A DNA stretch of 64,000 bases from Actinomycetota bacterium (GCA_003134555.1 PLBO01000082.1:61566-125565), one strand, 5' to 3'; positions 1-64,000 are shown, numbered from the stretch's first letter. Made by a program: numbers and translations. Notes: a model not told the origin generated them from the letters alone.

Positions 1-2
1 TG

Positions 3-476
3 GGTTACGCACTCGGCGCCGCCGAATATCTCACCAAGCCCGTCGATTGGGAGCGTCTGGGATCAATTCTGGGACGCATACAGGCCAAGGGTGGCCGAAG
101 TGCGCTCGTCGTCGACGACGACGAATCGGCGCGCGATATCGCGAGGCGAGCGCTCGAACGCGCGGGCTGGCGTGTACGAGAGGCTGAGAACGGTCGGATG
201 GCTTTGAACGAGCTTGCACAGGACGCTCCATCGTTGATCATCCTCGACCTCATGATGCCCGAGATGGATGGATTCGAATTTGTCGCGGCACTGCATGACC
301 AGCCACATTTGCGGTCGATTCCGATCATCGTGATCACATCCATGGATGTATCCGCCGCCGATCGCGAGCGGCTGGGAGGTGTGGGTCGGATCTTTCAGAA
401 AGGCGACTACACCCTGCCGGACCTCGTAGAGGAGATTCGCCGCATCATGATCGTCAAGAAGGAGTGGAGAGGCTGA
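3..476 (+). CDS. C-terminal part of a multi-receiver signalling protein (hybrid kinase or response regulator), truncated at the window start
   Basis: Frame 3 is open from base 3: GYALGAAEYLTKPVDW is the end of one receiver domain, then LVVDDDESARDIARRALERAGW...LIILDLMMPEMDGFEF is a second receiver domain. Confidence 0.8.
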   Translation, partial: GYALGAAEYLTKPVDWERLGSILGRIQAKGGRSALVVDDDESARDIARRALERAGWRVREAENGRMALNELAQDAPSLIILDLMMPEMDGFEFVAALHDQPHLRSIPIIVITSMDVSAADRERLGGVGRIFQKGDYTLPDLVEEIRRIMIVKKEWRG

Positions 477-841
477 TGGCGCGCATTTTGCTCGTCGAAG
501 ACAACGAACTGAATCGGGACATGCTCTCCCGGCGCTTGATCAAGCGAGGCCACGAAGTTGCCATCGCGGTCGACGGCGCACAGGGATTGGAGATGGCACG
601 CGCCGATGCGCCGGACCTGATTCTCATGGATATGAGCCTGCCGGTGATGAGCGGATGGGAGGCGACGAGCGCGTTGAAGGGCGACGACCAGACGCGGGCG
701 ATCCCGGTGTTGGCGCTCACGGCGCATTCAATGTCCGGGGACCGCGAGCGGGCGATCGCCGCGGGCTGTGACGACTTCGATACCAAGCCGATCGACCTCC
801 CGCGGCTGCTCGAAAAGATCAACAGCCTCCTCGCGCGTTGA
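476..841 (+). CDS. Single-domain response regulator (CheY-like receiver)
   Basis: MARILLVEDNELNRDMLSRRL...DLILMDMSLPVMSGWEA...VLALTAHSM...DTKPID; start overlaps the upstream stop (TGATG). Confidence 0.9.
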   Translation: MARILLVEDNELNRDMLSRRLIKRGHEVAIAVDGAQGLEMARADAPDLILMDMSLPVMSGWEATSALKGDDQTRAIPVLALTAHSMSGDRERAIAAGCDDFDTKPIDLPRLLEKINSLLAR

Positions 842-931
842 GTCTCGAGATAGTCGTCAATCCGGTGAGTCAAGTGCGGTAGAGCAGCTTCGACGCGAGT
901 TGGACGATTCGGCGGTGATATCCGACTTCGC

Positions 932-2884
932 TCAGCCGGCGGGTGGTGCCGCACGGGCCTGGTATTGCGGCTCACGGAGCGGGCCGCCGCTTTCCGCGGG
1001 ACCAGTGGGACCATCGGTGCCGTCGATCGCAGCTTGGACCGCAGTGCCGTCGACGGTCTCGTGTTCGAGCAAGTCGGAGACGAGACGGTCGAGTGCCGGG
1101 CGATGCCCGCCGAGTAACTCCAGCGCCCGCTGCTCGGCTTCGCGGAGCAGCTTCGAGACTTCCTCGTCGATGATCTTCTGCGTTTCCTCGGCGTAAGGCC
1201 GGCTGCGTACTTCTTCGGTGCCGAGGTACATGGGCGACCCGCTCGCAAAGCCGACCGGACCGAGCCGTGCACTCATGCCGTACTCGCGGATCATTCGTGT
1301 CGCGAGGTCGGTCGCGCCGGCCAGGTCACTCGCCGCGCCCGACGACGCCTCTCCGAGCACGAGCAATTCGGCGGCGCGGCCACCAAGGCGGACGGCGAGT
1401 GAGGCCTTCAGGTAGCTCTCGGGATACAAGCGGCGCTCGTCGGCGGGGAGCTGCTCGGTCACACCAAGTGCCTGGCCCGCGGGCAGGATCGTGACCTTGG
1501 CGACGGGATCGGCGTGTTCCGACAGCGCCGCGACCAGCGCATGTCCCGACTCGTGCACGGCGACCGCGTACTTTTCGTCGCCCATCAGCGCGTTCGTTGC
1601 TTCGCGCCGGCCGAGCAGGATGCGGTCGCGTGCGTCTGAGAAGTCTGCGGCAGTGATCGTGTTGCGGCCGTCGCGCACAGCCACGATCGCGGCCTCGTTC
1701 ACCAGGTTGGCGAGATCGGCGCCTGAGAAGCCCGGCGTGGCGCGCGCAATCGCGTTGAAATCGACGTCGTCGGCGATGTGCTTGTCGCCAGCATGCACTG
1801 CCAGGATCGAGACGCGCTCGCGGAGGTTCGGCAACGGGATCTCGACCTGGCGATCGAAGCGGCCCGGCCGCAGCAGCGCGGGATCGAGCGTCTCCGGGCG
1901 GTTCGTCGCCGCGAGCACGACGACACCGGCGCTCGGGTCGAAGCCGTCCATCTCGGCGAGCATCTGATTCAGCGTCTGCTCCCGCTCGTCGTTCGACACG
2001 ACCGCGCCCCCACGACGTTGACCGATCGCATCGACCTCGTCGATGAAGATGATCGCGGGTGCCGCCTTGCGCGCGGCCGTGAACAGGTCGCGCATCCGCG
2101 CGGCGCCGACTCCGACGAACATCTCCACGAAGCTCGAACCCGTCAACGCGAAGAACGGTACGTCGGCCTCACCGGCCACTGCCCGCGCCATCAGCGTCTT
2201 GCCGGTGCCCGGTGGTCCGACCATCAGCACGCCGCGCGGTGCAACCGCACCCGCGGCCGCGTACCGATCGGGTCGCTTGAGGAAGTCGACCACTTCGCTG
2301 ATCTCGCGCTTTGCGCCTTCGTACCCCGCAACGTCCGTGAAGCGCGTCTTCGGTCGCTCCTCGTCGTAGACCTTCGCCTTCGACGAACCGATCCCCATGA
2401 ACCCGCCGGCGAGCTGGCGCGTCGCGCGTCGACTGATCCAGAAGTACACGCCCACGAGAATGAAGAGCGGCAACAGTCCGCCCACGACGCTCCAGAAGCT
2501 GGTCGAGCTCGCGGTGCCGTTCACCGTGACATGGTGCGTTTCGAGATCGTCGGCCAGCGTGTTGTCGTTCAGCGCAGTCGGGATGCGCGACGTGTAGTGG
2601 GTGTTGCCTTTGTCGTTGAGCTGGCCTGTGACCTTTCCCGACTGATCGATCGTCGCGGTCTTCACCTGATTGGCGTCGACCTTCGTCTTCCAATCGGTGA
2701 ACGACAGGGACGTCGTCGCCGGCGACGAGCTCGGCGTGAACAACAACAGCAGCGTCGCGAGCAGCCCTATGAGCCACACGAAGTGCAACCACCGGGGCGA
2801 AGATGGGCGCGCCGGCGGCTTGGGCGGATCATTCGGCGGCCCCGACTTCGCGGGGTTGGAGCGGTGCACGTGGAACGACGACAT
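932..2884 (-). CDS. ftsH: ATP-dependent zinc metalloprotease FtsH
   Basis: Walker [22 protein letters not shown] region, zinc motif HESGHAL, N-terminal TM segments. Confidence 0.95.
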
Positions 2885-2965
2885 AACGAACCCCCGATGA
2901 CACTACCCAGTGGTCCGCTCGTCGCGCTCGTGCCAGTCTGATGCTGTGAACTCTTTGCAACCTGT

Positions 2966-4192
2966 ATGGAAACGATTGATGCCGTGGCGGTGCTGATCGA
3001 TCCGAATCCGCCTCGCAGCGACTTCGTGATGCCGTGGGATTCGCCGGACGAGAACGATCCCGTCGTTGGGCTGGCCGACGCGCGCCGGCAGCTCGGCGAC
3101 ACATTCGCCGTGGAGTCCGGAGGTGTCACCTACCTGTTCACCTTCAGCGAGGTTGGGCTCCGATCGTTCTACGCGGTCGAGGAACGCGTCGCGAGCAAGG
3201 GTCTTGCCGACTACCGCATGCTCGTGCGCAAGATGCCCGACGAGCTCTTCGCGGAGCGCCGCACGTTCGCGCACGACCTCTTCGGCGCCGAGGAGGTTCA
3301 GGGTTATCTCGACAACCTCGATTGGGCGATCGATGCCGAGATCGAGGAGCTGGGCGACACCGGATCATTCGACGTGTTCGACTTCTCGCGTCGCGTCGGA
3401 CATCGCCTCGGGCTCGGGTGTTGGATGGGACGCGAGGCGCCGATCGCCGATCTCATCCCCGAGTTCGAGATCCTCGACGGTGCCGAGGCCTTCGTGCACC
3501 CGGAGCGGTCGAAGGGCGCCACGAAGGACGACGAACGAGCGGCGCTCGGACGCATCGAGCATGTCGTGCGAGCACTCCTCGCACGCACCGACCGCCAACC
3601 GAGCTTCCTCGACGACATCGCGCGGCGATGGGACGACGTGGCCGACCCGGCGCCCGGCATCGCGGGCGACGTGGTCCTGCTTCACATTGCGACCATGACC
3701 AACTTGTTCGCGGCGCTGGCGTGGTCGCTCGCGCAGGTCCTGCTGCATCCGACGGATGCCTCGCTCGAACATTGCGCGTTCGAGGCCGTCCGGCTCGGAC
3801 AGCGTTCGATCATGCTGCGCGAGGTGCTGCGACCGTTCACGTTCTCCGACGGCCGGCACGAGTATCGCGTCGAGCGCGGTGTACAGCTGGCGACGATGCT
3901 GCCGCTGACGAACACCGAGCAGCTCGGCTTCGCTTACGAACCCGCCCGGTGGAGCGACCGATCCTTACATCGCGATGTGGCGGTAACGACGTTCGGACAC
4001 GGGCCGCATCGCTGCCCGGCCCAGCGATTCTCGGTATCAGCAATCGTCCGGACGGTCGCTCGCCTGTCGTCGGCCTACGTGATGACCCCCGACTTCGACG
4101 AGGTCGTACCGATGCCATCCCAGATCGGGGGCGTGGCCCGCAGCGCGAGACCCTGTGTCGTCTCCTACCGACGGATGACCCCCCACTCGTAG
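2966..4192 (+). CDS. Cytochrome P450 with a non-canonical I-helix
   Basis: ExxR as EAVRL; heme loop FGHGPHRCPAQRF; I-helix IATMTNLFAALAWSLAQVLLHP lacks the acid-alcohol pair. Confidence 0.85.
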   Translation: METIDAVAVLIDPNPPRSDFVMPWDSPDENDPVVGLADARRQLGDTFAVESGGVTYLFTFSEVGLRSFYAVEERVASKGLADYRMLVRKMPDELFAERRTFAHDLFGAEEVQGYLDNLDWAIDAEIEELGDTGSFDVFDFSRRVGHRLGLGCWMGREAPIADLIPEFEILDGAEAFVHPERSKGATKDDERAALGRIEHVVRALLARTDRQPSFLDDIARRWDDVADPAPGIAGDVVLLHIATMTNLFAALAWSLAQVLLHPTDASLEHCAFEAVRLGQRSIMLREVLRPFTFSDGRHEYRVERGVQLATMLPLTNTEQLGFAYEPARWSDRSLHRDVAVTTFGHGPHRCPAQRFSVSAIVRTVARLSSAYVMTPDFDEVVPMPSQIGGVARSARPCVVSYRRMTPHS

Positions 4193-4223
4193 TCAGTTGG
4201 CTTTCCGTCGTCGACCCGTCGTC

Positions 4224-4838
4224 ATGGCGTTTGGGAGTCGGGGCACATGTGGGGTCCGAGAGAGGTACTTTGACCATCGCGTGCAAGAGTCGTGTGACGA
4301 CGATGTTCTCGAGCCGCTCCCGGTGTACGAGGACGGTGTGCCGGTGCCGCCGGCGCCGGTAGCCAATGACTGGCGCCTCGGTGACCCGTTCGCCAACCGC
4401 CGTGAGCCCGCATTCGCGAGCGCGATACCTACATCGGCGCCGCCGATCCTCACTGGGCCGCCGCCCGCGGACACGGGCCGGCGGTCTTCCGCGGCGTTCA
4501 TTCGAATGACCGCTCTGAATCCGGCGTTGCTCGCCGATCTTCCGAACTGGTGGTGTCGGCGGGCCGACGACGCGCGCGTACGCGTGAGCCGGCGGCTCCT
4601 GCTCGAGGCGCCGCGCTTCGAACCGAGCGGCACGTGGCGGCTGCGCGGATCGCTGCGCAGCCCGTGGCTGCGGCGATGGATACCCGTCGAGGTTCAGCTG
4701 TGGCCCCGTCTCGGTGCGTGGACCAAGGTGAGCCTCGAGCCCCGACGTTTCGTGCGTCCCGGACGTCGCTATTTCAATAACGGTCACCGCACTCTGGACG
4801 AGCTGACCTCTCGGCTGACTTCCGAACTGAACGGTTGA
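4224..4838 (+). CDS. Hypothetical protein
   Basis: Open frame between P450 and DMT genes on the same strand; no family recognised. ATG at 4224 chosen over TTG at 4197. Confidence 0.5.
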   Translation: MAFGSRGTCGVRERYFDHRVQESCDDDVLEPLPVYEDGVPVPPAPVANDWRLGDPFANRREPAFASAIPTSAPPILTGPPPADTGRRSSAAFIRMTALNPALLADLPNWWCRRADDARVRVSRRLLLEAPRFEPSGTWRLRGSLRSPWLRRWIPVEVQLWPRLGAWTKVSLEPRRFVRPGRRYFNNGHRTLDELTSRLTSELNG

Positions 4839-4895
4839 GACATCTTCGGACGAACTTCTGTAACTCTGCCGGGACGGGTGTAGTTCGCCGCTACG

Positions 4896-5852
4896 TTGAC
4901 CGACGTGAACGGGCCGATGACACGCCGAGGTTGGCTGCTCTTCGCGGCGATGAGCGTGATCTGGGGTATTCCCTACCTACTCATCAAGGTCGCGGTGAAG
5001 CACGTCGAGCCGCCCGTCATCGTTTTCGGCCGTACGGCCATCGCCGGTGTTGTGTTGCTGGTCCTCGCCGCGCGCACCGATGCATTGCGAGCCGCGCTGC
5101 GGCACTGGCGACCAGTGCTCTTGTTCGCCGCGATCGAGATGGGCGCGCCGTGGCTGTTGTTGACCAACGCCGAGAAGCGACTGCCGTCGGGTCTCACCGG
5201 ACTCCTCGTTGCGTGCGTGCCGCTTTTCGGTGCGTTGGCGGCGTACACCCTCGGAGATCACGCGGCGTTGCGCCCCGTGCGGGTTGTCGGAATCGCGATC
5301 GGACTTGGCGGGGTCGCGCTGCTCGTCGGTGGCGACCTGAGAAGCGCCGCGCATGGCATCCCCTGGTGGAGCGTCGCGCAGGTGATGCTCGTGTGCGTCG
5401 GCTATTCCATCGGTCCGTTCATCGTGTCTCGCCGTCTGGCCGGCGTGCCGAGCATCGGGGTCGTCTCGGTCTCCCTCGCTGCGGTTGCGATCGTGGTCGC
5501 GCCACTAGCGTGGTTGGCGCGCCCAACCGGCGCGCCGCCCGAGAGCGCGTGGGCTGCGGTGTTCGGACTGGCCGCGGTGTGTACCGGGTTGGCGTTCGTC
5601 TTGTTCTTCGCGCTGATTGCCGAGATCGGCCCGACGCGCGCGACCCTGATCACGTTCGCGAACCCCGCCATTGCCGTCGTGTTGGGAGCGCTTGTGCTCG
5701 ACGAGCACATCACGCTCGCGACGATCAGCGGCTTCGTGCTCGTGATCACAGGATGCTGGCTCGCGACGCGGGCTCACGCTGGAGTCGTCGTCGCCAACAT
5801 CGAAGGCGTCTCGTCGCTGAATGACGTGAGGAAGGCCTCGAGCGCGTCGTAG
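4896..5852 (+). CDS. DMT/EamA family transporter
   Basis: About 10 hydrophobic helices, EamA-like repeats (MSVIWGIPYLLIKVAV...; FANPAIAVVLGALVLDEHIT). Confidence 0.85.
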   Translation: MTDVNGPMTRRGWLLFAAMSVIWGIPYLLIKVAVKHVEPPVIVFGRTAIAGVVLLVLAARTDALRAALRHWRPVLLFAAIEMGAPWLLLTNAEKRLPSGLTGLLVACVPLFGALAAYTLGDHAALRPVRVVGIAIGLGGVALLVGGDLRSAAHGIPWWSVAQVMLVCVGYSIGPFIVSRRLAGVPSIGVVSVSLAAVAIVVAPLAWLARPTGAPPESAWAAVFGLAAVCTGLAFVLFFALIAEIGPTRATLITFANPAIAVVLGALVLDEHITLATISGFVLVITGCWLATRAHAGVVVANIEGVSSLNDVRKASSAS

Positions 5853-6661
5853 ACCTCGGTCATCGAGCGCGCCGCGAACAACGTCGGCTGGTACGTCGTG
5901 ATGTCGTACTCGACATGTGCCATCTCGACGAAGTCGAGTGGCCGGATCGTTGCTTGGCGGAAGGCGTCGAGCTCGCCGAACGACGAGAGAATGCCGGCGC
6001 CGTAAGCCTTCAGGTCGCCGTCTTCCTCCACGACACCGAATTCGAAGGTGAACCAGAACACCCGCGACAGGAGGCGCAACGCCTCGTCGGTTTCGACGCG
6101 GCCTACCGCCGCGCCGACGAGTTGGTACAAGCGCGCCGTGGTGGGATCGGCGAGCTGGTTGGCGTGGCCGAGCACTTCGTGCACGATGTCGGGCTCGGGC
6201 GTGTAGAGCGGTGAAGAGTGATGGCGGATGTACTGGGTCGATAGGAACACGTTCTCGTCGAACGAGCCGTAGAACCTTCGCAGCGGCGCCAGTCCGGCAA
6301 CCGGCTCGTATCGAAATCCCGTGACGGGCGCGAGCCGACGCGTGACGTCGGTGAGCTGTGGGATGTGATCGCGAGGAAGCGCGAGCGCTTCGACCGCGTC
6401 GACGAACCCGTGAGCGGCATGCATGCGGTGTTTCACCGCGAGCTCACGACTCACGGTGCGCCATACATCGTGCTCGACCTCGGTGTACTCGACGTTGGGG
6501 ATCGGCTGGTTGACAACATGACCCACCGAGAGCGATGCGATTGCATCACGGCGGGCGCGGTATTCCGGATCGGCGAAGCCGGGATGCGTTTGCGACAGCT
6601 CGACTCTCACCGAGCCGTCGGCGGTGGTCCGGACCGGCGAGTACAGGTTCGCGCCGGTCAC
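5774..6661 (-). CDS. phhA: Phenylalanine-4-hydroxylase (aromatic amino acid hydroxylase)
   Basis: Iron-ligand region EPDIVHEVLGH and downstream FWFTFEFGVVEEDG typical of biopterin-dependent hydroxylases; coupled to hmgA. Confidence 0.9.
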   Translation of the reverse strand: MTGANLYSPVRTTADGSVRVELSQTHPGFADPEYRARRDAIASLSVGHVVNQPIPNVEYTEVEHDVWRTVSRELAVKHRMHAAHGFVDAVEALALPRDHIPQLTDVTRRLAPVTGFRYEPVAGLAPLRRFYGSFDENVFLSTQYIRHHSSPLYTPEPDIVHEVLGHANQLADPTTARLYQLVGAAVGRVETDEALRLLSRVFWFTFEFGVVEEDGDLKAYGAGILSSFGELDAFRQATIRPLDFVEMAHVEYDITTYQPTLFAARSMTEVYDALEAFLTSFSDETPSMLATTTPA

Positions 6662-7839
6662 GATGAGGCTGTACCCATGGGACGGCTCCAGCTGAACGGG
6701 TATTCCGGGTCGCTCACCGCGAGCGCGCCGTCGCTGAGCAACAGCGGCCGGAAGGCGTCGAGCATCACCGCCAGCTCCTCGGTGCGCAGCGCGTCGACGC
6801 TGCTCTCGCGGCTACCCGGTTGCGGACCGTGCACGAAGCCGGGGGGATGCAAGCTGATCGATCCCACGCCGATGCCCGACCCCGCCCGGCTCATGAAGTT
6901 GCCCGCCGCGTAGAACAGCACTTCGTCGGAGTCGACGTTCGAATGGTGATAGGGCACCTTGACCGCGTTCGGATCGAAGTCGTACGGGCGCGGCACGAAG
7001 CTGCACACGACGAAGTTTGGCCCCGCGAACGTCTGATGGACAGGAGGCGGCTGGTGGATGCGCCCGACGATGGGCTCGAAGTCGTGGATGCTCATGGACC
7101 ACGGGTAGAGGTAGCCGTCCCAGCCGATGACGTCGAACGGATGGGTCGCGTGGACGTGAACACTCAGCCCGCCGCGCGTGCGCACGAGCACCGGCACCTC
7201 CTCGTCGTCGACGAGGAGTGGCTCGCAATCGGGCGCGCGCTGATCACGTTCGCTGTAGGGCGCGCCTTCGAGCAGTTGACCGTACGCGTTGAGGTACCGC
7301 GCCGGAACCGACACGTGGCCGCGGGCGGCGATGATCAGCATCTCCACGGGCGCATCGACGACCCATCGGTGCGTAGTGGCAGCCGGGATGACCACGTAGT
7401 CGCCGGACGCGACCGCGAGGCGGCCGAACCCGCTTTCGAGCACGGCCGTGCCCGCATGGACGTAGACGAGCTCGTCGCCGGTGGCGTCGCGATACAGGGG
7501 GCTCGTGGTGTTTGCCGCGACCCAGGCGATCTCCACGTCGTCGTTGCCGAGCAGAAGCTGCCGCGCGCCCACCGGGTCGGGCCGGTCGAACTGATCGACG
7601 CGCTCTCTCGGGCGTAGATGATGCGGGCGCAGCGGTTGATTCGCGTGCCAGCACGGATCGCGCGTCTCGACCGGTTCGATGCGGACGATCGCGCTCGGCG
7701 AACGCCGGTGGTACAGCAACGTCGAAGCGCCGGAGAAGCCCTCGGTGCCCATCAGCTCCTCGAACGCGACCGAGCCCTCGTGCTGGTGGAGCGTGTGACG
7801 CTTGCGGGGGACGTCGCCGACCCGCCGGTAGTGGGGCAC
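6658..7839 (-). CDS. hmgA: Homogentisate 1,2-dioxygenase
   Basis: HGD-family sequence (FDVIGWDGYLYPWSMSIHDFEPIVGRIHQPPPVHQTF...PYHHSNVDSDEVLFY); GTG start directly after fahA stop. Confidence 0.9.
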   Translation of the reverse strand: MPHYRRVGDVPRKRHTLHQHEGSVAFEELMGTEGFSGASTLLYHRRSPSAIVRIEPVETRDPCWHANQPLRPHHLRPRERVDQFDRPDPVGARQLLLGNDDVEIAWVAANTTSPLYRDATGDELVYVHAGTAVLESGFGRLAVASGDYVVIPAATTHRWVVDAPVEMLIIAARGHVSVPARYLNAYGQLLEGAPYSERDQRAPDCEPLLVDDEEVPVLVRTRGGLSVHVHATHPFDVIGWDGYLYPWSMSIHDFEPIVGRIHQPPPVHQTFAGPNFVVCSFVPRPYDFDPNAVKVPYHHSNVDSDEVLFYAAGNFMSRAGSGIGVGSISLHPPGFVHGPQPGSRESSVDALRTEELAVMLDAFRPLLLSDGALAVSDPEYPFSWSRPMGTASS

Positions 7840-7840
7840 G

Positions 7841-9004
7841 TCACACCTCCTCGACAGCCGGATACACGGTACCGCTCGCTTCTCCGAAGCCGATGCGCGG
7901 CCGATCGGGCCCATCGCCACCGCACCAGCCGCGCAATGTGACGACCTCTCCGTCGGCGAGATAGTTGTCGGCGGTCGCGTCGGCGATCTGCTCGATGAGG
8001 CTGCCCCGTTCGCCCGGATTCGGACCGCTCACCGTCCCTGACGCGAACACGTCACCAGAGCGGGTCGTCGCGCCGTTGACGGTGATGTGCGCGAGCTGTT
8101 GTGCGAACGTCCAATACATCGCGGAGAAGTTGGTCTCGGCAATCGTCGCGCCGTTGCGGTCGATCTCGAGATGAAGGTCCAGTGCCCACGGCTTCGCGGC
8201 TCGAAGATACGGATCGGGTTCGGGCTCTTGCGTGGGAGCCGCGACGAGATACGGGCGCAAGGCTTCCAGCGTGACGACCCACGGGGAGATCGTCGTGGCG
8301 AAGCTCTTGGCCAGGTTCGGCCCGAGCGGCTGGTACTCGAAGCTCTGGATGTCGCGCGCCGACCAGTCGTTGCACAACGCGACGCCGAACACGTGACCGC
8401 CGGCATCGTCGGGCCGGATGTGTGTAGCGGTGGGACCGCCGACGAGGAATGCGACTTCGAGCTCGAAGTCGAGCGCGCGCGTCGGCGTGAGACGCGGTAC
8501 ACCGTCGATCGGATCGGGCACGAGACCGGAGGGGCGCGCGATGCGTGTTCCGCTCACCACGATCGTTCCGGCTCGGCCGTGGTACCCGATTGGGAGGTGT
8601 CTCCAGTTGGCCGGGAGCGGTTCTCCTTCCGGTCGGAAGATGCGTCCGAGGTTCGTTGCGTGGTGGATCGACGAATAGAAGTCGACGTAGTCGCCGACCT
8701 GGATGGGCAGCAAGACTTCGACGTCGCCCACGGCGTGCACCGCGTCGTCGCGTTCCGGGCCGGTCAAGACCTCTGCCGCGCGGGCGCGTACCTCGGCACC
8801 GCGTCCCGACTCCATCAGCGCGTTGAGCGTCGGGCGGGCGGTGAGATCCGGCGCGATCCCCGCGGCCGGCAGATCGAGCAGGTGGTCGCCGAGGCGCGTC
8901 ACGACGCGCGGTGTCCCGTGGGCGGGGCGAGCGACGCCGAACGGCAGGTTCTCGATCGGGAAGTCGCTGAGGGGTGGAACGGGGAGCCAGGTGCGCTCGG
9001 TCAC
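7841..9004 (-). CDS. fahA: Fumarylacetoacetase
   Basis: DYVDFYSSIHHATNLGRIFRP..., LPIGYHGRAGTIVVSGT, FGVALCNDWSARDIQSFEYQPLGP; GTG start after hpd stop. Confidence 0.93.
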   Translation of the reverse strand: MTERTWLPVPPLSDFPIENLPFGVARPAHGTPRVVTRLGDHLLDLPAAGIAPDLTARPTLNALMESGRGAEVRARAAEVLTGPERDDAVHAVGDVEVLLPIQVGDYVDFYSSIHHATNLGRIFRPEGEPLPANWRHLPIGYHGRAGTIVVSGTRIARPSGLVPDPIDGVPRLTPTRALDFELEVAFLVGGPTATHIRPDDAGGHVFGVALCNDWSARDIQSFEYQPLGPNLAKSFATTISPWVVTLEALRPYLVAAPTQEPEPDPYLRAAKPWALDLHLEIDRNGATIAETNFSAMYWTFAQQLAHITVNGATTRSGDVFASGTVSGPNPGERGSLIEQIADATADNYLADGEVVTLRGWCGGDGPDRPRIGFGEASGTVYPAVEEV

Positions 9005-9005
9005 G

Positions 9006-10142
9006 TCAGAGGTTGGCGCGGCGCGCCTGGTCGCGCTCGATCGCTTCGAACAAGGCCTTGAAGTTGCCTTCGCCGAAGCCGGTCGCGCCGCGCCGTTCGA
9101 TGATCTCGAAGAAGACGGCCGGACGGTCGGTGATCGTCTCCGTGAAGATTTGCAGCAGGTAGCCGTCGTCGTCGCGGTCGGCGAGAATGTTGGCGCGCTC
9201 CAGCGCGTCCCACGGCAGTGCGAACGCCGCCAGACGTTCCTTGGCTTCGTCGTAGTAGGTGTCGGGCACCTGCATGAAGCGCACACCGCGATCGCGCAGC
9301 GCTTGGACACTGGCGACGATGTCGTCGGTACGCAAGGCGATGTGTTGCACGCCGGGACCGTCGTAGTGATCGATGTACTCCTGGATCTGGCTCTTACGCA
9401 GCCCGTCGGCAGGTTCGTTGATCGGCATGATGATCTTCGCACCGTCCCACACAACGGTGGAGATCAGCGCGGAGTACTCGGTACGGATCTGACTTTCGTC
9501 GAAGTGCAACAGCTCGGAGAAGCCGAGCACATCGCTGTAGAAGTGCACCCAGTCGTCGAGTCGGCCCTGCTCGACATTGCCGACCACGTGATCGATGGCG
9601 CGCAGGCCGACTTCAGGCCCAACCGAAGTGTTCGGGAGGTTCTCGGCGGTGTAGCCGGGTTCGAGCTCCGAACCGCGATAGCGCGCACGGTTGACGAACG
9701 TGTGCACGGTGTCGCCGTAGGCCGCGAGCTGCGCGAGCTCGAGCTCACCCTTGTCGTCGGTCTCGATCCACGGGTCCCGCACGGAACGCGCGCCGCGGGC
9801 CACCGCGGCGGCATGGGCGGCGCGGGCGTCGTCGACGAGCCAGGCGAGGTCGTGCACGCCGTCACCGTGCTTGCGCACGTGGTCGGCGATCGGGGAATCG
9901 GCCGACAGCGCGCCGCTCACGACGAAGCGGATGTCGCCCTGTTCCAGTACGTAGCTCGCCTTGGTACGGACACCGGTTTCGGGCCCCGCGTATCCGGTGC
10001 AGCGAAATCCGAACGCCGACATGAGGAAGCCCGCAGTCGTGCGGGCGTTGCCGACCCAGAACTCAACGCAGTCCCACCCGTAGACGTGCGCGGCGGGCGG
10101 GCGGCGTTCCGCGGTCGAAGCCATGCCGTCCATCGAAGCCAT
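9006..10142 (-). CDS. hpd: 4-hydroxyphenylpyruvate dioxygenase
   Basis: Two vicinal-oxygen-chelate repeats; VYGWDCVEFWVGNA, GPGVQHIALRTDDI, FFEIIERRGATGFGEGNFKALFEAIE. Confidence 0.93.
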   Translation of the reverse strand: MASMDGMASTAERRPPAAHVYGWDCVEFWVGNARTTAGFLMSAFGFRCTGYAGPETGVRTKASYVLEQGDIRFVVSGALSADSPIADHVRKHGDGVHDLAWLVDDARAAHAAAVARGARSVRDPWIETDDKGELELAQLAAYGDTVHTFVNRARYRGSELEPGYTAENLPNTSVGPEVGLRAIDHVVGNVEQGRLDDWVHFYSDVLGFSELLHFDESQIRTEYSALISTVVWDGAKIIMPINEPADGLRKSQIQEYIDHYDGPGVQHIALRTDDIVASVQALRDRGVRFMQVPDTYYDEAKERLAAFALPWDALERANILADRDDDGYLLQIFTETITDRPAVFFEIIERRGATGFGEGNFKALFEAIERDQARRANL

Positions 10143-10152
10143 ATACCCACTG

Positions 10153-10166
10153 TTGGTCAAGACCAA
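10153..10166. promoter_or_regulatory. Perfect inverted repeat TTGGTC-AA-GACCAA, candidate operator of the hpd operon
   Basis: Read directly: 6-bp arms with 2-bp spacer, just upstream of the likely hpd ATG, in the divergent hpd/livK intergenic region. Confidence 0.55.
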
Positions 10167-10265
10167 GCGACTTCCAGGGTCGGATGGAAGGTTTGGGGGA
10201 TGGCATGCGGCGGGGCCCCTCCGGCGCTATGTTCCGCGTCGCCAATCGGGACCGAGGGAGGCCAC

Positions 10266-11570
10266 ATGGCACAACGCAAGAGTTTGGGTGCGATCGCGAT
10301 CGTCGCGGTTCTCGCGCTCGCTGCGGCCGCATGCGGCAGCAGCAGCAAGAAGACGCAAACGGGATCGACGGGCACGACCACCGCTTCGCCGGGCGCGCGT
10401 GGCAACGTCAACGGCCAGCTCGTGCTGGGCGCGCTCCTACCGCAGTCCGGCGATCTCTCCGTGATCTACAAATCGCTCAACACGCCGGTGACGATGGCCG
10501 TGGCGGAGATCAACGCGGCCGGCGGCGTCAACGGTAAGCCAGTTGTGGTGAAGAGTGCCGACGACGGCACGAGTCCCACGGTGGCGTCGACCGCGCTCGA
10601 CACCTTGCTCACCGCCGACAAGGTCGACGCGATCGTAGGCCCGGCCTCGTCGGGAACCGCGCTCGGCATCATCGACAAGATCAAGACGAACGGTGTCGTC
10701 GACTGCTCGGGTTCGACCACGTCTGGTGCGCTTTCGGTCGCCGGTGGCGCCGCGGGTGGGTATTTCTTCCGCACCGCGCCTTCCGACAATCTGCAGGGTC
10801 CGGCCCTCGCTCAGCTGGTGTTGAGCGACAACAAGCACAAGGTCGCGATCCTCACGCGCAATGACTCTTACGGCACAGGTTTCGGTTCCTCGCTGTCGAA
10901 GGCACTTACCGACGGCGGCGCCGACGTGGTGGCCAACGTCGCATACGACCCGAAGTCGTCCGACTACAGGGCCGACGTTTCGAAGGTGGCCGGCAAGGGG
11001 GCCGACGCGATCGTTGTCATCGGCTTCAACGACGACGGTGGCAAGGTGCTCAAGGAGTTGATCGCCCAGAACCTCGGACCGAAGAAGGTCCAGATCTACA
11101 CCGCCGACGGCATGCAGAGCTCCAAGCTGTTCAAAGCGGTCGATCCGAGCAACCCCTCAGTCGTGCAGGGGATCAAGGGCACGGCTCCCGCCGCGGCACC
11201 GTCGGGCGTGACCAACCCCTTCATCGCCAAGTTCGCGGCGACGAAGATCGACACGATCTTCTCGTCGTACTACTACGACTGCACCAACCTCATTGCCCTC
11301 GCCGCGCAGGCGGCCGGATCCGATGATCCCGCCAAGATCAGGGACAAGATGATCGAGGTGAGCTCCGGCGGCACGAAGTGTCAGAACTTCAAGACCTGCT
11401 CCGACCTCCTGAAGGCCGGCACCGACATCGACTACGACGGCGCATCGGGCCCGGTCGACCTCACCGACAAACACGAGCCCGGCAATGGCGTGTACGACGT
11501 CTGGCAGTACGACGCCAAGGGTGGCTACGCCAACGTTCCGGGTGTTGCGCAGATCAAGATCAACGGCTGA
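10266..11570 (+). CDS. Branched-chain amino-acid-type ABC transporter substrate-binding lipoprotein
   Basis: Lipobox signal LALAAAACGSSSKK; LivK-like PBP1 fold sequence; adjacent to LivFGMH genes. Confidence 0.9.
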   Translation: MAQRKSLGAIAIVAVLALAAAACGSSSKKTQTGSTGTTTASPGARGNVNGQLVLGALLPQSGDLSVIYKSLNTPVTMAVAEINAAGGVNGKPVVVKSADDGTSPTVASTALDTLLTADKVDAIVGPASSGTALGIIDKIKTNGVVDCSGSTTSGALSVAGGAAGGYFFRTAPSDNLQGPALAQLVLSDNKHKVAILTRNDSYGTGFGSSLSKALTDGGADVVANVAYDPKSSDYRADVSKVAGKGADAIVVIGFNDDGGKVLKELIAQNLGPKKVQIYTADGMQSSKLFKAVDPSNPSVVQGIKGTAPAAAPSGVTNPFIAKFAATKIDTIFSSYYYDCTNLIALAAQAAGSDDPAKIRDKMIEVSSGGTKCQNFKTCSDLLKAGTDIDYDGASGPVDLTDKHEPGNGVYDVWQYDAKGGYANVPGVAQIKING

Positions 11571-11577
11571 CCGGCAC

Positions 11578-12348
11578 TTACGCGTCTTCGGGGCCCGGGG
11601 TATCACCCCGGGCCCCGGCGCGGGCGAGCGTTCCGAGATAGAGCTGCACGACTTTGTCGTCGTCGAGCAGCTCGGCGCCGGTTCCGGTGTAGGCGTTGCG
11701 GCCTTGATCGAGTACGTAGCCGCGGTGAGCGACTTCGAGACAACGGCGAGCATTCTGCTCGACCATCAAGACCGAAACGCCGCTCTTGTTCACGCCGGCG
11801 ATGCGGTCGAAGACGTCGTCCTGCATCATCGGCGACAGGCCGGCGGACGGCTCGTCGAGCAGGAGGACCGACGGATGCATCATGAGCGCGCGGGCCATCG
11901 CCAACATCTGGCGTTCGCCGCCCGACAACGAGCCGGCGCGCTGGGGCAAGCGCTCCCCGAGCCGGGGTAGCAGACCGAGGATCTCGTCTCGCCGTTCGTG
12001 GAAGTCGTGGGGGCGGAGAAAACAACCCATTCGCAGGTTGTCGTCGACCGTCAGGGCGGGGAACACGTTGTGTAGCTGCGGCACGTAGCCGACGCCGCGT
12101 TTCACGAGCTCGTGCGGCGGACGCACCGTGATGTCGTCGGTCCGCAGGTGCACCGAGCCGCGCCGGAGGGGCACGAGCCCGAAAATTGCCTTCACCAGCG
12201 TCGACTTCCCCGCTCCGTTGGGTCCGATGATCCCGACGATCTCGCCTTCGAGCACCTCGAGGCTGCACCCGTTCAAGATGTCGACACCCGGGAGGTAGCC
12301 GGCGACGACATCGCGTGCGTCGAGCAGGACCGCGTTCCCCGCGCTCAT
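11578..12348 (-). CDS. livF: ABC transporter ATP-binding protein, LivF-like
   Basis: GPNGAGKSTLVKAI, LSGGERQMLAMARALM, LLLDEPSAGLSP. Confidence 0.92.
   Translation of the reverse strand: MSAGNAVLLDARDVVAGYLPGVDILNGCSLEVLEGEIVGIIGPNGAGKSTLVKAIFGLVPLRRGSVHLRTDDITVRPPHELVKRGVGYVPQLHNVFPALTVDDNLRMGCFLRPHDFHERRDEILGLLPRLGERLPQRAGSLSGGERQMLAMARALMMHPSVLLLDEPSAGLSPMMQDDVFDRIAGVNKSGVSVLMVEQNARRCLEVAHRGYVLDQGRNAYTGTGAELLDDDKVVQLYLGTLARAGARGDTPGPEDA
11590..11616. terminator. Strong GC hairpin GGGGCCCGGGG-TATCA-CCCCGGGCCCC between convergent genes
   Basis: Perfect 11-bp arms, 5-nt loop; 20 bp after the livK stop and inside the last codons of livF. Confidence 0.6.
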
Positions 12349-13142
12349 GTTGCTCTCGCGTGGCGTTGCCCGAGGTACGCGTCGATCACGGCCTGGTTGC
12401 TGACGACTTCGGCCGGTGTGCCGTCGGCGATGACCCGACCCTCGGCCATGCATACGACTCGATCGGAGATCGACATGACCACGTCCATGTCGTGCTCGAC
12501 GAACACGACGGTCCGACCTTCGTCGCGCAATCGCTGCACGTGATGCAGCAGCGATTGCACCAGTGCCGGGTTCACGCCTGCCATGGGTTCGTCGAGCATC
12601 ACAAGCTTCGGTTCGACCATCAGCGCGCGCGCCATCTCGAGCAGCTTGCGCTGGCCGCCCGACAACGTCGCGGCGAGATCGTTCTGTCTCGCCGACAATC
12701 CGAAGTCGTCGAGCAGGGCGAGCGCGCGCTCACGTGCTTCGCGCTCCTCCGCGCGCCAGCGGAAGCGGAACGGCGCAAGCACGAGGCGTTCGCCCGATTG
12801 ACCGGATGCGCCGAGGAGCATGTTGTCGAGAACCGTCAAGCCCGCTAACGCCTTGGTGAGCTGGAACGTTCGGACCATGCCCTGGCGCGCGACGCGATAC
12901 GCGGGCCAGCCGGAGATATCGACTCCGTCGAACTTCCAATGTCCTGCGTCTGCATGATCGAAACCCGTCAGCACGTTGAACAGTGTCGTCTTGCCCGCTC
13001 CGTTGGGTCCGATGAGCGCGGTGATCTTGTGACGCGGCACTTCGAGGTGATCGACGGAAACCGCGACCAAGCCTCCGAAGCGTCGCTCGACCGACTTCAC
13101 GACGAGGATCGGTTCCGAAGCGGCATCAGACCTATTGCTCAC
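12345..13142 (-). CDS. livG: ABC transporter ATP-binding protein, LivG-like
   Basis: GPNGAGKTTLFNVLTGF, LSGGQRKLLEMARALM, LDEPMAGVNP. Confidence 0.92.
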   Translation of the reverse strand: MSNRSDAASEPILVVKSVERRFGGLVAVSVDHLEVPRHKITALIGPNGAGKTTLFNVLTGFDHADAGHWKFDGVDISGWPAYRVARQGMVRTFQLTKALAGLTVLDNMLLGASGQSGERLVLAPFRFRWRAEEREARERALALLDDFGLSARQNDLAATLSGGQRKLLEMARALMVEPKLVMLDEPMAGVNPALVQSLLHHVQRLRDEGRTVVFVEHDMDVVMSISDRVVCMAEGRVIADGTPAEVVSNQAVIDAYLGQRHARAT

Positions 13143-14127
13143 CGAGCATCACTTCCTGGCGAGACCCGAGGAATCCTTGAGGCCGGAATATGACGAGCAG
13201 CATGATGACGAGCCCCACGAGCACGAAGCGGAACGTACCGACCTGCGTCGGATCGATCAGGTGGCCGACCCCGAGGAAGTTGTGGTCGACCGCGTGCCCG
13301 AGGAAGCTGTCGGCGCCCTCGACAAGGAACCAGAATGCGATCGCGCCCAGAATCGGACCGAAGATGCGCGCGGTACCGCCGAGGATCAGCGCCGCGAACG
13401 CATAGAAGGTGATGGCCGACTCGAAGAGGTCGGGCTGGATGAATTGCTGATCGAACACGAGCATGATCCCCGCGATGCCGCCGATCGCACCGCCGATCAA
13501 CAGCGCTTGCATCTTGTACGAGTACACGTTCTTGCCCAGCGAGCGCACCGCGTCCTCGTCCTCGCGAATTGCACGCACGACCCGTCCCCACGGGCTGTGG
13601 ACGAGCATCGCAATCAACACCGACGCGAGTGCGACGAGCGCCCACGTCACGAGCGTCACCCACAACTGACGCTGGTCGTAGGTGATCGTGCCAAATCCGT
13701 AGCGACCCCTCGCGATCGGATTGTGATCGAAGAACCAGTTCGCGAATCCGCCGATGCCCTGCGGTCCCCCGGTCACCGACTGCACCTTCGTTGAATTGAC
13801 GACGATGCGCAGGATCTCGGCTGCCGCAATGGTGACGATCGCCAGATAGTCGCCGCGCAGGCGCAGCGTCGGTATGCCGAGGAGGAGCCCGAGCAGGATC
13901 GACGCGGCGACGCCGACGAGCACCGCCCACGGCAGCCACAACCCCCAACTGTTCACGGCAATCGCGGTGCCGTAGCCGCCGACGAGCAAAAATCCCGCCT
14001 GACCGAAGTTCCACAAGCCCGCGTATCCGAACTGCACGTTCAAGCCGACGGCCGCGAGCGCGTAGACCGCAGCGTTGATGCCGAGGCCGGCGCGGAGCCC
14101 GTCGCTGAGAATTCCCGTCCAGTCCAT
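13132..14127 (-). CDS. livM: ABC transporter permease, LivM-like
   Basis: Multi-TM; YAGLWNFGQAGFLLVGGYGTA; GDYLAIVTIAAAEILR. Confidence 0.9.
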   Translation of the reverse strand: MDWTGILSDGLRAGLGINAAVYALAAVGLNVQFGYAGLWNFGQAGFLLVGGYGTAIAVNSWGLWLPWAVLVGVAASILLGLLLGIPTLRLRGDYLAIVTIAAAEILRIVVNSTKVQSVTGGPQGIGGFANWFFDHNPIARGRYGFGTITYDQRQLWVTLVTWALVALASVLIAMLVHSPWGRVVRAIREDEDAVRSLGKNVYSYKMQALLIGGAIGGIAGIMLVFDQQFIQPDLFESAITFYAFAALILGGTARIFGPILGAIAFWFLVEGADSFLGHAVDHNFLGVGHLIDPTQVGTFRFVLVGLVIMLLVIFRPQGFLGSRQEVMLGEQ

Positions 14128-14131
14128 GCCG

Positions 14132-15433
14132 TCAGCCGATCCGTTCTCGGACGCCGAGAATGCCTTGCGGACGCACGAGCAGTACGAGGATGAGGATGAC
14201 GAGCGCGATCGCGAACTGGAGATCGGACGGTAACCAGTAGGTGCCGACCTGCGATGCGACGCCGACGACCAGACCACCGGCCATTGCGCCATACGGGTTG
14301 CCGAGACCGCCCAGGACGATGGCCGCGAACATCGTGAGCAGCAGACGGAACCCCATGTTCCATTGCACGCCTTGCGATCCCACCCCCAGCATCACGCCGC
14401 CGAGTGCGGCCAGCATCGCGCCGGAGATCCATACGACGAGCGTCACCCCCGCGACGTTGATGCCCGATGCCGACGAGAGATCGCGCTCGTCGGACACGGC
14501 GCGAATCGCGGTGCCGAGGCGCGTTTGCCGCAGCATCGCGCCCACGACGAGCAGCATCACGAGGCAGATAGCCATGATGACGTAGTCGCGCACCGGCGAT
14601 TGCAGCGGTCCGATCTTGACTGGACTCGGTGCGGCGTATTCACGGTACGAGCGCGGCGCGCCCTTGAAGATCACCTGATAGATGTACCGCAGGACGAGCG
14701 CGAGCCCGATCGACACGAGCATGCGTCCGCTCGCTCCCGACCGGCGGCGCACCAGCGGCCGCCACAGACCGAGCTCGAGGCCGGCGCCGAGCACGCCGGC
14801 CGCGATCATTGCGATGATCGTGGCCAGCACGAGCGGAAGCCTGGGTCCGGAGCTCATCGTGTTCATCAACCACGCGATCAACGCGCCGAACGTCACGAGC
14901 TCGCCGTGCGCGAAATTCACGAGCCCCGTGGTGCCGTAGATCAGCGAGAGCCCGACCGAACACAACCCGACGATCAACCCGAACCGGATTCCGCTGACGA
15001 ACAGGTTGAGCAATTGATCGAGGCGCGACTGGCCGCCTGACGTTTTCGATTGCGCGGACGTCAGCGTGAATCCGGCGCTTTGCGCGAATGATCCGAACAC
15101 GCGATATTCCGCAAGCTCGGGGCGTTCGGCGCGCACACCAGAAGGCAACGTCGATACGTCCAGGGCGAGCTTGTACGTGCCCGGGCCGGGCACCCTGATC
15201 CGCCACGCACCGCGCTGGTCGGAGACCGCACGACCGACCTCGGTTGAGCCCTGGGACGCGGTGACGCGCACGCCGGGAACCGGATGACCGTCGACGGCGA
15301 GCGTGCCGCCGACGGAAGCGGATGGCGTGGTTGGCGTCGTAGTGGTGGTGGCGGCATGCGCCCGGCCCCCGCCGAGAAGCGCGCCGATGCCGGCGAGTCC
15401 GAACACGACGATCATCCGGCGTGCCTTCGGCAA
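14132..15433 (-). CDS. livH: LivH-like permease with N-terminal signal sequence and exported beta-sandwich-like (carboxypeptidase-regulatory/CnaB-type) domain
   Basis: Signal MIVVFGLAGIGALLGGGRAHA, then ASVGGTLAVDGHPVPGVRVTASQGSTEVGRAVSDQRGAWRIRVPGPGTYKLALD, then LivH core GTTGLVNFAHGELVTFGA. Start uncertain (TTG 15433 or ATG 15415). Confidence 0.85.
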   Translation of the reverse strand: MPKARRMIVVFGLAGIGALLGGGRAHAATTTTTPTTPSASVGGTLAVDGHPVPGVRVTASQGSTEVGRAVSDQRGAWRIRVPGPGTYKLALDVSTLPSGVRAERPELAEYRVFGSFAQSAGFTLTSAQSKTSGGQSRLDQLLNLFVSGIRFGLIVGLCSVGLSLIYGTTGLVNFAHGELVTFGALIAWLMNTMSSGPRLPLVLATIIAMIAAGVLGAGLELGLWRPLVRRRSGASGRMLVSIGLALVLRYIYQVIFKGAPRSYREYAAPSPVKIGPLQSPVRDYVIMAICLVMLLVVGAMLRQTRLGTAIRAVSDERDLSSASGINVAGVTLVVWISGAMLAALGGVMLGVGSQGVQWNMGFRLLLTMFAAIVLGGLGNPYGAMAGGLVVGVASQVGTYWLPSDLQFAIALVILILVLLVRPQGILGVRERIG

Positions 15434-15618
15434 CGCGACCTCCCGGTGCGTGGCGACGGCGGGAGCATAGGAGCACCGGAGGCCGCGGGGGGAGACGCCG
15501 CTCGTCGTGAGCCTGTTCTTCGTCGGGTTCGCGCGGCGTGCCGGCCGGCGAACGCACGCAAGCCGACGGCTAACGTTCCGGCAGCTCAACTCAGAAGTCG
15601 TCTTCGGCGGAGGACTCG

Positions 15619-16857
15619 GTGACCGACACGACGCAAGTCGACGTTGATGCGTTGCTCGCCGAGATCTTCCTGACCACCGAGGGCAAGTCCGATCCCTACC
15701 CCCGCTACGCGGCGATCCGCGAGCACTCGTCGGCTTTCCGCAGCGCCATGGGCTTCGTGGTCGTCGGCCGCTTCGAAGACTGCCAGTGGGTGCTGCGCGA
15801 CGCCCGCTTCGGCAAGGGCGAGATGAGCGCGATGTGGGAGACCTACGACCTGACCGAGGAGCAGTGGCGCGCGCGCTTTCCGGACATGGAGCGGCGGATG
15901 AGCTCGATGCTCGGCCTCGATCCGCCCGACCACACGCGTCTGCGCCGGCTCGTGGCGAAGGCGTTCACGCCCAAGACGGTCGAGAACCTCCGTCCCGACA
16001 TCGTGCGCCTCACCGACGAGCTGCTCGACCAGCTCGGTGATTCTGTTGACGTCGTGGCCGAGCTCGCGTTGCCGTTGCCGATGGCTGTCATCGGCGAGAT
16101 GTTGGGCATTCCCGCATCGGAGCGCATCGTGCTGCAGCCGTTCGTGCGTGACGCGGTCAAGACCCTCGAGCTCGATCCGCCGCTCGATCAGCTCGACGCG
16201 GCCGCGCACGCGCGCAAGGTCATCGCCGAACACATCGAGGCGCTGATCGCGGCGCGCCGCGCCGAGCCGACCGACGACCTGCTCTCCGAGCTCGTCCATG
16301 TGGAGGAGCAGGGTGACCAACTCACCCACGACGAACTGATCAGCACCGTCATCCTCCTTTTCGGCGCCGGCTTCGAGACGACCACGAACCTCATCGGCAA
16401 CGGGCTGCTCGCGTTGCTCGAGCACCCGGCCGAGCTGCAGCGTCTGCGTGACGACCGCTCGCTCATGAAGACTGCTGTCGAGGAGTTGTTGCGTTGGGAC
16501 GCGCCGATTCAGGTCGACGGGCGCAAGGTGTTCGAGGATGTCGAGGTGCACGGGATGACGGTCGCGGCGGGGCAGGAATTCGTCACGCTGCTGGGAGCCG
16601 CCAACCGCGACCCGCGTGTGTACGACGACCCCGAGCGATTCGACGTCGGTCGAGTCGCGCCGGCACCGATGAGCTTCGGGGCCGGCATTCACTACTGCCT
16701 CGGTGCCGCGCTCGCGCGCGCGGAGGCGCACGTCGTGTTCGACCGCCTGCTCGAGCGGTTCCCGGCGATCGAGCCCGACTGGGGCGATACGCGGCCTGCA
16801 TATCGCGACTCGATCGTGCTCCACGGCCTGGAGGCTCTTCCGGTTCGGCTCGCCTAG
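15619..16857 (+). CDS. Cytochrome P450
   Basis: I-helix LLFGAGFETTTN, ExxR, heme loop FGAGIHYCLGAALAR. Confidence 0.95.
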   Translation: MTDTTQVDVDALLAEIFLTTEGKSDPYPRYAAIREHSSAFRSAMGFVVVGRFEDCQWVLRDARFGKGEMSAMWETYDLTEEQWRARFPDMERRMSSMLGLDPPDHTRLRRLVAKAFTPKTVENLRPDIVRLTDELLDQLGDSVDVVAELALPLPMAVIGEMLGIPASERIVLQPFVRDAVKTLELDPPLDQLDAAAHARKVIAEHIEALIAARRAEPTDDLLSELVHVEEQGDQLTHDELISTVILLFGAGFETTTNLIGNGLLALLEHPAELQRLRDDRSLMKTAVEELLRWDAPIQVDGRKVFEDVEVHGMTVAAGQEFVTLLGAANRDPRVYDDPERFDVGRVAPAPMSFGAGIHYCLGAALARAEAHVVFDRLLERFPAIEPDWGDTRPAYRDSIVLHGLEALPVRLA

Positions 16858-16869
16858 GTCGTTGCGGAG

Positions 16870-18318
16870 CTATGTGAGTTCGTACGCCGCCGGGTCGGGT
16901 GTTTGCATGACGTCTCGGAAGCTGCTGAACGACCAGGGCCACACGGCGGGGAGGCCGCGGTCGTCGAGGTACCAGCTTTGACAACCGGTGACCCAGACGG
17001 TCTGCTTCGCGGCGAGCTCCCGGGCGCGTTCGAAGTCGGCCAATGCGTCGTGCGTCGCGCAGATCTCGCGGCCTTCGCCGGTCCGGATGCGCTCGATGAG
17101 CTGCATGATGTAGCGGAACTGGAGTTCGGCGACCTCGATGAGTGAGAAGTTCCCGACCGGACCGTTGGGGCCGTTCAGCAGGAAGAGGTTCGGGAAGTCG
17201 GGTATCGAGATCGACAGGAATGCCTCGGGTCGAGGTGTCCAGGCCTGTTCGAGCGTCATGCCGTCGCGGCCGACGATGTCGATCGGTCGCATGAACGCGT
17301 CGGCCTTGAAACCGGTTGCGAGCACGAGCACGTCGAGCTCGTGGAGGCGGCCGTCCTTCGTGCGCACACCGCTCGGTTCGATGCGCTCGATGGCGTCGGT
17401 GACGAGCTCGGCGTTCGGGCGCTGGATCGCGTCGTAGAAGTCGGGCGAGATGATCAGTCGTTTGCAGGCGGCGCGGTAGGTGGGACGGAGCCGTTCGCGC
17501 AGTTCCGAGTCGTGGACGTTGTTCTCGAGGTTCGCGAGACAGGCTTGTTGAATCATCTGGATCTCGGGCGATTCGGCGTCGACGACGGCGTTCGCGAAGA
17601 GGTCGAACATGTCCGACAAGTTCTGGCGCAATCCGGCGAGGTTCCCGGGATGCGCGCGAAACGCGGCGCGTTCCTCGTCGGTATACGCCGGGTTCTCCTG
17701 CGGCATGACCCACTGCGCGGTGCGTTGAAAAAGTGACAGTTTCGCGACGCGCTCGATGAGCGCCGACACCATCTGGACCGCGGTTGATCCAGTCCCGACG
17801 ATGCCGACGCGTGCGCCGTCGAGGTGAACGTCGTGGTCCCAGCGGGCGCTGTGGAACATCGCTCCGCGGAACGTGTCGAGTCCATCGATCTCCGGATACT
17901 TCGGGTGGTGCAGAACGCCGGTTGCCGCGATGACCACGTCGAAGTCGTCGCGGTATCCCGAGGCGGTCGTGAGGTGCCATGTCTTGTTCGCGAACACGCA
18001 GCGGGTGACCGTCTCGCCGAATCGGATTCGCGACAGCACGTCGTGTTCCTCGGCTACGTGCTCGAAGTACGCCTGGATCTCGGATCCGGGAGAGAAACGA
18101 CGGCTCCACTCGGGGTTCGGCCCGAAGGAATACGAGTACAAGTGCGACGGCACGTCACACGAAAGACCGGGGTAGGTGTTCTCTCGCCACGTTCCGCCGA
18201 CCCGATCGGCCTTCTCGAACACCGTGAAGTCGCGAAGTCCGGCCTCGGTCAGCTTGATCGCGGCGAGGATGCCCGCCATCCCGGCGCCGATAACCGCACA
18301 TCGCATTGTGCCTCGCAA
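16870..18318 (-). CDS. Flavin-dependent Baeyer-Villiger-type monooxygenase
   Basis: GAGMAGILAAIKL (FAD), GTGSTAVQ (NADP), BVMO fingerprint FRGAMFHSARWD (FxGxxxHxxxW). Confidence 0.9.
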   Translation of the reverse strand: MRGTMRCAVIGAGMAGILAAIKLTEAGLRDFTVFEKADRVGGTWRENTYPGLSCDVPSHLYSYSFGPNPEWSRRFSPGSEIQAYFEHVAEEHDVLSRIRFGETVTRCVFANKTWHLTTASGYRDDFDVVIAATGVLHHPKYPEIDGLDTFRGAMFHSARWDHDVHLDGARVGIVGTGSTAVQMVSALIERVAKLSLFQRTAQWVMPQENPAYTDEERAAFRAHPGNLAGLRQNLSDMFDLFANAVVDAESPEIQMIQQACLANLENNVHDSELRERLRPTYRAACKRLIISPDFYDAIQRPNAELVTDAIERIEPSGVRTKDGRLHELDVLVLATGFKADAFMRPIDIVGRDGMTLEQAWTPRPEAFLSISIPDFPNLFLLNGPNGPVGNFSLIEVAELQFRYIMQLIERIRTGEGREICATHDALADFERARELAAKQTVWVTGCQSWYLDDRGLPAVWPWSFSSFRDVMQTPDPAAYELT

Positions 18319-18324
18319 CGCGAT

Positions 18325-18828
18325 CTACTTCTCTTTTTGCAGCCACCGTTGGCCGAAGTCGTGTTCGGCGTCCATCGTCTTCTTGGCTTGGTCGAAGACG
18401 AAGTGCTCGAGCTTGCCGCCGATGAGCGGCACCGAGACCTTGATCCTGGCGTCGATGAATTGCACGGATCCTCCGCCGACCGCTTCCAGACGGGTTGTGC
18501 CGGAGGTGGAGACCGATACCGGCACCCCGTGTGGTTCGATTCGCCAGGTGCCGGATCGAGTGCCTTCCGACGCCGGCTCCCAGTCCTCTGTCTGCGTCAT
18601 CGCGTTGTTGGGCTTGAAGAACTTCTTGGCGAAACCCGGGATGTCGGCCTGCACCGTGCGGTTCGTCACGATACGGAAACCACCGTCGGGCGTCTCCGCG
18701 CACTCGACGACCTCGTACTCCAAAGCCCCCGTCGCCTCGAGCTTCGCGCGGAGGAACTCCGCGTCGGTGAGCATGGCAAAGACGACCTCCGGGCCCGCGT
18801 CGTACTCGTGCTCCACGTTGGCGTCCAT
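18325..18828 (-). CDS. DUF2505-type START/SRPBCC-like protein
   Basis: MDANVEHEYDAGPEVVFAMLTDAEFLRAKLEATGALEYEVVE pattern; 6 bp from the BVMO gene. Confidence 0.7.
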   Translation of the reverse strand: MDANVEHEYDAGPEVVFAMLTDAEFLRAKLEATGALEYEVVECAETPDGGFRIVTNRTVQADIPGFAKKFFKPNNAMTQTEDWEPASEGTRSGTWRIEPHGVPVSVSTSGTTRLEAVGGGSVQFIDARIKVSVPLIGGKLEHFVFDQAKKTMDAEHDFGQRWLQKEK

Positions 18829-18858
18829 GTCGCGAACCGTAACGCGTACGATCTCGGC

Positions 18859-21432
18859 GTGTCATCCACGGCGCCCGCAACGCTGCCACCGCGGGGCCTC
18901 GCCGGTCTCGACCCGTCGTGGTCGCGACTGATGATCACACCGAAGCTCGACGGGATCGGGCGCACCTGGCACGTCCTCGACAACGGTGTGATCGACCCGG
19001 CCGTCACGCTGTTGTGTGTGCACGGCAACCCGACGTGGTCGTACCTCTGGCGAGACATGCTTGCCCGCGCCGATCCCCGGGTTCGGGTCGTCGCCGTCGA
19101 CCAGCTCGAGATGGGATTCTCCGAGCGCACCGGCATGACGCGCCGGTTGCAACAGCGCGTCGACGACCTCTGCGCGCTCACCGACCAGCTCGAGTTGAGC
19201 GGACCGATCGTCACTGTCGCCCACGACTGGGGCGGTCCTATTTCGCTCGGGTGGGCGGCGCGGCATCGCGCGCAACTCGAAGGTGTGGTCTTGACGAACA
19301 CTGCAGTGCACCAGCCCCCGGGCTCACGCGCTCCGGCACTGATCCGAATGGCTCGACTGCCGGGTGTTCTGCAACTCGTGTGCGTGCAGACGCCGGCGTT
19401 CATCCAGGCGACACTCGAGTTGTCTCGGCCGCGGCTGGCCAAACCCGTTCGAGACGCGTATCACGCGCCGTACCGGTCAGCGCAGCGGCGCGCCGGCATC
19501 GGCGCGTTCGTGCAGGACATTCCCCTCGATCAATCGCACCCCAGCGCGGAGGCGCTCGACGGGATCGTCGCCGACGTAGCCACCCTTCGGGACATCCCCG
19601 CGTTGCTGCTCTGGGGACCATCGGATCCGGTGTTCTCCGATATCTACCTTCGTGATCTCGAGGCTCGCCTTCCCCGCGCCGACGTGCACCGGTTCGTCGG
19701 AGTGAGCCACCTCGTGCCCGAAGAGGCAGACGTCGCGGGAGTAGTGCACGAGTGGGTCGCGCGGCGCGGCGCGCCGTCAACGAGCACGTCGCAATCCCTC
19801 GTGGCGCCGGTGTCACGGGCTCCGGCCTGGGCCGCGCTCGACCGGCGCGCGGGTGACGCCGATCTGGCGATGATCGAGATGACCGACCACGGCATCGGCC
19901 GGTCGATCAGCTTCGCGGCGTTGGACGCCGACGTGCGGCGTGTGGCGGCCGGCCTGGTGGAACACGGTGTGGCGCGAGGCGATCGTGTCGCGCTGCTGAT
20001 TCCACCGGGGATCGACCTCACGGTGTGCCTGTACGCCTGCTGGCGCATGGGGGCGGTGGTGGTGGTGGTCGACGCGGGTCTCGGCGCTCGTGGCATCAGT
20101 CGAGCGCTCAAGAGCGCGACGCCGCGCCACCTCATCGGAATCCCGCGCGCCTTGACTGCCGCGCGACTCCTGGGTTGGCCCGGTCGGCGAATTTCATCCG
20201 TCGCGATGCCGGCCGGCGTCGCGCGGTCGCTCGCGGTCTCGACCACCCTCGATGAGCTGCGCGCGCGGGGCGAGGGCCGGCCGGTCCCGCCGACCCCGAC
20301 CGATTCCGACCCGGCGGCGGTGATCTTCACTTCGGGTGCTACCGGCCCGGCCAAGGGCGTGTCATATCGGCACCACCAACTCCAAGCTCAACGCGATGTG
20401 CTCGCGCGCGTGTACGACATCAACGCCGACGACAGGTTCGTCGCCGCGTTCGCGCCGTTCGCGCTGTACGGACCGGCGATGGGGGTCCCGTCGGTCGTAC
20501 CGGACATGAGCGTGACCGCGCCCGGCACGCTGCGCGCGGTCGCGCTGGCCGAGGCGGCCGAAGCAATCGGTGCGTCGCTCGTGTTCGCGTCGCCCGCCGC
20601 CTTGGCCAACGTGATCGCCACCGCGGGTGATCTCACACCGCGCCATCGTGAAGCGCTGGCCAAGGTACGGCTGCTCTTGTCGGCCGGCGCGCCGGTGCCG
20701 AGCTCGGTCCTCCGTGCTGTGGCGGAGATCATGCCGAACGCCGAGGCTCACACGCCCTACGGCATGACCGAGGTGCTACCCGTTTCCGACATCACGCCGG
20801 CCGGGATCGAGGCCGCGGGCGCGGGCAACGGCGTCTGTGTCGGCCGCCCCCTCGCCGAGGTGTCGGTCGCGATCAGTCCGCTCGACGTCGATGGTCATGC
20901 CACCGGCGAGTTGACCACGCACGCGGATGCCACGGGCGAAGTGTGCGTCCAGGCCGCGCATGTGAAAGACGGTTACGACAAGCTCTGGGTCGTCCAGCAC
21001 GACAGCGCGCAGCCGCCGTACTGGCACCGGAGCGGCGATGTCGGCCACCTCGACGATCAGGGTCGGCTGTGGATCGAAGGGCGGATGATCCACATCATCA
21101 CGACCGCGAACGGGCCCGTCACGCCAGTAGGGATCGAGCAAGCCGTCGAGTCCATGGCCGAGGTCGGCCACGCCGCGTTGGTCGGGGTGGGGCCCGCCGG
21201 AACGCAGCAGCTTGTCGTGGTAGTCGTTCCCATCGAGCGCCGAAGGCGGCCCGACCTTGCACCCGTCGCGCTGGCGGAACGCGTCCGAGCAGTCGCGGGC
21301 GTCGACATCGCGGCCGTCTTCGTCGTTCCCGCGTTGCCGGTGGACAAGCGGCACAACTCGAAGATCGACCGGAGCCGGGTCGCCAAATGGGCGAGCGCGG
21401 TACTTGCCGGCGGTCGGATGCGCGCACTGTGA
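18859..21432 (+). CDS. oleBC: OleB-OleC fusion: alpha/beta-hydrolase (beta-lactone decarboxylase-like) + AMP-binding beta-lactone synthetase-like
   Basis: OleB half with haloalkane-dehalogenase-type nucleophile elbow VAHDWGGPISLG; OleC half with VIFTSGATGPAKGVSYRH and LPVDKRHNSKIDRSRVAKW. GTG start. Confidence 0.85.
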   Translation: MSSTAPATLPPRGLAGLDPSWSRLMITPKLDGIGRTWHVLDNGVIDPAVTLLCVHGNPTWSYLWRDMLARADPRVRVVAVDQLEMGFSERTGMTRRLQQRVDDLCALTDQLELSGPIVTVAHDWGGPISLGWAARHRAQLEGVVLTNTAVHQPPGSRAPALIRMARLPGVLQLVCVQTPAFIQATLELSRPRLAKPVRDAYHAPYRSAQRRAGIGAFVQDIPLDQSHPSAEALDGIVADVATLRDIPALLLWGPSDPVFSDIYLRDLEARLPRADVHRFVGVSHLVPEEADVAGVVHEWVARRGAPSTSTSQSLVAPVSRAPAWAALDRRAGDADLAMIEMTDHGIGRSISFAALDADVRRVAAGLVEHGVARGDRVALLIPPGIDLTVCLYACWRMGAVVVVVDAGLGARGISRALKSATPRHLIGIPRALTAARLLGWPGRRISSVAMPAGVARSLAVSTTLDELRARGEGRPVPPTPTDSDPAAVIFTSGATGPAKGVSYRHHQLQAQRDVLARVYDINADDRFVAAFAPFALYGPAMGVPSVVPDMSVTAPGTLRAVALAEAAEAIGASLVFASPAALANVIATAGDLTPRHREALAKVRLLLSAGAPVPSSVLRAVAEIMPNAEAHTPYGMTEVLPVSDITPAGIEAAGAGNGVCVGRPLAEVSVAISPLDVDGHATGELTTHADATGEVCVQAAHVKDGYDKLWVVQHDSAQPPYWHRSGDVGHLDDQGRLWIEGRMIHIITTANGPVTPVGIEQAVESMAEVGHAALVGVGPAGTQQLVVVVVPIERRRRPDLAPVALAERVRAVAGVDIAAVFVVPALPVDKRHNSKIDRSRVAKWASAVLAGGRMRAL

Positions 21433-22406
21433 GGGTCCTCGTCACCGGCGCGACGAGCTTGCTCGGCGGAGCGGTCGCACAGCGACTGCAAGCCCGGGGT
21501 GACCACGTGACGGTGTTCCAGCGCCGACCGAGCGGGTTGGGGTTTCGCGAAGTGCTCGGCGACGTCGCCGATCGGTCGGCCGTCGACGCCGCACTTGCCG
21601 GAGTCGACGTGGCCATCCACGCGGCCGCCAGAGTCTCGGTCGTCGGACCGTGGTCGGCGTTCGCGGAAACCAATATCACCGGCACTACGAACATGCTCGA
21701 CGCGGCTCGAACCGCCGGAGTCACTCGATTCGTGTACGTCTCCTCGCCGTCGGTTGCCAATGCCGGCAAGTCGCTCGTGGGCGCTCCGGCCGGGCCGGCC
21801 GATCCCGACTCGGCGCGGGACAACTACTCCCGGAGCAAGGCGTCCGCCGAACTGTTGGCGCTCGCCGCCGCCACGAGTGGTTTCTCAGTTGTTGCGGTGC
21901 GGCCACATCTCGTGTGGGGTCCGGGTGACACTCAACTCGTCGGTCGCATAGTCAGTCGGGCTCGCGAGGGCCGGCTGGCCGTGATCGGTTCCGGTGCGGC
22001 ATTGATCGACACGACGTACATCGACAACGCGGCCGATGCGATCGTCGCGGCGGCGGATCGTGCCGGCGAGTTGAGCGGGCGCGCCCTCGTGGTGTCGAAC
22101 GGGCAACCGAGGCCGGTGCGCGAGTTGCTGAACCGGATCGCGTTGGCTGCCGGACTCGAGCCTCCTCGGCTCCGGGTACCGGTAGGGGTTGCCCGCGCCG
22201 CCGGAGCCGTCCTCGAGCGCGCATGGGCAGGTCTTCGACGCGAAGACGATCCGCCGATCACCAGGTTCCTCGCCGAACAGCTCTCGACTGCGCATTGGTT
22301 CGACCAGCGCGAAACCCGCGAGGCGCTCGGGTGGCAACCCTCGGTGGATCTCGATGAAGGTTTCGCCCGTCTGGAGTCGTGGTTCCTAGCCCGTCGGAAC
22401 CGATGA
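21429..22406 (+). CDS. oleD: OleD-like NAD(P)-dependent 3-oxoacid/3beta-HSD family reductase
   Basis: VRVLVTGATSLLGGAVAQRL, YSRSKASAE (YxxxK); GTG start overlaps the oleBC stop. Confidence 0.82.
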   Translation: MRVLVTGATSLLGGAVAQRLQARGDHVTVFQRRPSGLGFREVLGDVADRSAVDAALAGVDVAIHAAARVSVVGPWSAFAETNITGTTNMLDAARTAGVTRFVYVSSPSVANAGKSLVGAPAGPADPDSARDNYSRSKASAELLALAAATSGFSVVAVRPHLVWGPGDTQLVGRIVSRAREGRLAVIGSGAALIDTTYIDNAADAIVAAADRAGELSGRALVVSNGQPRPVRELLNRIALAAGLEPPRLRVPVGVARAAGAVLERAWAGLRREDDPPITRFLAEQLSTAHWFDQRETREALGWQPSVDLDEGFARLESWFLARRNR

Positions 22407-22673
22407 GCGCACGAAGGCGGTCAGGTCTGCGACCGTTTCGAGCCACGGCAGCGTGGGCGGGTCGGTCACATCGTCGACCGAGAGGCCGAGGTCGTCGAGG
22501 ATCTGCTCGCGAACGCTGAGGAGTGCCTCGATCAGGGACAAAGAGTCGAGGCCGACGTCGCTGAGCAACGCGTCGTCGCGGAAGACGGCAATCGGCTCGC
22601 CGGTGACGGCGGCGAGCTCGGCTCGGAGCAGCGCGGCGATCGGATCGGCATCGGCATCGGCGGCGGAGGTCAT
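22386..22673 (-). CDS. Acyl carrier protein
   Basis: 95 aa with phosphopantetheine motif GLDSLSLIE; ATGA overlap with the upstream FAAL gene. Confidence 0.88.
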   Translation of the reverse strand: MTSAADADADPIAALLRAELAAVTGEPIAVFRDDALLSDVGLDSLSLIEALLSVREQILDDLGLSVDDVTDPPTLPWLETVADLTAFVRSSVPTG

Positions 22674-24304
22674 CCGAAGTTCATCCTTGCCAGCATGCCG
22701 TCGTCGGTGGCGAGCGATCTGCTGATCGCGAGGCGGCGGAGCTTCCCGCTCGGGGTTTTCGGCAACGACCCGCGCGGCACGAACGCGACGGTGGCAAGCG
22801 AGCAGCCCGTCTGACTCGCGACCGCCGTACGGATGCCGCGGCACGCCGTCTCGAGCTCCGTCGTCGACATGTGCTTGCTCGGTTCGACAACGATGGCAAG
22901 ACCGCCGTCGGGCGCCGCGACCGCAGCGATGCACCCTTGACGGATGGACCCGTGCTGCACGGCGGTCTCGATGTCGTCCGGATACACGTTGCGGCCGGCG
23001 ACGACGATGGCCTCGTCGCCGCGGCCGACGACGAACAGCTCGCCGTCGCGCATCAACCCGATGTCGCCGGTGACGAAGTAGCCGTCGTCTGTGAGGCACA
23101 GCTCCGCGCCGAGGTACCGAGAGAGAAGTGAAGCGCTGCGAAACTCGATCGGCCCGACGGGCCCGTCGCTCGGCGCGATCCGCACGTCGGTTCCGGCGAA
23201 CGGGGAGCCGGTGGAGACGAGCGCCGCCGCGCCGCCCGGCCCGTCGCCGTCAGCCGGCCGCGGGATCGAGCGCCACGGCTCGTGGGGACGCACCATCGTG
23301 ACCGCGAGCGTCGCTTCGGCCAACCCGTATCCCGGGCAGAACGCCAACGGGCGAAAACCCGTCGGCACGAACGCTTCTGTGAACCGCTCGAGCGTGTCGG
23401 CTCGGACCGCTTCCGAACCGACGATGATCGCTCGCAGCCGCGACAGGTCGAGCGATCCGATGCGGCGGCTCGCGCGGACCGCCAGATCCAACGCGAAGTT
23501 CGGGGCGACGGTGATGGTCGACCCCGTCGCGGAGCAGGTCCGCAGCCACGACCGCGGGTTGGCCATGAACGTCTCGGGCTTCATGAGCGTGAGTCGGTGA
23601 TCACCGAATTCGTGGGAACCCGCAGCCAGCGGCGCCAGGAGCTGTCCGATCAGACCCATGTCGTGCGACAGCGGAAGCCATGAGCACGAAGCGTCACCGG
23701 CTACGGGCTCGAGCGCCGCCACGATTGCGGTGACGTTCGCGCCGACCGCGTCGAGGGTCAAGAAGATGCCCTTCGGGGTTCCGATGCTGCCCGAGGTGAA
23801 CTGCACCAGTGCGCCTTCGCCGCTCAACGAGGACGGAGGACCACCGGAGAGTGTCTCGTCGAACGTGTGTACCGCGAGCGGTGCATCATCGAGCAACGAC
23901 GCCTGAGCCGCGTCCAACAAGAGCATCCGCGCCCCTGCGGCCGCGCAGAACCGCGTGAGTTGGTCGGCATAGACCTGCGGCGACATCCCGCGCGCCGGCA
24001 ACGGGAGTGACGCAACGGCGCAACCGGCGCGCCAGGCTCCGAACAGCGCGGTGACACAGGAGCGGGTGTTCGTGAGTACCGCCGCGATGGTGCCGCCCGC
24101 TCCCACCTTCGTGGCCATCCATCGGGCGGCGCCCTCCGCCGAGTCCCACAGCGCGCCGATCGCGGTCGGCTCCGGCTCGTCGCCGACGAAGTGCACGGTC
24201 CCGTTGCCGGCCGCGCTGTCGTCCAACAGGTCGAGCATCGAGATCGCGTGGGCGCGGCCGCGGGCGGTATCCGGACCGGTTGCGGTGGCCAGTTCGGCTG
24301 TCAT
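22670..24304 (-). CDS. Fatty acyl-AMP ligase-like (FAAL) adenylating enzyme
   Basis: VQFTSGSIGTPKGIFLT, SWLPLSHDMGLIGQLLAPL, CPGYGLAEATLAVT, TPSGKLRR; adjacent ACP. Confidence 0.85.
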   Translation of the reverse strand: MTAELATATGPDTARGRAHAISMLDLLDDSAAGNGTVHFVGDEPEPTAIGALWDSAEGAARWMATKVGAGGTIAAVLTNTRSCVTALFGAWRAGCAVASLPLPARGMSPQVYADQLTRFCAAAGARMLLLDAAQASLLDDAPLAVHTFDETLSGGPPSSLSGEGALVQFTSGSIGTPKGIFLTLDAVGANVTAIVAALEPVAGDASCSWLPLSHDMGLIGQLLAPLAAGSHEFGDHRLTLMKPETFMANPRSWLRTCSATGSTITVAPNFALDLAVRASRRIGSLDLSRLRAIIVGSEAVRADTLERFTEAFVPTGFRPLAFCPGYGLAEATLAVTMVRPHEPWRSIPRPADGDGPGGAAALVSTGSPFAGTDVRIAPSDGPVGPIEFRSASLLSRYLGAELCLTDDGYFVTGDIGLMRDGELFVVGRGDEAIVVAGRNVYPDDIETAVQHGSIRQGCIAAVAAPDGGLAIVVEPSKHMSTTELETACRGIRTAVASQTGCSLATVAFVPRGSLPKTPSGKLRRLAISRSLATDDGMLARMNFG

Positions 24305-24314
24305 CGTTCCCCGT

Positions 24315-25352
24315 TCAAAGAACCAGCGGGATCACTGCCGCGCTGAATCCAGCCGCTCCTCCGACGAGGAGAACCTTGTCGCCGGCTGCCGCACGCCCTT
24401 CTTCGATGGCGAGGTCGAGCGCGAACGGGATGCTTGCGGCCGCGGTGTTGCCGAACCGGTCGAGCGTCACGACGCAGCGGTCGAGGGGATATCTCAGGAG
24501 CGACGACACACGTTCGATGACCGACCTCGAGACCTGGTGGGGAACGACGAGGGCAACGTCGTCGAGCGCCCAGTCCAGCTTCATGAGCACGTCGGTCACC
24601 AGCGCGGGGATGCGAGCGACGGCGAGTTGCTGCAATTTCATGCTGCGGCACTCGAAGAACATCCGGTCGGGTGCCGCGCCGTAGCGGGAGCCGCCCGCGA
24701 GCACCGTCGAGAGCTCCCAATGGCGACCGTCCGACTCGAACGCGCCGCGCATGACGCCGCGTTCCGGAGCCGCACTCGCCTCGAGGACGCAAGCCGCGCC
24801 GGCATCTCCCAACGTGAGTGCCGCCAGACGCTGGGGCAGATCCTCGGAACCGTCGATGTCCCACTTGATGAACGGCAGGAGGCGCTCGCCGGCCGCGACG
24901 ACCACTCGTGGCGCGCGGCCGGTCTCGATGAAGGCCTGCGCCACGTCGAGCCCGTTGAGGAAGCTGTTGCACGCGTTCTTCACGTCCATCACGGCGGCGC
25001 GTTCACAACCCAGCGCGATCTGCAGCATGTTGGCTGTAGCGGGCTCCGCGACGTCGTGCGATGCCGACGCGAAGATCAGGAGATCGACGTCGCGGGGCTC
25101 GATTCCCGCGCTCGCCATGGCTTTCTCCGCGGCGCGCGCAGCGAGGTCGGATGAGCACACACCGTCGGACGCGTAGCGGCGCTCGACGACACCGGTAGCG
25201 AGACGGATGATGCCCTTCGGGATTCGCCACCCGCCGCTGCACTCGTTGACGCGCGTCTCGACCATGTCCGAGGTCCACACGTCGTCGGGCTCGTAGCGTC
25301 CTGTCCCGGTGATGAGGGCTCGGATACGAGACCCATTCTCGTTCTGAGTCAT
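24315..25352 (-). CDS. 3-oxoacyl-ACP synthase III family protein (OleA/FabH-like condensing enzyme)
   Basis: Cys-His-Asn triad positions: KNACNSFLNG, VPHQVSRSV, RFGNTAAASIP. Confidence 0.85.
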   Translation of the reverse strand: MTQNENGSRIRALITGTGRYEPDDVWTSDMVETRVNECSGGWRIPKGIIRLATGVVERRYASDGVCSSDLAARAAEKAMASAGIEPRDVDLLIFASASHDVAEPATANMLQIALGCERAAVMDVKNACNSFLNGLDVAQAFIETGRAPRVVVAAGERLLPFIKWDIDGSEDLPQRLAALTLGDAGAACVLEASAAPERGVMRGAFESDGRHWELSTVLAGGSRYGAAPDRMFFECRSMKLQQLAVARIPALVTDVLMKLDWALDDVALVVPHQVSRSVIERVSSLLRYPLDRCVVTLDRFGNTAAASIPFALDLAIEEGRAAAGDKVLLVGGAAGFSAAVIPLVL

Positions 25353-25513
25353 TGTTCGGCGTACCCCGCTCCACACGTCGTCGCGCGGATCTGCATTGAC
25401 GACGCTGCCACTTCAGGACCCCGTGCAGGTCCCGGAGACCCCGAGTTTCAAATGCCCGATTCCGGCTCCTGGCGGCAGACTATGCCCGAGCACAGGACCA
25501 ACTCAACTGACGA

Positions 25514-25942
25514 TCAGCCCGGTTCGGGCACCTTGCGGGCCTCACGCAACTCACCGGCCAGCGCGATGAGCAGCTGCTCGGCCAGATCCGAGAACTCGCG
25601 GAGCATCGTCCGGAACATGCGGATACCGATCACCGCCACCTTCACGTCGGTCGCGGCGACGACCGTCGCGCTGCGCGGTTCGCCGTCGAGGATCGCCATC
25701 TCCCCGAAGTAAGCGCCCGGACCGGACCGGCTGACCTCCATGCCACCTTGGTACACGATGGCCTCGCCGTCGAGGATGACGAACAGCGCGTCGCCGGGCT
25801 CGCCCTCCTTGACGAGGTCGACTCCCGCGGGCAGGTCGGCGATCTGCGCGTGGCGAGCGATCGTGCGGCGTTGCCGCGAGCTGCACTTCGAGAAGAGTTT
25901 GACGTCGACCAAGAGGTCGGCGAGATCTCGCTTTGGTCCCAT
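25514..25942 (-). CDS. Cyclic nucleotide-binding domain protein
   Basis: VKEGEPGDALFVILDGEAIVYQGG...PGAYFGEMAILDGEPRSATVVA. Confidence 0.85.
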   Translation of the reverse strand: MGPKRDLADLLVDVKLFSKCSSRQRRTIARHAQIADLPAGVDLVKEGEPGDALFVILDGEAIVYQGGMEVSRSGPGAYFGEMAILDGEPRSATVVAATDVKVAVIGIRMFRTMLREFSDLAEQLLIALAGELREARKVPEPG

Positions 25943-26041
25943 TCCCGCCTCCCGCGTGCGCCACGCGACCGACCAACCTACGCTGCGCGCTGCACTCTTT
26001 CACGATGATGCCGGCGAAGTCGACTAAGAGCGGGGAGACAA

Positions 26042-28276
26042 GTGCGGCGCTTGGCACTCTTTGTGGTCCGCCGGCGGTGGTGGGTGATCGGCCTAGCCTT
26101 GATCGCGTTGCCGGCTTCCGCGCTTTACGGCGGCGGCGTGCACGGCAAGCTTTCGCCGGGTGGCTTTGTCGATCCCGGGGCCGAATCGAGCCGAGCGGCC
26201 GCAGCCATCGCCAAGGAGTTCCCGGGCTCCGGCCAGTCCGACTTCGTAATCCTCGTGACGGCCAAGCGCGGCACGGTCGACAGCCCGGCGGTGGTCGCGG
26301 CCGGGACCGCCCTCACGCAACGCTTGGGCCGAGCCCACGGCGTGGTCTCGTCCTTTTCGTATTGGAGCCTCGGCAAGCTCCCGCCATTGCGCAGCCGTGA
26401 CCAGCGTCAAGCGCTCGTCTTCGCCTCGTTGCGCGGAACCGACGACGCGAAGATCAAGCTGGCCGCCGAGCTGGCGCCCGAGTTCGACGCCGACACCAAG
26501 GTCGTGAGTACCGGCGTGACGGGAGTTGCCGTCGTGACCAGCCAGCTCTCCGACCAGGCCGAGAAGGATCTCCAGAAATCCGACCTCCTCACCGGCCCGT
26601 TCACGTTCGTCGCGCTGGTGTTCGTCTTCGGCAGCTTGGCGGCGGCGCTGTTGCCGCTCGGCGTCGCGTTGCTCGCCGTATTGGGCACGTTCGTCGTGCT
26701 TACCGTTCTCGCGCAGCTCACGACCGTTTCGGTCTTCTCGCTCAACCTCGCGACCGGCCTCGGCCTCGGGCTCGCGATCGACTACAGCCTGTTCGTGGTC
26801 TCCCGTTACCGCGAAGAGTTCGCCCGCGGCGTGTCGGTTCCCGTCGCGATCGGAAGATCGATGCAAACCGCGGGGCGAACCGTCGCCTTCAGCGCGGGCA
26901 CGGTCGCGATCTCGCTCATGGCGCTGGCGATCTTCCCCATTCCGTATCTTCGTTCGTTCGCCTATGCAGGTGTTGCGGTTGTGGCCCTCGCGGCCGTGTC
27001 GGCGATCGTGGTGCTGCCGGCCGTCCTCGCTGTACTCGGTTCACGCGTCGAGCGGTTCCGTGTGTTCAAGGTGCGCGAGGTGACCGAGGGCGGCGCCTGG
27101 CGCCGTCAGGCCGATCGCGTCATGCGCCATCCCGTGCCGTATGCCGTCACGATCAGCCTCGTGCTGATCCTGCTCGCGATCCCGTTCTTCCACTTGAATC
27201 TCGGCCTCTCCGACGACCGGGTCGGACCGAAGAACATGAGCAGCCGAGTCGCCACCGATCAGTACCGTGCTCACTTCGCGAGCAGGGAAGCCGACGCGCT
27301 CTCGGTCCTGGTTCCCGGCATCGACACGAAAACCGACCTCAAGGCAATAGATCGCTTCGCCACCGAACTCGCGAGCCTTCCGAACGTCGCACGCGTCGAC
27401 GCTCTCAGCGGCGAGTACTTGGTGATGAACAACAAAGTTGTCCCCGTGCCGCCGATCCCCGGGGTCGTGCAACGGTTCACGCCGCCGCCCGGGCAGCGCG
27501 GCACCTACCTCTCGGTCGTGCCCGACGTCGAACCGCTCTCGAAACAAGGCGAGCAACTGGTCAAGGACATCCGCTCTGCTCATGCGCCGTTCACATTCTC
27601 GGTTTCCGGACTCTCGGCAAGGCTGGTCGACACCAGAGAATCGGTTATCAGCCGCCTGCCACTGGCGCTCGGGCTCGTCGCATTCGCGACCTTCGTGCTG
27701 CTGTTCTTGATGACGGGCAGCCTCCTCATCCCGATCAAGGCGTTGGTACTCAACATGCTCTCGCTCACCGCGACGTTCGGCGCCACGGTGTGGATCTTCC
27801 AAGACGGCCATCTTGCGAACCTGCTGCATTTCACGCCGACGGGCACGATCGACGTCTTTACGCCGATCCTGATGTTCTGCATCGCGTTTGGACTCTCGAT
27901 GGACTATGAGGTGTTCTTGCTCTCTCGTATCAAGGAGGAATACGACCTCGAACGCGACAACGAGCGCGCCGTATCGATCGGCTTGCAGAAGACGGGCCGG
28001 ATCGTCACGGCGGCCGCGCTCCTGCTCACGATCGTCTTCATCGGTATCGCGACCTCGGAAGTCGCGCTGGTGAAGGCCTTCGGTGTCGGGCTCGGAATCG
28101 CTGTGCTCGTCGACGCGTTCCTCATCCGCGCGACCCTCGTTCCCGCGTTCATGAGGCTCGCGGGTCGTGTCAACTGGTGGTCGCCGCGGTGGCTCCGCCG
28201 ATGGCACCTTCGGTTCGGGATCTGGGAGAACGAACCGATCGCGCTCCTCGACCGCGAGTTCGAGACGAGCGTGTGA
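26042..28276 (+). CDS. MMPL/RND family transporter
   Basis: Two sets of TM helices with GLGLAIDYSLFVVSRYREEF and FGLSMDYEVFLLSRIKEEYD. Confidence 0.92.
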   Translation: MRRLALFVVRRRWWVIGLALIALPASALYGGGVHGKLSPGGFVDPGAESSRAAAAIAKEFPGSGQSDFVILVTAKRGTVDSPAVVAAGTALTQRLGRAHGVVSSFSYWSLGKLPPLRSRDQRQALVFASLRGTDDAKIKLAAELAPEFDADTKVVSTGVTGVAVVTSQLSDQAEKDLQKSDLLTGPFTFVALVFVFGSLAAALLPLGVALLAVLGTFVVLTVLAQLTTVSVFSLNLATGLGLGLAIDYSLFVVSRYREEFARGVSVPVAIGRSMQTAGRTVAFSAGTVAISLMALAIFPIPYLRSFAYAGVAVVALAAVSAIVVLPAVLAVLGSRVERFRVFKVREVTEGGAWRRQADRVMRHPVPYAVTISLVLILLAIPFFHLNLGLSDDRVGPKNMSSRVATDQYRAHFASREADALSVLVPGIDTKTDLKAIDRFATELASLPNVARVDALSGEYLVMNNKVVPVPPIPGVVQRFTPPPGQRGTYLSVVPDVEPLSKQGEQLVKDIRSAHAPFTFSVSGLSARLVDTRESVISRLPLALGLVAFATFVLLFLMTGSLLIPIKALVLNMLSLTATFGATVWIFQDGHLANLLHFTPTGTIDVFTPILMFCIAFGLSMDYEVFLLSRIKEEYDLERDNERAVSIGLQKTGRIVTAAALLLTIVFIGIATSEVALVKAFGVGLGIAVLVDAFLIRATLVPAFMRLAGRVNWWSPRWLRRWHLRFGIWENEPIALLDREFETSV

Positions 28277-28304
28277 TCGACCAAGCGTTTGTCGGCTGAG
28301 TTCC

Positions 28305-29117
28305 CTAGACGCGAGCAGGCGCGACGGGGGCGCCGGCGACGTCGACTCTCGTGCGGAGCACGCAACCGCGCAACTCGGGGTGGTCGGAGTGGCCGCCGGT
28401 CGTGACGTAGAGATCGCGGCCGGCGAAGCACAGGCTGGTCGTGAACGCCGACGGCGGTTCGATTCTTCGGTCGACCTCGCCGTCGGGCGTGAGCCGCACG
28501 ATGCCGCCACTCACGAGCGCGAGCCAGACGGCGCCGTGCTCGTCGAGTGCCATGCCGTCGGGATGTCCGAACGCGGATACGTCGATGTCGCGGCGGGAGC
28601 CGTTCTCGACGTCGAAGACGATGACTCGCTGTCGGCGCGTGTCGCTGAGGTAGATCTCGCGACCGTCGGTCGTGCAGGCCACCCCGTTCGCGTGCACCAC
28701 GTCGCCGAACATGATGGTGGGGTCGCCCTCGAGTCCGACGCGCCACAACTCACCGGGAACGACCTCGGCGTCGGGATCGAACACCGCAAAGCGCAACGCG
28801 CCGGCGTAGATGCGTCCCGCAGTGTCCGTGCACAGATCGTTCCATCCGGCGACGCCGTCGACGCCGAGCACGGTGCGTTGTTCGTGGCCGTCGCGGACGT
28901 GGATCACATCGCGACCAGTGCAGACGATCCCGCCGTCCGCATGGATCGCGATGCCGCCGACGCCGCGCCGCTTGGGTACCACAGTGGTGACGGTGCCGTC
29001 GCCGTCGACGCGGTAGATACCGCCGCCCAGGACGTCGGAGAACACGAGCGAACCGTCGGTGTCGATCGTGGGCGCTTCCGCGAGCCCGTAACCGTGCGCA
29101 ACTACGTCCCAGTCCAT
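28305..29117 (-). CDS. SMP-30/gluconolactonase family protein
   Basis: LAEAPTIDTDGSLVFSDVLGGGIYRVD...HADGGIVCTGRD...PDGMALDEHGAVWLALVSGG. Confidence 0.85.
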   Translation of the reverse strand: MDWDVVAHGYGLAEAPTIDTDGSLVFSDVLGGGIYRVDGDGTVTTVVPKRRGVGGIAIHADGGIVCTGRDVIHVRDGHEQRTVLGVDGVAGWNDLCTDTAGRIYAGALRFAVFDPDAEVVPGELWRVGLEGDPTIMFGDVVHANGVACTTDGREIYLSDTRRQRVIVFDVENGSRRDIDVSAFGHPDGMALDEHGAVWLALVSGGIVRLTPDGEVDRRIEPPSAFTTSLCFAGRDLYVTTGGHSDHPELRGCVLRTRVDVAGAPVAPARV

Positions 29118-29153
29118 GCCCGCAGGACACTAAGGCGAGCGCCGAGCCCGCGG

Positions 29154-29490
29154 TCAACCCAAGTAGTTGCCCGCGATGCGGTGGTTGCGGGAACGGCCCA
29201 AGACGGCGTTCGCGGCCTGCAGGCCTGACAGTGTCGCCGCCTCGATGCAACCCGCGTTGAGCCCGTTGTCGGTCCAGTCGCCGGCCACGAACAGATTGTC
29301 GTAGCCGCTTTCGTCGGCGCGGAACCGGTACCGGTCTGTCCCCGGCGCGCATTGCACATAGCGGTCGGAGGGATCGACGTTGGCGCTGATGAACTGCGTG
29401 TCGAGCGCGTCGGCGCCGCGCTCCCCGCGGGTGCCACACAGCAAGTCCCACCGCGCGCCGTCGGGAGACTCAGCCGTTCGAGTGCATGCG
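29154..29490 (-). pseudogene. C-terminal remnant of an FAD-dependent amine oxidase/desaturase-like gene
   Basis: Only the tail is recognisable: YRFRADESGYDNLFVAGDWTDNGLNAGCIEAATLSGLQAANAVLG; upstream frame is antisense to the DUF2182 gene. The 5' boundary is approximate. Confidence 0.6.
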
Positions 29491-29522
29491 GTCGGCGTCT
29501 GAAGCGTGGCATGGTGCTCTGT

Positions 29523-30308
29523 ATGGCGGCGACGAGCGAACGCGGCGCAGCGGTTGGCGCGTTGCGGTCGCGGCAGCTGCTCGGCCCGCTCCTCCTCGCC
29601 GCCGCGGCGACGTGGGCTGCCGTCGTCGCGATCTGGCGCAGTTTGGGTGCGATGCCGGGAACGATGGGCCTTGGTGTCGCCGCGTTCGGCGGTGTCTGGA
29701 TCCTGATGATGGCCGCGATGATGTTGCCGAGCGTCGCTCCATTCGCGTCGTTCTACACGCGTACCTTCACTGATCGGCGCCGGCGACGCCTCGTCGCGTT
29801 CACGGCCGGCTACCTGTTGGTGTGGACGGCAGCCGGGCTGCCCGTGTTCGGTCTCGCGTGGATCGCAGATCGACTCGTCACGGCACATCCGGGAGCGGCT
29901 ACGGCGTTCGCGGCGCTGATCTTCCTCGTCTGTGGCTTGTATCAGCTGACGCCGTTCAAGGACCGCTGCCTCGCGCGTTGTCGGTCGCCTCTCGCGTTCA
30001 CGTTGGAGCATGCAGCGCACCGCGGTCGGGGCCGCGACCTGCGCGCGGGCATGTCTCACGGTGTCTTCTGCGTCGCCTGCTGCTGGGCGATCATGCTGTT
30101 GCTCGTCGCATTCGGGCTGATGAATGTCCTCGCGATGCTGATCATCGCCGCGGTTGTGTTGGCCGAGAAGACCTGGCGCTGGGGTGGAGGGGTCGCGCGA
30201 GCATTCGGCGTCGCATCGATCGTGCTCGCACTGGTTGTGGTCGCCCATCCCGCGGTGGCGCCCGGCCTGTACTCGCCCAACCCGACGATGACCGAAGGAA
30301 CGATGTGA
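29523..30308 (+). CDS. DUF2182-type membrane protein
   Basis: Multi-TM with WILMMAAMMLPSVAPF and GMSHGVFCVACCWAIM, typical of DUF2182. Confidence 0.75.
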   Translation: MAATSERGAAVGALRSRQLLGPLLLAAAATWAAVVAIWRSLGAMPGTMGLGVAAFGGVWILMMAAMMLPSVAPFASFYTRTFTDRRRRRLVAFTAGYLLVWTAAGLPVFGLAWIADRLVTAHPGAATAFAALIFLVCGLYQLTPFKDRCLARCRSPLAFTLEHAAHRGRGRDLRAGMSHGVFCVACCWAIMLLLVAFGLMNVLAMLIIAAVVLAEKTWRWGGGVARAFGVASIVLALVVVAHPAVAPGLYSPNPTMTEGTM

Positions 30309-30937
30309 ACGACTGGCGCGTGCGCGGCTCCTACTTCGAGGGCTGCAACTGCGAGGCGATCTGCCCGTGTCGATCCGCGCACGGTCGTCCGGGTGGGCCT
30401 TCGACTTACGGCGAGTGCTACGGCGCGCTTTCGTGGATTGTCGAAGGTGGCCATGCCGACGATCTGGATCTGTCTGGTTTGTCGGTCGTCATGACGCTGC
30501 GTTATTTCGATGATGTTCAGCCCTCCACGCGATGGGATGTCGTGCTCTACGTCGACGAGCGGGCGGGTTCCGAGCAGCAGGCCGCGCTGGCTGACATCTT
30601 TCTCGGGCGTGCCGGAGGCACCGTTGCCGCGCTCTACGGACCCGCCATCGGCGCGGTGCACGCCGTGCGCTCGGCCCGGATCACCCTCGAGCACATCGCA
30701 ACCCGCAAGCGGATCGGTGTCGTCGGCTACGTCACACTCGAGAGCGAGGATGCGGCGTCGGAGCTCGACGCCGTGCAATGCGGCATCCCCGGCTTCGATC
30801 ACCCCGGTACCGAGCTCTTCGGCGAGGGCCTCGAGTCGATCGACCCTCTTCTGCGCTTCGAAGTGCGTGGCAAGCGACACGCTTCGTTCTTCACGGACTT
30901 CGACTATCGCTCGGGCGACGTGTCATCAGCCTCCTGA
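30305..30937 (+). CDS. DUF1326-type protein
   Basis: N-terminal WRVRGSYFEGCNCEAICPCR; GTG start overlaps the DUF2182 stop. Confidence 0.8.
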   Translation: MNDWRVRGSYFEGCNCEAICPCRSAHGRPGGPSTYGECYGALSWIVEGGHADDLDLSGLSVVMTLRYFDDVQPSTRWDVVLYVDERAGSEQQAALADIFLGRAGGTVAALYGPAIGAVHAVRSARITLEHIATRKRIGVVGYVTLESEDAASELDAVQCGIPGFDHPGTELFGEGLESIDPLLRFEVRGKRHASFFTDFDYRSGDVSSAS

Positions 30938-33418
30938 CGCGGTCGACGGTCGTTTGAACGGTTCAACCCAAAGCGTCGCGCCGGCCGCCGCTCCCGCCGC
31001 GATGAGCCAATCGACCGGACGCAGCGCGCTCATCTCGAAGACGCTGCGGACGGCGGGCACACCGAAGACGACTGCGATGACGGCGAGCATCGTGACGATC
31101 GCCGGCAGCAGGATCGTGTTGTTCGCAATGGCGACGCGCCAGACCGGTCGGCTGGACGAGCGCGAAACGAGCATGAGGATGAGCGCGGAAAACAGCAACG
31201 TGGCGAATCCCAGCGCTCGGGCATGTTCCGCGGCGTCATTGCGGGAGAGCTCCCAGAAGTACAAGCCGAGAATCGCCGCGGCGACTGTCGTACCTACCTC
31301 GACGGCGCGCCAGATCTCGGCGCGCGAGAGGATGCCGGCAGCGGCCGACCGCGGCGGCCGCCGCATGACATCAGGATCTGCGGGGTCGCGTTCGAAAACG
31401 AGAGCGACGATCGGGTGCAGAAGCAGCTCGAGGAGGATCATGTGCATGGGCAGCAGGAGGAGGGGTTTTCCGACGAGCGGTACGACCAGCGCGGCGAGCA
31501 GTAGTGGCGCGTGGAAGACGGCGAGGTAGCTGAAAGCGTGCCGAAGGTTGCCGAAGATGCGCCGTCCGCCCCTCACCGCACTGACGATCGTCGCGAAGTT
31601 GTCGTCGAGGAGCACGAGTGTGGCGGCCTGACGGGCGACCTCCGTCCCGCGTTCACCGCCGAATGCGACTCCGATGTCGGCCTCGCGTAGGGCCGGCGCG
31701 TCGTTGATGCCGTCGCCGGTCATCGCGACGACGTCGCCCCGTGCTCGCAACGCGTGAACGATGCGATGCTTCTGCTCGGGGCGAACGCGAGCGAAGACAT
31801 CGCTCGACGCGACCAGCGCGTTCAGCGCGTCGTCGTCGGTGCAGGCGTCGAGGTCGTCACCGGTCACAACCGCGCCGGAGCCGTCCATGTGCAAGCTGTC
31901 GGCGACGGCGCGGGCGGTTACGGGGTGATCGCCGGTGATCATGAGCACCCGGACTCCCGCCGCGTGACACGCGACGAGGGCGTCGGCGACCCCCTCGCGC
32001 AGCGGGTCGGAGAAGCCGATCAGCCCGTCGACGCGGAGATCGCGCTCGTCGTCGGCACGGGACGTCACCTCATCCTGCGTCGTTCCCGATGCGACGCAGA
32101 TCACTCGCATGCCGGCCTCGGCGAGCTGTGCGTGCTGTGCAACGAGTCGTGCCACCTCGTCGGCTTCCGTCCGAGCGTGGAGCAGAATGCCCTCCAAAGC
32201 GCCCTTGGCTGCGACGTTCCAGGTGTCGTCGTCCCGCCACACGTGGGTGACGTATTTGTCGCGCGGGTCGAACGGATGGTCGCGTTCGAGCGTTCCCGGG
32301 AATCGATGCATGCCGTGCCGCGTGGCGACCTCGTAGAGCGCACGGTCGAGCGGGTCGTACGGGTCGGGCTCGGAAGCCAAGATCGCAGCCTGCAGCAGCG
32401 ATCGAGCTGCCTCTGAGAGCGGGGTCGCGGCGTCGACGACGGCGTTCGGAGTCGCCAGCGCCACGACCTGGAGCCGACCGCGTGTGAGTGTGCCCGTCTT
32501 GTCGGTGCAGATGACCGTCGTCGATCCGAGCGTCTCGACGGCGGGCAACCGCCGGACGAGCGCGCGCTGCCGGGCGAGCCGTGTCGCGCCGAGCGCGAGG
32601 CTGAGGGTCAAGACGATGAGGTACTCCTCGGGAATCGCCGCGATGCCAAGGCTGACCCCCGCGACGATCGCATCTCCCCAACCCTGGCCGCGCACGAGCT
32701 CGGTCGTCACCACGGCGGCGCAGAAGCCGCCGGCGACGACGGTCAGCATTGCGACGAATCGTCGGACCTTCCGCTCGAGCGGAGTGCGAGACGGGCGAAC
32801 CCGAGCGACGAGCGAACCGATGCGGCCGTAGCGGGTCTGCAGGCCGGTGACCGCGATCTCGGCGTAGCCGCGCCCGGTCAATACGGTGGTCCCCGCGAAC
32901 AGGGCGGCGTCTTCGCCGACCGACTTGGTGACCGGAACCGACTCGCCGGTCAGCCTGGCTTCGTCTATCACGATCGGCCCGCCGCCGACGAGTTCGCCGT
33001 CGGCCGCGATGACGTCACCTTCTCGCACAACGAGCATGTCGCCCGGTACGACGTGTTCGGCATCGACGATCTGTTCGACGCCATCGCGTACCGCGGTCGT
33101 CGTCGGTGCGACGAGCGCGGCGAGCTGCTCGAGCGCGTGCTCGGCGCGCGTCTCGAGCGCGACGCCGATCGCGGTGATCGGTCCCAGCGCCAGGAAGGTG
33201 ACGAGCGCGTCGAGCCGGTTGCCGAGCGCGAGGTAGGTCGGTGCCGCGATGAGCAGGAGCACCGCCATCGGATCGCTGACCGCGCGCCACAACACCGTTG
33301 CTCGGCGACTCCGCGACGGAGTGGGCACCAAACGGTTCGGACCCACTTCCCGCAACAGTCGATCCGCGTCGGCGGAAGTCAGCCCACTTCGCGGTGCGGT
33401 AAGCGCGGGCACCGTCAT
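30926..33418 (-). CDS. Cation-transporting P-type ATPase (P2-like)
   Basis: Phosphorylation motif ICTDKTGTLTRG, MTGDGINDAPAL; M4 motif GIAAIPEEYLIV. Start may be ATG 33418 or extend to 33460. Confidence 0.9.
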   Translation of the reverse strand: MTVPALTAPRSGLTSADADRLLREVGPNRLVPTPSRSRRATVLWRAVSDPMAVLLLIAAPTYLALGNRLDALVTFLALGPITAIGVALETRAEHALEQLAALVAPTTTAVRDGVEQIVDAEHVVPGDMLVVREGDVIAADGELVGGGPIVIDEARLTGESVPVTKSVGEDAALFAGTTVLTGRGYAEIAVTGLQTRYGRIGSLVARVRPSRTPLERKVRRFVAMLTVVAGGFCAAVVTTELVRGQGWGDAIVAGVSLGIAAIPEEYLIVLTLSLALGATRLARQRALVRRLPAVETLGSTTVICTDKTGTLTRGRLQVVALATPNAVVDAATPLSEAARSLLQAAILASEPDPYDPLDRALYEVATRHGMHRFPGTLERDHPFDPRDKYVTHVWRDDDTWNVAAKGALEGILLHARTEADEVARLVAQHAQLAEAGMRVICVASGTTQDEVTSRADDERDLRVDGLIGFSDPLREGVADALVACHAAGVRVLMITGDHPVTARAVADSLHMDGSGAVVTGDDLDACTDDDALNALVASSDVFARVRPEQKHRIVHALRARGDVVAMTGDGINDAPALREADIGVAFGGERGTEVARQAATLVLLDDNFATIVSAVRGGRRIFGNLRHAFSYLAVFHAPLLLAALVVPLVGKPLLLLPMHMILLELLLHPIVALVFERDPADPDVMRRPPRSAAAGILSRAEIWRAVEVGTTVAAAILGLYFWELSRNDAAEHARALGFATLLFSALILMLVSRSSSRPVWRVAIANNTILLPAIVTMLAVIAVVFGVPAVRSVFEMSALRPVDWLIAAGAAAGATLWVEPFKRPSTASGG

Positions 33419-33521
33419 GAGGTTGGGTCCCGAAGCCGGGTCATGCGCCGCCATTGCCATCCGCCGTGCATGCTCGGCTCCGCTTCTGCGACGAAGGTGC
33501 CCGTCATCTTCCCCTCAGAGC

Positions 33522-34382
33522 TCAGCGTCGCTGGGCTTTCTCTGCCGTCCAGTACTCCTTTATCTCGCCGGGAAGCACTGCCGCGATGTCCCGGACCTCT
33601 TCCGGCACCAATCCGCGCAGTGTTGTGATCACGGCCCGCGTGATCGCCTCCGCGTGTTCGGGCTCGATGCCCCGCTCGGCCGTGATCGCGGCGACGAGTT
33701 GGGAGACCGTCTTCACTCGCGACGCCCGCTCGCCTCGACGGCGCGGCGGTTCCGCGAGCCGGCGGACATCCGCGGGCAGGTGGGTGAAGATCTGGGCGCG
33801 CTCGTCGTCGGGTATGCGGTCGGTGAAACCGCACAGCACGGCGTGCACCGCCGACTCGGGATGGTGTGCGCCGGTGCCGCGAGCCGCGTCGACAAGCGCC
33901 TGCAGTGCGGCCGAACGCGGGTGGTGGCGATGGCCCTCGGAGGGGCGGGTATCGCCCGCTATGAGACCGAGATGCAGGTGCGATTCGATGCCGCGGACAC
34001 CGACTACCTGTAGTACCGCGCGTTCGATCGCGGTCGCGCCGCGCTCGTCGGGAATCTCGCCGTGCAGGATCGCGAAGTGGTCGTCGACGATCACGTGCAC
34101 GCGGGGCACGTCCAGCCGGTGTTCCAGCGGCCCGAGGGCCGAGCGGATCCGATCCGCGAGGATGTCGTCGCTCACGTGGGGATCGGGATGCCGACCCGAT
34201 AGCCGGTATCGGATTCCCGGCGTGCTCGCCGCCGCGTACCGCAGGTCGCGAGCCAGACGCTTCCCGAGTTTGCGGGCGGATCGTGCGACCGCGCTGTCGG
34301 GAGTCGCGACCATGGCTACGGCGACGCCGATCACGCCGGCGGCCATCTCGATCGCGCGCATCAATCGCTTCGTCGTCTGCAT
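33522..34382 (-). CDS. BON-like + DUF2267-like fusion protein
   Basis: BON-like DDHFAILHGEIPDERGATAIERAVLQVVGVRGIESHLHL, then two DUF2267-like repeats (HAVLCGFTDRIPDDERAQIFTHLPADVR; VITTLRGLVPEEVRDIAAVLPGEIKEYW). Confidence 0.65.
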   Translation of the reverse strand: MQTTKRLMRAIEMAAGVIGVAVAMVATPDSAVARSARKLGKRLARDLRYAAASTPGIRYRLSGRHPDPHVSDDILADRIRSALGPLEHRLDVPRVHVIVDDHFAILHGEIPDERGATAIERAVLQVVGVRGIESHLHLGLIAGDTRPSEGHRHHPRSAALQALVDAARGTGAHHPESAVHAVLCGFTDRIPDDERAQIFTHLPADVRRLAEPPRRRGERASRVKTVSQLVAAITAERGIEPEHAEAITRAVITTLRGLVPEEVRDIAAVLPGEIKEYWTAEKAQRR

Positions 34383-34499
34383 GAGTGCCCCTTTCGGTCG
34401 TCATGATCATCAACCCCGGGGGCGGCCCAAAGGCAGTGCCGCCCGGCGGTCGCGCGTGTGACGAAAGACCGCGTACCGGCCGAGGTGCCCCGCCGGATA

Positions 34500-34514
34500 G
34501 GGACCGAGGACTCT
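34500..34514. promoter_or_regulatory. DosR-box-like GGGACCGAGGACTCT
   Basis: Perfect left arm, 8 of 10 arm positions; about 79 bp upstream of PNPOx paralog 1. Confidence 0.45.
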
Positions 34515-34592
34515 CGTTCCGGCCGGCCGTGAGGTTCATAGTGCTGGAGCAGGAGGTGGCGCCATGATCGAGCCCCGGGAACTGGAGGAATC

Positions 34593-34991
34593 ATGACGAG
34601 CCGAGGATTCGATTTGATCGGAACCGACCAGTGCGTCGAGTTGCTTCGCGCCCATTCGTTCGGCCGAGTCGGCGTGACGATCGCGGACGAGCCGGTCATC
34701 CTGCCCGTCTTCTACGCGCTGGTGGACGGTGAGGTCGTGTTCCGGACCGACCCGGGCACCAAGTTGATCGCGGCTGTGCTCGAGACGCGCGTCGCGTTCG
34801 AGGTCGACGATGCGGCCAGTGGCTGGAGCGTGCTCGTCGTAGGTCACGCGCATGAGATGCGATCGCCGTCACCCGCTCTGACCGGCGCGCAGTCACGACT
34901 CGACGACTATTGGCCCTCGGGAGAGCGCGAGCGCGTTGTGCGGATAGAGGTCGAGAAGATCACCGGGCGGCGTTTGCAGCGTTCCGCTTGA
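34593..34991 (+). CDS. Pyridoxamine-5'-phosphate-oxidase-like FMN-binding protein (paralog 1)
   Basis: CVELLRAHSFGRVGVTIADEPVILPVFYALVDGEVVFRTDPGTKL. Confidence 0.85.
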   Translation: MTSRGFDLIGTDQCVELLRAHSFGRVGVTIADEPVILPVFYALVDGEVVFRTDPGTKLIAAVLETRVAFEVDDAASGWSVLVVGHAHEMRSPSPALTGAQSRLDDYWPSGERERVVRIEVEKITGRRLQRSA

Positions 34992-35038
34992 GACGGTCCG
35001 CTTCGAGCTCGTCGCGTCTAGCGCGCAGGTGGATCGGC

Positions 35039-35191
35039 TCAACTCGCGATGCGCCGCGAGTCAGAGATCGTCACGGTGATCGGGACGAGATCGGGACGAC
35101 CGCGCCGGGCGAGCACGCCGGCCAGCTCCTCGGCGAGGATCCGGGTTCCCAGGTGTTCGTGCAGGTACTCGAGGAACTGCGCCGTCTTCAT
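35039..35191 (-). CDS. Candidate small protein (50 aa), not in the ORF track
   Basis: MKTAQFLEYLHEHLGTRILAEELAGVLARRGRPDLVPITVTISDSRRIAS; GGAGG-like RBS before ATG, strong GC3 bias, DosR-box-like palindrome about 60 bp upstream. Confidence 0.5.
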   Translation of the reverse strand: MKTAQFLEYLHEHLGTRILAEELAGVLARRGRPDLVPITVTISDSRRIAS

Positions 35192-35250
35192 GATCGCCTC
35201 CGATCGATGTCGTCCCGGAGACCATTGCGTCTCGACCGGCGCCGTCGACA

Positions 35251-35265
35251 GGGACGAAAGGCCCG
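35251..35265. promoter_or_regulatory. DosR-box-like GGGACGAAAGGCCCG
   Basis: 9 of 10 arm positions match; upstream of the candidate small gene at 35191 (-). Confidence 0.5.
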
Positions 35266-35392
35266 GTTCACATGCCGGTCGGCCCTGAGCTCGCCCCAGG
35301 TTCGAGCCCGCGTGCGACAGTCGGTCCCCGGCTCGTCGTCGTCAAGCCCCGACCCGATCGTTTATCGGAAACACGGCCGGAGGTCGCCGATC

Positions 35393-35412
35393 CTCGGGAC
35401 GTCCGTCCCTGA
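35393..35412. promoter_or_regulatory. DosR-box-like palindrome CTC-GGGAC-GTCC-GTCCC-TGA
   Basis: Both 5-nt arms perfect with 4-nt spacer; about 90 bp upstream of the DsbA-like gene. Confidence 0.65.
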
Positions 35413-35498
35413 CGCTCAGGGCGCCGGCGGCGGATGCTGGTGTTATCGAGGACGGCCATCTGAACGGATCGTTGGCCAGGAGCTAAAGGGGTCATCGG

Positions 35499-36188
35499 AT
35501 GCTGCAGCACCGGACAGCCGTCGGGCGGCCGCACTACACGGCACAGGTGTCCGCATCGTCGTCAACCGAGGCGCGGCCGACGCGCATCGAGGTGTACGCC
35601 GACATCTCGTGTCCGTTCACGCACGTTGGTTTGCGACGCCTCGTCGCGGCGCGCGACGCCAGAGGAGCCGACGTCCGGATCCGAGTGCGGGCGTGGCCGT
35701 TGGAGTGGGTCAACGGTCGGCAACTCGCTCCCGACCACGTCGCGGCCGAAATCTCAGGGTTGCGCGCCCGGGTCGCTCCGGGGCTGTTCGCCGGTTTCGA
35801 TCCGACGTGCTTTCCCAGCACGACGATCCCGGCGCTCGGACTCGCCGCCGCGGCGTACCAGGTCGGCGACGACGTTGGTGAGCGGTTGAGCCTGCGGGTG
35901 CGCGACGCGCTCTTCGAGGAGGGTCGCGACCTCACCGACGATGCGGAGCTGCGCGTGATCGGCGGGGAGTTCGGTGTGGAGCCCTTGCCGGGCCCCTCGG
36001 CGGAAGCCGCCGTGCGCGCCGACTGGGACCAGGGGAAGGCTCGAAACGTTCGGGGCTCACCGCATTTCTTCGTTGGCAGTCGAGACTGGTTCTGTCCGTC
36101 GCTTCTGATCCGCCACGAGGGAACGAAGTTCGACATCTCGATCGACAGCGAGGCGCTCGACGCCTTCTACGCGGCAGTCCTCGGTTGA
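35499..36188 (+). CDS. DsbA/FrnE-family thioredoxin-fold protein
   Basis: IEVYADISCPFTHVGLRRL...VRGSPHFFVGSRDWFCPSL. Confidence 0.8.
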   Translation: MLQHRTAVGRPHYTAQVSASSSTEARPTRIEVYADISCPFTHVGLRRLVAARDARGADVRIRVRAWPLEWVNGRQLAPDHVAAEISGLRARVAPGLFAGFDPTCFPSTTIPALGLAAAAYQVGDDVGERLSLRVRDALFEEGRDLTDDAELRVIGGEFGVEPLPGPSAEAAVRADWDQGKARNVRGSPHFFVGSRDWFCPSLLIRHEGTKFDISIDSEALDAFYAAVLG

Positions 36189-36300
36189 CCGCCACGACCT
36201 GTCGCGACGGGCAGGTTCGATGCAACCGCGTCAATTCAGGTCGAGCTTGATGTCGATGCCATCGATCGAACCGACGCGAATGCTCTCGAGCCCGTGCACG

Positions 36301-36570
36301 TCATGCCCTGCTCGACGCTTGGTCCGCTTCGTACACAGCCACGCAGCGCGCACGTTCGGGGCACCCGAGACACGCGGCAGGTGTCATGCGGTGTACGTAT
36401 CCGAGCTCGACGTGCCAGCAGCGCGAGCAGTCGCGGCAGAGAAGATGCACGGTTTGTCTCTCTGTCTCGACAACGGGATCGAGGTGGTTCGATTTGCAGA
36501 CGGGACAGTGCGCGAGCGGCCGGGTGATCGGATGTTCGTCGAGGTCGGGTTCGTGTTCGAAGGGTCCCAT
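36301..36570 (-). CDS. Small Cys-rich zinc-ribbon-like protein (paralog A)
   Basis: CPVC-x21-CRDCSRCWHVELGYVHRMTPAACLGCPERARC; RBS AAGGAG upstream of ATG 36570. Confidence 0.7.
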   Translation of the reverse strand: MGPFEHEPDLDEHPITRPLAHCPVCKSNHLDPVVETERQTVHLLCRDCSRCWHVELGYVHRMTPAACLGCPERARCVAVYEADQASSRA

Positions 36571-36750
36571 CAGGGTCTCCTTGCGTGAGAAGCGCCGGCG
36601 GGGATGTCGACATCGAACCACCGCTGCTGTTCGAAAGGACCTTCTGCTCCTTCTACCTGGGGCCGAGCAGCACGAGCAGTGCCGGGAGCCACCTCTTGAC
36701 GGGCCGTTCGCCTCTCGCGGCGCTTCGTCGCACTTGAGCAGGATGGGAAC

Positions 36751-37170
36751 ATGAAGATCGTCATCGGAGTGGATGGCTCGCCGGCATCGGCGCGAGCGGT
36801 CGAATGGTGCGCGGTGCACGCCGCGGCGTTGGAGGCCGAAGTCGTCGCCGTGCACTCGATCGAAATGCCGCTGTACGCGGGGTACCCATTCGGATACGTC
36901 TCGCTGCCCTCGGGCCCCGACCGTGACGAAGTACACGACGTGACTCAACGCGAATGGTGTGCGCCGCTGTCAAAGGCGAACGTCCGATTCCGCGTCGTTC
37001 TGTCAGACGGTACGCCGGCGCCCGCAATCATCGCGATCGCGAAGGAGGAGTCCGCCGATCTGGTCGTCACCGGTCGTCGCGGCCGTGGCGGCTTCGCGGA
37101 ACTGCTCCTCGGGAGCACGAGTCACGCGCTCTCGCACCACTTGGAACGTCCACTGCTGATCATTCCCTGA
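36751..37170 (+). CDS. Universal stress protein (UspA family)
   Basis: MKIVIGVDGSPASARAVEWCAVHAAALEAEVVAVHSIE...GRRGRGGFAELLLGSTSHALSHH. Confidence 0.93.
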   Translation: MKIVIGVDGSPASARAVEWCAVHAAALEAEVVAVHSIEMPLYAGYPFGYVSLPSGPDRDEVHDVTQREWCAPLSKANVRFRVVLSDGTPAPAIIAIAKEESADLVVTGRRGRGGFAELLLGSTSHALSHHLERPLLIIP

Positions 37171-37183
37171 CGATGTTCCTCCG

Positions 37184-38725
37184 ATGAAGGCCGAGACGGG
37201 CGATCTGTCAGTCGCCGAACAGCGAAACCTCTTTCGCGCGTGGATACAGCGCAAGTTCGGGAGTGTGTCGGTCAAGTTCGTCGAGACTCACGTCTCGATC
37301 CTCGCGTTGAGCGCCGATCGGGTTTGGAAGCTCAAGAAGGCCGTCCACTTTCCATTCATCGATCTGTCGACGGCAGAGCTGCGCAGGCTGAACGCGGAAC
37401 GGGAGGTCGCCTTGAATCGAAGGTTCGCGCCCGACGTCTATCTCGGAGTGGTCCCGCTCGATGACGACAAGGGTGCGGACATCGACGCACTGGTCGAGAT
37501 GCGTCGGATGCCGGATGACCGCCGACTCGCGGTGCTCGCGGCGCACCCGAGCGCGCGCGATTGCGTCGATCGCGTCGCGGAGGCGCTCGTGCGGATCCAT
37601 CGCGTCGCTCCGTCGAGCGAGGAGATCGATCGAGCTGGCTCTCCGGAGACATTGAGTGAATTGTGGTCGCGCAATCTCGAGGAGATGCACCTGTTCACGA
37701 CCTCGATACTGGACGCCGACCAGATCGGGCGTGTCGCCGCCGACGCGTACACGTACCTGGCGGGCCGCGCGCAACTGTTCGCCCAACGGATCGCCGACGG
37801 GTGCATCCGCGACGGCCACGGCGATCTCCTCGCCGACGATGTGTTCTGTCTCGACGACGGTCCGCGCATACTCGATTGTCTCGAGTTCGACGATCAGCTG
37901 CGCTACGGCGACGTGCTGGCCGACGTCGCCTTCCTAGCGATGGACCTGGAGCGACTCGGACACCGTCAGCTCGCGGACGGCCTGATCGACCGATATCGAC
38001 AGCTCAGTGGCGACTCGTGGCCGAAGTCGCTCGCCGATCTCTATGTCGCGTACCGCGCAGTCGTGCGGTCGAAGGTTGCGTGCCTGAGCGCTGCTGCGGA
38101 CGATGTCACTGCTGCATCGGCGGCCGCGACGACCGCACGGCGATTGCTCGCGCTTGCAGCCGAGCATCTCGTGCACGGGCGCGTCCGCCTCGTGCTCGTC
38201 GGTGGATCGCCCGCCACGGGAAAGACCACACTCGCTCAAGAGCTCGAGCGACATACGGATTGGTCTGTCGTGCATTCCGACGAGGTGCGGAAGCGACTCG
38301 CCGGTCTCGAACCCACGATCTCGGCCGCGGACGAACTCGACTCCGGCCTCTACACGGCGGCGTGGAACAGGCGCACCTATGACGCGGTGCTCGACACCGC
38401 GAGGGGACTCCTCGCACGGGGAGAAAGCGTGATCCTGGACGCTTCGTGGAGTGACGCCGATCGCCGCGACGACGCCGCGCGCCTCGCGGAGTCCACCTCG
38501 AGCGCGCTGGTGAGCTTTCTGCTCACAGCCCCGGGAGAGCTTGCCGACGCGCGTGCGCGCGCTCGCGCGTCGGAGCACGTCGACGCGTCCGATGCGTCGG
38601 ACGCGTTGATGGGAGCGCTTCGCGCGCGCTTCGCCTCTTGGCCCGGCGCGATCCGTCTTGACGCCACCGAACCGCTGAACGTCCTCGCGGTACGGGTGCT
38701 CGGAGAGCTCGGTTACTCGACCTGA
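37184..38725 (+). CDS. Phosphotransferase (APH-like) + AAA/P-loop kinase fusion, similar in architecture to M. tuberculosis Rv2004c
   Basis: APH-like GHGDLLADDVFCLDDGPRILDCLEFDDQLRYGDVLADVAF; P-loop VGGSPATGKTTLAQEL. Confidence 0.85.
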   Translation: MKAETGDLSVAEQRNLFRAWIQRKFGSVSVKFVETHVSILALSADRVWKLKKAVHFPFIDLSTAELRRLNAEREVALNRRFAPDVYLGVVPLDDDKGADIDALVEMRRMPDDRRLAVLAAHPSARDCVDRVAEALVRIHRVAPSSEEIDRAGSPETLSELWSRNLEEMHLFTTSILDADQIGRVAADAYTYLAGRAQLFAQRIADGCIRDGHGDLLADDVFCLDDGPRILDCLEFDDQLRYGDVLADVAFLAMDLERLGHRQLADGLIDRYRQLSGDSWPKSLADLYVAYRAVVRSKVACLSAAADDVTAASAAATTARRLLALAAEHLVHGRVRLVLVGGSPATGKTTLAQELERHTDWSVVHSDEVRKRLAGLEPTISAADELDSGLYTAAWNRRTYDAVLDTARGLLARGESVILDASWSDADRRDDAARLAESTSSALVSFLLTAPGELADARARARASEHVDASDASDALMGALRARFASWPGAIRLDATEPLNVLAVRVLGELGYST

Positions 38726-38758
38726 AGTCTGCTGTCTCCCTGGACTGACCGCCGATCG

Positions 38759-38796
38759 CCGACCTTTGCCCCCGCGACCGGAGGTCTTTGGGCCCT
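38759..38796. promoter_or_regulatory. Two tandem weak DosR-box-like sites (CCGACCTTTGCCCC and AGGTCTTTGGGCCC)
   Basis: Each 7 of 10 arm positions; about 91-128 bp upstream of the adh at 38887. Confidence 0.4.
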
Positions 38797-38886
38797 GCAC
38801 GAATCGTGCTCCAGAGCGCAACCTGATGAGTGAGCGTTATGTCTGCCAGACGAACGCGCTGCTCGACGACCTATGGAGGTCTGACG

Positions 38887-39930
38887 ATGAAGGCACTCGT
38901 GTATCACGGGCCCAACAAGAAGGCGTGGGAGGAAACCGCGAAGCCGACGATCGTCGACGACACGGATGCGATCGTGCGCGTCGACGCCGTCACGATCTGC
39001 GGCACCGATCTGCACATCCTGAAGGGCGACGTACCCGAGGTGACGGACGGACGGATCCTCGGCCACGAAGCCGTGGGCACGGTCGAATCGGTGGGGACGA
39101 GCGTCAAGAACGTCAAGCCCGGCGATCGCGTGCTTGTCTCGTGCATAACTGCATGCGGTGCGTGCCGCTTCTGTCGCGAAGGTCGCTACGGTCAGTGCCT
39201 CGGCGGCGGAGGCTGGATCCTCGGCCACCTCATCGATGGCACGCAGGCCGAGTACGTGCGGGTGCCGTTCGCCGACACCTCCACCTATCCCGTCCCGGCG
39301 GGCGTCACCGACGAAGCCGTCCTCATGGTGGCCGACATCCTCCCGACGAGTTACGAGGTCGGCGTATTGAACGGTCACGTCGCGCCCGGCGATGTCGTGG
39401 CGATCGTCGGCGCAGGTCCGATCGGACTGTCGGCAATCATCGGAGCTCGGCTCTACAGCCCGAGTCACGTCGTCGCGATCGATCTCGCAGACAACCGGCT
39501 GGACGCGGCGAAGCGTTTCGGCGCTGATGTCGTCGTCAATCCCGAGCGCGAGGATGCCTTGGCGATCGTGCGCGAGCTCTCGGACGGTCTCGGTGCTGAT
39601 GTCGCGATCGAAGCGGTAGGCACGCCGGAAACGTTCGAGCTCACGGTGAGTCTGGCCCGTGCAGGCGGTCACATCGCGAACATCGGCGTGCACGGCAAGC
39701 CCGCGACGCTCCATCTCGAGGAACTGTGGATCAAAGACCTCACGATCACCACGGGTCTCGTCGACACCTTCTCGACGCCGACGTTCCTGAAGTTACTCGC
39801 GGGCCATCAACTCGACGCGACTGCTTTCGCGACGCACCACTTCACCCTCGACCAGTTCATGGACGCGTACGACGTGTTCGCACGCGCGAGCGAGACGGGA
39901 GCACTCAAGGTCGTGCTCACCCGGACCTGA
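38887..39930 (+). CDS. Zinc-dependent alcohol dehydrogenase
   Basis: MKALVYHGPNKKAWEE, GHEAVGTVESVG, CGACRFCREGRYGQC, VAIVGAGPIGLSA. Confidence 0.92.
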   Translation: MKALVYHGPNKKAWEETAKPTIVDDTDAIVRVDAVTICGTDLHILKGDVPEVTDGRILGHEAVGTVESVGTSVKNVKPGDRVLVSCITACGACRFCREGRYGQCLGGGGWILGHLIDGTQAEYVRVPFADTSTYPVPAGVTDEAVLMVADILPTSYEVGVLNGHVAPGDVVAIVGAGPIGLSAIIGARLYSPSHVVAIDLADNRLDAAKRFGADVVVNPEREDALAIVRELSDGLGADVAIEAVGTPETFELTVSLARAGGHIANIGVHGKPATLHLEELWIKDLTITTGLVDTFSTPTFLKLLAGHQLDATAFATHHFTLDQFMDAYDVFARASETGALKVVLTRT

Positions 39931-39935
39931 ATACG

Positions 39936-40946
39936 TCAGGACGTTGTGGCTACTACGAGCACGGCGGCACCGGTCACGCGGTCGTGAGCGAGGTCTCGGA
40001 GCGCGTCGTTCGCCTGGTCGAAGCGATACGGCGTGGTCCGGACCCGCATTCGCACGTGTGCTGCCGTCGATAACAATTGTCGGCCATCGTCTCGAGTGTT
40101 GGCAGTCACGCTGCGCACCCCTCGCTCTTCGAAGAGGTGTCGTTGGTACTCGAGTGGTGGTATGTCCGTGAGGTAGATGCCGGCAATGGCGAGAGTTCCG
40201 CCGCGGTCGAGAGCTTCCAGCGCGGGCGGAACGAGCGTGCCCACGGGCGCGAAGAGCAGGGCGGCGTCGAGCGGTTCCGGTGGAGGGTCGGCCGCGCCGC
40301 CCACACTCGAGGCGCCGAGCTCGAGCGCGAGCTCTCGGGCATCCAGTGCTCGGGTGAGGACGTGGACGCGCGTACCTTCGGCGATGGCGACCTGAGCGAC
40401 GAGGTGAGCCGAGGCACCGAAGCCGTAGATGCCGAGACGACCGCCGGGTGGGCATTCCGACTGGCGCAGCGCCCGGTAGCCGATGATCCCGGCGCACAGG
40501 AGTGGCGCCGCCTCGACGTCGTCGAAATCGGCCGGCAGGGGATACGCGTAGTCCTCTTCTGCGATGAGGTATTCGGCGTAACCGCCGTCGACGTCCCAGC
40601 CGGTGAAGCGCGGTGCGATGCAGAGGTTCTCGCGTCGGCTCGTGCAGAACCGGCACACCCCGCAGGTGTGGGCGAGCCAAGGGACGCCGACGCGGTCGCC
40701 CACCGCGAACCGGTGCGACCCCGCGCCGACGCGGTCGACGATCCCGACGACCTCGTGACCGGGAGTGACGTGAGCGCGCCGCGGAAGTAAGTCGCCCTCG
40801 GCGAGATGGAGATCAGTACGACAGACGCCACACGTCAGCACCCGCACCCGTACCTCGCCGATCCCGGGGGCAGGGATCAATCGCTCGACGAGCGCGAGGG
40901 GGTGGTCGTCGATCGGACCCGGCTCGTCGACGACCCAGGCTCGCAT
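39936..40946 (-). CDS. Zinc-dependent alcohol dehydrogenase
   Basis: MRAWVVDEPGP, CGVCRTDLHLAEGD, GHEVVGIVDRVG, CGVCRFCTSRRENLC. Start may be 40979. Confidence 0.9.
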   Translation of the reverse strand: MRAWVVDEPGPIDDHPLALVERLIPAPGIGEVRVRVLTCGVCRTDLHLAEGDLLPRRAHVTPGHEVVGIVDRVGAGSHRFAVGDRVGVPWLAHTCGVCRFCTSRRENLCIAPRFTGWDVDGGYAEYLIAEEDYAYPLPADFDDVEAAPLLCAGIIGYRALRQSECPPGGRLGIYGFGASAHLVAQVAIAEGTRVHVLTRALDARELALELGASSVGGAADPPPEPLDAALLFAPVGTLVPPALEALDRGGTLAIAGIYLTDIPPLEYQRHLFEERGVRSVTANTRDDGRQLLSTAAHVRMRVRTTPYRFDQANDALRDLAHDRVTGAAVLVVATTS

Positions 40947-40962
40947 CGTCGTGACGCCTTGA

Positions 40963-42630
40963 TTAGACGTGGTCGGCATGGGCGAGGGTGTCGACGCGGG
41001 ACGCGTAGCCGGAGTCGTGCTCCGGCCGTTCCGCGACGAGGCGTGTCCGGAGCAGATGCTCGGCGGCAACGTGCTCGCCCGCGTCGAAAAGCGAGGCTAT
41101 ACGCGCGATCGTGACGACGCGGTCGAGCACGCCGCGGAAATGGCGGGCGCCGAACTCGGCGTCGGTGACCGACCGACGCATGTCGCGGAGCGCCTGATCG
41201 AGCTCGTCCAGCGCGCGATCGGCCGCGGGCGACGCGCCGACGCTGCAGAGTTTGCCGATGCGATCACCGACGACCTCGATGATCGGCATTCGGTGCAGGT
41301 CGGCGAGCACCTGCGCGACGAGCACATTGTGTGTGCCTTCCCACGACTCGTAGACGATCGAGTCGCGGTAGAGCCGCGGCAGCACGCTGAACTCCTCGAT
41401 CGTGCCGTTGCCGCCGAGCACCTCGATCGCGCTCCGCACCGCGGCCGTGGCGTCGACCGACAGCGCGTACTTCGTCGCGTTCACGAGGAAGCGGTGATAC
41501 ACGGTGACCTCGTCGTCGGCGGTCGCGGAGTCGATGCGGTCCTCCAGCGCCGTCAGCGCGAAGACGAGATGCAACGCACCCAGCCACATGACGCGCAGAT
41601 CCGCGATCGTGGCGCGGGTCGACGGGAACTCGTCGATCGGGCGACCAAAGGCGCGGCGGTGACGCGCGTACGCCGACGCCTCGACATACGCGCGCCGCAT
41701 CATGCCCGCAGATCCGATCGCGGTCATCCAACGACTCGTGTTGAGAACGACTCCGGCCGCGGTGCGAAATCCGTCTTCGACGGCTCCAATCGGCCACGCG
41801 CGGGCCGCTTCGAGATCGATCTCGCCGGATGCCATTCCGCGGGTGCCGAGCTTCTCCTTGAGGCGACGCAGCACGAAGCCGTTGGGCTCACCGTCGAGCA
41901 TTCGGGGGACCACGAAGCAACCGAGGCCGCGCGTGCCCGGTGGACCATCGGGCACGCGAGCTGTGACGAGGAACTGCTGTGCGTCGGCGACGGAGCAGAA
42001 CCATTTCTCGCCGGTGATCGCATAGGAGCCGTCGGCCTGCGGTACCGCGACCGTCGCGTTCGCGCCGACGTCACTTCCACCCTGCACTTCGGTGAGGAAC
42101 TGCGAACCGCGTTGCGCATGCGCGTACTCGGTGTCGAGCAGTGGCGGAAGGAACCGATCGCGGATGGCGGGGTCGGCCACCCGCCGAAGCGCGCGGGCAA
42201 GCCCGATCGTGCAGACCGCCGGACACGCGTGACCGGCTTCGCCCTCGAGCGACAGAAGGTAGAGAAGCGTTGCCTGCTCGTACGCTCGGCCGGGAGTGCC
42301 GGAGAGTGCGACGAGGCCGCTCTGCCACACTGCCGCGCCCGCGCGGTGGTAGTCGGGATCGAAGCTCACTGCCTCGACTCGCCGGCCGATGCTGTCGTAG
42401 CGCGCCAACTCCGGCAGGTGCGCCCGGTGCTCGTAGCGCGTGCAGGCGGGACCGACGGTTTCGACCACTGCGCGACCGAAGCGGGACGCGTCACGCGCGA
42501 GCGCGTCGACGCGGTCGACAGGCAGTACCCGGTCGAGCAGCGCGCGCAATGGCCCGTCGGCGGCGAAGGGATCGTCGGAGAACGCGGCGCGCCACGCCGC
42601 GAGGTCACGCCGGGCGTCGTCGAACGTCAC
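40963..42630 (-). CDS. Acyl-CoA dehydrogenase, AidB-like
   Basis: AQRGSQFLTEVQGGSDVGANAT, EVLGGNGTIEEFSVLPRLYRDSIVYESWEGTHNVLVAQVL. Confidence 0.88.
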   Translation of the reverse strand: MTFDDARRDLAAWRAAFSDDPFAADGPLRALLDRVLPVDRVDALARDASRFGRAVVETVGPACTRYEHRAHLPELARYDSIGRRVEAVSFDPDYHRAGAAVWQSGLVALSGTPGRAYEQATLLYLLSLEGEAGHACPAVCTIGLARALRRVADPAIRDRFLPPLLDTEYAHAQRGSQFLTEVQGGSDVGANATVAVPQADGSYAITGEKWFCSVADAQQFLVTARVPDGPPGTRGLGCFVVPRMLDGEPNGFVLRRLKEKLGTRGMASGEIDLEAARAWPIGAVEDGFRTAAGVVLNTSRWMTAIGSAGMMRRAYVEASAYARHRRAFGRPIDEFPSTRATIADLRVMWLGALHLVFALTALEDRIDSATADDEVTVYHRFLVNATKYALSVDATAAVRSAIEVLGGNGTIEEFSVLPRLYRDSIVYESWEGTHNVLVAQVLADLHRMPIIEVVGDRIGKLCSVGASPAADRALDELDQALRDMRRSVTDAEFGARHFRGVLDRVVTIARIASLFDAGEHVAAEHLLRTRLVAERPEHDSGYASRVDTLAHADHV

Positions 42631-42649
42631 GCTCGAAGTCTTTCAGACG

Positions 42650-44032
42650 TCATCCCCGCGAGCAGGAGGCTCCGAGCGAGCGGTTGCCGCTAGTCCAGGG
42701 AGCGGCTTCGCCCTCCGGCCAATAGTCGCCCGTCGCAGTGTCTTGCCGGTACGTCACCGGTGCGGGGCTGCCGTCGGCGACGATCGCGACGGCGGCCAGG
42801 AGACGATCGATGTCGGCGGTCGTCGTCGACAGGTCTGCGCTGGCGCGTACGGCGCCTGGGAGCCGGCGCCGGTCGCCCCTTCGCACATCCTCGCGGTACT
42901 GGTCGACGACGTTGCGCGGCAGATCCAACAGGCGCATGAGATAGGGGTGCGCGCAGAAGCAACCGTGCCGGACGCCGATGCCGAACTCCGCGCTGAGCCG
43001 CGCCGCGACCAACGCGTGGGGGACGTCGTCGATCTCGAACGCCGCCACCGCCAGGGTCGGCACGTCGAGCGCCGGTCCGAGCAGCCGCACGCCGCGCGTC
43101 GCGGCCAATCCCGACCGAAGTCGTTCCGCGAGCTCTTGCTCGTGCGCCACGATCGCGTCCCAGCCGAACGACCGAAGCTCGGAGATCGCCGCGCCGAGCG
43201 CAACGGCGCCGATCACGTTCGGCGACCCGGCTTCCTCTCGCTCCGGCGGGTCCGTCCAGATGACCTCGTCGAGATCGACGAGGTCGACCGCGCCGCCGCC
43301 CGCCAGAAAGGGGTCGCCGTCGACGAACGCGGCGCGGGGGCCGATCAACACTCCGGCGCCGTAGGGCGCGTACATCTTGTGTCCACTCCACGCCATGTAG
43401 TCGGCAGTCGCCGGCAGCGGCCGGTGGGGCGCGAGCTGGGCCGCGTCGACGAGCACCTCGACACCTCGGGCGTGCGCGGCTTCGACGATCTCGTCGATGG
43501 GTGGGATCCATCCGGTGACGTTGGTCGCACCCGTGATCGCGAGCAACGTCGGTACGGGTCCCGAGTCGAGCGCCTCGACGACGTCGTCGACGGAGAACGT
43601 GCCGCTCGCGCCGCACTCGACATAGCGCCGGCTTACGTCGAGACGCGTCCACGGCAAGAGATTCGCGTGATGCTCCGCGACGGTCATCACCACAGTTGAA
43701 TCTGGTCCCAGCCGCATCCGGTACGCGAGGTGATTGATCGCTTCGGTGGTGTTCCGGCAGATGATCGCGACGTCGTCACGGTCGGAACGACCCGCGAAGT
43801 CGAGCGCGGCGGTGCGGGCATCCTCGTAGGCCGCGGTGGATATCTGCGATTTGTAACCGGCCCCGCGATGCACGCTCGAGTACCACGGAAGGAACTCGTT
43901 CACGCGCTCGACCACCGCCGGCAAGGCCGAGGTCGAGGCCGCCGCGTCGAGCGACAGATATGGCCGCTCGGAGCCGTCGACACACGGAACCGCCTGATCG
44001 GCGCCGACCAGGCGCACCGGAAGCACGCTCAT
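42650..44032 (-). CDS. Class V aminotransferase / cysteine-desulfurase-like PLP enzyme
   Basis: CRNTTEAINHLAYRM, AWSGHKMYAPYGAGVLIGP (PLP Lys), VRHGCFCAHPYLMRLL. Confidence 0.87.
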   Translation of the reverse strand: MSVLPVRLVGADQAVPCVDGSERPYLSLDAAASTSALPAVVERVNEFLPWYSSVHRGAGYKSQISTAAYEDARTAALDFAGRSDRDDVAIICRNTTEAINHLAYRMRLGPDSTVVMTVAEHHANLLPWTRLDVSRRYVECGASGTFSVDDVVEALDSGPVPTLLAITGATNVTGWIPPIDEIVEAAHARGVEVLVDAAQLAPHRPLPATADYMAWSGHKMYAPYGAGVLIGPRAAFVDGDPFLAGGGAVDLVDLDEVIWTDPPEREEAGSPNVIGAVALGAAISELRSFGWDAIVAHEQELAERLRSGLAATRGVRLLGPALDVPTLAVAAFEIDDVPHALVAARLSAEFGIGVRHGCFCAHPYLMRLLDLPRNVVDQYREDVRRGDRRRLPGAVRASADLSTTTADIDRLLAAVAIVADGSPAPVTYRQDTATGDYWPEGEAAPWTSGNRSLGASCSRG

Positions 44033-44041
44033 CCGACGGTT

Positions 44042-44341
44042 CTACACGGATTCGTAGCCGGATTCCGCTCCGGAGCCGAAGCGCCGAAACTTGCTCTGCA
44101 ACAACTCGATGCATTCCCGCCTCGGGCGAGTGGCGCAGCCGTGACACGCCACTGGATCGACCGCTCGCAGTCGGCCGTGCTCCGCTCGCCAGCACTGTCG
44201 GCACGAGTCGCACAGCCAGCGTGATTCGTCGAGCGATCGGACCCGGTGGACTGACCCGACCGGGCACGCCGGGCAACGACGATCAGTGAACCACAACTCG
44301 TCGAGACCTGCAGGAAGGAACGTGTCAGCGAAAATTTCCAT
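44042..44341 (-). CDS. Small Cys-rich zinc-ribbon-like protein (paralog B)
   Basis: CPACPVGSVHRVRSLDESRWLCDSCRQCWRAEHGRLRAVDPVACHGCATRPRREC; shares the CxxCxxCW...P.AC.GC layout with 36301-36570. Confidence 0.7.
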   Translation of the reverse strand: MEIFADTFLPAGLDELWFTDRRCPACPVGSVHRVRSLDESRWLCDSCRQCWRAEHGRLRAVDPVACHGCATRPRRECIELLQSKFRRFGSGAESGYESV

Positions 44342-44377
44342 CGCGCGCTCCTTTGCCAGGTTCTCGGCTCGAAGGAC

Positions 44378-44590
44378 CTATTCCGGATGTCTGACCGACG
44401 TTCTCGAGGAACGCGAGGCCATCTTCTCGTTGCAGGTGCGGCAGATGTCCGGCCAATGTGCAAGACGGTTCGGATCCTGCATGCACACTTCGCGACCGGC
44501 GGCTCCGACCGGGCACGGGAGAAGTCCCCGGCGGGGGGCTGATGTCGCAGCCGCTTCGGAGAGGGCCGATCGCTTGTGAAGCCAAACCAC
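44378..44590 (-). CDS. Candidate small Cys-containing protein, GTG start
   Basis: RBS AAGGGAG before GTG; LLPCPVGAAGREVCMQDPNRLAHWPDICRTCNEK; DosR-box-like palindrome 70 bp upstream. Confidence 0.5.
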   Translation of the reverse strand: MVWLHKRSALSEAAATSAPRRGLLPCPVGAAGREVCMQDPNRLAHWPDICRTCNEKMASRSSRTSVRHPE

Positions 44591-44659
44591 GAATACTCCC
44601 TTGATCGAAGCGCGTATCTCGGACGAGTTCCAGCCTCGGCCGATGACCGCCCGCGGCGC

Positions 44660-44674
44660 AGTGCCGAAGGTCCC
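44660..44674. promoter_or_regulatory. DosR-box-like (reverse strand: TTG-GGGACCTTCGGCACT)
   Basis: Perfect left arm plus TT flank; 70 bp upstream of the candidate small gene at 44590 (-). Confidence 0.5.
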
Positions 44675-44934
44675 CAATCGCGCCGCCAGACGACACGCGG
44701 TCGTCGCTAATCGCCGGAGACGAGTGAGCCCGCGCTCGACACCTCGACATGGTGCAACGAGTCGTGCAAGGGCATGTTCGAGAAGGCGGCGGATGGTGCT
44801 CCGGTCTCAGCCGATGCTCAGACCTCGCGACCAGTACCCGGGGATATGGTCGTTTGCCTCTCCCGCCTGCGCCGCTTGGAAGAGATCATGGACTGCATCG
44901 AGCACCCGCTCGTGATCGTTACCAGGTGACGTGG

Positions 44935-46239
44935 ATGAGTTGGCAAGGGCACCCGAGCACCCACCGCGCCCGAGAGGTCGCGCTCGTCCTCCTACGACAC
45001 GGCTTGGATTCGCTCCTCGATCTGGTCGACCTACGTGTCCTTCTTCCTGGCATTCATCACGCGCCGCCCGGCACACTTCGAGCCGGCCCCGCTCATCTTC
45101 GACGCGCCTTCGAAGAGCTCGGGCCTACGTTCATGAAGCTCGGGCAGGTGCTGTCGACGCGCCCGGATCTCGTTCCGCCCGATTACGAGGCCGAGCTGGC
45201 GCGACTTCAGGATGCGGCCCCGACAGTGCCTCCTCGCGAGATCGCCGCCGCCGTCGAGTCCGCGCTCGGCCGGCCGTTGCGCGAGACGTTCGCCCGGTTC
45301 GAGCTCGTCCCGATCGCGGCGGCTTCGATCGGACAGGTTCACGCCGCGACGCTGCCCGACGGTTCGGACGTGGTGGTGAAGGTGCGCCGGCCCGGAGTGA
45401 TCGACCAAGTGAACATCGATCTCGACCTGCTCAACCGCCTTGCCGACATCGCGGCGCGACGGTCGGCTCACGCGGCGCGTTACGACCCGGTAGGTCTGGC
45501 TCACGAGTTCGGTGCGACGCTGCTCGGCGAGCTGGATTACATACGCGAGGGGCGCAATGCCGAGGTGGTTGCGGCCGGGTTCGATGACGACGACCGGGTG
45601 CACGTGCCCAGGGTGTTCTGGGACTACACGCGCGTCGACGTCATCACCGAAGAACGCGTCCGCGGCATCAAGATCGACGACCTGCAGACGCTCGATGCCA
45701 GTGGCGTCGACCGTGCGACGGTCGCGAGAACATTCGCGGACGCGTACTTGTCGATGGTCTTCGTGCGTGGGTTCTTCCATGCCGACCCCCACCCCGGCAA
45801 CGTCTTCGTCGAGTCGGCGCAACGAATCGGGTTCGTCGACTTCGGCATGGTGGGGTCGGTCGCGCCGCAGGCGAGCCGTGGCCTCGGGCACATCTTGCTC
45901 GCGCTCGTGACCAGGGATGCCGCGCGCATGGCCGAGGGACTGCTGCGATTAGGCATCGCGTGCGAGGGCGTCGACCGGTCGGGCCTGGAGCGGGACCTGG
46001 CACGATTCCTCGATCGCTACACCCGCACGCCATTGGAGCAGCTCCGTATCGGCCCGCTGCTGAGCGATCTGATGAGCGTTGTGCGTTCCCATCGGCTTCG
46101 GCTGCCGACAGACCTCGCGCTCTTGCTCAAGACCGTGATGATGTGCGAAGGCGTCGCCGCGCAGCTCGATCCTGGCTTCGAGCTCGTCCCAATGCTCGTT
46201 CCGTACGCGAACCGGCTGCTGCTCGACGGCGCAGATTGA
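44935..46239 (+). CDS. ABC1/UbiB-family atypical kinase
   Basis: LGPTFMKLGQVLSTRPDLVPPDYEAELARLQD, AAASIGQVHAATL, FHADPHPGNVFV, VDFGMVG. Confidence 0.92.
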   Translation: MSWQGHPSTHRAREVALVLLRHGLDSLLDLVDLRVLLPGIHHAPPGTLRAGPAHLRRAFEELGPTFMKLGQVLSTRPDLVPPDYEAELARLQDAAPTVPPREIAAAVESALGRPLRETFARFELVPIAAASIGQVHAATLPDGSDVVVKVRRPGVIDQVNIDLDLLNRLADIAARRSAHAARYDPVGLAHEFGATLLGELDYIREGRNAEVVAAGFDDDDRVHVPRVFWDYTRVDVITEERVRGIKIDDLQTLDASGVDRATVARTFADAYLSMVFVRGFFHADPHPGNVFVESAQRIGFVDFGMVGSVAPQASRGLGHILLALVTRDAARMAEGLLRLGIACEGVDRSGLERDLARFLDRYTRTPLEQLRIGPLLSDLMSVVRSHRLRLPTDLALLLKTVMMCEGVAAQLDPGFELVPMLVPYANRLLLDGAD

Positions 46240-46257
46240 CCACAGCGCGCGCCCGCG

Positions 46258-46683
46258 CTATGGGACGATCACGAGGGGTCGGTCGAGGTGATGCGAGAGC
46301 TGGTGACTCGTGCTCCCAAGGAGGAGTTCCGCGAAACCGCCCCGGCCCCGACGTCCGGTGACAACCAGATCGGCGTCCGCATGCTCCGCCGCGGCCATGA
46401 TCGCAGCCGCGGGCGCCCCGTCGATCAGCTCCACACTGAACGGCACATTCGCCTTCGACAGCGGCGCACACGACTCGCGCCGTATGACGTCGCGAAGCTC
46501 GTCGCGGTCGGACTCGGAGACCACTGGTAGCGGCACCGATCCGAAGCCGCTCGCGGCGTACACCGGAATCTCGATCGCATGCACGGCTACGACCTCGGCC
46601 TCCATGGCCGCTCCGTGCGCCGCGCACCACTCCACCGCACGCGTCGACGAGGACGAACCGTCAACTCCGACGATGATCTTCAT
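46258..46683 (-). CDS. Universal stress protein (UspA family)
   Basis: MKIIVGVDGSSSSTRAVEWCAAHGAAMEAEVVAVHAIE...GRRGRGGFAELLLGSTSHQLSHH. Confidence 0.93.
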   Translation of the reverse strand: MKIIVGVDGSSSSTRAVEWCAAHGAAMEAEVVAVHAIEIPVYAASGFGSVPLPVVSESDRDELRDVIRRESCAPLSKANVPFSVELIDGAPAAAIMAAAEHADADLVVTGRRGRGGFAELLLGSTSHQLSHHLDRPLVIVP

Positions 46684-46701
46684 GGTGACCCGATCCCTTC
46701 G

Positions 46702-47154
46702 CTAGCTCGAGCCGTCGGGATGCACCGAACGAGCCTGGACGAGGCGCCGGCCGGTGAGGAGCTCGCAATGCATACGCACGTAGTGGTTGCGCCGCTCTCC
46801 GGCGCGTGTGGCGTCGAGCGTCGGCACGTCGTCCTCTTCGTGCTCGGTCGTGAGCACGGTCGCGCGCCCCAAGGCGAGAACGCTCCAGCCCTCGCTTGTT
46901 TCGGTGTCGTACACGTCGACCTCGAACGCGAGCACGTCGCCGCTCTCGGCGGCGCGCAGCTTCGTGCCGCCACCCGTCCGGAACGTGATGGCATTGTCCG
47001 CGTACAGGTAACGGACCGGAAAGATCACCGGCAGGCCGCCACTCGTCACACCCACGCGACCGAAGGTCCGTGTAGCGAGCAGGCTCCGACACTCCGCCTC
47101 CGTCAAGGAGTCGAAGACGTCACCTTGGGCCAGGAAGGTTCTCGCGTCCGTCAT
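46702..47154 (-). CDS. PNPOx-like FMN-binding protein (paralog 2)
   Basis: CRSLLATRTFGRVGVTSGGLPVIFPVRYLYADNAITFRTGGGTKL. Confidence 0.85.
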   Translation of the reverse strand: MTDARTFLAQGDVFDSLTEAECRSLLATRTFGRVGVTSGGLPVIFPVRYLYADNAITFRTGGGTKLRAAESGDVLAFEVDVYDTETSEGWSVLALGRATVLTTEHEEDDVPTLDATRAGERRNHYVRMHCELLTGRRLVQARSVHPDGSS

Positions 47155-47227
47155 CTTGTCTATTCTCGGCGATGAATCTGCTGTTCCGGCAGAGTCGAAA
47201 GGCCAATCCACAGGGGTCCTTCTCGGG

Positions 47228-48262
47228 ATGCAACCCGAATCCCAGCTCTCAGACGACCTGCTCCGTCAGGCCCTCGACGCGGCTCCCGACGGCATCGCCG
47301 TCGTCGACGACACCGGGGCGATCATCTTCGTCAATCCGATGGTCGAGCAGCTCTTCGGATACCCGCGCGACGAGCTCGTGGGCATGTCGGTCGACTTGCT
47401 GGTGCCCGAGAGGGCCCGCGGCCTGCACGCCGGAAGGCGGGCGGAGTATGCCGCCCATCCCCGCACGCGGTCGATGGGAACGGGGCTCGACCTCCATGGA
47501 CGCAGACGGTCGGGTGCCGAGTTCCCGCTCGAGATCAGTTTGAGCCCGCTCCGCATGGGCGAGCGGCTGCTGGTGATCGCAGTCATCAGGGACATCACGG
47601 AGCGCCGTGCGGTCGACGAGGAGCTGCAGCAGGCGCGCGAGGTGCTCGCGTTGGTCGACGACCGGGAACGGATCGCGCGCGACCTGCACGACACGGTGAT
47701 CCAACGACTCTTCGCGGTCGGTCTGTCGTTACAGGGCGCGGTCACCCGCGCCGCGAGCGACCCCGCGGTCGAGCGGATCCAGCTCGCCATCGACGACATC
47801 GACACCACGATCCGCGACATCCGATCGTCGATCTTCGCCCTGCACACACGGCAACCCTTCGCCGCAAGCCTGCGCGACGATGTGATCGTCATCGCCCGCG
47901 AAGCTGCGCGTGCTCTCGGATTCGAGCCGTCGGTGATGTTCGACGGTCCGGTCGACTCCGTCGTGACCGACGAGATTCGTGAACACCTTCTCGCCACTTT
48001 GCGCGAGGCCCTCAGCAACGTGACCAAGCACGCCCATGCTTCGAAGGTGCACATCGAGCTCGTCGCCGACGCGAACCATGTGTCGTTGTGCGTTGGCGAC
48101 GACGGCGTCGGGATCGACAGCCCCGGCGAAGGGAACGGCCTGCGAAACATGAAGGTCCGCGCCATCGCATTCGGTGGAAGCTGCGAGATCGACCGGGCGT
48201 CTGCTGCAGGCGGAACCCGCATCCAGTGGCGCGTTCCGGTCGACGCAGGCGTCGCCGGCTGA
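47228..48262 (+). CDS. PAS-domain sensor histidine kinase, DosS/NarX-type transmitter (HisKA_3)
   Basis: PAS PDGIAVVDDTGAIIFVNPMVEQLFGYPRDEL; transmitter ERIARDLHDTVIQRLFAVGLSLQG; HATPase REALSNVTKHAHAS. Confidence 0.9.
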   Translation: MQPESQLSDDLLRQALDAAPDGIAVVDDTGAIIFVNPMVEQLFGYPRDELVGMSVDLLVPERARGLHAGRRAEYAAHPRTRSMGTGLDLHGRRRSGAEFPLEISLSPLRMGERLLVIAVIRDITERRAVDEELQQAREVLALVDDRERIARDLHDTVIQRLFAVGLSLQGAVTRAASDPAVERIQLAIDDIDTTIRDIRSSIFALHTRQPFAASLRDDVIVIAREAARALGFEPSVMFDGPVDSVVTDEIREHLLATLREALSNVTKHAHASKVHIELVADANHVSLCVGDDGVGIDSPGEGNGLRNMKVRAIAFGGSCEIDRASAAGGTRIQWRVPVDAGVAG

Positions 48263-48280
48263 ATCCGGCCTTCCGCCCGG

Positions 48281-48898
48281 TCAGCTCGGCGTCGCGAGTA
48301 CGACGTCGATGCCGCGAGCGGTCGCATCCAGCTCGCGCAACTTCGCCAGCATCCGCACGACGGCCGCGTCGCGCTGACGCGGCGCGAGCGCGTCGAGCCC
48401 GCTGACGGACGCGAGGAGGCTGCCGCCGCGCCGCGTCACCGAGGCCCGGGCGTCGGCCCGCGCGCCGTGCGCGATTTGTGTCGTCCTCAGCGCCTCGCTC
48501 GCGACCCGACTGTGGCGCGGCAACTCGGCCGCCGCGACCTCTTCGCACGCGCCGACGACATCGGTCGTGCGATCCAGCACCCGTGCTTCGTAGCCGTCAT
48601 ACGGATCGAGCACCGCGGACCCGGCCACCACGAGGGGTACGTGATGCATGAGTGCGCAGCGCACTCCGTCCTCCTGAGGGGCGGGCTGCGACCGGGGTCG
48701 CGATCTCACGACCAATGCCACGTCGACGGCGTGCGACCGCAACGGGCACGACGATTGATCCTCGACACCGCGGCACGGGAACGCCGGTGCGCCGGGTTCG
48801 TGACACCGGAGCACGACGTGACCGGCCCCCGTCAGCTCGAGCGCGGCTTGATCTGCCGCGCCGCGCTCGCTTTGAAGCACCATGACGTTCAACGGCAT
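48281..48898 (-). CDS. Uncharacterised protein of the putative DosR-like operon
   Basis: MPLNVMVLQSERGAADQAALELTGAGHVVLRCHEPG...; 11 bp downstream of the PNPOx gene; RBS AGGAGGACC before ATG. Confidence 0.65.
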   Translation of the reverse strand: MPLNVMVLQSERGAADQAALELTGAGHVVLRCHEPGAPAFPCRGVEDQSSCPLRSHAVDVALVVRSRPRSQPAPQEDGVRCALMHHVPLVVAGSAVLDPYDGYEARVLDRTTDVVGACEEVAAAELPRHSRVASEALRTTQIAHGARADARASVTRRGGSLLASVSGLDALAPRQRDAAVVRMLAKLRELDATARGIDVVLATPS

Positions 48899-48909
48899 CG
48901 AAGGTCCTC

Positions 48910-49353
48910 CTAGGTTTGGATGCGACCGTGCGTTGGGATGCGCCGGCCCGTGATGGTCCCGCCTTTGATTCGCAACCACGTGGGCTTCGGTCCGGGGCAC
49001 CACGGACCGAGCGGGAGTCGCTCGAGACGCGCGACCTCGTGGGGGTTGCGCACCTCCTCGGCGTCGCCGAGAACGAGTACGCTCCAGCCGGTGTGAAACA
49101 TGCGGTCGATGCCGTCGCATTCGAATGCGACCGGACCGTTGCGCGCCGCGTAGAGCTTGGTCCCCTCGTTGGTGCGCAAGACGACCGCGCTGCCATCGAG
49201 GGTGAAATTCACGGGAAATACGAGCGGGCGACCAGACACGACGACGCCCAGACGACCCAACGGCGCCCGGGCGAGCAGTTCGAGGCAGGCGGCCCGGTCG
49301 AGATCCTCCAGCCCGGTGCGCTGATCGATGTTCGCGGCCACACTCGCGTCCAT
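48910..49353 (-). CDS. PNPOx-like FMN-binding protein (paralog 3)
   Basis: CLELLARAPLGRLGVVVSGRPLVFPVNFTLDGSAVVLRTNEGTKL. Confidence 0.85.
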   Translation of the reverse strand: MDASVAANIDQRTGLEDLDRAACLELLARAPLGRLGVVVSGRPLVFPVNFTLDGSAVVLRTNEGTKLYAARNGPVAFECDGIDRMFHTGWSVLVLGDAEEVRNPHEVARLERLPLGPWCPGPKPTWLRIKGGTITGRRIPTHGRIQT

Positions 49354-49387
49354 GTCCGCATCGTCACCGAATGCGAACGCGCCGGCC

Positions 49388-49402
49388 AGGGCCGATGGTC
49401 AC
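49388..49402. promoter_or_regulatory. DosR-box-like (reverse strand: GTGACCATCGGCCCT)
   Basis: 8 of 10 arm positions; 35 bp upstream of PNPOx paralog 3, touching the end of the dosR-like gene. Confidence 0.4.
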
Positions 49403-50061
49403 GAGTCGGGGGGCGCGTCGTCCTTTCGTTTCGTCGAAAGCTTGGTGGCGAACACCGCAGCCTCGGTCCGCCGCTCCATGCCCAACTTCGAAAGCAGGTT
49501 GGAGACGTAGTTCTTCACCGTCTTCTCGGCGAGGAACAGTCGCTCGCCGATCTGGCGATTCGTCAAACCCTCGGCGATGAGATCGAGGATCTTGCGCTCC
49601 TGGTCGGTGAGCCGAGCAAGACGCGGATCTTCTTCGGGGCCGGTACGCAACCGTTCCAGAACGCGGGCCGTCACGCTCGGGTCGAGCAGCGACTGGCCCC
49701 CGGCGACTCTTCGGACGGCATCGACGAGGTCGGTGCCCTTGATCTGTTTCAGGAGGTACCCGGCCGCACCGGCCATGATCGAGTCGAACAGCGCCTCATC
49801 ATCGGAGAACGACGTCAGGATCAGGCACTGGATCGAACCGTCGATCGAGCGCACCTCTCGACAGACCTCGACGCCGTTGCCGTCGGGCAGCCTCATGTCG
49901 ACGATCGCGACATCGGGCTTCGTCGCGGGGATGCGGGAGACGCCCTCAACGGCGGTGCCGGCTTCTCCGACGATCTCGATGTCGTCGTGCGCCTCGAGGA
50001 GCTCGCGTACGCCGCGACGAACGATCTCGTGATCGTCCAACAAGAACACTCGAATACTCAT
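49399..50061 (-). CDS. NarL/LuxR-family response regulator, DosR (DevR)-like
   Basis: Receiver VFLLDDHEIVRRGVRELL...VDMRLPDGNGVEVCRE; output TDQERKILDLIAEGLTNRQIGERLFLAEKTVKNYVSNLLSKLGMERRTEAAVFATKL. Confidence 0.93.
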   Translation of the reverse strand: MSIRVFLLDDHEIVRRGVRELLEAHDDIEIVGEAGTAVEGVSRIPATKPDVAIVDMRLPDGNGVEVCREVRSIDGSIQCLILTSFSDDEALFDSIMAGAAGYLLKQIKGTDLVDAVRRVAGGQSLLDPSVTARVLERLRTGPEEDPRLARLTDQERKILDLIAEGLTNRQIGERLFLAEKTVKNYVSNLLSKLGMERRTEAAVFATKLSTKRKDDAPPDS

Positions 50062-50111
50062 TGCTTCCCCGGGGTCGCGGTCGCCCGAGGGTACTTCGTG
50101 CCCGGCCCGTC

Positions 50112-51032
50112 TCATTGCTCCTCAGAGCTCACCACCGTCGTTCCGGCCGTTCCCTCGACGATCGCCATGGCATCGGCGAGGGCGCCGATCGAGGCCCGTT
50201 TGCGCGTCGACCGTACGAACGACGACGCAGCCTCGATCTTCGGCGCCATGGATCCGACCGCGAATTGATATTGCTGCAGTTCCGTCGGCGTCACCGTTCG
50301 CAGTGGTCGGGCCTCGGGAGTGCCCCAATCGCGCTCGACCGCGGGTACGTCGGTCAACAGCAGCAGAAGATCGGCCGAGAGCTGGCGCGCGAGAAGGGCG
50401 CTGGCGAGATCCTTGTCGACAACTGCCTCGACGCCGTGACGCGCTCCCGCGGAGTCGACGACGACCGGGACACCTCCACCGCCTGCGCAGACGACGACGA
50501 CGCCGTGGTCGAGGAGCAGGCGGATCGTGGGGAGCTCGACGATCGATCGCGGCGAGGGCGAGGCGACGACGCGACGCCACATCTTGTTCTTGCCGTCGGG
50601 CGCGACCGTCCAGCCCCGTTCGCGCGCCAGCGCCTGAGCGCGATCGGCGTCGTATACGGGCCCGATCGGCTTCGTCGGTCGTTGAAATGCGGGATCGAGC
50701 GCGTCGACGACCGTCTGGGTGATCAGGGTCGCGACCGCGCGTTCGCCGAGCTCGTTCCCCAGCTCGCGTTCGAGGAGGTAGCCGATCATTCCCTCGCTCT
50801 CGGCCCCCAGAACGTCGAGCGGGTACGTCCGTACGTCGCGGAACGCCTCGCTCTGCAGCGCGAGCAGGCCGATCTGCGGGCCGTTGCCGTGGGTGACGAC
50901 GAGCTGGTGCTCACACGCGATCTGCCCGAGAACCCGGGCGGCCACCTTCATGTTTCGCTGCGCGACTTCCGCGTCGAGCGACTCGCCACGACGGAGAAGC
51001 GCGTTGCCGCCGAGAGCCGCAACGATCAGCAC
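50112..51032 (-). CDS. arcC: Carbamate kinase
   Basis: VAALGGNALLRRG, VVTHGNGPQIGLLALQ, VVVCAGGGGVPVV, AVVDKDLASALLA; GTG start. Confidence 0.93.
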   Translation of the reverse strand: MLIVAALGGNALLRRGESLDAEVAQRNMKVAARVLGQIACEHQLVVTHGNGPQIGLLALQSEAFRDVRTYPLDVLGAESEGMIGYLLERELGNELGERAVATLITQTVVDALDPAFQRPTKPIGPVYDADRAQALARERGWTVAPDGKNKMWRRVVASPSPRSIVELPTIRLLLDHGVVVVCAGGGGVPVVVDSAGARHGVEAVVDKDLASALLARQLSADLLLLLTDVPAVERDWGTPEARPLRTVTPTELQQYQFAVGSMAPKIEAASSFVRSTRKRASIGALADAMAIVEGTAGTTVVSSEEQ

Positions 51033-51040
51033 GAAGCCTC

Positions 51041-52255
51041 CTACGCCGCGTCTCGTTCGAGCGGACAGCTCATGCAGCGCGCGCCGCCGCGTCCGCGCGA
51101 CAGTTCGAAGCCCTCGATCGTGATGACTTCGATGCCGGCGCGCCGCAACTTCGTATTGGTGTCGACGTTTCGGTCGTAGGCGACGACCACGCCGGGCTCG
51201 ACGGCGAGCACGTTGTTGCCGTCGTCCCACTGCTCGCGATCTGCTTCCATCGCGTCGCCGCCCGTCGTGAAGACGCGTACTGCGTCGAGGTCGAGCGCGC
51301 TCGCGAGCGCGTCGAACAGGTTCGCGCGGGGTGCCACCACAAGCTGGGCGGGAGCGTCGCCCGGCGTGATGGACCATGTACGAGCTTCCTCGACGACACC
51401 CGGATACACGAGGAACGCGTCACGGTCGATCATCGTCATCACCGTGTCGAGATGCATGTAGGAACGCGCCCGCGGCAACTCGACGGCCACGATCTCCTTC
51501 GCGGCTCCGTGCGCGAACAGTCGCTGTGCCAGCTGCTCGACCGCGAAAGGCGTTGTGCGCTCGCCCATGCCGATCAGCATGGCGCCGTGACCGATGACGA
51601 GCACGTCGCCGCCTTCGAGCGTCGCGCGTCCCCACTGCTCGTCGATCCCGCCGAACCATCGCTCGAACGCCTCGCCCGAGAAGCTCGGGTGAAAGCCGTA
51701 GATGGCCTCGAGATGTACCGTCTCCCGCCGCCGCGCCGGCTTCGCCATCGGGTTCAGCGATACGCCGCCGTAGATCCAGCACGACGTGTCGCGCGTGAAC
51801 AAGTGGTTGGGCAGGGGCGCGAGCACGAGGTCGCTCGGGCCCAGCGTCGCCCAGGCAAGGCCGCGCCCACCCGGAAGATCGGTCGCGACCAATCCGCCGA
51901 TGAGCGCACGAGCCAGGGCGCCGGCGTCGAGCGTCAGGAGATGGTCACGCACGTGCGGGGCCATGATCGGTCCGAGCTCGTGCTCGGTGATCGTGTGCTC
52001 GAGCACCCATTTTCGGGCGGTGTCGTCGGCGAGCGTCTCGGTGAGGAGCTCGGCGAGGTACAGCACCTCCACGCCGCGCTCGCGCAACGTGTCGGCGAAG
52101 GCGTCGTGTTCCTGGCGAGCCCGTTTCACCCAGAGCACGTCGTCGAACAGGAGGTCGCTGCAATTCGCGGGGGTCAGCCGCTGCAGCTCGACGTCGGGGC
52201 GGTGCAGCAGCACTCGCCGCAACCGCCCCACTTCGGAATCGACGTGGAATGTCAT
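51041..52255 (-). CDS. arcA: Arginine deiminase
   Basis: [67 protein letters not shown]. Confidence 0.94.
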
Positions 52256-52267
52256 CGGATCTTCACC

Positions 52268-53677
52268 TCAACCGACGCTGACGGGCTCGGGCTCGGACAC
52301 CGGCGGCGCAGGGAGGTCGCCAGGCTCGATCGCCACGGGCACGCCGGTCGAGTCAGTCGCGGCGCGCCACTTCGTGAACACGTACACCGGGATGCCGGCC
52401 AGCAGGAGCATGAACCCACGGAACACGACCTGGTAGCCCGAACCCGCAATGGTCCACAGCGAGTACGCGAACGCCAGCGTGGCGATGATCGAGTCCTTCG
52501 CGAAGCGAGGCATCGAGAAGGCATCGCGATCACTGATGAACAACATCAGCTCGGCCGCCGCGGAGAACGCGTAAGGGATCAAGGTGGTGAGGGTCGCGAG
52601 CAGGATGATGAACGTGAACTGCGACACCAGGCTCGCGTTGTAGTTCATGAACACGAGGCCGGTCACAAGCAGGCTCGAGACGACCAGGCCGACCCAGGGC
52701 GAGCCGTTCGGGGTCTGGCGTTGGAACGGCTTCGGGAACACGCGGTCACGCGCCGCGGCGAACGGGATCTGGCCCTGGATCAGGATCCAGCCGTTGAGGG
52801 CGCCGAAGGTCGCGGCCAGCGCACAGATCGTGATGATGTGACCACCAACGCTGCCCCACATGATCTTGGCGGCATCGGAGAACGGCGCCCCGGACTTCGC
52901 GGCGGCGGCCGAACCGAGCACACCGAACACGACGAACGTTCCGAGGATGTAGACGACGGCGGTCACTGCGGTGCCCACGATCGTCGACCACGGAATCGTC
53001 CGGTCGGGGTCGCGGACGTCCTCGGCCGGCACGGTCGCCGACTCGAGACCGATGAACGACCACAGCGTGAGGGTCGCACCCGCGGTGACCGCACCGTAGA
53101 TCGAGTCGCCGCTCGCGTTGAACGGACCGAAGTTGTGTGCGTGCACGTAGAAGAGGCCGATGACCGCGATCGCGGCCAGCGGGACGAACTTCATGACGGT
53201 CGTGACGACTTGCAACACGCCGCTCTGGCGGACGCCGGCGACGTTCACGGCGGTGCACACCCAGATCGCCGCGACGGCGGCGAGCGCGGCCACCACGTTG
53301 TTGTGCCGCACCGTGCTCCAGTACTCGCCGAGATAGCTCACGAACGCGATCGCGATCGCCGCGTTGCCGGCCCAGGCGGCGATCCAGTAGCCCCAGGCCT
53401 GCCAGAACCCGATGAAATCGCCGAACGCCCGCTTGCTGTACACGTACGGACCGCCGGTCTCGGGGTACGTACGGCCGAGCCGTGCGAAGACCAGCGCGAG
53501 CAGGATCGCTCCTACCGCGGTGATCGCGAAGGCAACCAGGCTGATGGGTCCGTACGAGCCGAGGGCGGCCGGCAGCAGGAACACTCCAGAGCCGATCATG
53601 TTGCCGACGACGAGTGCCGTCGCCATGCTGAGTCCGAGGCCCGCCGCCTTGCGAGCCCGCGTGTTCGAAGTATTCAT
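52268..53677 (-). CDS. APC-superfamily amino-acid permease/antiporter (possibly arginine-linked)
   Basis: TALVVGNMIGSGVFLLPAALG; TLWSFIGLESATVPAEDVRDPDRTIPW; next to arcA. Confidence 0.88.
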   Translation of the reverse strand: MNTSNTRARKAAGLGLSMATALVVGNMIGSGVFLLPAALGSYGPISLVAFAITAVGAILLALVFARLGRTYPETGGPYVYSKRAFGDFIGFWQAWGYWIAAWAGNAAIAIAFVSYLGEYWSTVRHNNVVAALAAVAAIWVCTAVNVAGVRQSGVLQVVTTVMKFVPLAAIAVIGLFYVHAHNFGPFNASGDSIYGAVTAGATLTLWSFIGLESATVPAEDVRDPDRTIPWSTIVGTAVTAVVYILGTFVVFGVLGSAAAAKSGAPFSDAAKIMWGSVGGHIITICALAATFGALNGWILIQGQIPFAAARDRVFPKPFQRQTPNGSPWVGLVVSSLLVTGLVFMNYNASLVSQFTFIILLATLTTLIPYAFSAAAELMLFISDRDAFSMPRFAKDSIIATLAFAYSLWTIAGSGYQVVFRGFMLLLAGIPVYVFTKWRAATDSTGVPVAIEPGDLPAPPVSEPEPVSVG

Positions 53678-53739
53678 CGCCGTCCTTTCTCGTCAGGAGA
53701 AGACACGACGAGCATGAAGCAGATGCGCCAACCCGCCCC

Positions 53740-53754
53740 AGGGCCGAACGTCCT
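53740..53754. promoter_or_regulatory. DosR-box-like (reverse strand: AGGACGTTCGGCCCT)
   Basis: 8 of 10 arm positions; 63 bp upstream of the permease-arcA-arcC-dosR-like gene run. Confidence 0.5.
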
Positions 53755-53811
53755 CCTGGGTGCGGCCGGACGACCTCGCGCCGCGTGCTCAGGACGCGAC
53801 GAGTGTCCGCC

Positions 53812-56514
53812 TCAGGTTCGCATCCTGCGCATATCCGGCGGAACCTGCGCGCGCGCAGGTGCGACGCGGATCTTCACGTCGATCGCCACGACTCCGTCCG
53901 CCGACGCGACGACGGGATTCAGATCCATCTCGGCGATCTCTTGGATCTCGTCGGCGAGGGCGCCGACGCGCAGGACGAGGTTCTCGAGCGCGCCTAGGTC
54001 GACCGCGGGCCGTCCGCGATAGCCGAGCAGGAGTTGCGAACCGCGTAACGATCGGACGAGGTCGTGCGCGTCGGCATCGGTCACCGGCACCAGGTGCAGC
54101 GCACGGTCGGCGAGCAGCTCCGCAGTGACGCCTCCGAGTCCGAACATCACGAGCGCGCCGAACGACGGATCGTGGGTGATTCCCACGATGACCTCGACGC
54201 CGGCACCGACCATTGGTTGCACGACTGCACCGGTCATCGCCGCTCCGAGGGAACGAGACATCGCGTCGAAGGCTCGAGCGACGCTGTCCTCGTCGTGCAC
54301 GTCGAGCGCGACTCCACCGACATCGCTCTTGTGCACGAGATTCGGTGCCGAGGCCTTCAGAGCGACGGGGAAGCCGAGCTCGCGCGCCGCGACGCGAGCC
54401 TGGTCGGCGTCGGCAACCTCGCGAAACGCCACGACCGGGATGCCGAAGCAATCGAGCAGCGCGCCGGCGGCGGCCGGGGTGAGCCACGCACCGTCGGGTT
54501 GAGCCTCGAGAACGGAAGCGACGATCGAACGCGCTCCTGCCCCGTCGATGCCGGTGAACCGCGGAACGGTCCCGGGCGGACGTCGCCGCCAATCCGCAAG
54601 ATCGGCGACCCGACCGATCGCGTGCACGGCCGTCTCGGGAAACGCGAACGACGGGATCGTCTTGCGCACCTCGTTCCCGCGGAGCGCGTCGGGTACGCCG
54701 GAGTGCCCCAGGAAACAGGACACGATCGGCTTGCCGCCGGCCGAGTCAGCGGCGCGACCGATCGCGCGCGCGACGTCCTCGGCGCGCGTCACGAGTGGCG
54801 GAACGAAGATGGCGAGCGCCGCGTCGATCGACGCGTCGGCGAGCGTGATTCGGAGCGCGGCCTCGAATTGCTCTGCAGTCGCGCCCGCGACCAGGTCGAC
54901 CGGATTGCGCACCGATGCACCGGACGAGGAGATCTCACGCAGCGCCTCCTGCGTCGCCGCGCCGAGCTCGGGCACCTCCAGACGCGCGCCCGCGCACGCG
55001 TCGGTCGCGAGGACTCCAGGACCGCCGGCATTGGAGACGATGGCGATCCGGCGTCCCGCGGGCAGTGGCTGATGCGCCAGCACCATGGCGGTCGACAACA
55101 GCTCCTCGAGTGTGTCGACGCGGATCACGCCTGCTTGCCGAAACAGCGCGTCAACGGCGACATCGGGCGCGGCGAGCGCCGCGGTATGGGACGAAGCCGC
55201 GAGGCTCCCGGCCGCGGTACGCCCGCTCTTGACCGCGACGATCGGCTTCGAGCGGGCCAGGTTGCGCGCGAGGCGGGCGAACTTGCCCGGGTTCCCGAAC
55301 GACTCGAGATAGAGGAGGATCACCTCGGTTTGGTCGTCGTCGGCCCAGTACTGCAGCAGGTCGTTTCCGCTGACGTCGGCCTTGTTGCCCACCGAGACGA
55401 ACTGCGAGATCCCGATCCCCAGCTCACCGGCGCGGCTCATCAGCTCGATCCCGAGCCCGCCCGACTGCGACAAGAACGCCACGTTCCCCGCGACTGGCCG
55501 CGCGGGCGCGAACGTCGCGTTCATTCGCACGCCGGGCGCGGTGTTCACCACGCCGAGACAGTTCGGTCCGATGATGCGCATGCCGTTTCGGCGCGACAGC
55601 GCGACGAGCTCGCGCTCGGCCTCTTTGCCTTCGGGGCCGGTCTCGGCGAACCCGGCCGAGATGATCAGCATGCCGTGCACACCCTTTTCCGCGCACTCCC
55701 GCGCGACGCCGGGAACGTCGGTCGCAGGCACGACGACGACTGCGAGGTCGACCGCGTCCGGCACCTCGAGCACGCTCGCATACGCGCGCACGCCGGCGAC
55801 GGAAACCGACGACGGGTGTACCGGGTAGACCGGACCCTCGAACCCGTACTCGAGCAGGTTGCGAAACAGCTCGTGACCGATCCGACCCGGACGGCGGCCG
55901 GCTCCGATCACCGCGATCGAACGGGGCGCGAGCAGCCGAGCCATCGATGCCGACTCCGCGTGACTCTCGCGCGCCTCCACCACGCCTACTGAAGACTTGG
56001 TCGCCGCGATCGCGAAACGGACTCTGACCGTGCCCTCGTCGAATCGACTCTCGGCGTGCCATCCGGCGTCGGAGAAAACCTTGAGCATCTTTGCGTTGCC
56101 CGGCAGCGTGTCGGCCAAGAACGTGCTGATGCCGTTCGCCCGCGCGATGCCCGCGAGATGTTCGAGCAGCAGCGTGGCCAGGCCGCGCCGCTGCTGGTCG
56201 TCGGCGACCGCAAACGCGACCTCCGCTTCGTCCGGGGCGACGCGGTCGTAGCGGGCGACCGCGACGATGTCGCTACCGAGCTCCGCGACGAGCACCATTC
56301 GATCGACGTAGTCGATCGACGTGATGCGTTCGAGCTGCACCGCGGTCGGACGGGGCACCGGCGAGAAGAACCGTAGATAGATCGACTCGTCACTCAGTCG
56401 CTCGTACAGCGATAAGAGCGCCGGCTCGTCGTCGGGGCGGCTCGGCCGGACCCTGGCAGTCCCGCCGTCCGCGAGAACGACGTCGCTCTCCCACCGGGCC
56501 GGATACTCGAACAC
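53812..56514 (-). CDS. GNAT acetyltransferase fused to ADP/NDP-forming acyl-CoA synthetase
   Basis: N-terminal GNAT (VADDQQRRGLATLLLEHL), CoA-binding (SIAVIGAGRRPGRIGHELFRNL), AASSHTAALAAPDVA, C-terminal ATP-grasp (ALKASAPNLVHKSDVGGVALDV). Confidence 0.9.
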   Translation of the reverse strand: MFEYPARWESDVVLADGGTARVRPSRPDDEPALLSLYERLSDESIYLRFFSPVPRPTAVQLERITSIDYVDRMVLVAELGSDIVAVARYDRVAPDEAEVAFAVADDQQRRGLATLLLEHLAGIARANGISTFLADTLPGNAKMLKVFSDAGWHAESRFDEGTVRVRFAIAATKSSVGVVEARESHAESASMARLLAPRSIAVIGAGRRPGRIGHELFRNLLEYGFEGPVYPVHPSSVSVAGVRAYASVLEVPDAVDLAVVVVPATDVPGVARECAEKGVHGMLIISAGFAETGPEGKEAERELVALSRRNGMRIIGPNCLGVVNTAPGVRMNATFAPARPVAGNVAFLSQSGGLGIELMSRAGELGIGISQFVSVGNKADVSGNDLLQYWADDDQTEVILLYLESFGNPGKFARLARNLARSKPIVAVKSGRTAAGSLAASSHTAALAAPDVAVDALFRQAGVIRVDTLEELLSTAMVLAHQPLPAGRRIAIVSNAGGPGVLATDACAGARLEVPELGAATQEALREISSSGASVRNPVDLVAGATAEQFEAALRITLADASIDAALAIFVPPLVTRAEDVARAIGRAADSAGGKPIVSCFLGHSGVPDALRGNEVRKTIPSFAFPETAVHAIGRVADLADWRRRPPGTVPRFTGIDGAGARSIVASVLEAQPDGAWLTPAAAGALLDCFGIPVVAFREVADADQARVAARELGFPVALKASAPNLVHKSDVGGVALDVHDEDSVARAFDAMSRSLGAAMTGAVVQPMVGAGVEVIVGITHDPSFGALVMFGLGGVTAELLADRALHLVPVTDADAHDLVRSLRGSQLLLGYRGRPAVDLGALENLVLRVGALADEIQEIAEMDLNPVVASADGVVAIDVKIRVAPARAQVPPDMRRMRT

Positions 56515-56548
56515 ATGTGAACGTTACGGCCACGCTCCGGTGACGCGG

Positions 56549-56563
56549 GAGGACCAAAGTCCC
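56549..56563. promoter_or_regulatory. DosR-box-like (reverse strand: TT-GGGACTTTGGTCCTC)
   Basis: 9 of 10 arm positions plus TT flank; 35 bp upstream of the GNAT-acyl-CoA synthetase gene. Confidence 0.6.
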
Positions 56564-56689
56564 AATTTGCCACGTGATTGGGCCCAGTCGAACGCGGCGC
56601 ATCGCCTCTGCCCGCGGAGGCGTCACTTGACGACCATGAAGGGAGAACGCGCCGCACCCTTAGCGGCTCACGACGAATAGGAGAACAAG

Positions 56690-57295
56690 ATGCGTCTCAA
56701 GAGCTGGCTGAGGACCGTACCGACGTTGGTGATCATCGGCTCGGTCTTGTTCCTGGTCCTGTCGGTCGGAAGCGGGCTCCTGCTCTGGGGTTCGGGCTTC
56801 GCGCACAGGATGGTGCACAACCAACTCTCGGAACAGCAGATCAAGTTCCCGCCGAAGGGCAGCCCTGGTCTCGACGCGAAGGAGTTCCCGGGACTCCAGC
56901 GCTACGCCGGTCAAGCGGTCGACAGCGGACCGAAGGCGAAGGCCTACGCGGACCAGTTCATCAAGGTTCACCTCAAGGGCATCGCCAACGGCCAGACGTA
57001 CTCGCAGGTGAGCGCGCAGTCGCAGCAGAACCCGGGCGACGCCAAGCTCGCCGGCCAGGTCCAAACCCTCTTCCGCGGTGAGACCCTGCGTGGCTTGTTG
57101 CTCTACGCGTGGGGCTGGTCGGTCGTCGGTGTAATCGCGTACTGGACCGGGATCGGCGCACTGCTCGGAGCCGTCACGGTGCTGATCGCCTTGGCACTCG
57201 GCTTCGCCGGCCATGAGCGCCAGATCAGGCGCTCAGTGCACACGGCAGCGTCCGCGGACACGACGTCCGCACGGGAGCCGGTCAGCATCGGCTGA
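56690..57295 (+). CDS. Hypothetical membrane protein with two TM segments
   Basis: TPTLVIIGSVLFLVLSVGSGLLLWG near the N-terminus and GIGALLGAVTVLIALALGF near the C-terminus; RBS AGGAG. Confidence 0.65.
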   Translation: MRLKSWLRTVPTLVIIGSVLFLVLSVGSGLLLWGSGFAHRMVHNQLSEQQIKFPPKGSPGLDAKEFPGLQRYAGQAVDSGPKAKAYADQFIKVHLKGIANGQTYSQVSAQSQQNPGDAKLAGQVQTLFRGETLRGLLLYAWGWSVVGVIAYWTGIGALLGAVTVLIALALGFAGHERQIRRSVHTAASADTTSAREPVSIG

Positions 57296-57335
57296 CCCAT
57301 TCCACCTCGGTTCGACACCCGACAAGGAGATAACT

Positions 57336-58739
57336 GTGCGCTTGTTCCGTCGTAGCGACCGTGAGGCGGTGGGAACCGCGGGTGTGGCGTTGGGGCTCGT
57401 GGCCCTGATGTTCGGGTTCCTCGCCTTCGTGGTCGCGGCGCACGCCGACACGCGCAAGGTCGGCGCGCCCGCCGGGGCGGTGCAGGTCACCTTGAGTGAC
57501 TTCGCCATCGCCCCGGCGAGCATCTCGGCGCCGTTGAACGGCAAGCTCCTCGTCACCAATTCCGGTTCGTCCGTACACAACTTCAACGTGCAGGGGACGA
57601 GCATTCATACGAAGGACCTGCAGCCGGGTGAGACGGCCACCCTCGACCTCAAAGGTCAGAAGGCGGGGAGCTACACGGTCCTCTGCGCGATCTCCGGTCA
57701 TCAGCAACTCGGCATGCAGGCCACGCTCGTCATCGGAGGCTCCGGCGCCGCGTCGTCGGCCGCCGGCGGCATGGCGAACATGGACTTCAACAGCATGTCG
57801 CCGCAGCAGCTGCAGGCCATGAACGACCAGATGGACGCGACGATGGCGAAGGCCGTTGGCATCTATACGGCGCAGTTGAAGAGCGGCGCCAACACGAAGG
57901 GCGTCGGCAACCAGCCCCTGACTCCTCAGGTGCTCGCCAGTGGAACGAAGGTGTTCCACCTCATCGCCCAGCTCGCCGACTGGGAGGTGTCGCCGGGCAA
58001 GACCGTGCGCGCCTGGACGTTCAATGGCACCGTGCCGGGGCCCGCCATAAAGATGAACGTCGGCGACCATGTACGCGTCGTCGTCGACAACAAGCTGCCG
58101 ATGTCGACGGGTGTCCACTTCCACGGCATCGAGGTTCCGTTCACCATGGACGGCGTCCCCGACGTCACACAAACGCCGATCAAGCCCGGGAAGAGCTTCA
58201 CCTACGAGTTCACGGTCAACAAGCCCGAGCTCGGGATGTATCACTCGCATCACGACGCGCAGGTGCAGGTCCCGAACGGGATGCTGGGCGTCTTCCAGGT
58301 CGGCGATCCGGCACTACCGCCGAACACGGGTCCCGTCACGCAGACCGTTCCGATGGTTCTGAACGATGCGGGTGTGATCGGGCTCTCGATCAACGGCAAG
58401 TCGTTTCCGGCGACGGCGCCGATCATCGCCCACCCCGGTGACTGGGTCGAGATCAACTACTTCAACGAGGGATTGCAGATCCACCCGATGCACCTGCACG
58501 GTCTCCCGCAGCTCGTGATCGGGGAAGACGGCTATCCACTCTCGGCGCCCTACACCGTCGACACGCTCTCGATCGCGCCGGGCCAGCGGTTCACGACCCT
58601 CGTCCACGTGACGTCGGACTTCCTCGGGCCGAACAACACGCCCGGCATCTGGGCGTTCCACTGCCACATACTCACGCACGCCGAAGGCCCGAACGGCATG
58701 TTCGGAATGGTGACCACGCTCATTGTTTCGCCCCGGTGA
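57336..58739 (+). CDS. Multicopper oxidase: N-terminal plastocyanin-like domain + two-domain MCO
   Basis: CAISGHQQLGM (type-1 Cu-like); HFHG, HSHHD, HPMHLHG and HCHILTHAEGPNGM copper motifs; GTG start with RBS AAGGAGA. Confidence 0.88.
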   Translation: MRLFRRSDREAVGTAGVALGLVALMFGFLAFVVAAHADTRKVGAPAGAVQVTLSDFAIAPASISAPLNGKLLVTNSGSSVHNFNVQGTSIHTKDLQPGETATLDLKGQKAGSYTVLCAISGHQQLGMQATLVIGGSGAASSAAGGMANMDFNSMSPQQLQAMNDQMDATMAKAVGIYTAQLKSGANTKGVGNQPLTPQVLASGTKVFHLIAQLADWEVSPGKTVRAWTFNGTVPGPAIKMNVGDHVRVVVDNKLPMSTGVHFHGIEVPFTMDGVPDVTQTPIKPGKSFTYEFTVNKPELGMYHSHHDAQVQVPNGMLGVFQVGDPALPPNTGPVTQTVPMVLNDAGVIGLSINGKSFPATAPIIAHPGDWVEINYFNEGLQIHPMHLHGLPQLVIGEDGYPLSAPYTVDTLSIAPGQRFTTLVHVTSDFLGPNNTPGIWAFHCHILTHAEGPNGMFGMVTTLIVSPR

Positions 58740-58838
58740 TATCCGACGGACATCACCTCATCGGACTGATGGGCCCGAGAGATCTTGCGCGCAGCAGCAT
58801 TCCGGAACCGCCAGAAGACTGAGCCCGAGTTGCCGCCT

Positions 58839-59438
58839 TCAAACGGCGATCTCCTCGCGCGACGCGCCACGCGTGCTCGTAGCGGCCGCATTCCGTGCCG
58901 TGCGCGACGGGGAGAGCAGCCGCACCGAGACGAAGAAGACGACGCCGAGGCCGACGGCGAAGGCGCTCCATTGCACAGCACGGTTCGCCCGATCGGTTCC
59001 GGCGAGAAATCCGTGCACCGTCGCCATGACGAGCATCGGGATGCTCAACAGGTGTACCCGATGCCACAGTTTTCGCGGGAGCTTCCGCATCGCCCACGAC
59101 GTGGTCTGGATCGCGATCAGCAGGTAAGTGCTGAAGATGCCCCATGCGACCGCGTGCGGTCGCCAGCTCGCCGTGAACGGGACGAATAGCTGTTTCGCGT
59201 CGAACTTCACGAACGAGTCGAGCCAGATCGCGGCGACGTGGATGGCGACGAACACGATCGTGAGCGTGCCGAGATAGCGGTGCAGGTCGAGGATCCACGC
59301 GGGTGCACCTCGCCGCCGGATCATCTTGGTCGATGCGAGCAGACCCCACACCACCGCAGCTGCGACGACGACCCACGCGACGATCCCCGCAGCACGCGTG
59401 ACCCACCACCACGTGCGGCTGTCCAACGCCGCGATCAC
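58839..59438 (-). CDS. Ferric-reductase-like / YedZ-like heme membrane protein
   Basis: Multi-TM with LHRYLGTLTIVFVAIHVAAIW and LWHRVHLLSIPMLVMATVHGFLAG; coupled to apbE. Confidence 0.8.
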   Translation of the reverse strand: MIAALDSRTWWWVTRAAGIVAWVVVAAAVVWGLLASTKMIRRRGAPAWILDLHRYLGTLTIVFVAIHVAAIWLDSFVKFDAKQLFVPFTASWRPHAVAWGIFSTYLLIAIQTTSWAMRKLPRKLWHRVHLLSIPMLVMATVHGFLAGTDRANRAVQWSAFAVGLGVVFFVSVRLLSPSRTARNAAATSTRGASREEIAV

Positions 59439-60358
59439 GTGCCCGCCCAGTTGCTGGTGAAGTGGTAGCGCCCGTCGTCGCCGACCAAGACGGCGGCGAC
59501 ACCGAGTCGTTCGAGAAGGTCGATGCCGGCACCGATGCCCGCAACGAGTGCGGCCTTGGCGACACCCTCGGCCCACCATGCCTCATCGGCCTGTGCAACG
59601 ACCGCGGTGACGCCCCGCCGAGCCGGCGTGCCCGTGCCCGGGTCGATGAGGTGATGCATGACGGCGTCGCCGCGGCGCCATCGCCGAAAGCGCGTCGTGC
59701 TCGTGACGACGGCTTGGTCGACGAGCACTCTCGTGCCCAGCGTCCGCGATTCGTCCAACGGATCCTCGACCGGGATCGACCACGCAGTTCCGTAGGCGGG
59801 TTTACCGGCCACGCGTACGTCGCCGCCGAGCGCGACACACGCACCGAGCGCGCCCTGCGCGACGATGCCGGTCGCGACGAGATCGGCCGCGAGGCCCTTC
59901 CCGATGCCGCCGAGGTCGAGCTCCACCCCCGCGGGCACCGTGACCGCGCCGCGATCGCGGTCGACGCGCACACCGTCACAGCCGGGTGCCGGACGCGACG
60001 GCTGCACCGCGGGGCCGTCAAGTTCGACGAGACGGAAAGTCCGGTCGTAACCGCAGGCGTCGAGCGCGGTGCGAATCGTCGGGTCGAAGCGGCCGTCGGT
60101 CACGTACCAAAGCGCGACGGCCTTGCCGATCGCGTCGACCATCTCGTACGAAGAGGGAACCGGTCGCGCGCCCGCGCGCCGACCGAGACGGCACAGTTCG
60201 CTCTCGGGTCGGAACCGGCTCCAGGTCGCCTCGAGCTGCTCGATTCTCGCGGTCGCCCACTCGACGAGTTCGCCGCTCGCGTCCCCGACGATCATGAGTT
60301 CGGCCGTCGAGCCCATGGCCTCGAATCGGTGGCTGACGACGTGCTCGTTCGCGGTCAC
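59435..60358 (-). CDS. apbE: FAD:protein FMN transferase
   Basis: HRFEAMGSTAELMI, ELDLGGIGKGLAADLV; GTGA overlap with the upstream gene. Confidence 0.9.
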   Translation of the reverse strand: MTANEHVVSHRFEAMGSTAELMIVGDASGELVEWATARIEQLEATWSRFRPESELCRLGRRAGARPVPSSYEMVDAIGKAVALWYVTDGRFDPTIRTALDACGYDRTFRLVELDGPAVQPSRPAPGCDGVRVDRDRGAVTVPAGVELDLGGIGKGLAADLVATGIVAQGALGACVALGGDVRVAGKPAYGTAWSIPVEDPLDESRTLGTRVLVDQAVVTSTTRFRRWRRGDAVMHHLIDPGTGTPARRGVTAVVAQADEAWWAEGVAKAALVAGIGAGIDLLERLGVAAVLVGDDGRYHFTSNWAGT

Positions 60359-60858
60359 GGACACTTGGATCCTGAGCACGTCGGCGTGGCGGGTGCCGGC
60401 GCCGGCGGTGGTGTTGGTGCAGGCGCCGGCGCGACCTGGGCCGGAGCAGGTGCTGCGGTTGTGGCCGCCGGTGTGGCCACGATCGAGGGCGCGAGCCGCC
60501 CGGAGGACGCGTACGTCGGCGTCGACGAGTACGACGGTTGCCAAGCTCCGGGCGCGCTGCGAGTGGAACGCTCCGCGACCGGCGGATCGGTGACGACGAC
60601 GACGCGGTGCACCACCCGCCACACGATCGTGGTCGGGGTCGCCGTCGGTCGCGTCGCGACGTGTCGCGACGGCGTGGTCGCCGTGCTCGCGACGCGCCGG
60701 GTCGCGGCCGACGGCAAGGAGTGCGCCGCGATGGCGCCGACGATGCCGAGGAGGGCGCCCGCGCTCACTCCGGTCACCGCGATCCGGCCACCGGCGGCCT
60801 TGCGTCGCCGGCGCGGCCTCGCCGCTTTCTGCGGTGGCTGCGCGTTCTGGTCGCTCAT
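60355..60858 (-). CDS. Pro/Ala/Thr-rich protein with one TM segment
   Basis: TM-like IAVTGVSAGALLGIVGAIAAHSL, low-complexity extracellular tail ending CSGSKCP; coupled start and stop overlaps. Confidence 0.6.
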   Translation of the reverse strand: MSDQNAQPPQKAARPRRRRKAAGGRIAVTGVSAGALLGIVGAIAAHSLPSAATRRVASTATTPSRHVATRPTATPTTIVWRVVHRVVVVTDPPVAERSTRSAPGAWQPSYSSTPTYASSGRLAPSIVATPAATTAAPAPAQVAPAPAPTPPPAPAPATPTCSGSKCP

Positions 60859-61376
60859 CGGTCGGCCGTCTCTGCGGGCGCGGTCGTGGGCGTGTTGCCG
60901 GGAGCTCGTAGAGCGATGTGATCGGTTACCGCGTCATCGGGTTCCGAACCCGCGTCGTCGGTAGGCGCGCCCCGCGGTTGGGTACTCGTGGCGGCCGCCG
61001 CCTCCGGTGCGGCGGTGCGGGCGGCCGTCACGACCGGTGCGACGGCTTGTGCGTACAGGGCCTGATAACTCGACGCGATGAGGACGCGCGGCGCGCGGTA
61101 TGCGCCGCCCGCACGCTGCGCCTCGTAGGCGCTCGTCGGAGCCGGCCGGTGGACGATGTCGTCGACGTAGCGCGTGCGCACGATCTTGACGGGCTCGGTC
61201 TTTCGGGGCTCGACGGCGACCGCGCGCCGGCCGGGGAGCGGTCTCGTCGCGGCAGACGCCGGGCCGAAGCCGAGCACTGGTAGATGGAACGCCGCCGCTC
61301 CGGCAACGGTCGCACCCGCGGCGACGAAGGCGATCGATGCCGCGAACGCTCGGGTCGTGGTCTTGGTGAGGGGCAC
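60855..61376 (-). CDS. Exported/membrane-anchored Ala/Pro-rich hypothetical protein
   Basis: GTG start after GGAGG; hydrophobic AFAASIAFVAAGATVAGAAAF. Confidence 0.6.
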   Translation of the reverse strand: MPLTKTTTRAFAASIAFVAAGATVAGAAAFHLPVLGFGPASAATRPLPGRRAVAVEPRKTEPVKIVRTRYVDDIVHRPAPTSAYEAQRAGGAYRAPRVLIASSYQALYAQAVAPVVTAARTAAPEAAAATSTQPRGAPTDDAGSEPDDAVTDHIALRAPGNTPTTAPAETADR

Positions 61377-61538
61377 GGAAACCTCCGGGTTGGAAACCTG
61401 ACTGGTCGCATTGTCGGGACCCGCTTCCCCGAAGGAAAGGCTTGGAAGCTTCATTTGCGCGCGACTTGGGAGCGACTTGGTGTTCGACCCTTCGTAGAAG
61501 ATCGGTCGGCGACTGCTGGCGCGCAGTTTGCGCCTGCT

Positions 61539-62807
61539 TCAGGGTTTCGCCGGTCCCAGCTCCACGTCGACCAGGGCACCACCGAGATCGCTTCGACCGA
61601 GTGCCACCGTCCCGCCGGAGTCGCGCGCGACTCGTCGGGCGATCTCGAGGCCGAGCCCGCTGCCTCGAGCCGCGCCGCCCGCGTTCGGGCTGAACCCGAG
61701 ACCCGCGTCTTCGACGCTGAGATGGGCGCCGCCGTGCCTTCCGGGCGCGGTGGTGACGCGGGCCGCCCGACCGGATGGCGTGTGGCGCAGAATGTTTCCG
61801 ACGAGCACGTCGACGAGCTCTTGCAGGTCGTGGCGGGGCGCGTCGACCGGAAGCAGGCCGGGATGCAGGCGCACGTCGAGCGTGCGTTGTTGCGCGCGCG
61901 TGAGCACCTCCCAGAATGCCAGTCGCTCGCGAACGACCTCGCCCAGATCGATGCCGCGCTGGTGAGGGTTCCTCCGCTCGCGGCGCGTATCGGCGATCAC
62001 GTTCGTCACCGCGTCCTCCAGATCGTCGATTGCGGCCGCGATCCGTTGTGCCTCCGCCTTGTCGTGCAGCAGCTCCGCGTCCAACCGCAACGCGGTGAGC
62101 GGCGTGCGCAGGCTGTGGGAGAGGTCGGCCGCGTGCTCGCGCTCGGCGCGCAGCAGATCTCCGATGCGTGAAGCCAGTGCGTCGAGCGCGCGACTCACCT
62201 CGACGACCTCCGTGGATCCGCGGACGCGAGATCGCGCGCCCAGGTCACCGCTCGCGAGCCGGCGGGCGATGTCGGTCAGCGTCTGCATCGGCTTGGTGAT
62301 CGAGCGAGCCATGCGATCCGCGACGAGTGCGGCCAGTGCGATGAGCACGACGCCGAGCGCGCCGAGCGACCACCAAGCCGTCCACACGCCGCGCTCGAGT
62401 GCGCGGTTCGGCGCGGAGACGCGCACGACCGCCGTCTGACCTGCGGCGCCGAGCACGGGAAGGAACACGTCGACGCCCCCCGACCATGAGCGGCTGAACG
62501 AGCGGCCCCTACGGGCGAGCTGCAGGCTGTCGGCATCAGGCGGGCGGGCACGGTCGCCGATGACGGCGCCGTCGGCGTAGTACACCGATATGCGGCCCGA
62601 AGACGAAGCATCGGCCTGCGCGACGAGAGCCGGGGCGGTCGCGCGGTTGCCGGCGATGATCTGCCCGACGTACTGCGCATCGGCGTTGGCTTGGCTGACC
62701 ACCCGATCGGCGGCGATGGTCCGAACGAGGAACGCCAACGGGAGTACGAACGCGATCACGACGATCGACGTGACCGCGAGTGTCATCAGGACGAGCTGGC
62801 GGCGCAT
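61539..62807 (-). CDS. HAMP-domain sensor histidine kinase
   Basis: N-terminal TM, HAMP region ITKPMQTLTDIARRLASGDLGAR, H-box ADLSHSLRTPLTALRLD, GSGLGLEIARRVARDSGG. Confidence 0.9.
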   Translation of the reverse strand: MRRQLVLMTLAVTSIVVIAFVLPLAFLVRTIAADRVVSQANADAQYVGQIIAGNRATAPALVAQADASSSGRISVYYADGAVIGDRARPPDADSLQLARRGRSFSRSWSGGVDVFLPVLGAAGQTAVVRVSAPNRALERGVWTAWWSLGALGVVLIALAALVADRMARSITKPMQTLTDIARRLASGDLGARSRVRGSTEVVEVSRALDALASRIGDLLRAEREHAADLSHSLRTPLTALRLDAELLHDKAEAQRIAAAIDDLEDAVTNVIADTRRERRNPHQRGIDLGEVVRERLAFWEVLTRAQQRTLDVRLHPGLLPVDAPRHDLQELVDVLVGNILRHTPSGRAARVTTAPGRHGGAHLSVEDAGLGFSPNAGGAARGSGLGLEIARRVARDSGGTVALGRSDLGGALVDVELGPAKP

Positions 62808-64000
62808 CGGCTGCTGCCGCGTCCGCCGCGGGCGTACCGACGCTCGCCGGAGCGCAACTCACGCCCACCTGCACGCAACCGTGGCCGGCGGGCACGACGC
62901 CCACCCCATGGTCAGCCCCGTACGGACAGACGACGATCAACCGGATCTCGGCGTACGATCCGAGCTACAACTGGACCAGGCTCAAGAAGGCGTACGCGGC
63001 GATGCGCGCGCTGCCGGCCTCCGATCCACGCAGCCTCGCCGCGCAGCAGAACGTGCACGCCTGGTATTGCCAGACGTGTATGGGTGAGCCACCGCCGAAC
63101 GACATTCACGGGCGCTGGACGTTCTTCGTCTGGCACCGCGCGTTCTTGTACTTCCACGAACGCATCCTCGGGTTGCTCGCCGGCGACACGACGCTGCGGC
63201 TGCCGTACTGGGACTGGGAGAATGCGGCCCACCAGAACCTGCCGCCGCAGTACTATCAGGGCTCGCTCAACGATACGACGCGCGAACTGCAGCCCGGCCA
63301 TTCCGTCCAGCGCGCTCTGCCGTGCTGCGGCGGCTGGTTCATCAACCTCGTCACGACCGTCCCGCCCGAGATCGGGCTGGACTTCACCGGGATCGGCGGC
63401 GACGCCACGTCGTCGGGCGACGTCGAAACCGGCCCGCACGGTTACGTCCACATGTCGGTGGGCGGCGCGAACGGCGACATGGGCAACCTCGAAACCGCCG
63501 CCGGCGATCCGATCTTCTTCGCGCATCACGGGAACGTCGACCGGCTGTGGTACAGCTGGGAGCAGGTCAGCGGGAACGTCGATCCCGCCGGGCTCAGCTC
63601 GATTCCGCCGTTCGCGTTCTATGACGGAACCAAGTGGCGCACGATGAGCGCTTCGCAGATGATCCCGACCACCCACATCGGCTACGCGTACGACACCAAG
63701 GTCAACCCGCCGCTGAAGTTCCGGGTGAAGTTCCCGATTCTGCTCCAGCAGAACCGCGTGCTCAAGCCACTGCCACCCGAGCAGGTACGCGCGGTGGCGG
63801 CATCGCCGGAGGTTGCCGTCTCGCTGAGCCACGTCGAGTTCACCGGGACCGGGGCGTTCACGGTCGTGGCGAAAACCGCGACCGGGTCGCACGTTGTGGG
63901 GACGTTCTTCGTTGTACCTCACGGGAAGCACGCGATGGACACGACGCACTCGGCAAACGTCCGCTTCGTCGTCCCAGCTGCGACGGCGCAGGCCTTGACC
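62780..64000 (+). CDS. Tyrosinase-like type-3 copper protein, runs off the window
   Basis: Frame 2 open to the end: VHAWYCQTC...IHGRWTFFVWHRAFLYFHERIL (CuA), HGYVHMSVGG and FFAHHGNVDRLW (CuB). GTG start at 62780 is the first after the in-frame stop. Confidence 0.85.
   Translation, partial: MSSGRAGGASAAAASAAGVPTLAGAQLTPTCTQPWPAGTTPTPWSAPYGQTTINRISAYDPSYNWTRLKKAYAAMRALPASDPRSLAAQQNVHAWYCQTCMGEPPPNDIHGRWTFFVWHRAFLYFHERILGLLAGDTTLRLPYWDWENAAHQNLPPQYYQGSLNDTTRELQPGHSVQRALPCCGGWFINLVTTVPPEIGLDFTGIGGDATSSGDVETGPHGYVHMSVGGANGDMGNLETAAGDPIFFAHHGNVDRLWYSWEQVSGNVDPAGLSSIPPFAFYDGTKWRTMSASQMIPTTHIGYAYDTKVNPPLKFRVKFPILLQQNRVLKPLPPEQVRAVAASPEVAVSLSHVEFTGTGAFTVVAKTATGSHVVGTFFVVPHGKHAMDTTHSANVRFVVPAATAQALT

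Follow-up and report, generated by a model that had tools for sequence, protein, structure and literature searches.

A locus for olefin biosynthesis (Ole) in the class Acidimicrobiia has probably had its usual condensing enzyme, OleA, displaced once by a dedicated module consisting of a KAS III, a fatty acyl-AMP ligase (FAAL) and an acyl carrier protein (ACP). The reactions assigned to the module below are predictions from gene content. We refer to the whole 64,000-nucleotide stretch of DNA analysed as the window (GCA_003134555.1 PLBO01000082.1:61566-125565). It comes from a 4.63-Mb MAG of 154 contigs and 98% completeness (G000). The locus comprises five genes:

18859..21432, + strand: OleB-OleC fusion (beta-lactone decarboxylase and beta-lactone synthetase domains), 857 aa; Pfam and NCBIfam matches
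21429..22406, + strand: OleD, a 2-alkyl-3-oxoalkanoate reductase and NAD-dependent SDR; NF042422, YxxxK motif
22386..22673, - strand: dedicated ACP, 95 aa; GLDSL serine, PF00550 above cut-off
22670..24304, - strand: FAAL, 544 aa; MbtM/FAAL NCBIfam models
24315..25352, - strand: KAS III with the OleA/PpyS-type catalytic glutamate; E103, C128, H272 and N302, ACP_syn_III

The first-pass annotation described an OleB-OleC fusion and OleD that converge on a KAS III, FAAL and ACP, and all five genes are open at these positions. The overlap of about 21 bp that it reported between the oleD and ACP stops is also there (22386-22406). Its ATGA coupling on the minus strand holds for FAAL-ACP (4 bp overlap) but not for KAS III-FAAL, which are separated by a 10-bp gap containing a GGGGA ribosome-binding-like stretch. 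The OleBC-OleD junction is a 4 bp overlap. Since oleBC-oleD and KAS III-FAAL-ACP converge, they do not form one transcript. No RNA elements were found at 15000-30000 at Rfam gathering thresholds. The five-gene set recurs in two other MAGs with proteins 65-89% identical, which rules out chance or an assembly artefact as its origin.

We searched for OleBC in genomes of the order (58) and of the class (395); 75 of the latter have matches at E 1e-50 or better. We read about 58 stretches around these matches for gene order. Nearly all that cover the upstream side carry a single oleA-oleBC-oleD operon (about 45 loci of the class), and the OleAs of these normal operons are 23-30% identical to the KAS III of the window. 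Only three genomes have oleBC-oleD without oleA: that of the window, a congener (G052) and a member of another family (G027). All three are MAGs, and the contig of G052 stops within oleBC. The KAS III-FAAL-ACP module adjoins oleBC-oleD in 3/3 of them, with its order and tight spacing unchanged. In G027 about 6 kb lies between oleD and the ACP, encoding an ABC transporter, a patatin/cNMP protein and a WS/DGAT acyltransferase, yet the module is still linked. The last of these genes, of wax-ester-synthase type (L035:5189-6652, - strand), follows one base after the ACP, and the G027 operon thus reads KAS III-FAAL-ACP-WS/DGAT.

The module is equally rare. Among the 395 genomes of the class, the window-type KAS III occurs in three only (E 1e-170 or better; next best 3e-48), and in a phylum sample of 397 genomes it occurs in the window genome only. 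The window-type FAAL is found in the same three genomes of the class and in G286, where the relative is 48% identical and has no KAS III or oleBC nearby. The earlier reading had tied itself to co-conservation of the two halves, and the same three of 395 genomes indeed hold both the KAS III and an OleA-less oleBC-oleD. Two further genomes of the window's genus, G051 and G053 (88% and 74% complete), showed neither oleBC-oleD nor the KAS III module.

The first-pass annotation had named a separate oleA as a finding that would refute it; none was found in the operon or elsewhere in the three genomes. A scan of G000 for the KAS III C-terminal family yields only the window KAS III, a split FabH and an HMG-CoA-synthase-like protein; G027 and G052 return the same three kinds of protein, and the same scan recovers the OleAs of seven control genomes. 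A profile built from ten OleAs, run on the three genomes, ranks the KAS III first (130-136 bits) and FabH next (up to 92 bits). Neither the family scan, with its positive controls, nor the profile thus found an OleA hidden elsewhere in these genomes. We also looked for an OleA remnant upstream of oleBC and saw none. In a concatenated OleBC-OleD tree the three OleA-less loci form one clade (SH-aLRT 100), and this clade lies inside a group of 33 with full support whose other members carry OleA. Because the clade is nested among normal operons, the simplest history is that OleA was lost or displaced once.

The KAS III has the active-site residues expected of an OleA substitute. Alignments identify a C128, H272, N302 triad and E103, giving the Cys-His-Asn plus Glu117-type base of OleA. 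Glu103 replaces a residue that is mostly hydrophobic in the FabHs compared; a Glu stands at this position in 82/82 KAS III relatives and 53/53 OleAs and is absent from those FabHs. The relatives were gathered partly with the pattern MDVKNAC, so their conservation is biased near the Cys, but not at the Glu. The register was taken from mutant structures of Xanthomonas OleA: 5vxf reads RDYLQPST for RDYLEPST at the E103 position, and 5vxd is described as E117A. This E117 is described as key to condensation (Jensen 2017, as cited in PMC7064751), and in the photopyrone synthase PpyS the mutation E105A causes loss of activity (PMC4578411). MxnB and CorB resemble the window enzyme as KAS III enzymes that join two chains; unlike it, they have Val in place of the Glu and belong with FabH (PMC4578411). 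Against the published OleA pattern, EPxx[AS]x(14,18)DxxNACL (PMC7158056), the window KAS III fails at the last residue only (E103-P-A-T-A, 15 residues, D-V-K-N-A-C, then N129). The residue after NAC is L in 53/53 OleAs and N in 82/82 members of the window KAS III lineage.

Phylogeny separates this lineage from both known families. A branch with support 99/98 has every FabH on the same side; its support is 100/99 once the Glu column is masked and long rows are taken out. An AU test rejects trees in which the window-type KAS III joins FabH (p-AU 0.021) and also those in which it joins OleA alone (p-AU 0.020). The enzyme thus lies outside the OleA clade and, in trees built without PpyS, LstA and LstB, is best regarded as a lineage of its own, the third after FabH and OleA. 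These results bear on the reading, in our view very improbable, that treats the KAS III as an ordinary paralogue of FabH, using malonyl-ACP decarboxylatively to prime a dedicated fatty acid. Its overall identity is about 28-30% to FabH versus 23-30% to OleA, and its fold (AlphaFold model, pLDDT 91.8) is also nearer FabH, the nearest solved structures by both sequence and fold being FabHs. Against such a paralogue stand the Glu at the OleA E117 position, scores below the FabH model cut-offs and the placement off the FabH side of the tree. The first-pass annotation had set its KAS III apart from housekeeping FabH, and the two do not group; the model scores, the Glu, the tree and a separate fabH rule out that identity.

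The housekeeping FabH of G000 is split over two contig ends and has FabD, FabG, AcpP and FabF as neighbours, so fatty acid synthesis has its own gene set. One part lies at the end of G000:C23 (L031) and the other at the start of G000:C92 (L033), and fatty acid synthesis genes flank both. The fabG in L031 has ambiguous bases beside a duplicated NNA stretch, an assembly gap.

Relatives of the KAS III keep similar company. Outside the three genomes, genes for a GT2 glycosyltransferase, P450 and OleC-family ligase accompany it in 69/78 related loci, and in most of these the ligase is followed by an OleD-like SDR. This association of the lineage with OleC-type genes supports a role equivalent to that of OleA.

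Several of these loci merit description in their own right. A widespread actinobacterial cluster (L128-L203; e.g. L149:10010-15800) reads KAS III with the OleA-type Glu, GT2, P450, OleC-family ligase and OleD-like SDR, with no OleB seen; its gene content suggests a beta-lactone-type or related lipid pathway, so far uncharacterised. In 11 loci (L149:61-16621 and ten more) this cluster lies between adk and map in the ribosomal-protein (spc) region, an odd placement for a secondary-metabolism cluster. Three Bacteroidota contigs (L127:9095-13517, L168:9917-13644 and L198:8662-13317) have KAS III, OleC-family ligase and SDR consecutively; directly upstream, L127 has an AurF-like oxygenase, as does L198 judging by similarity. 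Outside the class, the nearest KAS III (49%) is on a Candidatus Acetothermia contig (L126:8346-11011), with a divergent OleD-like reductase nearby and neither OleC nor FAAL within 10 kb.

The FAAL is closer to FAALs than to CoA ligases. Its best NCBIfam matches are FAAL/MbtM models at about 300 bits, short of the individual equivalog cut-offs, and it scores 26.4 bits against PF23024 (cut-off 27.0). Among PDB entries it matches FadD32-type and other FAALs best (up to 174 bits), versus 48 bits or less for CoA ligases. G000 has no second FAAL of this kind at E 1e-30. The ACP is distinct from the separately encoded housekeeping AcpP, and copies 65-85% identical occupy the same place in G027 and G052. 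From the gene order we infer that the KAS III uses this ACP. The mean net charge of the ACP-docking helix is +0.5 in window-type KAS III, -1.4 in OleA and +0.1 in FabH (4 sequences, post hoc), a weak hint that the helix is FabH-like and less acidic than that of OleA.

A KAS III that replaces OleA could still condense two acyl-CoAs, leaving the FAAL and ACP to a side function such as fatty acid recycling or another lipid. The catalytic Glu and the absence of OleA require the KAS III alone, its other relatives stand beside OleC-family ligases without an adjacent FAAL, and in G027 a WS/DGAT acyltransferase comes directly after the ACP. We nevertheless think a side function unlikely, given the tight KAS III-FAAL-ACP order kept in all three genomes and the presence of the window FAAL in only one other genome of 395, as the 48% relative in a different setting.

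The remainder of the locus is the oleBC-oleD part of an Ole pathway: an OleB-OleC fusion is followed by OleD, and the catalytic residues are present. OleBC consists of alpha/beta hydrolase and AMP-binding domains, matches OleC models at about 300 bits and is 72% identical to that of G027 and 60-66% identical to those of the nearest oleA-oleBC-oleD operons; the full protein has no PDB match at E 1e-40. Of the columns with at least 97% conservation across normal loci it retains 95/95, among them D123, D256 and H284, which we take to be the OleB catalytic residues from the haloalkane-dehalogenase fold. OleD retains 51/51 such columns, with YxxxK at 133-137, and scores 306.6 bits against NF042422, under the equivalog cut-off of 580. 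Known beta-lactone-making clusters have no oleB (PMC7064751). The first-pass annotation had offered either a beta-lactone, if OleB were inactive, or an alkene. With these conserved columns and OleB residues intact, the sequence makes an alkene the likelier end product and a beta-lactone less likely.

The two halves might alternatively serve different ends, with KAS III-FAAL-ACP forming a separate lipid or pyrone pathway (PpyS-like, or making an MmpL-exported mycolate-like lipid) and oleBC-oleD fed from elsewhere. Their convergence and the intervening 6 kb in G027 would fit this, PpyS has the same Glu and yields pyrones (PMC4578411), and an MmpL3-like transporter is among the genes beyond the KAS III:

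25514..25942, - strand: cyclic-nucleotide-binding domain protein; PF00027, 84% copy in G052, a genus-only neighbour that we leave outside the pathway
26084..28276, + strand: MmpL transporter with MmpL3-like domain; PF03176, NF052608 373 bits, 87% copy adjoining the G052 KAS III

Three observations make such a division improbable: leaving the KAS III aside, our searches of the three genomes turned up no first-step Ole enzyme; OleBC and OleD are nevertheless fully constrained; and no genome of the class sample has the module without oleBC-oleD. The MmpL protein, conserved in the genus, is a possible exporter. The window genome and its congener carry the segment encoding the cNMP protein and MmpL in opposite orientations (window 25514-28276; L036:13263-16027). 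On the other flank, a P450 (15619-16857, + strand) and a Baeyer-Villiger-type monooxygenase resembling pentalenolactone D synthase (16870-18279, - strand) converge just upstream of oleBC. We rejected these two as pathway members, there being no copies in the G027 and G052 stretches, the latter contig ending inside oleBC.

We return to a single pathway fed by the module. On balance, and with some reserve, we lean towards a third head-to-head KAS III lineage that took over the first step of olefin synthesis and draws on a private ACP loaded by the FAAL. Long-chain olefins would then be made from free or unusual fatty acids and not from the acyl-CoA pool. The FAAL would convert a free fatty acid to acyl-AMP and load it onto the private ACP. 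The KAS III would take one acyl chain on Cys128, and the condensation product would be released as a 2-alkyl-3-keto acid. OleD would then reduce this acid, OleC would close the reduced product to a beta-lactone, and OleB would decarboxylate the lactone to a long-chain alkene. All substrates and reactions in this scheme, including the ACP-borne chain, the thioester hydrolysis and the end product, are putative. OleC acts on a free acid, so a condensation product bound to ACP requires a hydrolysis step for which the locus does not account.

Parts of the scheme have precedents. In mycolic acid synthesis by FadD32-ACP-Pks13, a FAAL loads an ACP, and the 2-alkyl-3-keto product that a ketosynthase makes from two long chains is reduced by an SDR. 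The proposed scheme shares the FAAL-loaded ACP, the joining of two chains and the SDR reduction; it differs in that Pks13 is a decarboxylative type I PKS and that beta-lactone and olefin steps do not follow. For LstA-LstB, the OleACD-type lipstatin system, we know of no FAAL or ACP in the clusters. Lipstatin synthesis resembles the proposed route in an OleA-like condensation of two chains followed by OleC/OleD-type steps, whereas it uses acyl-CoAs and has no OleB (PMC7064751), which is present and intact in the window. The OleABCD systems of Xanthomonas campestris and Micrococcus luteus (the latter oleA-oleBC-oleD; PMC7064751, PMC7158056) have in common with the window the OleBC fusion and OleD, with all conserved residues, and a condensing enzyme of the Cys-His-Asn-Glu type as source of the beta-keto acid; the window differs in lacking OleA and in having, on the opposite strand, a FAAL, an ACP and a KAS III of a distinct lineage. 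The photopyrone and pseudopyronine synthases PpyS/PyrS are also KAS III-type enzymes with a catalytic Glu, an agreement in catalytic residues only. They perform head-to-head condensation, lie outside the FabH clade and are thought able to use ACP- or CoA-bound chains; unlike the window system they make pyrones, and no OleB, OleC or OleD is described alongside them (PMC4578411). In the open literature, outside which most Ole biochemistry lies, we found no paper combining a FAAL with Ole genes. The locus would be a variant of the known Ole pathway, the new element being the FAAL/ACP/KAS III feed in place of OleA.

Long-chain olefin pathways, and many that lead to beta-lactones, have OleA as their gatekeeper, and its substrates are believed to be acyl-CoAs. 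If the proposed displacement is true, the first Ole step is swappable, and Ole chemistry is tied to carrier-protein chemistry of the kind used in mycolate or pyrone assembly. The finding also points to a large and apparently unstudied group of Glu-bearing KAS III enzymes beside OleC-family genes in Actinobacteria and Bacteroidota.
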